From positions 1 to 27,231 of IMG/VR virus record IMGVR_UViG_3300017963_000668: a stretch of DNA of 27,231 bases, one strand, 5' to 3'. Shown one piece after another: positions 1 through 27,231 of this stretch (the first letter of the stretch is position 1; each line of letters starts with the position of its first letter). The translations under genes were made by a program, and so were the position numbers. Origin of the DNA: a virus. A model generated the notes under the pieces. It was not told where the DNA came from, did not search any database, and was given only the letters and a program-made list of their open reading frames with translations.

Positions 1-35
1 CGGCGCGATTATGAGGCATCGTTTTCAGCCTTTTT

Positions 36-46
36 GGTACAGTACC
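36..46. promoter_or_regulatory. Perfect 11-bp palindrome upstream of outer-membrane gene
   Basis: GGTAC-A-GTACC is a perfect inverted repeat 60 bp upstream of the gene at 106. It lies just upstream of the FNR-type boxes. It may be an operator half of the same control region, but no regulator is identified, and a chance occurrence is possible. Confidence 0.3.
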
Positions 47-50
47 TTTT

Positions 51-77
51 TTGATCTGGATCAATGATTTAGATCAA
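51..77 (+). promoter_or_regulatory. Tandem FNR/CRP-family boxes and promoter
   Basis: Positions 51-64 read TTGAT-CTGG-ATCAA, an exact match to the FNR/Anr/Dnr consensus TTGAT-N4-ATCAA. Positions 64-77 read ATGAT-TTAG-ATCAA, a second copy with one mismatch, so the centres are 13 bp apart. A -10-like TATCTA lies at 85-90, which would put the start near 97 and the first box near -40, close to the class II activator position. A good Shine-Dalgarno (AGGAG, 95-99) precedes the ATG at 106. The inference is oxygen- or nitric-oxide-responsive control of the next gene. The boxes are seen directly; the regulator is assumed. Confidence 0.5.
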
Positions 78-105
78 TGATATTTATCTATTTTAGGAGT
101 TTGGC

Positions 106-1032
106 ATGATGAAGATTTTTATGATTTTGCTTTGTTGTTCGTTCTACAGCGTCACGATATTTGGAGCGTGTATGGGAGGAGTGCCGGTCTGGGGAACAGG
201 TGATGACCGTGAGTCCTGCGCTATTAAACAGAATTTAAAAAAGGAGGAGCAGCAACTTAATATTCAAGAGAAGAAGAAAGAGTTGGAATTGAAACGTAGA
301 GGCATAGAAAACAGCGGCACTGGTGCTGGCACTGGCAATACCAATGTGATACTCGGCGGTATCAATGATTTGATTGGCGGCGGTAATGATAATGTCGAAA
401 TGGCGCAGGCCATGCCGTTTTCGCAGCATCAATTGCGTATTGAGCTTATGCCCTATGTGATCCCTGGAGCATATCAATTTGACGAGCCTGGCATGCCGAA
501 GGGCTACTCGTTCGGAGTGGCTTGGGAATACTACCTGAACCGCAATCTCGGTCTAGGTTTGGTAATGCAACAATGGGAGAAATCAGGCGGACGCGGTTTT
601 GATCCAATAATGTCCGAACAGAGAGACGGCTCAGGAGATACTGCTGTATTTTTCCCCGGAGCAATCGACAGTTTGAGATATACTTCGTATATAGCATACG
701 CCAGTATCAATGCGGCTATCAGCGAATCATGGAATTCGATTCTTAGATTAGGTGTAGGACGTACTCAGATAGACGTGAAATATGAGGATATAGACTATGC
801 CAAACATCCCTACGCCCATCAGCCGGACGACAACACGTATACCGATACGGCGTCATTAATTGCAGGTTTGGCTATAGAGCATATAGCCTCGACAGGAACC
901 AGGTTAGGAGGCGAAATCAGGTATCATAACGCCCGCAACGATACGGACGACTATACGGAATACCTCAATATGGGGAGCGTACAAGTCGTTTTCTACGTTC
1001 AGTTCATGCTGACCCCCCTGGGACTGCTTTGA
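106..1032 (+). CDS. Exported outer-membrane beta-barrel-like protein
   Basis: The 308-aa product starts with a short hydrophobic Sec-type signal (residues 3-21, ending IFGA before Cys22, so a lipoprotein is possible). A charged, Lys/Glu-rich coiled-coil-like stretch follows at about 42-65, then a Gly/Thr/Asn-rich linker at 66-95. From about 105 to the end the sequence alternates in the manner of amphipathic beta strands and is rich in Tyr, Trp and Gly (for example YSFGVAWEYYLNRNLGLGLV), as in OmpA/OmpW-like barrels. The start is fixed by AGGAG six bases before the ATG; ATG at 109 is an alternative. The gene stands alone behind an FNR-type promoter and before a likely terminator. It may be a lysogenic-conversion (moron) gene that modifies the host surface, or flanking host DNA. 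The specific barrel family is not recognised. Confidence 0.55.
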   Translation: MMKIFMILLCCSFYSVTIFGACMGGVPVWGTGDDRESCAIKQNLKKEEQQLNIQEKKKELELKRRGIENSGTGAGTGNTNVILGGINDLIGGGNDNVEMAQAMPFSQHQLRIELMPYVIPGAYQFDEPGMPKGYSFGVAWEYYLNRNLGLGLVMQQWEKSGGRGFDPIMSEQRDGSGDTAVFFPGAIDSLRYTSYIAYASINAAISESWNSILRLGVGRTQIDVKYEDIDYAKHPYAHQPDDNTYTDTASLIAGLAIEHIASTGTRLGGEIRYHNARNDTDDYTEYLNMGSVQVVFYVQFMLTPLGLL

Positions 1033-1043
1033 ACGTAATTTCG

Positions 1044-1061
1044 GCGTTTAAACGCTTTTTT
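1044..1061 (+). terminator. Possible intrinsic terminator after outer-membrane gene
   Basis: GCGTTTAAACGC is a perfect palindrome (stem GCGT/ACGC, loop TTAA), followed at once by six T residues on the plus strand, 12 bases after the stop codon. The stem is short, so efficiency is uncertain. Confidence 0.45.
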
Positions 1062-1113
1062 CTGCCAGCCAATAGGCGGACGCGGCGTGTTACGTAATAG
1101 TTTAAGGGAAAAA

Positions 1114-1833
1114 TTAACGCCGATAACGGTTCAACATGCCGCTTTTTCTGATAGACATATCCATAGCTTTGTGAAACTCCTCATTAGCTACGGCTGGTGT
1201 AATCATTCCGACTGCTCTTGACATCCACGGCTCTTTAACGGGTTGAACGTTTTTAGGATCGAATGATTGAACCCTGACAATTTTATTTTTAGGAAATCGC
1301 CCTTTAAATAGATACAAACCTCTTTGTAGACGTTTATAGCGCACAGGCAGAAAAAACGGCTGCCTGTATTTTTTCCTATTTAATGTTTGCAGAAACGCCA
1401 CAATCTGATTGTTACTCAATCCGACGTCCGCAGGCTTAATGAATTTCGCGGACGGCTTCAAGCGGAAGCGCGGAGCGACTTTCCGTTTCCAGTTCCCTAA
1501 ACGCGCCGCTCTGGTTTGCACTCGTCGCCTGTCTGTCCGTTTGCCTGTTTCCTGCTCAATCCACCCCGAAAAACGTTCTCTTTTAATGGAGCCAGCCTCC
1601 GAGACTGGTTTTCTGAGACTGGCTTTTTGTACCTTTACGCTTCCTCTAACAAACCCCGGAGCGCGTATTGTCATGGTCCGTTTCAATTCGCCTAAAACGT
1701 TCTCCCGCGTCTTGAATGCCAAATTGTTGACCGTTCCCACTCTGGCAAACCGGTGAGCCTTCTTGAAATCCCTATGAAACTGATTCCAAGTTCTAATGTC
1801 GCCCTCTTTGAATTGAAAAGATATTTTTCCCAT
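1114..1833 (-). CDS. Basic phage virion-like protein (minor tail/neck type)
   Basis: The 239-aa protein is very rich in Lys and Arg. The middle part (about 50-120) contains APGFVRGSVKVQKASLRKP, then ERFSGWIEQETG and RVQTRAARLGNWKRK. This resembles the HK97-gp10/minor-tail type of phage protein, which typically has an Arg-rich strand region followed by an F-x-G-x-x-EQE-x-G motif. The assignment is by pattern only. The ATG at 1833 is preferred; a TTG at 1848 would add five residues. It is the only minus-strand gene in the left third of the window, and it is separated from the tail operon by the whole plus-strand cluster. It is divergent from the ParA gene, and the 100 bp between them must hold both promoters. 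It could be a displaced structural gene or a DNA/RNA-binding protein. Confidence 0.4.
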   Translation of the reverse strand: MGKISFQFKEGDIRTWNQFHRDFKKAHRFARVGTVNNLAFKTRENVLGELKRTMTIRAPGFVRGSVKVQKASLRKPVSEAGSIKRERFSGWIEQETGKRTDRRRVQTRAARLGNWKRKVAPRFRLKPSAKFIKPADVGLSNNQIVAFLQTLNRKKYRQPFFLPVRYKRLQRGLYLFKGRFPKNKIVRVQSFDPKNVQPVKEPWMSRAVGMITPAVANEEFHKAMDMSIRKSGMLNRYRR

Positions 1834-1851
1834 TTTTTTTGCCTGCAAAAA

Positions 1852-1894
1852 CCGGTTTTTGGTTGATTTAAAATATTTTTTATTGTTAAAATAA
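1852..1894 (+). promoter_or_regulatory. Sigma70-like promoter, copy A of a duplicated block
   Basis: A -35 TTGATT (1863-1868), an 18-bp spacer and a -10 TAAAAT (1887-1892) lie upstream of the ParA gene. This 43-bp block matches 3018-3060 at 35 of 43 positions without gaps, and the -35 and -10 elements align exactly. A shared operator within the block is therefore likely. Confidence 0.55.
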
Positions 1895-1934
1895 CGCCAT
1901 TCGCGAAACGGAAACTTTTAACAATAAAGGAAAT

Positions 1935-2540
1935 ATGAAAACAAACGAAAAAATACCGCGCCTCATGGTATTCAACGCCAAAGGCGGAGTAGGCAAGACG
2001 GCCATAGCCGTCAACTTGGCCTTGACTTATGACTACGGCATTGTCACTAATGACAAACTGAGCGTCATTGATCAGGTTCTACCTGCTGAAAAGAATATCA
2101 TTTTATTGAAAAATGAGCCAATCCCGCCAATCCCGGACGACTGGCCCATCATTTTCGATTTCGGCGGCTATCCTGACGAAAGAGTCCTGGATGCTATGGA
2201 AATGTCGGACTTTCTTCTTATACCCGTATTGCCCCACAAAGAAAACATCCAAACCAACCTCGATTTTATCCAGGAAGCTCTGAAATATAAAGACCCGCAT
2301 CAAACCTTGCTTATTATCAACCAAACTGTTAAAAACCAGTATGAGCAGGTTAAAACGGTTTTTAACGAGTTTTACCCTGAATTACCGATTTTTAGTGTTA
2401 AACGTTCGGCTGTTTTTACCAGGATGTTCAACCGGAAAACTTCCGTCAAAGAACTTGCGGAACGCTCCAAACTCAACGCCCGGCATTTTACGCCCGTAGC
2501 GAATCAGTTTAATGAAATCATGAATTATATCAGGAGCTAG
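1935..2540 (+). CDS. Small ParA/ParF-like partition ATPase
   Basis: The 201-aa protein carries the deviant Walker A box of ParA/MinD ATPases, KGGVGKT at residues 16-22, with both signature lysines (K16, K21). A Walker-B/A'-like strand follows, IIFDFGGYPDE at about 72-82 with Asp75. ParA ATPases form nucleotide-dependent polymers or gradients on DNA that segregate low-copy plasmids and plasmid prophages. The length fits the short type Ib class (ParF-like, about 200 aa), which lacks an N-terminal DNA-binding domain and works with a ribbon-helix-helix partner. No ParB follows: the next gene is a zinc-ribbon protein. An RHH protein is encoded 3.1 kb downstream at 5665. The gene is first in its operon, behind the promoter at 1852-1894. 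The family call is firm; a partition role here is inferred. Confidence 0.85.
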   Translation: MKTNEKIPRLMVFNAKGGVGKTAIAVNLALTYDYGIVTNDKLSVIDQVLPAEKNIILLKNEPIPPIPDDWPIIFDFGGYPDERVLDAMEMSDFLLIPVLPHKENIQTNLDFIQEALKYKDPHQTLLIINQTVKNQYEQVKTVFNEFYPELPIFSVKRSAVFTRMFNRKTSVKELAERSKLNARHFTPVANQFNEIMNYIRS

Positions 2541-2541
2541 T

Positions 2542-2991
2542 ATGTTTATTTGTCATGATTGCAGTAAAAAAATAGATATAGAAAACATCTGTTTTGTTCA
2601 TGAAGGTCCGCCGCAAAATTGCATTGCGCATGAGGATTGCGGCAACCAAGCAATGTTTTGGGTTGGAAATGTATTGCAGGATGAATGTATTGACGCCTTA
2701 AAACGCTGGGAAAAATTTTATGGAAAATACCAAAAAAACGCTCGGTTTAGCCAAATAGCTACAAAATTGCAGATGGACAATATTGAAGCGCAAATAGATA
2801 TGACTGTTGCTATACAGTACGCCAATGCCATCAAAACGGAATATTCACGTATGCTGGCCGGTGATCCCGTGCCGGAAGAGGAACAATTTAAAAACAAACC
2901 TCGCTGCCATTCCTGCGGAAGTATTCATTTTCATCAAACCGGAGCTTGTCGAACCTGCTCTGTTTGCGGCGAGTCTCAAGGCTGCGGCTAA
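2542..2991 (+). CDS. Double zinc-ribbon protein
   Basis: This 149-aa protein has cysteine pairs at both ends. The N-terminus has C4/C7 and further Cys and His at 17, 20, 27, 30 and 33. The last 30 residues hold C122, C125, C136, C139, C142 and C148 in the order CHSCG, then CRTCSVCGESQGCG. That tail resembles the C-terminal Cys-rich tail of B12-dependent ribonucleotide reductases and other CxxC zinc ribbons, but no catalytic domain is attached. The centre (about 45-115) is mostly helical and charged. The ATG follows the ParA stop by one base with AGGAG in position, so the two are co-transcribed and probably translationally coupled. The function is unknown; binding to nucleic acid or a protein partner is the usual role of such ribbons. 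Confidence 0.6.
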   Translation: MFICHDCSKKIDIENICFVHEGPPQNCIAHEDCGNQAMFWVGNVLQDECIDALKRWEKFYGKYQKNARFSQIATKLQMDNIEAQIDMTVAIQYANAIKTEYSRMLAGDPVPEEEQFKNKPRCHSCGSIHFHQTGACRTCSVCGESQGCG

Positions 2992-3017
2992 TTTTTTTGA
3001 TTTTTTAAATATTTTCT

Positions 3018-3060
3018 CCGGTTTTTGCTTGCTTTAACCAGTTTTTTATTATTATAATAA
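3018..3060 (+). promoter_or_regulatory. Sigma70-like promoter, copy B of a duplicated block
   Basis: TTGCTT (3029-3034), an 18-bp spacer and a perfect TATAAT (3053-3058) lie 50 bp upstream of the gene at 3109. It aligns without gaps with the block at 1852-1894 (8 mismatches in 43). It should drive the second part of the plus-strand cluster. Confidence 0.6.
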
Positions 3061-3086
3061 AGGCAGATTAACGCACAAAACCAAAA

Positions 3087-3103
3087 AAAACTCTAAAGGA
3101 GAA
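3087..3103 (+). repeat. 17-bp Shine-Dalgarno leader repeat (second copy 3623-3639)
   Basis: The 17 bases ending in AAAGGAGAA before the ATG at 3109 recur exactly at 3623-3639 before the ATG at 3644. Each contains a strong ribosome-binding site. The identity beyond the SD core points to duplicated translation leaders, so both genes are probably made at high level. Confidence 0.6.
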
Positions 3104-3108
3104 AGAAA

Positions 3109-3612
3109 ATGAAAATCGATAAATCAAAACTTTTTAAAACAGCCTGGAAGATCGCTAAAAAATCCGCCGCCGAATGGAATCGACCTCATTTGCCGCATAT
3201 GCCAGCGAGAGATTTTTTTGACGCTGCGTTAAAACAGGCATGGTTGGAAATCACTCATAAAATAGACGCGCTCCGTATCAGCGAATTGGGAGATTATCGA
3301 AAATTAACTCATTTCCATCATATGTGCGCGGCTGATTTCAACCGCGTTTTCGGCGCGCCAATCTGCAATGTAGGCCGCGAAAATCCATTGTTCTACGTAT
3401 CCCCCGCGTCTATCGCCGAGATTAAAGAATTTTTTCCGGCAAAAAATTTGATCGATTTTTTGGAGCAAGGCGCGAAATGTCACATATCCGAACAGCCTGG
3501 AGGTTTCTGGTTAGTCGATTTCAAACCCCTGCCGCCAAAAATCGGCACGGCTCCAAATCCGAAATTGAGAGAAATACTGGACTGGACGGAATACCCGCGC
3601 GTAAATTCGTAA
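3109..3612 (+). CDS. Hypothetical early phage protein, 167 aa
   Basis: The N-terminus reads LFKTAWKIAKKSAAEWNRP and then FFDAALKQAWLEI. This helical pattern is common in small phage and plasmid proteins of unknown role. Residues 60-115 include a His-rich stretch (THFHHMCAADFNRVFG). The C-terminal part (about 120-150) looks like a beta-rich segment. There is no signal peptide or membrane segment, so it is cytoplasmic. It has the strongest expression signals in the window: a promoter with a perfect -10 at 3053 and an AAAGGAG leader. It is first of the genes that lead to the CRISPR-like array. No enzymatic motif was recognised. Confidence 0.55.
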   Translation: MKIDKSKLFKTAWKIAKKSAAEWNRPHLPHMPARDFFDAALKQAWLEITHKIDALRISELGDYRKLTHFHHMCAADFNRVFGAPICNVGRENPLFYVSPASIAEIKEFFPAKNLIDFLEQGAKCHISEQPGGFWLVDFKPLPPKIGTAPNPKLREILDWTEYPRVNS

Positions 3613-3643
3613 TAACTCACGAAAAACTCTAAAGGAGAACAAA

Positions 3644-3922
3644 ATGGAAAAGTACGAATTGTTGAAAATTGATGTCGGCCCGTATCGAGATGTAGTCGAA
3701 AAGGAATATAAAACCACAAATAGTTGGAAGGACGTTTTGGCATTTATCAGGGAAACTGAAGGCACAACAGACAGCATAGGGCTACACATCAGGTTTAACG
3801 GTCTGGATTATACGGATATGGACGCCGGAATTATCTACAGAGTCGCCGAATCAAACGAATGCTCTATTTCAAAGGTAACGCTCAAAAAACTACATGCATA
3901 TTGCGATATGCACGACGTATAA
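3644..3922 (+). CDS. Hypothetical small acidic protein, 92 aa
   Basis: This soluble protein of 92 aa starts MEKYELLKIDVGPYRDVVEKE and ends with a Cys/His-containing tail (ECSISKVTLKKLHAYCDMHDV). It has no transmembrane or signal segment. Its leader is identical over 17 bp to that of the preceding gene, and it lies 31 bp after it, so the two are probably co-expressed at high level. The family is not recognised. Small, strongly translated, acidic early proteins in phages are often inhibitors of host factors, but nothing in the sequence shows a target. Confidence 0.55.
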   Translation: MEKYELLKIDVGPYRDVVEKEYKTTNSWKDVLAFIRETEGTTDSIGLHIRFNGLDYTDMDAGIIYRVAESNECSISKVTLKKLHAYCDMHDV

Positions 3923-3930
3923 GGATAAAA

Positions 3931-4122
3931 ATGGACGCCGAACAAAGACAGTACGAAATAGAAAAATTAGCTACCCGCCTTGAAAATATCGATTATGAAT
4001 TACAGGCAGTTGCTCAATCCCACGGGTATCAAAGCAAGGAATACGAACAACTGGAAGAGCAACAAGACGCAGTGGAAGAACAATTAGCCGCGCTAGAGGA
4101 TGAAATGGACTATGAAATGTAA
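3931..4122 (+). CDS. Hypothetical 63-aa coiled-coil protein
   Basis: The start at 3931 is chosen because AAGGAT at 3921-3926, overlapping the stop of the preceding gene, is correctly spaced. An in-frame ATG at 3859 would overlap that gene by 64 bp. The product is almost all Glu, Gln, Leu and Ala with heptad-like spacing (for example EQLEEQQDAVEEQLAALEDE) and is strongly acidic, so it should form a coiled coil. It ends nine bases before the first CRISPR-like repeat, so transcripts of this gene would run into the array. Possible roles are a small inhibitor or a structural spacer; the sequence does not tell. Confidence 0.5.
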   Translation: MDAEQRQYEIEKLATRLENIDYELQAVAQSHGYQSKEYEQLEEQQDAVEEQLAALEDEMDYEM

Positions 4123-4130
4123 GTCCATAA

Positions 4131-4324
4131 GTTCCCCGCCGCGCGGGGATGAACCGGTGTTAGATTAGATTAAAAAAATTATCGATCAAGTTCCCCGCCA
4201 CGCGGGGATGAACCATAATTCAGAGTTTTAGCGCAAAACTATAATATCGAGTTCCCCGCCATGCGGGGATGAACCGGAGCGTTCCGCATTTTCCAATAGT
4301 TCCCCGCCCTGCGGGGATGAACCG
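4131..4324 (+). CRISPR. Four-repeat cas-less CRISPR-like mini-array, type I-E-like repeats
   Basis: Repeats lie at 4131-4156, 4190-4215, 4251-4276 and 4299-4324, each about 26 nt. Each has a 5' arm GTTCCCCGC, a variable triplet, and a 3' arm GCGGGGATGAACC (then G, A, G, G). CCCCGC and GCGGGG form a perfect 6-bp stem, and the outer GTTC/GAAC also pair. The only other differences are in the loop: CGC, CAC, CAT, CCT. The repeats closely match type I-E repeats (the E. coli repeat shares GTTCCCCGC and GCGGGGAT, but its loop is one base longer). Intervening sequences are unique: 33, 35 and 22 nt (periods 59, 61, 48). A normal I-E period is 61. No cas gene and no typical leader are present. It may be a phage guide array, an RNA anti-CRISPR, or a set of regulatory hairpins. 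Confidence 0.75.
4224..4245 (+). promoter_or_regulatory. Palindrome and perfect -10 element inside the second spacer
   Basis: AGTTTT-AGCGC-AAAACT (4224-4240) is an inverted repeat that overlaps TATAAT (4240-4245) by one base. A transcript from this -10 would begin around 4252, at the first bases of the third repeat. No good -35 is seen at 17 bp, so activity would need an activator or would be weak. This suggests the spacer may be a promoter/operator rather than an acquired protospacer. Confidence 0.35.
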
Positions 4325-4351
4325 ATAAAACAACCTTAACCGTAAAACGCT

Positions 4352-4948
4352 ATGCCTGATATAAAATCTCAAATTTTCAGGGTTGAAATTTACTATATCA
4401 ACCCTCAGATCAAAATACATTCCAATATCAGCCCGGAATCATTTCGATATGGAAGGCCCCGTCTTTTCGATACTCGCTATATAATGCTTCATGCCGGACG
4501 CGAAAAGTCGCAAGTGAAAAAATTCAATCAAGCACTCCAAAATTTTATGCGGAATTGGAGATGTAAATATAAAAATGGCCAGCCATTCAAAAATACCAAC
4601 GCCAAAATATGGCCGCAATACTTTTCTTTCTACCAAAAAGATCACGATTTAATCCGAAAAATGATGTCCGCTCCGGATTCAATTCTCATTTGGGCAATGA
4701 CGAATCAGGAGCAAAACTGGAATTCCGGTTGGGACTCCGTAACATTTTCCAATCCGATTTATTTCACTAACGGTATTTTTGAGTGTTTTGAAGGAGGACA
4801 TGATCAAACCACTCTCAGAGTTCAGCTAGATAAAAAACGAGCGTATGCGGTTATGCTGGCGGGCATGGGAGAAGAGGACAAAATATCCGCCGAAGCTCTC
4901 GCTTCAATGCACACTCAAAACCCAAAATACTGGATAAACTATGAATAG
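4352..4948 (+). CDS. Unrecognised 198-aa protein just after the mini-array
   Basis: This soluble protein of 198 aa lies 27 bp after the last CRISPR-like repeat. The centre has an aromatic, Lys/Asn-rich stretch (KFNQALQNFMRNWRCKYKNG, then IWPQYFSFYQKDHDLI). Later residues include DSILIWAMTNQEQNWNSGWD. No catalytic motif is recognised. There is no good Shine-Dalgarno before the ATG at 4352, unlike the other plus-strand genes. The next in-frame ATG (4484) has none either, so translation may depend on the upstream hairpins or on coupling. It overlaps the next gene by 8 bp. The position next to CRISPR-like repeats in a phage makes it a candidate for an anti-CRISPR or a partner of the array, but this is guilt by association only. 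Confidence 0.5.
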   Translation: MPDIKSQIFRVEIYYINPQIKIHSNISPESFRYGRPRLFDTRYIMLHAGREKSQVKKFNQALQNFMRNWRCKYKNGQPFKNTNAKIWPQYFSFYQKDHDLIRKMMSAPDSILIWAMTNQEQNWNSGWDSVTFSNPIYFTNGIFECFEGGHDQTTLRVQLDKKRAYAVMLAGMGEEDKISAEALASMHTQNPKYWINYE

Positions 4949-5210
4949 CGAAAAATATAACCGCCCTCCTCCCCCAATGGATCAAAATAATATTCTGCTG
5001 AAGAAGCTGAAAAAACGCTTTAAACTAAAAGACGCGGATTTATGGCACATTTGGAACCTAGGAGGCATAGACTTGTCAAAAAACGCCGCAAAAACGTTTA
5101 CTCAACCGTTCGGCCATAAAAACTATCGCAAGTGCGATGATGAAAGTTTCCTAAAATTCATAGACGGCCTAACCCGATTTTTAAACGGCGCGGTATATGA
5201 TGATTTTTGA
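4941..5210 (+). CDS. DUF1456/YehS-like protein
   Basis: The 89-aa product has the order typical of the DUF1456 (E. coli YehS) repeat. A helix LLKKLKKRFKLKDADLWHIW is followed by GGIDLSKN, an aromatic/Gly stretch (FGHKNYRKCDD), then SFLKFIDGLTRFLNG. In the family this reads roughly as LRxALxLxD, a GxxxS motif, C-x-D and LxxFLxGLI. Family members usually hold two such repeats in about 150 aa; here there is one. The biochemical function of the family is not established. The gene overlaps the end of the 198-aa gene by 8 bp, so the two are translationally coupled. The call rests on pattern matching by eye. Confidence 0.5.
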   Translation: MNSEKYNRPPPPMDQNNILLKKLKKRFKLKDADLWHIWNLGGIDLSKNAAKTFTQPFGHKNYRKCDDESFLKFIDGLTRFLNGAVYDDF

Positions 5211-5221
5211 GGATTTTATAA

Positions 5222-5662
5222 ATGAATCAACGTAACTGGATAAACGACATAACGAAAGTCGCAATTCCTCCAATCGGAAAACATAAACGGTTGTCTGTCT
5301 GGACAGATACGCATGAAGACAATTTAAACCAAATAATTTTCGACGTGTTGTCTTTTAATAAAAAAGAATTCTCGGAAAGTTGCGCAATTAAAGTTTGCAT
5401 GCTTGAAGAAGGCGAAAAGATGCCGATACGCAAGCCGTTCAAAGCGCATGCCCTTGACAACCGCCCGCCAAAACCGTTTACGCGGATAGAAAGCGATCAA
5501 GTTAAGACGTTTGCTTGCGCCGTTAAAATAGAAGATTCCCCACATTTTTTATTGTTTAAATTTACATGCGCGTATGATCATTACGTGCATATTCTGTATG
5601 TGAAAAATTGTTTTATAGACGCGGTTTTGCCGCATCAAATCCCAACATTAGAAGAGTTATAA
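5222..5662 (+). CDS. Hypothetical 146-aa protein
   Basis: This is a soluble, mixed alpha/beta protein with no signal peptide or membrane helix. Visible parts include an N-terminal RLSVWTDTHEDNLNQIIFDV segment, a Lys/Arg/Pro-rich middle (MPIRKPFKAHALDNRPPKPF) and a beta-like C-terminal half (HFLLFKFTCAYDHYVHILYV). It starts 11 bp after the DUF1456-like gene and is followed within 3 bp by the RHH gene, so it belongs to the same transcript. No family was recognised. A shadow frame in the opposite direction was discarded because coding context and spacing favour this strand. Confidence 0.5.
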   Translation: MNQRNWINDITKVAIPPIGKHKRLSVWTDTHEDNLNQIIFDVLSFNKKEFSESCAIKVCMLEEGEKMPIRKPFKAHALDNRPPKPFTRIESDQVKTFACAVKIEDSPHFLLFKFTCAYDHYVHILYVKNCFIDAVLPHQIPTLEEL

Positions 5663-5664
5663 CT

Positions 5665-5877
5665 ATGGACCTGAAAGAATTCAAAAAACCGAAATCAAAG
5701 GGCATCCTCAAGGAAGTCGCCCCCAAGAAAACGAAAAAACAAAATTTGTCCGCCAAAGTCTATATGTCGTTCACTCCGGAGGAGAAAGAAAAACTTCAAA
5801 CATTGGCGGACGACTACGGAGTGAACAAAGTCGCCACAATCATTAGAATGCTGCTGAAAAACCATGGATACATATGA
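5665..5877 (+). CDS. Ribbon-helix-helix DNA-binding protein (ParG/CopG-like)
   Basis: The 70-aa protein has a flexible, Lys-rich N-terminal tail (residues 1-27). A short beta strand follows (SAKVYMSF, 29-36), then two helices (TPEEKEKLQTLADDYG and VNKVATIIRMLLKNHGY). This is the layout of ribbon-helix-helix repressors, and the basic tail plus RHH body matches ParG-type centromere-binding proteins (about 75 aa), which pair with short ParA ATPases. The ATG at 5665 is chosen; the longer frame from 5608 would overlap the preceding gene. A small ParA is encoded at 1935-2540 but is not adjacent, whereas parF and parG normally are. It may bind the duplicated promoter blocks at 1852 and 3018. The fold is well supported; the partner is inferred. 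Confidence 0.7.
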   Translation: MDLKEFKKPKSKGILKEVAPKKTKKQNLSAKVYMSFTPEEKEKLQTLADDYGVNKVATIIRMLLKNHGYI

Positions 5878-6187
5878 AATAGAACGCATCAAAAGAGCCG
5901 ACTGGCTAGAGCTGGCATTTGAATTGTTCGGTAGAGATTTGACCGACTGGACGTTTGTTTGCCCTAGATGCGGCCAGTTTCAAACCGCGCGGGATATGTT
6001 GCGCATAGGACTGCAAGAAGATCAGATAGAGGAAAATATCGGCATCAACTGTATTGGCAATTTCAACCCTTATAACACGGGATGTTTTCTAAAACTTTCA
6101 AAAAACTCGCGGGAACATGAGCTTGAAATCATCATGGAAGACGGACGAAAACAGCCCATTTTTAAATTTTTAAAACCCGCTACATAA
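5864..6187 (+). CDS. VVA0879-like zinc-binding phage protein
   Basis: The 107-aa product starts with KRADWLELAFELFGRDLTDW, followed by FVCPRCGQFQTARD (C33, C36). Further cysteines at 63 and 74 (INCIGNF, NTGCF) could complete a zinc site. The A-x-W-L...A...FG-x-D...W-x-FxCPxCG pattern is that of the VVA0879 family, small proteins common in phages and mobile elements with no known activity. It overlaps the RHH gene by 14 bp, which suggests coupling. The family assignment is from memory of the pattern and not from a search. Confidence 0.55.
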   Translation: MDTYEIERIKRADWLELAFELFGRDLTDWTFVCPRCGQFQTARDMLRIGLQEDQIEENIGINCIGNFNPYNTGCFLKLSKNSREHELEIIMEDGRKQPIFKFLKPAT

Positions 6188-6204
6188 TCATTACAGGAGA
6201 AAAC

Positions 6205-6525
6205 ATGCTTGATACCGTAGTTTTGTACGGAGCTTGTAGCCAGGATGGGACTAGCACTGTTTTTATAGAACCTCCCAGGCTATTTGAGCATAAAAAAAAG
6301 TTTTACTGGAACATCTCTAAAAACGGTGCTTCCGGAATGCTCGATCTGAAAGAGCGAAACGTTTTCCCGAAAGAATCCCCCCAATTATTTGATCTTGTAC
6401 GGCACAATGAGCACCAAGCCACGAAAAGAGTTTTATACATGATCGCGTCAAAATCCAACATTTCAATCCGCCAGGTCATGAAAATGGTGGAGCGAACCAC
6501 TAGAGAATTACTAACAGGAGAATAA
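6205..6525 (+). CDS. Tandem paralogue 1, 106-aa hypothetical protein
   Basis: This protein and the next one are clearly related. Both have a YGxCxxDGxS motif near the N-terminus (here LYGACSQDGTS), a Lys-rich stretch leading to a Tyr-Trp pair, E-x-NVFxKExPxL, LV-x-H, and a C-terminal helix with KxNxSxxxMxxxxE. The gene has a good Shine-Dalgarno (AGGAG) and is followed immediately by its paralogue. There is no signal or membrane segment. The function is unknown. Tandem diverged copies suggest either a hetero-oligomer or diversification against a host target. Confidence 0.6.
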   Translation: MLDTVVLYGACSQDGTSTVFIEPPRLFEHKKKFYWNISKNGASGMLDLKERNVFPKESPQLFDLVRHNEHQATKRVLYMIASKSNISIRQVMKMVERTTRELLTGE

Positions 6526-6834
6526 ATGGAAAAAGGACCTATATTTTACGGGGTTTGTTATGAAGATGGTCTCAGCATGATATGCTGCAATGAAGAACCC
6601 AAAAAAGACGCTAACCATTACTGGTATACGACCAGCCAGACATACATGATAATAGAGGAAAAGAACGTTTTTTCAAAAGAAAAACCGGAGCTTTTACAGC
6701 TAGTCCCTCATGCGAAATTTGAAGCGTTGAAAATAGTGCTGTCGGCAATGTCGGAAAAAGCGAACGTCTCAACGAAAAAAATGCTGGAATTGCTTGAACA
6801 AGCAAAAAGCGAAGTCGAAAAAATATACCAATGA
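6526..6834 (+). CDS. Tandem paralogue 2, 102-aa hypothetical protein
   Basis: This is the second copy of the pair. It reads FYGVCYEDGLS near the start, EEKNVFSKEKPELLQLVPH in the middle, and a helical end (SEKANVSTKKMLELLEQ). Its ATG directly follows the stop of the first copy, with the ribosome-binding site inside that gene. Compared with copy 1 the N-terminal third is shorter and has an extra Cys pair (ICCNEEP). It ends in an ATGA overlap with the next gene. Divergence between copies is large, so the duplication is old. Confidence 0.6.
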   Translation: MEKGPIFYGVCYEDGLSMICCNEEPKKDANHYWYTTSQTYMIIEEKNVFSKEKPELLQLVPHAKFEALKIVLSAMSEKANVSTKKMLELLEQAKSEVEKIYQ

Positions 6835-7403
6835 AAACGCGCTTGCTTTATCGCTCACTGATACCTCCGGATGAAGGTCATGAGGAATGGATAGAAAATT
6901 TTGTCTTCTATAACCCGGAAGAGTACGCGGCAAAACTTCCCACCATAGGCATTAAGGCAAAACCTGAGCCAGTGGAACCGAAACCCGCGCCCGCCTCTTT
7001 TGAGTCTCGTCAGCCGCTCCCGGACTTGTTGGTTTGTTCGCATTGCGGAGCTATGGCGTTTGAGCAGGTGAAAAGATGTCGATCATGCAAAAGGCTATTC
7101 AACCCGGTGGAGACGAAAAAAGCGCAGCCGATTCTCAAGCCGAAAACTAAACAGGCAAGGAAAAAATCGGCCGAAAAATCGACTGCTAAACCACAGCCAG
7201 CCGCTAATAAACTAACCGTGGAGGAGTTCGAGCAATGCAAAGCGGAGCTGAACAAAGCCCGGAAAAAGTGGATGGTTGAAAACTACGCGGCGGACTTTAA
7301 GAAACCCTATCCGCCGCATATCTTAGAATTGGAAAAGAAAATAGATGCCAATATCGATCTAGCCCGCAACTTTCAACTAGGAATAGGATATGAAAATATT
7401 TAG
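6831..7403 (+). CDS. Zinc-ribbon protein with basic Pro/Lys linker, 190 aa
   Basis: The product has three parts. Residues 1-45 are a hydrophilic head (FVFYNPEEYAAKLP). After a proline-rich linker there is a zinc ribbon, C69-SHC72 and C83-RSC86 with ten residues between pairs. From about 95 to 135 it is a strongly basic Lys/Ala/Pro stretch. The C-terminal 60 residues form a charged helical region (FEQCKAELNKARKKWM). This layout, a ribbon followed by a basic disordered tail, suggests nucleic-acid or ribosome/polymerase binding. It overlaps both neighbours (4 bp and 14 bp). The family is not recognised. Confidence 0.55.
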   Translation: MKTRLLYRSLIPPDEGHEEWIENFVFYNPEEYAAKLPTIGIKAKPEPVEPKPAPASFESRQPLPDLLVCSHCGAMAFEQVKRCRSCKRLFNPVETKKAQPILKPKTKQARKKSAEKSTAKPQPAANKLTVEEFEQCKAELNKARKKWMVENYAADFKKPYPPHILELEKKIDANIDLARNFQLGIGYENI

Positions 7404-7740
7404 TCAAAAAAAAGAAACTTTTTACCAGTATATTGAAAAACAAATCGCTGCTATAAGTAAATCAGAAAGTGTTTCGCCGAATATGATTATATTAAGCAAA
7501 ACGTCTATGAAAAAATTCAAAGAAGACAAAAAGATACGCACGGGATTAGCAACGATGTTTAATCTAATTGATCATATCCCAGAGTCAATATTAAAAATTA
7601 TGGAAAGCGGCGCGGCCTCTTATAAGGGGACTGTCAATATTGGAAAATATACACTGCATATAATGTATTGTGATAAACAATATATTACAAAGAAAAAGAA
7701 AACTATTATTTGTAATTCATTTACGCAAAAATATATTTAA
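7390..7740 (+). CDS. Hypothetical 116-aa basic protein, last of the plus cluster
   Basis: This is a Lys- and Ile-rich soluble protein (KKFKEDKKIRTGLATMFNLI; ending TKKKKTIICNSFTQKYI). Its base composition is clearly more AT-rich than its neighbours, which may mean more recent acquisition. The ATG at 7390 has a purine-rich site (AGGAATAGG) and overlaps the preceding gene by 14 bp. The 3' end overlaps the last gene of the opposing operon by 20 bp, so the two transcripts collide here and antisense effects are possible. No family was recognised. Confidence 0.5.
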   Translation: MKIFSQKKETFYQYIEKQIAAISKSESVSPNMIILSKTSMKKFKEDKKIRTGLATMFNLIDHIPESILKIMESGAASYKGTVNIGKYTLHIMYCDKQYITKKKKTIICNSFTQKYI

Positions 7741-8053
7741 CATCAATCAACTGCTCATAAGAAGGATGAGCTATCCGGCTTTGCCGCTCTTCCTTCTTCC
7801 TCTCATGAAAAACCGTAAACCCCGCCACGAACACGAAAGCCGCGATAAAAAACACCGCCGAAACCTTAAGCAGCCAGCGCGTAAAAGGTTGAGGCCCTCC
7901 CCTCGGATATTGCCGGTTCAGAATAGCTCTAAAAACCAGCGTAACGCATATCAGAGCCGTCAGAACAGCTATCAACCCCGTATTGGCTGATATAAGCCCG
8001 CCAAGCGTTTTATAGCCGTATATTTTAGCCAAAGAAGCCGCTATGCTATTCAT
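7721..8053 (-). CDS. Two-helix membrane protein, 110 aa
   Basis: Two clear hydrophobic segments are visible at about residues 27-45 (IAVLTALICVTLVFRAIL) and 61-83 (WLLKVSAVFFIAAFVFVAGF). They are joined by a short basic, Pro/Gly-rich loop (NRQYPRGGPQPFTR), with a charged C-terminal tail. Size and topology would fit a holin or a small inner-membrane accessory protein. No lysin was recognised next to it, so a lysis role is only a possibility. It is the last gene of the minus accessory cassette, its start overlaps the preceding gene by 8 bp, and its 3' end overlaps the opposing gene at 7390. Confidence 0.5.
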   Translation of the reverse strand: MNSIAASLAKIYGYKTLGGLISANTGLIAVLTALICVTLVFRAILNRQYPRGGPQPFTRWLLKVSAVFFIAAFVFVAGFTVFHERKKEERQSRIAHPSYEQLIDVKYIFA

Positions 8054-8234
8054 TTTTTTCTCCTGCCTTTGATTTGCTGTAGATAATCATGGTAAAACTT
8101 TCCGGATCGGCCCCGACAACCCCGGCGTCCTTAATTGTCAAATTTTCGCCTTCATGCCTGAAAACAACCTCGAATTCGCCGCAACCCTGCTCGCAAAGCC
8201 GGTCGACAATTATTTTCAAATCATAAACCTTCAT
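8046..8234 (-). CDS. Small phage protein, 62 aa
   Basis: The product is acidic and soluble: MKVYDLKIIVDRLCEQGCGE, then EFEVVFRHEGENLTIKDAG, then a beta-like end. The shape (M-K-V-x-D-L..., a strand of the type xxVVF, a turn with Glu/Gly, and a strand ending in acidic residues) is common among small accessory phage proteins of unknown role. It is coupled by overlaps at both ends: the ATG overlaps the stop of the DUF457-like gene as ATGA, and its end overlaps the two-helix membrane gene. Confidence 0.45.
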   Translation of the reverse strand: MKVYDLKIIVDRLCEQGCGEFEVVFRHEGENLTIKDAGVVGADPESFTMIIYSKSKAGEKNE

Positions 8235-8710
8235 CAGACCAGCCAGCCCTTTCTGATACTCCAGAAAAAAACGCCGTCCAGGTTCAGATGCACCACTATC
8301 CCGATTGCGAACATAAAAATATATAGTCCGGTGTATGGATGAGGAAAAACGCCGTAAAGCCCCAAAAAAACCAAAAACACGGGCAACCAGTATTTATGCA
8401 GCGGCCCTCTGTGTTTCAAAGAAAGAAGCAGCAAAGCGGCCATTCCTATAATGGAACTTGTCAGCAGCGCTTCCCAATGCCGCGCTATAATACCGTAGCT
8501 CGACAAAGCCCCAGCCAGCAGAAAACCAACCCCGCCGAACCACCTGGCCGGGATAGAAGCAATATCCAAATCTGGAAACTGGCCCCCCAGCCACAACACC
8601 AAGCCCGCCGTCAAAGCCACTGCAACAGGAGTATTTTGAACCACGACTAAAAGCCCGGTCGCCGTCAGCCCGGCCACCGCTGCTCCTCCGGCATGTCCTA
8701 TAAAATTCAT
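8234..8710 (-). CDS. DUF457/YdjM-like membrane-bound putative metal hydrolase
   Basis: The 158-aa protein is mostly hydrophobic, with about four to five membrane helices. It carries the residues conserved in the DUF457 (YbcI/YdjM) family: NFIGHAGGA at the start (H6), GGQFPDLDI (D47, D49), KHRGPLHKYW (H100, R101, H105), and HLNLDGVFF (H141, D145). These polar residues in a membrane setting are thought to bind metal. E. coli YdjM is LexA/SOS-regulated, and the family is described as inner-membrane putative hydrolases. The reaction is not known. A phage copy could change the host membrane or act in exclusion or lysis timing. Overlaps of 4 bp and 1 bp tie it to its neighbours. Confidence 0.75.
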   Translation of the reverse strand: MNFIGHAGGAAVAGLTATGLLVVVQNTPVAVALTAGLVLWLGGQFPDLDIASIPARWFGGVGFLLAGALSSYGIIARHWEALLTSSIIGMAALLLLSLKHRGPLHKYWLPVFLVFLGLYGVFPHPYTGLYIFMFAIGIVVHLNLDGVFFWSIRKGWLV

Positions 8711-8907
8711 AACAACGCCACCATTTTAATACTTACGCAATCCTCGCAATAATGGAATTCCTGCTCCAAAGCCTGCGCGATCTCCGGAAATCTAGCCTGT
8801 CTTTCTTCAATTTCCGCCCGCTTACTGGCTGTAATATCAAACACGGCCCCGCAAACCTCGCAAACGCCCCTAGTAAAACTTTCTTTCCTTTCTCTAATAG
8901 TGGGCAT
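8707..8907 (-). CDS. Small zinc-finger protein, 66 aa
   Basis: C16-EVC19 and C54-EDC57 form a two-CxxC zinc site that encloses a charged helix (KRAEIEERQARFPEIAQALEQ). The ATG at 8907 is preferred over an upstream TTG at 8928, because it has a purine-rich leader and a shorter overlap with the preceding gene. The stop overlaps the next ATG as ATGA. Such small treble-clef-like proteins in phages are often transcription or protein-interaction factors. The family is not recognised. Confidence 0.5.
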   Translation of the reverse strand: MPTIRERKESFTRGVCEVCGAVFDITASKRAEIEERQARFPEIAQALEQEFHYCEDCVSIKMVALL

Positions 8908-9448
8908 ACTTTCTCTTGCAACCCCCAACTAGCGGTTTTTTCGTAAAACGCGCTTTGACGAAATGCACAACGCTCCAGTCCTTGACCCAACTTCGCCCGC
9001 TTTGACCAAGCAAAACATTTTTTCCCCTGGTAATGGTGTACATTTTATCGGTGTTTGGTTTATAGCCACCCTGAACGGCCACCAACGAACCTGAATACCA
9101 ATAGCGACCATATTTATCCGGAGTGCCGTTAACGACAAGCCCCGGTTCAAGGACTCTGAAAACAAGTCGACGGACGCTGGCTCTTAAAACCCGCCTGGCT
9201 TTTTTGTCTCCGGAGGATGAGTTGTCCCAATATTTAAGCGAATCGTTTCCGCCGTCGACTAAAGGGTCTTCTTCGGATATATCGTAGATGCAGACCTTAT
9301 CTCCGGGATTCAGTCTAGTGCTCCAGGGCAATTTCGCGGACGCCACCGCAACCATTCCGAACAGCGTCACGGCAACGCCCATAAACGCCCGCAGCCAGAA
9401 TTTCTGAAAGGACTCTCCGTATTTAAATGAATTCCACCAGCCTTTCAT
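8894..9448 (-). CDS. Membrane-anchored or exported protein, 184 aa
   Basis: A basic N-terminus with a hydrophobic helix (about residues 20-37, FMGVAVTLFGMVAVASA) ends in an AxA signal-peptidase-like site (ASA-K), so the rest is periplasmic or exported. The mature part is basic and rich in beta-like segments (LVFRVLEPGLVVNGTPDKYG; MYTITRGKNVLLGQSGRSW) with two cysteines. The pattern could be an SH3-like or OB-like fold, but no family was recognised. The start has AGAGGT in position and overlaps the previous gene as ATGA. It is one of several envelope-directed products of this cassette. Confidence 0.5.
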   Translation of the reverse strand: MKGWWNSFKYGESFQKFWLRAFMGVAVTLFGMVAVASAKLPWSTRLNPGDKVCIYDISEEDPLVDGGNDSLKYWDNSSSGDKKARRVLRASVRRLVFRVLEPGLVVNGTPDKYGRYWYSGSLVAVQGGYKPNTDKMYTITRGKNVLLGQSGRSWVKDWSVVHFVKARFTKKPLVGGCKRKYAHY

Positions 9449-9786
9449 TCATACCTCTGGATATTCTCGATATTGGTCCACATCTCGATTATTTCTTGAT
9501 CCACGTAAACCAGCACTTTAACCCGGCCTTTAAGCACGCTAACGCTTTCAATGGAAACTTTCAGCCCTCCTTTAGTCATTACGCAATCTTTCTCTTTCAC
9601 GTAATACTCGAACATGCCTTGATCCTTTCGCGCCGCCGCCGCCATTACCGCGTCAAAGGATTCTGCGGACAAACAACCCACGTAACCGCCCTTGAGCGTA
9701 ACCCCGAACGCGCTACAGGCAAAACCTGCAAAACATAAAAGTAAAACTATTGCCTTATTAATTTTTTGGAACACAATAATCTTCAA
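9445..9786 (-). CDS. Small exported protein with signal peptide
   Basis: The 113-aa product begins with a classic signal peptide: Lys-rich start, hydrophobic core AIVLLLCFAGFACSAFG (residues 12-28), and a probable cut before VTLKGG. Cys24 in GFAC could instead be a lipobox. The mature protein (about 85 aa) has two Cys and beta-like repeats (VSIESVSVLKGRVKVLVYV). The initiation codon is uncertain: no ATG precedes the signal, so TTG at 9786 or GTG at 9774 is used. It overlaps the previous gene by 29 bp and the next by 4 bp. The function is unknown. Confidence 0.5.
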   Translation of the reverse strand: MKIIVFQKINKAIVLLLCFAGFACSAFGVTLKGGYVGCLSAESFDAVMAAAARKDQGMFEYYVKEKDCVMTKGGLKVSIESVSVLKGRVKVLVYVDQEIIEMWTNIENIQRYE

Positions 9787-10006
9787 TATTTATTTCTTCT
9801 ATATTCTCTTCAATCGCTTCTGATAAAAGGATAGCGCATTGATTCATTTGTTGTAGCAAATCTGTTTTTAACGCGGTTAACCCTTGTTTAGTAAGCATTA
9901 AAATCTGATTTTCCCTCAATTTTAAAATAATATTTTCCGCGATTTCTTTTCGATTTTCTAATGGTATGCACTCCTCAATCAAAAAAGACAAACTAGCCAG
10001 ATTCAT
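9758..10006 (-). CDS. Helical 82-aa hypothetical protein
   Basis: This is an acidic, almost fully helical, soluble protein (IPLENRKEIAENIILKLREN; LLQQMNQCAILLSEAIEENI). It starts one base after the stop of the four-helix membrane gene, and its end overlaps the next exported-protein gene. Its base composition is more AT-rich than that of the surrounding genes. It may be a small adaptor or antitoxin-like protein, but nothing specific is visible. Confidence 0.4.
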   Translation of the reverse strand: MNLASLSFLIEECIPLENRKEIAENIILKLRENQILMLTKQGLTALKTDLLQQMNQCAILLSEAIEENIEEINIEDYCVPKN

Positions 10007-10007
10007 A

Positions 10008-10580
10008 TTAAGTATTCTTATTATTCCCCACGAAAAAACAGATCATAATCAGAGCTATTGCCGGAACCGTCAGCCAGATATGCCCGTACATGATATTTGC
10101 GTAAGCAAAAGGTTTGCAGACCCCAACCCCGTTAACGGTATCAATTACGCCTGTATTCATAACCACGTTTTCAATCCGACTGGCCGGTACAGAGGAGAGA
10201 TTGCCTATCATAATATCTACATTCGCCAGCGACCAGAAGCCGTAGAGCTGATAGGCCAGATAATGACCGCAAATAGCCACGGTTATCAGACGAACGATTT
10301 TACCGAAGGTCAGCTCTATAAGTATGAATGTCTGAAAAAAGAAAAATAGAGCCACCACCAAAGCAATCCAGAAAACCGGCGAATTAAACGGAATTTTCCC
10401 GTAGCAATCATCACCGGTAAAACCTAGAAACGCCCCCATAGACATGGAGAAAACAAGCGAAGCATACAACGTGAAATATTTTCCGTAGACAGCCCCGATT
10501 GCGCACTGAGCTTTATAGATGGCGTTATTGAAAGCCTGATATCGGCCATTAAAGCCGAAAAGTCTTTTCGTTCCGTTCAA
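10008..10580 (-). CDS. Four-helix inner-membrane protein, TTG start
   Basis: The 190-aa product has four hydrophobic segments at about 34-54, 68-90, 93-113 and 166-187. The third loop is long and hydrophilic with one Cys, probably periplasmic (residues 114-165). Initiation is at TTG, supported by AAGGAG at the right distance; the next Met lies within the first helix. It follows the FGE-fold gene by 4 bp. A membrane protein next to a membrane-anchored lectin-fold protein suggests a complex in the inner membrane. The family is not recognised. Confidence 0.55.
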   Translation of the reverse strand: MNGTKRLFGFNGRYQAFNNAIYKAQCAIGAVYGKYFTLYASLVFSMSMGAFLGFTGDDCYGKIPFNSPVFWIALVVALFFFFQTFILIELTFGKIVRLITVAICGHYLAYQLYGFWSLANVDIMIGNLSSVPASRIENVVMNTGVIDTVNGVGVCKPFAYANIMYGHIWLTVPAIALIMICFFVGNNKNT

Positions 10581-10584
10581 TAAA

Positions 10585-11427
10585 CTACTCCTTTTTAACG
10601 TCCTTAGCGTCCATAGCGCATAGAAAACTTAAATTACGGTCGTTATAACCGTCATCCTCGTAGACCACCGAATCAGCTCCGGGAGTGTAGACCGCGAAAT
10701 TATCACCGCCCAGATAGCTGGTATCCTCAGAAGTGCTGGTCCATAAGCTGTATTCGGGAGACACCCGGAAAACAAGGTTTGGTTTCAGAAAATTTCCGGT
10801 CGCGCCTTGCCAGGCTTTTGTAAACGCCAATCTGTAAGCCCTGACCATTTCCGGCAAAGTCGGAATGCGCCCGCCAATGGACGCGCAATATAATCTCGCG
10901 TCGTCATATTCAACATTGCTGGCCGGAAGCAGCCCATCACCCTCCGGTTTATAGGTTTTGCTATCCGTCAAAAAGTTCAGATAAGCGTAATAAGGGACCG
11001 GCTCTTTCATGATAAAAACGCCGTTGCCCATATACCATGCCCCCGCTTTCAAGCCGGGATCGGCTTTCAGTTGAGGATGGCGGCCGGTTCCCACCAGGTA
11101 AAGCCCCGCGATATTTTCAGCCGACAAAGCTTCACTCCATTCAACGCTCTTGGCGTTTTCAAAAAACTTGACGCTATTGGCTACAATTCCCATTTCAACC
11201 AAAGCGTTCTTATGTCTGTCGGCCCACTCCGGAAAAAAGTACGGAAAACTAATGGCCGCGCAACCGGCCACTATCACGAACGCCCACCAGATTTTGGCTC
11301 CCAATGAGCAAAGCACTGCGAAAACGCCCGGCGTATCATCAACGGCTTGATAATCTCCAGTCCCGTCAACGGCGGCCGCGCCGCCGTCTATAGGGTTATT
11401 TGGCTCATACACTGATTGCCTGCTCAT
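10585..11427 (-). CDS. Membrane-anchored FGE-sulfatase/C-type-lectin-fold protein
   Basis: The 280-aa protein has a hydrophilic N-terminus (1-34), one membrane helix (about 44-64, AKIWWAFVIVAGCAAISFPY) and a periplasmic C-terminal domain. That domain reads like the formylglycine-generating-enzyme (SUMF1/FGE) type of C-lectin fold: VEYDDARLYCASIGGRIPTL (172-191, compare V-x-W-x-x-A-x-x-YC-x-x-xG-x-RLPT), then SLWTSTSED (227-235), and a C-terminal strand NDRNLSFLCAMD that stands for the usual GFRCA. The active-site Cys pair of true FGE is not evident, so a binding role is more likely than catalysis. The SD is excellent (GGGAGGAGATT before ATG). The start overlaps the patatin-like gene by 23 bp. 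This fold is used for ligand recognition and by diversity-generating retroelements; no reverse transcriptase is seen here. Confidence 0.6.
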   Translation of the reverse strand: MSRQSVYEPNNPIDGGAAAVDGTGDYQAVDDTPGVFAVLCSLGAKIWWAFVIVAGCAAISFPYFFPEWADRHKNALVEMGIVANSVKFFENAKSVEWSEALSAENIAGLYLVGTGRHPQLKADPGLKAGAWYMGNGVFIMKEPVPYYAYLNFLTDSKTYKPEGDGLLPASNVEYDDARLYCASIGGRIPTLPEMVRAYRLAFTKAWQGATGNFLKPNLVFRVSPEYSLWTSTSEDTSYLGGDNFAVYTPGADSVVYEDDGYNDRNLSFLCAMDAKDVKKE

Positions 11428-12745
11428 AATCTCCTCCCGCTGCTAGGTTAATTTTTCCTGAACCGCTGTCTATTCCGGCCTCCATCGCGGCCTTGCTTGT
11501 ATCAATGCTCGTAACCGCGTCAATCGGTTTGCATGCGAAACGCTGATAATTTATGGAGTAGTTCGCTTCGCTCAGTTTTTCTATCAACTGTTCCACCCTT
11601 TGCTCATAGACAAAATGCCCGCCCGACTCCAAGGCCACCTTGTCCGCCGCATGCCCCAATTTTTTTAATTGTTTGGCGGCCGGAGGATTGACCCTTACCG
11701 GCGCGCCGATAGAGTGAATCAGCAGATTTTTGTTGTCTCTGGACAGCACTAAACCCATAACATCATTTTTTTCAATGGCCCCCAGGAAAACCGCTCCCCC
11801 GTGAACCGTGTCGGTCTGGTTGAAATGCATTTTGGTCACGGCCGTATCCTCAACCGCCGTCCATAGCTCCATGCCGGGATTTTGCGGACTGTAATGAATG
11901 GAAACCTGCATGTCCGCTTGCATCACGTTTATTTGAAGACTGGTCAGACAATCCTTCATTCTCAAGTCCACTTCGCTTTTCGTGAACAGCTTTCGCAAAG
12001 CCGCCCGCGCTTGCTTGGCGTCGTATCCGCTTTGATAGGGTTTCATTTTTGAAGCTCCCCACCGCTGGACTTTTTTAAGTATCCCGGGATTAAAAACTTT
12101 TCTCCAGTCGGTAATCCACCAATTAGCCAAAACGTCAAAATCTATCCCGGAAGCCACAGCCGCCGCTATTATGGCTCCGTCCCCCTGCCCGGTGACTCGG
12201 TCGTAATATTGGTGCAACGGCTGTCTGAGCTGAAATTGAAGTTGTTTGGCTTTCTGCATCATGCCCAACCCCCGCGCCCAGCTATAAACGGCGTCAAAGG
12301 TCAGAATTTTCTGTCCGGCCAGATCGGGATAAGAAAGGTTGACATTCCGGATATTGTCGATTTCCTCCTGGTTTAAAGCTATCCTTTCGGCTTGTCTGGC
12401 TTGAAGCTTTCCCAGAAAAGGAATTTTACTTTTCTTTGCCGGCGGCTCTTCCGGAGCTGGCTCGACAACGGCCACTTCAGTTTTAACCGGTTCAATTTCC
12501 GGCTGTCCGGCTTGCCCGTCTTCCAGAAAAAACTGAACTGTAACAATGGATTGTTTCTTCTGACCTCTGAAGATGATTTCAATATATTCCGGCTTTCTGG
12601 CGTTCCTGGTTATTTTATGCCGCTGGCCGTCTGCGGTTGTCGCTATCACCGTCGACAAATCCACATCTTTCAATACCGGAACTGCTACGGTTTGAGAGCC
12701 AAAATCAGGAACAGACGTCCGGACAGTGGCTAATAGTTTTTCCAT
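11405..12745 (-). CDS. Patatin-like protein lacking catalytic residues, with extra N-terminal domain
   Basis: Residues 1-80 form a beta-rich N-terminal domain; 85-107 are a Pro/Glu/Lys linker. From about 143 the sequence follows the patatin phospholipase layout. KILTFDAVYSWARGL (146-160) stands where DGGGxRG lies, YDRVTGQGDGAIIAAAVASG (181-200) stands where GxSxG lies, LWTAVEDTAVTKMHF (294-308) resembles the A-ATSAAP-x-F segment, HGG (315-317) stands for DGG, and LLIHSIGAP (341-349) resembles the xSxGTG strand. The nucleophile Ser is Gly188, the catalytic Asp is His315, and the Gly-rich oxyanion loop is lost. So the fold looks like patatin but an active lipase is unlikely. The SD AGGAGGAGAT is near perfect. 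The fold call is mine by eye; a remote relative of another alpha/beta family remains possible. Confidence 0.45.
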   Translation of the reverse strand: MEKLLATVRTSVPDFGSQTVAVPVLKDVDLSTVIATTADGQRHKITRNARKPEYIEIIFRGQKKQSIVTVQFFLEDGQAGQPEIEPVKTEVAVVEPAPEEPPAKKSKIPFLGKLQARQAERIALNQEEIDNIRNVNLSYPDLAGQKILTFDAVYSWARGLGMMQKAKQLQFQLRQPLHQYYDRVTGQGDGAIIAAAVASGIDFDVLANWWITDWRKVFNPGILKKVQRWGASKMKPYQSGYDAKQARAALRKLFTKSEVDLRMKDCLTSLQINVMQADMQVSIHYSPQNPGMELWTAVEDTAVTKMHFNQTDTVHGGAVFLGAIEKNDVMGLVLSRDNKNLLIHSIGAPVRVNPPAAKQLKKLGHAADKVALESGGHFVYEQRVEQLIEKLSEANYSINYQRFACKPIDAVTSIDTSKAAMEAGIDSGSGKINLAAGGDYEQAISV

Positions 12746-12753
12746 ATCTCCTC

Positions 12754-13179
12754 CTAATTTCTAACGTCTAAAAAATCGTTGTAAAAATCCAAAAAATTGA
12801 TGGTTTCCAAAGTGGAGTTTTTCATAAAGCAAGTCGTTTTCCCGTCTATTTCCAGGCTCAACCCGGAGGACTTAGACCAGCGTTGACGAACCAGCTTTAT
12901 ATTGTCTGAAACCTCAACCCCGGAAAATCCGGGGTGTAGCTCTTCAAGATTTTCCAGCATGTCGAGCATATGGAGCGGCCCGCGCTCTTTATAAGCCGCG
13001 CTGGACGCCGTCAGCTCGTCGAACTCGACAAATAGCGGCTCCGTGTCCGGCATGGCGGGCATGAAAAAGTAGAAAGCGTTATCGAGTTTTTCCAACAACC
13101 AGAAAGCCTTGCCCCGGTCATCAATTCCATTATGCTTTTCGCTTCCGATAATTTTCAACGCGCTGGTCATCTCAGCCAT
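12754..13179 (-). CDS. Hypothetical 141-aa protein
   Basis: This is a soluble acidic protein. Visible segments are KAFWLLEKLDNAFYFFMPAM, a helical region MLDMLENLEELHPGFSG, and a C-terminal end with LEIDGKTTCFMKNSTLETI and FLDFYNDFLDV. There is no signal or membrane segment. Its ATG overlaps the stop of the coiled-coil gene upstream (TAATG), and it ends 8 bp before the patatin-like gene, within the latter's leader. It may be the link between the tail-fibre genes and the accessory cassette, or a fibre chaperone. The family is not recognised. Confidence 0.45.
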   Translation of the reverse strand: MAEMTSALKIIGSEKHNGIDDRGKAFWLLEKLDNAFYFFMPAMPDTEPLFVEFDELTASSAAYKERGPLHMLDMLENLEELHPGFSGVEVSDNIKLVRQRWSKSSGLSLEIDGKTTCFMKNSTLETINFLDFYNDFLDVRN

Positions 13180-14255
13180 TACACATCCTTAATGCCGTAC
13201 ATTGTCCAGATTTCCTCCCCGGCCCAATCAATGCAGTATTGCCTCCCTAACCTGGTATAGCCGTATTTATCCCACAATTTACGCATTTCGGCATCATACC
13301 AGGTATTGGCGATTTCCCAGGCTTCTCCGTTTTCCAACCCGGTAATTCTAAGAGCCTGTTTCTGCGTTCCCCCTTCCGCCGCGATAGCGTCCGCTTTCGC
13401 TTTAAACTCCGTCCGCCGATCTTCGTCCGTCAAACCGTCAATCCGCAACTCTTCCAATTGCGTCATGATCTCCAAACGCTGTTCATAAGTTAACTCCGAG
13501 TCCCACAATGCCCCGGCGGGCAAGTCGACGCCTATATTTTCAATAGTCGCATGTTGCCAGTTGACGTCAATGTCCGTTTCCCAATAGACTTTTCCGCGAA
13601 AATCCGAAATCTGTTCGCCTTCCAGATTCAATAAAGCATTTTCCGGCAAAGCGTTAAATTGAGCCTGCAAAGCGTCGATCTCTTCCGCCTCCATAGCTAT
13701 TTCGCCTTCTTTCGGCGTAAAATGAACCGCGTTAGCTTCGATCAATGAGACGTTTTTATTTTGAAGAGCTTTTTGAGCCGTTCTTACGTTATTGTCCTGC
13801 TCGCTCTTAACAGAGACGTAATTTTTCCATTCATCTGTTTCCAGCAGCCGGTCATTGACGACGTTTCCGCAGAGTTTTTGCAATTCCGCTTTCTTTTCCT
13901 GCACCAGCTTCCAGGCGTCCGCGCGGGCTTTGATGTCCGCCGCCGAATCTGTAGGGTGTTCGGCTTCGATGGCTTTGTAGCTTATATATTCGTCCGTGCC
14001 CTTCAAAACCTCCTCAAGTTCCGCCCCCATATAGGTATTGATGAGCTGTAGCCGCTTTGTATTCACTTGATCCTTAGCGGCGTTCAATGCGGAAACGGCC
14101 TCCGTTTTCGCGGTTTCTAATGCCTGATATTCGGAAGTTTGCTCTAAAAGACCGCTTATGGCGGCTTTAGTCCCGGCCGGATCAATTACGGGCTTATCAA
14201 AGCCTCTAATGATCTGATGACCATCGATCATTTCAGTAATAACGGTTTTTTTCAT
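13179..14255 (-). CDS. Long coiled-coil protein after the tail fibre (fibre-associated)
   Basis: The 358-aa product is Ala/Glu/Lys-rich. Helical coiled-coil character runs through about 35-175 (SEYQALETAKTEAVSALNAA; KLVQEKKAELQKLCGNVVND). A region around 205-240 is mixed (NLEGEQISDFRGKVYWETDI). A compact aromatic end follows (NTWYDAEMRKLWDKYGYTRL, then CIDWAGEEIWTMYGI). It sits directly after the fibre gene, where Mu-like phages carry the fibre-assembly gene, but it does not resemble the usual short Tfa/DUF4376 proteins in its first two thirds. A second fibre or fibre-chaperone role is the best inference. It starts 1 bp after the fibre gene. Confidence 0.45.
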   Translation of the reverse strand: MKKTVITEMIDGHQIIRGFDKPVIDPAGTKAAISGLLEQTSEYQALETAKTEAVSALNAAKDQVNTKRLQLINTYMGAELEEVLKGTDEYISYKAIEAEHPTDSAADIKARADAWKLVQEKKAELQKLCGNVVNDRLLETDEWKNYVSVKSEQDNNVRTAQKALQNKNVSLIEANAVHFTPKEGEIAMEAEEIDALQAQFNALPENALLNLEGEQISDFRGKVYWETDIDVNWQHATIENIGVDLPAGALWDSELTYEQRLEIMTQLEELRIDGLTDEDRRTEFKAKADAIAAEGGTQKQALRITGLENGEAWEIANTWYDAEMRKLWDKYGYTRLGRQYCIDWAGEEIWTMYGIKDV

Positions 14256-14256
14256 A

Positions 14257-15120
14257 TTAATAATAAATAGCGTGTCTGATAGCTATGTTTTTCGGTCTGG
14301 TTTCGGTGGAAGTTCTAGCGTCCGGCGAGCCTGAAGCGTCAAAAGTTCCAACATCATTTAAAGCTGATACGCCTATTTCATCGGCAGCATTTGCCGTCCC
14401 CCCGCCGTTCGCTATTTTTCCAAATGCCCCTTGCGGATTAAGGTATAAATCATAAGTTGCCGCCCCTCTTATATGCTTTATCTCAAAACTACCCGTTATA
14501 TTTTGCAGCGCGTCATCTTGCGCGGAACCTACAATTTCACCCGTTCTGTTCGGATCAACAGCCCCGGACGAGTCCAGACCCCGCAAAAAATATCCTCTGG
14601 TATCCGGCAAAATCAAATAATCCCCGGCTATATTCCTGACGGCTCCAAGAGCGTCATCAGCATGATAAAAATAATCCGCCGTCGGATTAGCCGTATCACC
14701 GCAATAGACGAGACTATCCAACAACTTATAGTCATCCAGCGTTCGATTTATGCCCTGTCCGTTCAGAAACAATAAACGCACGTCGCAACCGGTGGCGGCC
14801 GCGATAACGGCCGGATCGGTGCCAGCGTTCCAGCCCAGCGCGATAACGGTTCCCGGAGTTCCGTAGTTGAGATATTTGGCTAACAGCGGTTGCGAACGCG
14901 GATAACCGTTTCCATCTATCCCCGGCAAATTATCCAAGGTGTTGGGAGGATAATTATAAAAATCCAATTCCGCCTGCTTGGCATCCCAGACATCATCCAT
15001 AACCTGTCTGACTAACTCTGTTCCGTCCGTAGCGGTCGGCCCGCTGGCATTGACGGCTTTCGTGTCAGGGAAAGGCAGCCCGTTATTATTTCCGGTAATC
15101 GCTGTATAATATTTAGACAT
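14257..15120 (-). CDS. Tail fibre (tail collar-type) protein
   Basis: The 287-aa protein has features of phage tail fibre tips. LILPDTRGYFLRGLDSSG (about 170-187) is the classic motif of collar/fibre proteins, followed by VDPNRTGEIVGSAQDDALQN. The C-terminal ETRPKNIAIRHAIYY matches the usual end of such fibres. The part before (1-160) includes a DVWDAKQAELDFYNYPP region and a possible Gly-rich adhesin segment. It is shorter than most Mu-type fibres. Fibres bind host surface receptors and set host range. It lies immediately after the I-like gene, as in Mu (gp48, then S). Confidence 0.8.
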   Translation of the reverse strand: MSKYYTAITGNNNGLPFPDTKAVNASGPTATDGTELVRQVMDDVWDAKQAELDFYNYPPNTLDNLPGIDGNGYPRSQPLLAKYLNYGTPGTVIALGWNAGTDPAVIAAATGCDVRLLFLNGQGINRTLDDYKLLDSLVYCGDTANPTADYFYHADDALGAVRNIAGDYLILPDTRGYFLRGLDSSGAVDPNRTGEIVGSAQDDALQNITGSFEIKHIRGAATYDLYLNPQGAFGKIANGGGTANAADEIGVSALNDVGTFDASGSPDARTSTETRPKNIAIRHAIYY

Positions 15121-15121
15121 T

Positions 15122-15841
15122 TTAGGTGTAATTGATTATCAGAATTGCCCAGGTCTCCTCTGGTTTCGATTGTAAAATAAATCTTCGCAACTGGTCTTTT
15201 CTCTGCAAGGGAACGTCCGCCGGAGCTATCGCCGTCAAAGCCCCGCTTCCGTCCCGCGTAGCCAGCCCCCCGACGAAAAAAACAAAAGGCCATGTGTCCG
15301 GATCAATCGGCAAGGAAAACAAAAACTCGTTTCTGTTATAAGTATCAAAACGCCCGCAAACCGCGCTGGAATTCCCGCAAACCGTTGTAGCCCCGCCGCA
15401 CTGAGCCAGATAAGCCGGACTCATTTCGAATATAGGCCCGTTCAGAACCATATCTCCCGGAAACAATGCCGGATCAACCGCAGGATCATTGTCATGGACG
15501 TAAACGTCAAAACCAGCATTGCGCAAAAGAGTTTCAAGATTGCCCGAAGTCCCGCCGTTTTCCGTCCGGTTATATTCTGACGCCGCCAGTTGTTGCCGCC
15601 GTTCGTCCTCCGTCAGATCGAAGTCCGGCAAAAACCCAAGTTCGTTTTCAAGCTCTTCCAGAAATTGAGTTTTCAGAGGATCGCGGATATTAGCCAGATT
15701 ACCTAGAAACTCATGAATATCCGTATAGTTTTCGGCGATAGCCTCAAACAGTTTATAAAGGTCGCCTTGTTCGTCCAGGGTATATAGAGACCCCGGAGGA
15801 AGCAAACTTTTTATATGGGCTAGAATCAGGTCAGCGCTCAT
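15122..15841 (-). CDS. Baseplate/tail protein of the DUF2313 (Mu gp48, YmfQ-like) family
   Basis: The 239-aa product begins LILAHIKSLLPPGSLYTLDE. The next part, LEELENELGFLPDFDLTEDERRQQL with a TENGGTSGNLETLLRNAGFD motif (about 105-130), is typical of DUF2313, the P2-I-like baseplate protein that connects fibre and baseplate wedge. The length fits the family (about 200 aa) with a C-terminal extension that is richer in Gly and Pro. It overlaps the J gene by one base (TAATG) and is followed by the fibre gene after 1 bp. The assignment agrees with the order W-J-I-fibre. Confidence 0.75.
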   Translation of the reverse strand: MSADLILAHIKSLLPPGSLYTLDEQGDLYKLFEAIAENYTDIHEFLGNLANIRDPLKTQFLEELENELGFLPDFDLTEDERRQQLAASEYNRTENGGTSGNLETLLRNAGFDVYVHDNDPAVDPALFPGDMVLNGPIFEMSPAYLAQCGGATTVCGNSSAVCGRFDTYNRNEFLFSLPIDPDTWPFVFFVGGLATRDGSGALTAIAPADVPLQRKDQLRRFILQSKPEETWAILIINYT

Positions 15842-17022
15842 TAGGCAAACGTCACGCCTCCGTTTTTAGCCAGTTGTCCGGGATTCAGGATATAGTTTCC
15901 GAGAAAATCCCCTGGTATCAAAGCGAATCCTACCCCGGTGGCGGAAGAGCTGTTTGGCGTTAAAACGTCGTCAATCACTGATGAAAGTTTTAAATCGGTA
16001 ATTTCGTTATTTCGTTCCCCTTCAAAGTCCAGCCCCTCGATAAACATTTTGATGCTTTCAAAATAAACGGTAACGGCGGAGTTTACAGCCGTCTGCACCT
16101 GCGTTTCTTGTCCAACCGGCGTTGTCAGGTCCCGCACTTCGGTAAAAAATGAAATCCGCTCGATTGACCTGATATAAAGCAAATCGTCAATTATCCCCAA
16201 TTTTTGACGGTCAAGCCCTGTTAGAGGATCGGTTTTCAAAGCGTCTCTGACATCGTCCAGCAGAGGAGCTGGTGCTATCCCGTCCGGATCAATGTCCGTA
16301 GTGGCCTCAACGTAAACGGTTCTTTCCGGAGGCACGGACAGTTCAGGGCTTTCATTGAAAGGACGCCCGGTGTAGGGATAAATGCCAGCCACGCCCGGCA
16401 CGGCCTCGCCCCATTCCCGGACGTCCGCCTTGTTGCCCCCGCCGGCTTTGCGGCGTATGGCGTTGAATACTCTTCTCCGGAATAGCTGTATGTTTTCGTC
16501 TTCAGTGCCTAGAGTATCGGTTGATTCAACGGTGGCGATTGTTTCCGCGCCGGGAATTTGAGTATTGATAGTCAGCGTTTTGCCGTCCGCGAGATTGGCG
16601 TTCGTTCCGGGATTTTCCGCCGTTACCGTCAGCAGAGCAACCCCGCCGGAAGCGGTTGCGGGGTTGTCTGGAAAATATCTTTCGCCGTTGTCGTCTCCGG
16701 TAAAAATAACCGTGTCCGGAATTACCGTTGAATCAACGGCCGGAAGTGATATATTGAGAATAGCCGATTGCGCTTCCTTGTAGATAACCCCGTAGGGCAA
16801 TCCCAGCAGTTTCAAACCCTCCAGAGTGGCCGTAGCCGCTAAAACCTGCGTAGCTCTTTCATAGCCGAATCTATAAAGAGTGGACTCGGAAAGAGCCTGA
16901 GTAGCCGCCAGCACCCGCAGAAACGCCTCATCGTTCAACGGACTGTCAACGCCTAATTTAGACTCGAAACCAGCCAGGTTTTTAGCTGTCAGCTCTTCAA
17001 GAGTTTTTACTTCAAAGGCCAT
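15841..17022 (-). CDS. Baseplate protein J-like
   Basis: The 393-aa protein is typical of Baseplate_J (P2 J / Mu gp47). The N-terminus is helical (MAFEVKTLEELTAKNLAGFE), followed by ASESTLYRFG-type helices and a central Gly/Asn-rich beta region (VTAENPGTNANLADGKTLTI). ENIQLFRRRVFNAIRRKAGGGNKADVREW then matches the conserved Arg-rich D-x-x-x-RxR motif (about 188-210), and VAGIYPYTGRPFNE follows. J is a wedge component of the contractile baseplate. The gene follows W by 1 bp and overlaps the I-like gene. Confidence 0.85.
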   Translation of the reverse strand: MAFEVKTLEELTAKNLAGFESKLGVDSPLNDEAFLRVLAATQALSESTLYRFGYERATQVLAATATLEGLKLLGLPYGVIYKEAQSAILNISLPAVDSTVIPDTVIFTGDDNGERYFPDNPATASGGVALLTVTAENPGTNANLADGKTLTINTQIPGAETIATVESTDTLGTEDENIQLFRRRVFNAIRRKAGGGNKADVREWGEAVPGVAGIYPYTGRPFNESPELSVPPERTVYVEATTDIDPDGIAPAPLLDDVRDALKTDPLTGLDRQKLGIIDDLLYIRSIERISFFTEVRDLTTPVGQETQVQTAVNSAVTVYFESIKMFIEGLDFEGERNNEITDLKLSSVIDDVLTPNSSSATGVGFALIPGDFLGNYILNPGQLAKNGGVTFA

Positions 17023-17023
17023 T

Positions 17024-17476
17024 TTATAACTTTAGATGCGCCGGATCGTTCAGTTGAGACGACCAAACCAGATTAACTCTGCTCAAGGATAAAATTTCCG
17101 CGTCCTGTTCAGGACGCTTTATGACAACCTTCATATCCAGGTTATTGCCTGTAGGGTTAGAAACCTCGACGCTGATTGATTCCGCGAAACCTGTTTCAAC
17201 CAATTTCGCTAAAACTCTTTCCCCGGCTTTTTCAATATCGGTAATTTTCCTCATTGTTATGGCTCCGGATGTCACTTCCTCAAAATCGGTTCCAAGCTGA
17301 TTAACGGTTTCGGGAAACAGATAATTGCCAACCCAGCCTTCTTTAACGCCCAATCTATGCAAAATATAGTTCTCCAAACCGGCGTCCATAACAGGCTGAC
17401 CGCCGATAAATTTTAATGTAGTCCCGTTCGGCCCCATGACCAGACGAGGATCACCCTGAAAAGTTCTTTTAGCCAT
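17024..17476 (-). CDS. Baseplate wedge protein W/gp25-like
   Basis: The 150-aa product is consistent with the GPW_gp25 family (Mu gp46, P2 W). ENYILHRLGVKEGWVGNYLF (about 31-50) stands for the Q-x-I-x-x-LxTxxGEw segment, followed by a helical region AGERVLAKLVETG and beta-like VSNPTGNNLDMKVVIK. The lysozyme-fold inhibitor-type wedge helps start sheath polymerisation. The usual EPR motif is weak here, so the call is also by position before J. Upstream is a 220-bp gap with a large palindrome, and no good Shine-Dalgarno is visible in the normal place. Confidence 0.65.
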   Translation of the reverse strand: MAKRTFQGDPRLVMGPNGTTLKFIGGQPVMDAGLENYILHRLGVKEGWVGNYLFPETVNQLGTDFEEVTSGAITMRKITDIEKAGERVLAKLVETGFAESISVEVSNPTGNNLDMKVVIKRPEQDAEILSLSRVNLVWSSQLNDPAHLKL

Positions 17477-17521
17477 ATGAACTTTATACGCCCCTTCTGT
17501 ACAAGCTTAGGTTTAAATTTA

Positions 17522-17592
17522 TGTCATGCCGGACTTGATCCGGCATCCACCTAACCAATATTAATGGATGCCGGATCAAGTCCGGCATGACA
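17522..17592. repeat. Perfect 28-bp inverted repeat (host-type palindromic element)
   Basis: The arms are 17522-17549 and 17565-17592, exact reverse complements over all 28 bases, with a 15-base AT-rich loop (17550-17564). Each arm itself contains CCGGA-x-x-x-x-TCCGG, and the outer ends read TGTCATGCC/GGCATGACA. This resembles dispersed palindromes widespread in alphaproteobacterial and some other chromosomes. There is no T-run next to either arm, so it is not a plain intrinsic terminator. It lies between a small gene and the W-like gene in the baseplate operon. It may be a mobile palindromic insertion from the host. Confidence 0.8.
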
Positions 17593-17698
17593 AGAAAAAA
17601 ACTCCATAGCACGCGCTGCGAAAACAGGATTTCTATAGCGAGAGTTCGCTTTCTTATTCAGATCGCGCTTTTGATGAACAAAAAAAGAAGAACCCTCG

Positions 17699-17896
17699 CT
17701 AACTCCATATTGAATCGGCTTTTTTCATGGCCGCTTCAATAGTTTTAAAACCTCTGTATTCTATTATTGTTCCATCTGGATCAAGATATGGAGCCAAGCA
17801 AATAAAAGTTTTATTTCGCTTTGTATGGTCTTTCCCTGCGTAAGCTCCGTCGGAACGAAAAAAAGCATTTTCTTTAAATTTCTTCCACCTTTTCAT
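17699..17896 (-). CDS. Hypothetical 65-aa basic protein
   Basis: A Lys/Arg-rich start (MKRWKKFKENAFFRSD) is followed by CLAPYLDPDGTIIEYRGFKT and IEAAMKKADSIW. There is no signal or membrane segment. The ATG directly follows the stop of the previous gene, so the two small genes are coupled. It is an insertion between the spike and the W-like gene, which adjoin in Mu. It is probably an accessory (moron) gene of unknown role. Confidence 0.4.
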   Translation of the reverse strand: MKRWKKFKENAFFRSDGAYAGKDHTKRNKTFICLAPYLDPDGTIIEYRGFKTIEAAMKKADSIWS

Positions 17897-18133
17897 TTAT
17901 TTTTCCGGGACTTTCGGCAATAATCCGGAGGCGTCCATACTCTCCATTAACTCAATAAAGTAGTCCGCGCAAGCTTCCCCGTAATCATCATATTCTCTTA
18001 TCTCTTCTTCAAAATATTCGGGATGCTCTTTATATCTAACATGCCATTCGTTGAAAACTCTTAATATTCGCTCTCGAATAATATCTTTCTTTTTCGTCAT
18101 CCCAGGTAAGACTGGCACTCTTTTATCAGACAT
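17897..18133 (-). CDS. Hypothetical 78-aa acidic helical protein
   Basis: This is an acidic helical protein (ILRVFNEWHVRYKEHPEYFE then YFIELMESMDASGLL) without export signals. It is followed at once by the 65-aa gene and lies 19 bp after the spike gene. Small acidic proteins inserted in structural operons can be anti-host or anti-defence proteins, but no specific motif is seen. Confidence 0.4.
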   Translation of the reverse strand: MSDKRVPVLPGMTKKKDIIRERILRVFNEWHVRYKEHPEYFEEEIREYDDYGEACADYFIELMESMDASGLLPKVPEK

Positions 18134-18152
18134 AATTTTAATTGATATATTT

Positions 18153-18677
18153 TTAACTTGGTAATTTAACCGAGTCCACCCGCGCTCCGGTCAAATCAAT
18201 GTTTAAAAGTGTCGGCGTATAGGAGCCGCCCAAGGAGGAAATCTCGCCCTGAATGGCCGTCAAATTGGCGTTGACGACATCCTGCACTTGAGCCGCGATA
18301 ATGGTTTCAAGCTGGTTAAATCGCACGGCGAAATCGGCGGCTCCGTTAATTTCAATGCTTCCGTCGGTTCTTTGAGAGATAGTCCCTGCCTTTGATCCTC
18401 CGGAGGAGCTGTAGCTTATTTTCTCTTCGCTTAAAGCTTCCGGCTCGATACCGTCATTCAAAGGAAAACCTATCCGCCGTCCTCCAAAGTCGATTATAAA
18501 AACGCTTGTGTTAAGCGGCGGCGCGGAGTCGTCCCCTGAACAGCGCATCAGCTCCACCAGTTGCGCGTCCTCGTCGGCCGTTACTCGACATTGAGCGAAC
18601 CGCGCCGGATTGCCGTCGACGTTTTCTTTGATTTCCAATAGGGTTATTACCCCGAAGTCGAATTCAATTTTAATCAT
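18153..18677 (-). CDS. Baseplate spike/assembly protein V (Mu gp45-like)
   Basis: The 174-aa product starts MIKIEFDFGVITLLEIKENV. ATG 18677 is chosen because it overlaps the stop of the upstream gene by 8 bp; the longer frame from 18728 would overlap deeply. A beta-rich OB-like body follows, with FARFAQCR-type strands, PPLNTSVFIIDFGGRRIGFP, SYSSSGGSKAGTI and SIEINGAADFAVRFNQLETI. A helical/triple-helix-like end follows (AAQVQDVVNANLTAIQGEI). This is the pattern of Mu gp45/P2 V spikes that pierce the outer membrane. In Mu the order is hub (gp44), spike (gp45), W (gp46); here extra genes separate them. Confidence 0.65.
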   Translation of the reverse strand: MIKIEFDFGVITLLEIKENVDGNPARFAQCRVTADEDAQLVELMRCSGDDSAPPLNTSVFIIDFGGRRIGFPLNDGIEPEALSEEKISYSSSGGSKAGTISQRTDGSIEINGAADFAVRFNQLETIIAAQVQDVVNANLTAIQGEISSLGGSYTPTLLNIDLTGARVDSVKLPS

Positions 18678-18855
18678 TATCCCAACCAGACACCAGTTCA
18701 CTTTGTTTAAACCAGCGCTCTTCACCATTTTCTAATATAACGGAATATTGATTTTCGGCATTATTCAAACACATTACATCAACAATTCCTTTTTCACCAA
18801 AAATAGTTGTGACTCGATCTTCAATATATTCTGGATCATTAATGTTTTTAGCCAT
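18670..18855 (-). CDS. Hypothetical 61-aa protein
   Basis: This small acidic protein has a beta-like pattern (EDRVTTIFGEKGIVDVMCLN; YSVILENGEERWFKQSEL), which resembles small KOW/SH3-like barrels with a G-x-x-G-x-V turn. It starts immediately after the stop of the exported Cys-rich gene and overlaps the spike gene start by 8 bp. The function is unknown. Confidence 0.45.
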   Translation of the reverse strand: MAKNINDPEYIEDRVTTIFGEKGIVDVMCLNNAENQYSVILENGEERWFKQSELVSGWDND

Positions 18856-19554
18856 TTATTCAGTTAACCCCCTTTGATGTTCGGCCATTGTCATAATCAG
18901 CCGTTTATCCGTCCAAACCTCCCGGACGTTTTGATACATGTTATCCTTATACTGAATCAGTATCAAACCGCTGTCAGGAAAGGTTCTGGATATTCGACCA
19001 ACCCGGGAGCCGTCCAAACTCCAGCAGCCCTCCCCCACTTTATCCGGATAGTAATAGCCGCCATTGTTCTGAATGGAATTGAACTCCTCCACGAACTCTT
19101 TCCGGCTTCGACACACCAGCAGATACCTGGGAAAAAACCAGGCGTCTTCTTTATTAGTCAACGCCTCCACGTTCAAAGGTCTGCCGGCCCAAGACCAGAA
19201 TTCACGCTCTACCCGCTCGCATTTCTTACGCTCGTCCGCAGCCAGGCTTTCAACCTCGTCGCAAGTCCAATGATAATTCGCCGGAGGATGTCTCCGAAGC
19301 CAGTCCGCTTCCTCTCTATCAATGCAGTCCTGAAAACTCTCGATATATTTTTGATCTTGGCAATGATCAATAATTATATCTCTTGCTTTTAAACAATTTC
19401 GATAATCATAACTTGACCAATTGCGGGCTTTTTTCCATTTTTGGCAATCAAAAGCCGAATCAACCCCAAAAACCTTAATGGAATTGCCGAAAATCAACAG
19501 CAAGCAAATCAAGGCCATTACAGCTTCGCTAATCCAATTTTTGCAAAATTTCAT
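18856..19554 (-). CDS. Exported Cys-rich protein inserted in the baseplate module
   Basis: The 232-aa product has an N-terminal hydrophobic signal (about residues 11-29, AVMALICLLLIFGNSIKVFG) with a likely cut before VDSAFDC. The mature part contains about eight cysteines in a C-x(n)-C layout (FDCQKW, NCLKARDIIIDHCQDQ, DCIDREEADW, WTCDEVES, ECERVER-type, GEGCWSLDG), which suggests disulfides in the periplasm. It is rich in Trp and Arg. It lies between the hub and the spike genes, where Mu has no gene, so it is probably a moron. Candidate roles are superinfection exclusion or host-envelope change. No family was recognised. Confidence 0.55.
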   Translation of the reverse strand: MKFCKNWISEAVMALICLLLIFGNSIKVFGVDSAFDCQKWKKARNWSSYDYRNCLKARDIIIDHCQDQKYIESFQDCIDREEADWLRRHPPANYHWTCDEVESLAADERKKCERVEREFWSWAGRPLNVEALTNKEDAWFFPRYLLVCRSRKEFVEEFNSIQNNGGYYYPDKVGEGCWSLDGSRVGRISRTFPDSGLILIQYKDNMYQNVREVWTDKRLIMTMAEHQRGLTE

Positions 19555-19649
19555 ATCTGACTATTGGTTAACTTGCGTTTTTAAATCCTCGCGACATATA
19601 GCAAAACTTTTTTCGCGCCAAGACAAAACGATCTCTGGTTGAGAATATT

Positions 19650-20957
19650 TTATCTTGTACCCCGAAGTTTAATCTCTGTTTTTAATTCCTCGACATTTAT
19701 TTCAACAATTTTTTTAACCCAAGGCAAAACAGGCTCTTGTTTAGAATAAAAACTCGGTGGAATGATATTCAGAACCGCTGTTTCGCCTTTGTCGTCAAAA
19801 AGGAATTCCACCCGGCGAATAATAAACATGAAACCTTCCGGAACCTCGAAAGTCTGAGACTTGACTAAAATTCTTGAGTTCTCCTCCCACAATTTTCCGT
19901 CAGGAGCGTACCAAGAATTACCCGGCATGGAAAAGGACATGGCCTCCGCGAAGCGTTTATTGCGTTCCCATTTGACCGCCCTTTCAATGTCTTTCTCATC
20001 GCCTTCGTTAATGGCGAAAGTTCTTATTCTCTGAGTTTTAACCGTAACATCCGTCAGAACTACCGTTTTGTTGGTTCCTAAAGCTTTCTTCTTCAGGACT
20101 CCTCTATAGGTTCTGAAAAGCTTGCGTCCGTTAAAGTTCGCCTCCCAGGTTTCAACCGCTGTTTTCCCTTCCTCTATGGTTCCCACGGTCGCCCCTTTAA
20201 GATTGGCTCTGGTTATGAGCAAGTCGCCTTCTCTGGTGGATGAGAGCAGCGCGGCTTTCTTGTCGGCGATTCTTTCCAGAAACTTGAAAATAGTTTCCGA
20301 CTGATTGATCTTTTCCTCTTTAAAAATCCCTTCAACGTCATTGGCTATATCGGAATCTATGACAATGCCGATTCCCGTTATTTTGAACATCTCCCGGCAA
20401 AAATCCACCAGCGTCATATTCTGGTATTGATACGGCGGAAAGAGATGGGAATCAACTATGTCGATAGTAGACGAAAACCCTTCAAGTTCTTTGGTTCGTC
20501 CCGCGCCGCTGAACTTGTTGCGCACGTTATAGAGTTTGCCGGAAATCATCAATTGCCCGTCCAAGTAGACTGAAGCGTCCGGATACTGAAACGGTTGCGT
20601 AAGCTTGTCGAATTCCTTGTCTAGCCCCGGATCCCAGGCCACGACCGCCGACCAGCCGTCCGCCGGAGTGTCCATAGTCCGCAACACCCGCCCGGCCAGC
20701 ACCGGCAAAACCCTGTTTCCGATTTTCAGCCGAAAACCATCATCCTGTATGCTGACCTGTCTGGTCAGTACGGAAATGCCCGGAATAAGCGGAATGACCA
20801 GACTTTGCCCGGCTATGATTTTATCCGGATCGGCTAGCCCGTTAGCGTTGATTATGCGGGTTCTTTCAGCCGGATTGCCGTAGGCTCTGGCGGCTATATC
20901 GCTGACCGTGTCCCTGCTCTGAATAATGTACGTCGAACCGGGAACGGGATTAGACAT
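19650..20957 (-). CDS. LysM-bearing baseplate hub protein (gpD/Mu gp44-like)
   Basis: The 435-aa protein starts at ATG 20957 (GAGGTGG Shine-Dalgarno; overlaps the previous stop by 8 bp). Residues 7-52 form a LysM domain (STYIIQSRDTVSDIAARAYG ... GLADPDKIIAGQSLVIPL). The rest follows the late-control-D/Mu-P hub order: WSAVVAWDPGLDKEFDKLTQ, then VYLDGQLMISGKLYNVRNKF, then KFLERIADKKAALLSSTREG (the typical FxLxxIAxxxGxx-SxxEG motif), then WEANFNGRKLFRTYRGVLKK. The hub forms the centre of the baseplate. In P2-like phages the LysM-type protein X is separate; here it is fused to the hub. Confidence 0.75.
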   Translation of the reverse strand: MSNPVPGSTYIIQSRDTVSDIAARAYGNPAERTRIINANGLADPDKIIAGQSLVIPLIPGISVLTRQVSIQDDGFRLKIGNRVLPVLAGRVLRTMDTPADGWSAVVAWDPGLDKEFDKLTQPFQYPDASVYLDGQLMISGKLYNVRNKFSGAGRTKELEGFSSTIDIVDSHLFPPYQYQNMTLVDFCREMFKITGIGIVIDSDIANDVEGIFKEEKINQSETIFKFLERIADKKAALLSSTREGDLLITRANLKGATVGTIEEGKTAVETWEANFNGRKLFRTYRGVLKKKALGTNKTVVLTDVTVKTQRIRTFAINEGDEKDIERAVKWERNKRFAEAMSFSMPGNSWYAPDGKLWEENSRILVKSQTFEVPEGFMFIIRRVEFLFDDKGETAVLNIIPPSFYSKQEPVLPWVKKIVEINVEELKTEIKLRGTR

Positions 20958-22212
20958 AAACAACCACCTCTTTTCCGGCCGGGAGCAACAAAATCTCGTT
21001 GCCCGCAAGCCCGTTACTGGTTATGAAAAAATCAAAATTTGCGTCATTTTCGCCCGGCCCGCCGTATTCGGTCAGGGCTATTTCTATCGGTGCTCTCGGA
21101 TATTCCAAAACAAACCGTTTCTCGATCTTGAGATTGAAAGAAGTTTTGATAGCCAAGTCAACCGCGTTCAAAACCGCCTGCGTAGTATCCGGGAAGGACT
21201 CGGACTGGCTGAAATACTGTCTATCCGCCCGGTTATCCTCGAATAGTTTCTGAAGCTGGTCAAGCTGCTCGGTGCTGTTTACGAACAGCTCCGAGATCAC
21301 TTCAGCAGCGTCCAGCGCGTCCTTTCTGGTTTCCAGTTCCGCGTCTATGACGCTTTGAGCGGACGCTATCAGGACGGCTGAAGTGGCCATATCCATAACG
21401 GAGGCAACGTTCCGACTTTCCGAAAACGGCGTGATCGGAGTCAGATCGAATATCGAAGCCCCCAGAGTTTGCAATGAAGAAAGCCTGCTTGTAATATTAT
21501 TGGTGGCCAGAATCGGCAATTGAATCAATTGCTGTATCTGACTGGCAATAGTTCCAAGAAAAAGTTCAGCCTGATTCAGTGCATTGTTAACCGCCCTTAT
21601 GACCGAATTTATATAGGCGTTCAGTTGCCCGTTCAGCTCGTACAAAGCGGACATGGCGGATTGAATTCTCTCAAGCAGCGAACGGCTGCTAACCACTACC
21701 GCGTTTTGGTCGCTGGCCGTTTCCAGGCTGACGAACCTCTCAAACTGACCTCCCGCCGCTTCGTTCGCCTCGCCTCCCTGGTTGCGTAGCTGTTCCGTTT
21801 GCTCTTCAATGCTGATGATCCTTTCCGGCGCGAGCGGTTCAAGCCACTCGCTGGTAAAATCGCTGATATTGGCGTTTTCGGTACGGTCAAGACTCTCTGT
21901 GATTGAAACCAGTTGCAGATTGAGTTTATCAAGCACTGGATGAGTAATTGACCAAAGTCCGCTTTCTCTGCATGCCTCGAAGAACGCCGCCGCTTGTTGA
22001 TCATGGTTTTCACCGCTGAAAGAAAAATTGATCGGATAAATTGTTCCGCCCGTATCAAGGTCTTGAACCACCACGCCGGGAATTTTCGGATATTTGAAAA
22101 TGCCAAGCTGCTTTTCCAGAGTTCGCGGATTGCTTTTCCACGCCGCGCTGAATCGCTTTTTGCTTGGCGAAACGAAATCTATTGTCGGTTTGGTTCTATC
22201 CTGCCAAGTCAT
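20950..22212 (-). CDS. DNA-circulation protein (Mu gp43/N-like)
   Basis: The 420-aa protein starts MTWQDRTKPTIDFVSPSKKR and continues LDTGGTIYPINFSFSGENHD with FEACRESGLWSITHPVLDKL (about 80-100). This is the N-terminal domain described as DNA_circ_N in Mu-like phages (P-x-x-G-x-Y-x-Pxx-F-F-G-H-P.....G...L-xHP). The remaining part is a long Ala/Gln-rich helical region. In Mu the protein is part of the tail/baseplate-hub gene order between tape measure and hub, as here. It overlaps the tape measure stop by one base and the hub start by 8 bp. Confidence 0.7.
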   Translation of the reverse strand: MTWQDRTKPTIDFVSPSKKRFSAAWKSNPRTLEKQLGIFKYPKIPGVVVQDLDTGGTIYPINFSFSGENHDQQAAAFFEACRESGLWSITHPVLDKLNLQLVSITESLDRTENANISDFTSEWLEPLAPERIISIEEQTEQLRNQGGEANEAAGGQFERFVSLETASDQNAVVVSSRSLLERIQSAMSALYELNGQLNAYINSVIRAVNNALNQAELFLGTIASQIQQLIQLPILATNNITSRLSSLQTLGASIFDLTPITPFSESRNVASVMDMATSAVLIASAQSVIDAELETRKDALDAAEVISELFVNSTEQLDQLQKLFEDNRADRQYFSQSESFPDTTQAVLNAVDLAIKTSFNLKIEKRFVLEYPRAPIEIALTEYGGPGENDANFDFFITSNGLAGNEILLLPAGKEVVVYV

Positions 22213-24113
22213 TACTTCAAAAGGTTGACGGTTAGCGGAGGAGCCTGAGCTTTGCTTTTCCCTATAGTGACCTTTGTCCCTTCCGGAGCACCTGCAATAT
22301 CCAGCCTGACCACATGTTCAATAGTTTTTTTCCGTTCAGTTCTTTGAGGAACAGCCGCGCGGTCGCCAGAAAACGGAGCGTCAAACCAAAACGGCGCGGG
22401 AATATTAACATTAGGAGGAGCCACGCCGGAACGACCACCTAAAGCCGGTGGCGGCATCAGCGGAAAGGCTCTTTCGACATTGAGCCTATTGACATCCAGC
22501 TTTATAGCCTGCGTAACTGCGGGCAAATCCTCAATTTTGTATTGATCAGGCGTCAAGGTTATGATGGGAGGAGCGACCGTCAATTTTCCAATTCTCGTCA
22601 AGCCTACAATGGCGTCCGCCATAACCTGAGCGTCCCAGGGATTGTCTATCCCGGCGGCTTTTCTCAGTTGTTCGTCCAATTCGTCCATGACCGTCACCAT
22701 CCGCCCGAATTCAGCTTCAACGCCTTTGTAGCCGAATATCTGACCCATGCGACGAGTGAATTCAAAAGCTCCTCTCGCGATCATCCTGAAAACCCAGGTC
22801 GCCACCCTGAGAGTATCAAAAAAATCTTCCTTGAACGCCGTCAAAATTGACGCGCTTCCACTGATGATTTTAGCCTCCAGGAAGTCCCAATGTTTCACCA
22901 CTAAAACTATACCGCCGACCAGCGCGGCAATTCCCGTGATAATCAGCCCTATAGGGTTAGCCGTCATAGAAACGTTCCAGCCCCATTGAGCGGCGGTAGC
23001 GGCTTTTACCAAACCGGTCATGACCAATAGGTTTTGACCGAACTTCAACGCCAAAATTCCTTTCATTACAATCTTGTTAGCCGCCCATCCAGCCACCAAC
23101 ACCGGCAATGCTGGAGCTAACGCTCTGATAACCGGAAGCATATCGCTGACTATTCCAAGCATCACTTTAGCCACCGGCCAAAGTTCTTTCAAAACGTCTC
23201 GTCCGGTGGATAGCCACAAGTTGACTTCTTCTCTAATCAATCCCTGATTGGCGTTCGCCCAATCAACAACAGTCCGAGTCATTTCAATGCCGGAATTAAC
23301 ATAACCTTTTAAAACAGGGAGCAATTTCGCGCCAATTTCTGCCTTAGCCAGCTTAATATTGTCCAAAAAAGTAGACCATCGCCCTTCCAAGGTTTGAGCG
23401 GCGTCTTCCATAGCTCCAAAAAACCGTCCGCCTTCCGACGTCATGGTTTTCAGGGCTTTCAAGATTTCCGGCCCGGTCGCCTTTCCCATTTCAATCATTT
23501 TGCGGACTTCCACGTTAGTTTTGCCCCATTGCCGCTCCAATTGTTTTAAAACTGGTATGCCTGCATTAATAAATTGCCTCATTTCCTGCATAGTGGCGCG
23601 ACCGGCCGCTTGCACTTCTCCAAACGCGAAGGCGGCTCTTTCAAGTCGTTCGGAATTGCCGCCGACAAGGTCTCCCAACATGCGTAAAGTTGGAATCAAG
23701 TTTTGTCTGTTAACCGCTTCAAAACCAAGTAATAATCTAGTGCTGGGAATAAGGTTTTCAAACAAAAGCGGCGTTTCGGCGGCTAATTGTCTCATTTCAA
23801 AGACTACGTTTTTAGCGTTTTCCAGACCGCCGACAAAACGCTTGAAAAATACTTCCGTAGTCTCGACTTTCGCGGCTTCAGTGACAAACCCGGCCGCATG
23901 GACTTTAGCCTCTTCAAAAGCTCTGGAAATCAAACCCGCGCCGACAATTCCTCCAACCACGTCTCCGAAGTGCCCCGCCGATCTGGACGCCCGGTCGAAA
24001 TTCCTGACGGCCGTTTTGCCGAACTGATTGGCTTGCCTTTTCTGCTTATCCCAGACCATAGACATCTGGTCTTTTCCGACAAACTTTGTACTGACAATAA
24101 AATCTTCAGGCAT
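22212..24113 (-). CDS. Tail tape measure protein
   Basis: The 633-aa product has a helical N-terminus. The conserved tape-measure region follows at about 85-235 (QLAAETPLLFENLIPSTRLL; FAFGEVQAAGRATMQEMRQF; GIPVLKQLERQWGKTNVEV; AAQTLEGRWSTFLDNIKLAK). Hydrophobic helices sit at about 328-415 (RALAPALPVLVAGWAANKIV; NPIGLIITGIAALVGGIVLV), which form the part that enters the membrane. The C-terminal third is Pro-rich and less conserved. Length sets the tail length: at about 1.5 angstrom per residue, 633 residues would give roughly 95 nm, which is a family rule and an estimate. The start overlaps the end of the frameshifted chaperone frame (TGA at 24106-24108). Confidence 0.85.
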   Translation of the reverse strand: MPEDFIVSTKFVGKDQMSMVWDKQKRQANQFGKTAVRNFDRASRSAGHFGDVVGGIVGAGLISRAFEEAKVHAAGFVTEAAKVETTEVFFKRFVGGLENAKNVVFEMRQLAAETPLLFENLIPSTRLLLGFEAVNRQNLIPTLRMLGDLVGGNSERLERAAFAFGEVQAAGRATMQEMRQFINAGIPVLKQLERQWGKTNVEVRKMIEMGKATGPEILKALKTMTSEGGRFFGAMEDAAQTLEGRWSTFLDNIKLAKAEIGAKLLPVLKGYVNSGIEMTRTVVDWANANQGLIREEVNLWLSTGRDVLKELWPVAKVMLGIVSDMLPVIRALAPALPVLVAGWAANKIVMKGILALKFGQNLLVMTGLVKAATAAQWGWNVSMTANPIGLIITGIAALVGGIVLVVKHWDFLEAKIISGSASILTAFKEDFFDTLRVATWVFRMIARGAFEFTRRMGQIFGYKGVEAEFGRMVTVMDELDEQLRKAAGIDNPWDAQVMADAIVGLTRIGKLTVAPPIITLTPDQYKIEDLPAVTQAIKLDVNRLNVERAFPLMPPPALGGRSGVAPPNVNIPAPFWFDAPFSGDRAAVPQRTERKKTIEHVVRLDIAGAPEGTKVTIGKSKAQAPPLTVNLLK

Positions 24114-24275
24114 TTTTGCGACCTAGCATTTTTCTATATTCGGGGTTGTCCCGTTTATTTAGAGACTCGGTTAATTCGGCCCAATATCTAAGTTGAGCGT
24201 AGTTCATGCTTTCGATTTCCAAGGGAGAGACGCCCCGGTCAAAAAGCAGCGCGGCCATTACGTGCAGTTGGGGAA

Positions 24276-24758
24276 CTACACGAGTCCAAACAAAAAAGCG
24301 AGACTCTCCGCAGCCGACATATCCACCCCTTTCAGTTGAATGATAATATCCGCGCCCTCTTTGCTTAGATGTCCGAGAATGGCAATGTTTCTTCGAGTCA
24401 TTTCAGCCGCCATTTCAACCCCGGACTTCTCGTCAATACTGTATTTTATTCCGCTGACTTGGCTTTTCGCCTCCAATCCCAAAACGCTGTATTTGATTTC
24501 GGCTCCGCTACTGGTGGTTTGCAGCACTTCCAGCTCTCCCGGTTGCGGTTCCGCAATGGCTATCCGCCCGGCCCTGATAGCCGTTATCAAATTAGCGCAA
24601 TGCATATTGTAAAGACTAAGCTCTTCCTTAGTCCCGAATTCGTCAGGGAAAATCTCGTAATAGTCGAGGAAAACCCCTAATTGCTCCTGGGCGTTCTCCT
24701 CGCTCAGTTTGAACTTAAACTTGTCCTTTCTGGTTCTTCTTTTAAAATCGGTCGTCAT
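24276..24758 (-). CDS. Tail assembly chaperone, short form (Mu gp41-like)
   Basis: The 160-aa protein starts at ATG 24758 (MTTDFKRRTRKDKF), chosen for the GGAGATT directly upstream; ATGs at 24788 and 24767 would overlap the tube gene. The middle contains EEELSLYNMHCANLITAIRA-type helices, and the end is GADIIIQLKGVDMSAAESLA before FLFGLV and TAG. It lies between tube and tape measure, the usual place for the G-type chaperone that coats the tape measure during tail assembly. The short form is terminated by TAG at 24276-24278. Confidence 0.7.
   Translation of the reverse strand: MTTDFKRRTRKDKFKFKLSEENAQEQLGVFLDYYEIFPDEFGTKEELSLYNMHCANLITAIRAGRIAIAEPQPGELEVLQTTSSGAEIKYSVLGLEAKSQVSGIKYSIDEKSGVEMAAEMTRRNIAILGHLSKEGADIIIQLKGVDMSAAESLAFLFGLV
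24291..24297 (-). promoter_or_regulatory. Programmed -1 frameshift slippery site T TTT TTG
   Basis: On the minus strand the codons are GCT TTT TTG, so the heptamer T-TTT-TTG fits the X-XXY-YYZ rule exactly and permits tandem -1 slippage. The zero-frame stop lies four codons further. The -1 frame is open to the start of the tape measure gene. This is the typical tail-chaperone signal. Confidence 0.8.
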
Positions 24759-24766
24759 AATCTCCA

Positions 24767-25147
24767 TTAAGCCACGAACAATACCCATTCACCACTTTTA
24801 GGTATTAAATCCATTGTTAATCTATTATCAGCGTCATCCAAGCCGTCTGTTTTTATAAAGCCGGTAGTTCTAAAAACATTATTGCCGGCGTCTTTATAAC
24901 TGAGACTCAAGTTATCCCGCGAATCATCATTCAACGCCTGCAATTTTTCATATTCCTCCTTGGTGACCTGAGCTGTTAAACCCGTAATAGCCCCGGAGGA
25001 CGCCAGCATTTTTTTCTGATTTCCTCCGGCATGCGGCAAAGCTTCGATCTCAAATCTTCCAGACGGCAACCTTGCATTGCAGTCCCTATCAGGGAAAACG
25101 GTTATTCCCTCAACTTTAATCCATTTCGGAGTTCCTGAAGCACCCAT
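24767..25147 (-). CDS. Tail tube protein (Mu gp40/M-like)
   Basis: The 126-aa protein starts at an ATG with a strong Shine-Dalgarno (AGGAGGG). The sequence starts MGASGTPKWIKVEGITVFPD and contains PSGRFEIEALPHAGGNQKKM, followed by TAQVTKEEYEKLQALNDDSR and TMDLIPKSGEWVLFVA. The length is close to the 118 aa of Mu tube protein M, and the gene sits between sheath and chaperone. Tubes form the rigid hollow core of the tail. It begins 8 bp after the sheath stop. The call is mainly positional. Confidence 0.7.
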   Translation of the reverse strand: MGASGTPKWIKVEGITVFPDRDCNARLPSGRFEIEALPHAGGNQKKMLASSGAITGLTAQVTKEEYEKLQALNDDSRDNLSLSYKDAGNNVFRTTGFIKTDGLDDADNRLTMDLIPKSGEWVLFVA

Positions 25148-25155
25148 CTACCCTC

Positions 25156-26718
25156 CTATGCTGCTAAGTTAAGGACGGCAAAACTTGCGTCCAGAGAAAC
25201 CAATCCGTTTAAAATTCCGCCTTCGCCGGACAATATGCCCGGAAGCGTATAATCCCAACCGCTTCCATCCTCGCGAGTGATGATTTTGTCGCCCTCTTTC
25301 AGCTCGTCGAGCGTGTAGCTATCCGTGTAGAGCCAGGCGTTTTCCAGATATAATTGCGTAAGAAAAATAAGCGCGTCCAAAACGTCGTCCGCGTCGCGGG
25401 CTTTTTCCTGACTAAGCAGATTCCGGACTCTGGTTTTATCCGCAACCACTGTGAAGCCTATCCACTCCTCCCTGGCGAAATATTGTTTGTGAACGTTCCA
25501 CATGTTCTGAACTATTGAAATATTTCGCTGAGATCGGAAAGCGTTGTTGTCCAGAGGCAAAGCGGACGGCCTGTAGAAAGTGAGGACGTTTTGCAGGGTA
25601 ACCACGTTATTCTTGACCATAGTTGTCCCGACTCCGTTTTTGACGGCAAGGTCTCGATTGTCGTAATCGTTCGTCCAGCGCGTAGCTTTCGGGCTAGGTA
25701 TGATTCCCGGCAATCTTTTATCAATATAGGTCTCTTCGGCTCTTATGCTGTTGACTCTGGCCATGACTCCCATAGCTATGGCGGCCAGCTCCATAGGATG
25801 ATGATAGGAGCCAGGCTCCGATAAAATCCCGTTCGTCATGTCGGTTTCCGTCCGAAGATCGGCCAGAGCTATGGCGGCCGTAAGCCCGGCCGTATCCGCT
25901 ACCGTGTCTCCGACCAAAGCGCGGAAAGGTCTGCCTACTTCTTTGGCGTAGTTTCCGGTCAGATCATTGGCTATGCCGTTATAAGCGGCGATTTTATCCA
26001 GGGTGGTTGAGTCCTGGCCGTAACCGCAGATAACGTCCGTGAACCACTCCTCATTCTGATTGTCGCCGGTTCCCCAGGAGTTTAGAGCGTCGTCAACGTC
26101 CGGGACTCCAGTACCCGCCACGCCATCAGCGATAACTGCGGAAACGCCGTCCGGTAATGTTTCGCCCGGCTTCAGATTAAACGCGAGCTTTATATCAATT
26201 CCCCAAGGCCCTTTTGATTTGGCTGTCAACGTAACTGGACTACCCGCGCCAGACGCTTTCACGGGATAATCATCAGTGTCCGGAATAGCGGCAACCATTT
26301 TTACGGCCACGTCATCAGGATCGTCATCCACCGCCACATCTATTTCAACCAGGTCAGCCGCAATATAAAAATACATTTTTCCGGCTTTTGTGACGCTAGT
26401 TCCCGCAAAATTTACGGTTTTAGTTGCGGCATCTCCAGCCGCCTCCGGTTGCGGAGTCACCCAAGCTTCAATGCCCTGGGAACCGGCGTAAACCCATTTA
26501 GCAAGTCTATGCAGCATGAAGCCCGCCCCGAATCGGCTTCGCGCGTCTTCCGCGCTGAAAATTCTCACCGGCACATTATCGACAACCTCCGTTAAAGTCG
26601 GATCATACGTCCCGATAATATTAATTTTGCGCTCTTTAGCCCCGCCGCCAATGCTAAAGGCGCGATTCTCAAAACCTACGACTTTGGCGGCGGCTTTGCT
26701 ACTAGGTAAAATAGTCAT
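25156..26718 (-). CDS. Contractile tail sheath protein
   Basis: The 520-aa protein is of sheath length (Mu gp39/L is about 495 aa). The N-terminus reads MTILPSSKAAAKVVGFENRA; the middle has DVICGYGQDSTTLDKIAAYN and RPFRALVGDTVADTAGLTAA. The C-terminal third, VGTTMVKNNVVTLQNVLTFY, then REEWIGFTVVADKTRVRNLL and SLDASFAVLNLAA, is the typical sheath C-terminal domain (the conserved core around inserted variable domains). The sheath contracts to drive the tube into the host. It is followed by the tube gene after 8 bp. The Shine-Dalgarno is weak by eye. Confidence 0.8.
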   Translation of the reverse strand: MTILPSSKAAAKVVGFENRAFSIGGGAKERKINIIGTYDPTLTEVVDNVPVRIFSAEDARSRFGAGFMLHRLAKWVYAGSQGIEAWVTPQPEAAGDAATKTVNFAGTSVTKAGKMYFYIAADLVEIDVAVDDDPDDVAVKMVAAIPDTDDYPVKASGAGSPVTLTAKSKGPWGIDIKLAFNLKPGETLPDGVSAVIADGVAGTGVPDVDDALNSWGTGDNQNEEWFTDVICGYGQDSTTLDKIAAYNGIANDLTGNYAKEVGRPFRALVGDTVADTAGLTAAIALADLRTETDMTNGILSEPGSYHHPMELAAIAMGVMARVNSIRAEETYIDKRLPGIIPSPKATRWTNDYDNRDLAVKNGVGTTMVKNNVVTLQNVLTFYRPSALPLDNNAFRSQRNISIVQNMWNVHKQYFAREEWIGFTVVADKTRVRNLLSQEKARDADDVLDALIFLTQLYLENAWLYTDSYTLDELKEGDKIITREDGSGWDYTLPGILSGEGGILNGLVSLDASFAVLNLAA

Positions 26719-26802
26719 ATTTTTTCCATGTATTTATGGCGAAAACCAAAAACAATGTGGAGGAAAAGTCACGCATTTTTGAAATTAGCTTTCGCCTTAA
26801 AT

Positions 26803-27231
26803 TTAACTCTTTGGTTTCAGATCAAATTCAGCGTCGATGGTTCCGCCCGCGCCCTCTTCGCCCAGCGGTTCCTGACCACCGAATATTTTTTCATCAAAAT
26901 TGCACTCCAAGGTCATTTGCGCTCCGAGCATCACTTTGTTTCCCTTGCGACTTGGGGAGCCTTTCTCAATCATTGTAATGTCCCGATCTCCAATACAGAC
27001 ATTAGGACTAGGATCAATCCTATCTACTCCAAGCGCGTCGTTTTCAGGACTCATAACGAGCTGATAGACAATTTCAATCAATTCGTTAATCAGGTTTTCG
27101 GCCCGCGATTCAGCGTCCTGCAACCTGTTTATGGCGTCAAAGTAGATGTCTCGCTGTTCGTTTTCAAAATTCTGGTCCAGAACCAGCAGATCGGCCTTGG
27201 AGTCAGCCGCGACCAACAGATCGATATTATA
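26803..27231 (-). CDS. Partial tail-neck protein upstream of sheath, 5' end beyond the window
   Basis: The reading frame is open to the window edge, so the N-terminus lies outside; the TTG at 27216 is not a convincing start because the frame continues upstream. The visible 142 residues end at TAA 26803 and include YFDAINRLQDAESRAENLIN, IEIVYQLVMSPENDALGVDR and a Gly/Glu-rich end (IFGGQEPLGEEGAGGTIDAE). In Mu-like genomes this position holds a tail completion/terminator protein such as gp37. The family is not firmly recognised. Confidence 0.5.
   Translation of the reverse strand, partial: YNIDLLVAADSKADLLVLDQNFENEQRDIYFDAINRLQDAESRAENLINELIEIVYQLVMSPENDALGVDRIDPSPNVCIGDRDITMIEKGSPSRKGNKVMLGAQMTLECNFDEKIFGGQEPLGEEGAGGTIDAEFDLKPKS

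Follow-up and report, generated by a model that had tools for sequence, protein, structure and literature searches.

The four type I-E-like repeats that a tailed phage carries in its early operon may well represent a tandem cluster of repeat mimics resembling the RNA anti-CRISPRs (Racrs), a reading that we hold with about even confidence. They were found in a virus record of 27,231 bases, which represents a fragment of a tailed phage and was analysed over its whole length (referred to as the window). The decoy strategy as such is already known from single repeats, whereas the unusual feature of the present case is its multi-copy form with four different shortened loops.

Sequence and structure of the repeats

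The repeats span positions 4130-4324 as direct copies on the plus strand with start-to-start distances of 59, 61, and 48 nt, and follow the common formula AGTTCCCCGC-CNN-GCGGGGATGAACC, which is followed by either G or A (Table 1). An initial annotation of the same DNA had reported four I-E-like repeats at this place, together with their spacing and the four loop triplets, and all of these points were confirmed. The 25-nt core GTTCCCCGCCNNGCGGGGATGAACC yields four exact matches, all of them on the plus strand, compared to 0.00 expected from 100 dinucleotide shuffles, and no further copies appear in the window even if three mismatches are allowed; shuffles gave none. The extent assigned to the repeats and spacers had to be corrected: the conserved unit comprises 27 nt and starts one base earlier, which leaves linkers of 32, 34, and 21 nt.

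Table 1. Repeats, linkers, and flanking genes of the repeat locus in the window.
Feature	Position	Strand	Remarks
Upstream gene	3931..4122	+	63 aa, acidic, coiled-coil-like, no family; stop 7 nt before repeat 1
Repeat 1 (I-E-like)	4130..4156	+	AGTTCCCCGC-CGC-GCGGGGATGAACCG; 7-bp stem, 3-nt loop CGC
Linker 1	4157..4188	+	32 nt, ~19% GC; seed-like part without viral match
Repeat 2 (I-E-like)	4189..4215	+	loop CAC; handle ending in A (ATGAACCA)
Linker 2	4216..4249	+	34 nt, ~30% GC; seed-like part without viral match
Repeat 3 (I-E-like)	4250..4276	+	loop CAT; 25-nt core identical to Achromobacter solitary repeat L055:7950-7974
Linker 3	4277..4297	+	21 nt, 11-13 nt shorter than linkers 1 and 2; no viral match
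Repeat 4 (I-E-like)	4298..4324	+	loop CCT
Downstream gene	4352..4948	+	198 aa, no family match

A comparison of the four copies shows that 24 of the 26 core positions are invariant and that both variable positions are located in the loop. The observed loop variation requires a minimum of three changes, all of which affect loop sites (P ~0.0015 if the core sites were equally free to change). Base 27, which is the last base of the 5' handle, reads G, A, G, and G in repeats 1-4, indicating that the handle is not perfectly constant. The stems are identical in all copies, as expected for the CRISPR-type hairpins of Racrs, and the predicted hairpin energy amounts to -13.0 kcal/mol for each copy despite the different loops. 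None of 200 shuffles attains the folding stability of the 251-nt repeat region as a whole (z -4.1). An Rfam scan gave no family.

Genomic context

The right part of the window codes on the minus strand for a contractile-tail module, consisting of sheath, tape measure, two baseplate hub proteins, a baseplate wedge, and a tail fibre. A plus-strand run of small genes extends from 1.9 to 7.7 kb and starts with a ParA-like gene, which is located ~1.6 kb upstream of the repeats. The repeats themselves occupy the gap between two co-directional genes of this early gene cluster, and the phage-type context proposed in the initial annotation is supported. Because the stop codon of the upstream gene directly precedes repeat 1, the array is probably part of the transcript of that gene. 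A Racr would be expected to have a promoter within ~250 bp upstream. No sigma-70-like site was recognised on the plus strand between 1892 and 5502, where the scan matches did not exceed those in shuffled sequences, but phage promoters may differ from this type; expression is therefore assumed to rely on read-through within the operon.

The repeats are thus virus-borne, intergenic, and not accompanied by cas genes, as judged from a Cas7e profile search, which gave no match in this fragment, and from the open reading frames examined, none of which is cas-like. This agrees with the absence of cas genes from the window noted previously. A search for known anti-CRISPR proteins nearby returned only a match to the AcrIIA3 model with 13.9 bits against a cut-off of 70, which was rejected as chance. 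The scan of the small upstream gene began at 3952, seven residues downstream of its probable start at 3931.

No near DNA relatives of the phage were detected in INPHARED, and no relatives of the downstream gene or of ParA in IMG/VR. The only find of a search with the tail sheath was an identical 13-kb fragment that stops short of the array. Since the searches with these three proteins did not recover any relative of the phage carrying the repeat locus, selection on the repeats is deduced from the four copies alone. The relatives of ParA share 26-27% identity and belong to alphaproteobacterial and Campylobacter plasmids, without naming a host.

Some further features of the window concern regions away from the repeats. 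L001, a sequence that otherwise has 100% identity to the window along 12 kb, shows a second match of 73 bp (88%) at 17522-17592, which points to a short, diverged duplication inside the tail module. Adjoining genes of the tail module at 10585-12745 show a weak FGE-sulfatase-like and a sub-threshold patatin-like match, and a gene at 106-1032 codes for an outer-membrane beta-barrel-like protein scoring just under the Pfam cut-off.

Relation to type I-E CRISPR repeats

The arms of the window repeats equal those found in genuine type I-E arrays, down to the asymmetric ATGAACC handle, and are shared by the repeat of an Acetobacter I-E array (L044) adjoining annotated cas6e-cas1e-cas2e genes. In a set of 200 genomes from the phylum of an Achromobacter genome, seven contain these arms around a loop of 3 or 4 nt, in several cases within long arrays, while a reversed control pattern did not occur in the same genomes. 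The exact identity of the arms, with the asymmetric handle included, marks the repeats as a CRISPR-derived element, and this CRISPR origin is strongly supported. Their derivation from type I-E repeats, as put forward in the initial annotation, is likewise supported. It appears very improbable that the repeats are DNA-level sites merely resembling CRISPR repeats, such as operators, iterons, or parS-like sites belonging to the phage ParA. In favour of such sites, the arms are palindromic around a variable centre and a ParA gene is located upstream. However, a DNA palindrome does not need the ATGAACC motif, which is present exactly as in I-E repeats, annotated CRISPR arrays share the same 22 positions, and no partner DNA-binding protein was recognised beside the repeats.

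The host type I-E arrays of Acetobacter (L044) and Achromobacter (G001) contain arms and stems identical to those of the window repeats, but differ from them by constant 4-nt loops, a regular 61-nt period, and an adjacent cas or cas3-like gene. The same arms were found at 42 loci among 2.9 million viral contigs, all 42 of which exhibit a 4-nt loop versus the 3-nt loops of the window. A 3-nt loop between these arms occurs at only seven loci in ~85,000 genomes, none of which contain an array of 3-nt CNN loops. Four of the seven loci (L047, L048, L049, and L051) represent deletions in one or two copies inside ordinary 4-nt arrays, and the idea that 3-nt loops mark the host arrays of one lineage was therefore rejected. 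Another locus (L045) consists of an odd repeat from a methanogen MAG, and a further one is a regular four-copy mini-array with a 60-nt period (L046:2484-2695). The latter adjoins a VirB4-like gene and belongs to a proteobacterial MAG in which Cas6e was not detectable.

These data also bear on whether the phage captured a piece of a host I-E array that is now decaying without any present function, which we regard as rather improbable. Irregular spacing and non-identical repeats would be consistent with decay, and degenerate repeats are indeed present at the ends of the host arrays retrieved. However, decay should strike the stems as well, which is at odds with the nearly invariant core and a different loop in every copy, and 3-nt loops are so rare in host arrays that the capture of an ordinary array provides no direct route to the window repeats.

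The last of the seven loci (L050/L055) is located on a plasmid-like contig of Achromobacter sp. Marseille-Q4962 (genome G001). It consists of a solitary repeat, again with a 3-nt loop, whose core is the same as that of repeat 3 (Table 1). As read from the translations, this contig also encodes ParA and ParB, and the long chromosomal array of the same genome (L056), which has the same arms but the 4-nt loop GTAT, adjoins a cas3-like gene. Neither Cas6e nor Cas7e was found in the G001 genome. A mobile element thus carries a shortened-loop mimic of the repeat of its own host, which makes the solitary repeat a candidate for a plasmid-borne repeat mimic. For the window phage, this parallel is only suggestive.

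Other repeat clusters in phages without cas genes

Fifteen cas-less viral arrays with identical arms in all copies remained after removal of near-duplicates, and loop differences between their copies were counted by hand. In six of these (L003, L016, L018, L027, L028, and L040) the loops differ, so the earlier statement that normal arrays keep their repeats identical was too strong. Three clusters with loops varying between copies (L010, L016, and L027) are located inside phage gene clusters. One of them (L010:8312-8458) consists of three I-E-like repeats with an irregular spacing of 66 and 52 nt, flanked by a tail terminator gene and the gene for a major tail protein. Another (L016:6579-6665), from a phage fragment, contains two I-E-like repeats with the loops GCAC and ATGC between a dCMP deaminase gene and a scaffolding protein gene. 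A regular 61-nt period is seen in several other cas-less viral arrays. One linker of L010 is itself a long palindrome, and in another record (L026:1270-1336) the starts of two identical I-E repeats are separated by only 36 nt, which is far too little for a normal spacer.

Since Cas6e is absent from 41 of the 42 viral records carrying the same arms and clusters of the L010 and L016 type are found among phages, cas-less I-E repeat clusters are recurrent in these viruses, and the window is an extreme case among them. It shares with L010, L016, L027, and L003 the I-E arms, a neighbourhood of phage structural or replication genes, and the loop differences between copies, and with L010 also the irregular spacing. 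Unlike the window, these clusters have 4-nt loops, only two or three copies, and mostly a 61-nt spacing.

Properties of the linkers

The GC contents of the linkers (19-45%) are like those of the phage's own intergenic DNA (25-45%). The seed-like parts of the linkers did not match any of 2.9 million viral contigs in IMG/VR, in a search that tolerated any base at every sixth position of linkers 1 and 2 and required an exact 20-mer of linker 3. INPHARED phages and plasmids gave nothing significant either, in searches for exact or near-exact matches within these incomplete collections; matches to an Enterocloster phage (83%, E = 3) were not convincing. The comparison of the three spacers with phage and plasmid sequences, which had been recommended in the initial annotation, thus did not reveal a target in any of the three collections. 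Conversely, the spacers of the host arrays retrieved matched the window only in the repeats and by short chance matches.

The same annotation had offered two explanations, a guide array or a Racr-like element, the latter of which fits better. A phage-borne mini-array, whose three linkers are used by host Cas6e and Cascade as spacers against competing phages or plasmids, seems unlikely. Such a mechanism exists in archaeal viruses (PMC6858448, as described in PMC11656645), the repeat and one interval of 61 nt fit I-E units, and the regular 61-nt periods of the cas-less viral arrays mentioned above point in the same direction. Like the mini-CRISPR arrays outlined in these accounts, the window locus is short, contains at least two repeats separated by spacers, and is devoid of cas genes, so it would need host Cas proteins. 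It differs from them by linkers without match in the viral collections searched, non-identical repeats, and linker lengths that diverge by 13 nt instead of showing a constant, type-specific value. The missing seed-type matches (although targets could be unsampled), the lack of a convincing self-match, and the phage-like low GC content also speak against guide function.

Self-targeting within the window did not exceed the level of shuffles, apart from a weak 12-nt seed-like match between the start of linker 3 and the parA gene of the phage (2467-2456, minus strand). This match, together with the position of the hairpins between two co-directional genes, would accord with a Cas-dependent regulation in cis if the host has a I-E system, either by Cas6e cutting the operon mRNA or by crRNA-like RNAs steering Cascade to a phage promoter in the manner of CreA, so as to adjust phage gene expression. 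Such a function is nevertheless improbable, because the match lacks the usual PAM, lies inside a gene, and is not clearly above chance: four linkers were tested, and 2 of 60 shuffles did equally well.

Discussion

Racr-like mimicry remains the reading that we prefer for the window repeats. A single phage-borne repeat has been reported to be cut by Cas6 and to sequester Cas6 and Cas7, and non-targeting crRNAs also weaken interference (PMC10651486). The same study describes two type I-E Racrs, and its I-E candidates inhibit a Pseudomonas I-E system. Like these Racrs, the window contains a cas-less repeat mimic in a phage intergenic region, in which stem and handle are kept and a meaningful spacer is missing. 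It deviates by four tandem copies, each with a different 3-nt loop, in place of a single one, and in that no promoter-like site was recognised directly upstream. Published Racrs are defined as solitary by the SRUFinder rule, which admits no other repeat within 100 bp (PMC10651486). As the four copies are only 48-61 nt apart, the window cluster is not to be filed as a solitary repeat unit, but it probably works like one.

By analogy to the known Racrs, we infer the following steps of processing and sequestration. The operon transcript would expose four hairpins, each of which may be bound by host Cas6e and cut at the 3' base of the stem. An upstream RNA that lacks the handle and retains Cas6e on its 3' hairpin would arise from the first cut, as in RacrIF1, and the next three cuts would generate crRNA-like RNAs, in each of which a handle and a hairpin enclose a meaningless guide of ~20-33 nt. 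During infection, these decoys would compete with the real crRNAs for Cas6e, Cas7, and the other components of Cascade, and several copies per transcript should raise the decoy dose. Selection would be expected to keep the stem and the handle, which make the contacts to the Cas proteins, and to let the loop drift.

The clustered arrangement may have a more general meaning. Because the survey in PMC10651486 removed repeats with a neighbour within 100 bp, clustered mimics were left out by construction. We tentatively propose, with somewhat less than even confidence, that phages carry multi-copy arrays of repeat mimics (poly-Racrs), which are dropped by design in searches for solitary repeats. 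Their marks would be a stem and handle that stay fixed, loops that drift or are shortened, and meaningless linkers that vary in length, and each transcript would give rise to one handle-less decoy and several non-targeting decoy crRNAs. The window cluster would accordingly supply both kinds of decoy from one transcript, the handle-less hairpin RNA as well as the handle-bearing crRNAs. Its repeats also represent ready-made natural loop variants for testing the requirements of Cas6e. Provided that clusters of this kind function as decoys, RNA anti-CRISPRs would be more widespread than counted so far, and the combination of fixed arms and drifting loops would then help to distinguish between decoys and true guide arrays on the basis of the sequence alone.
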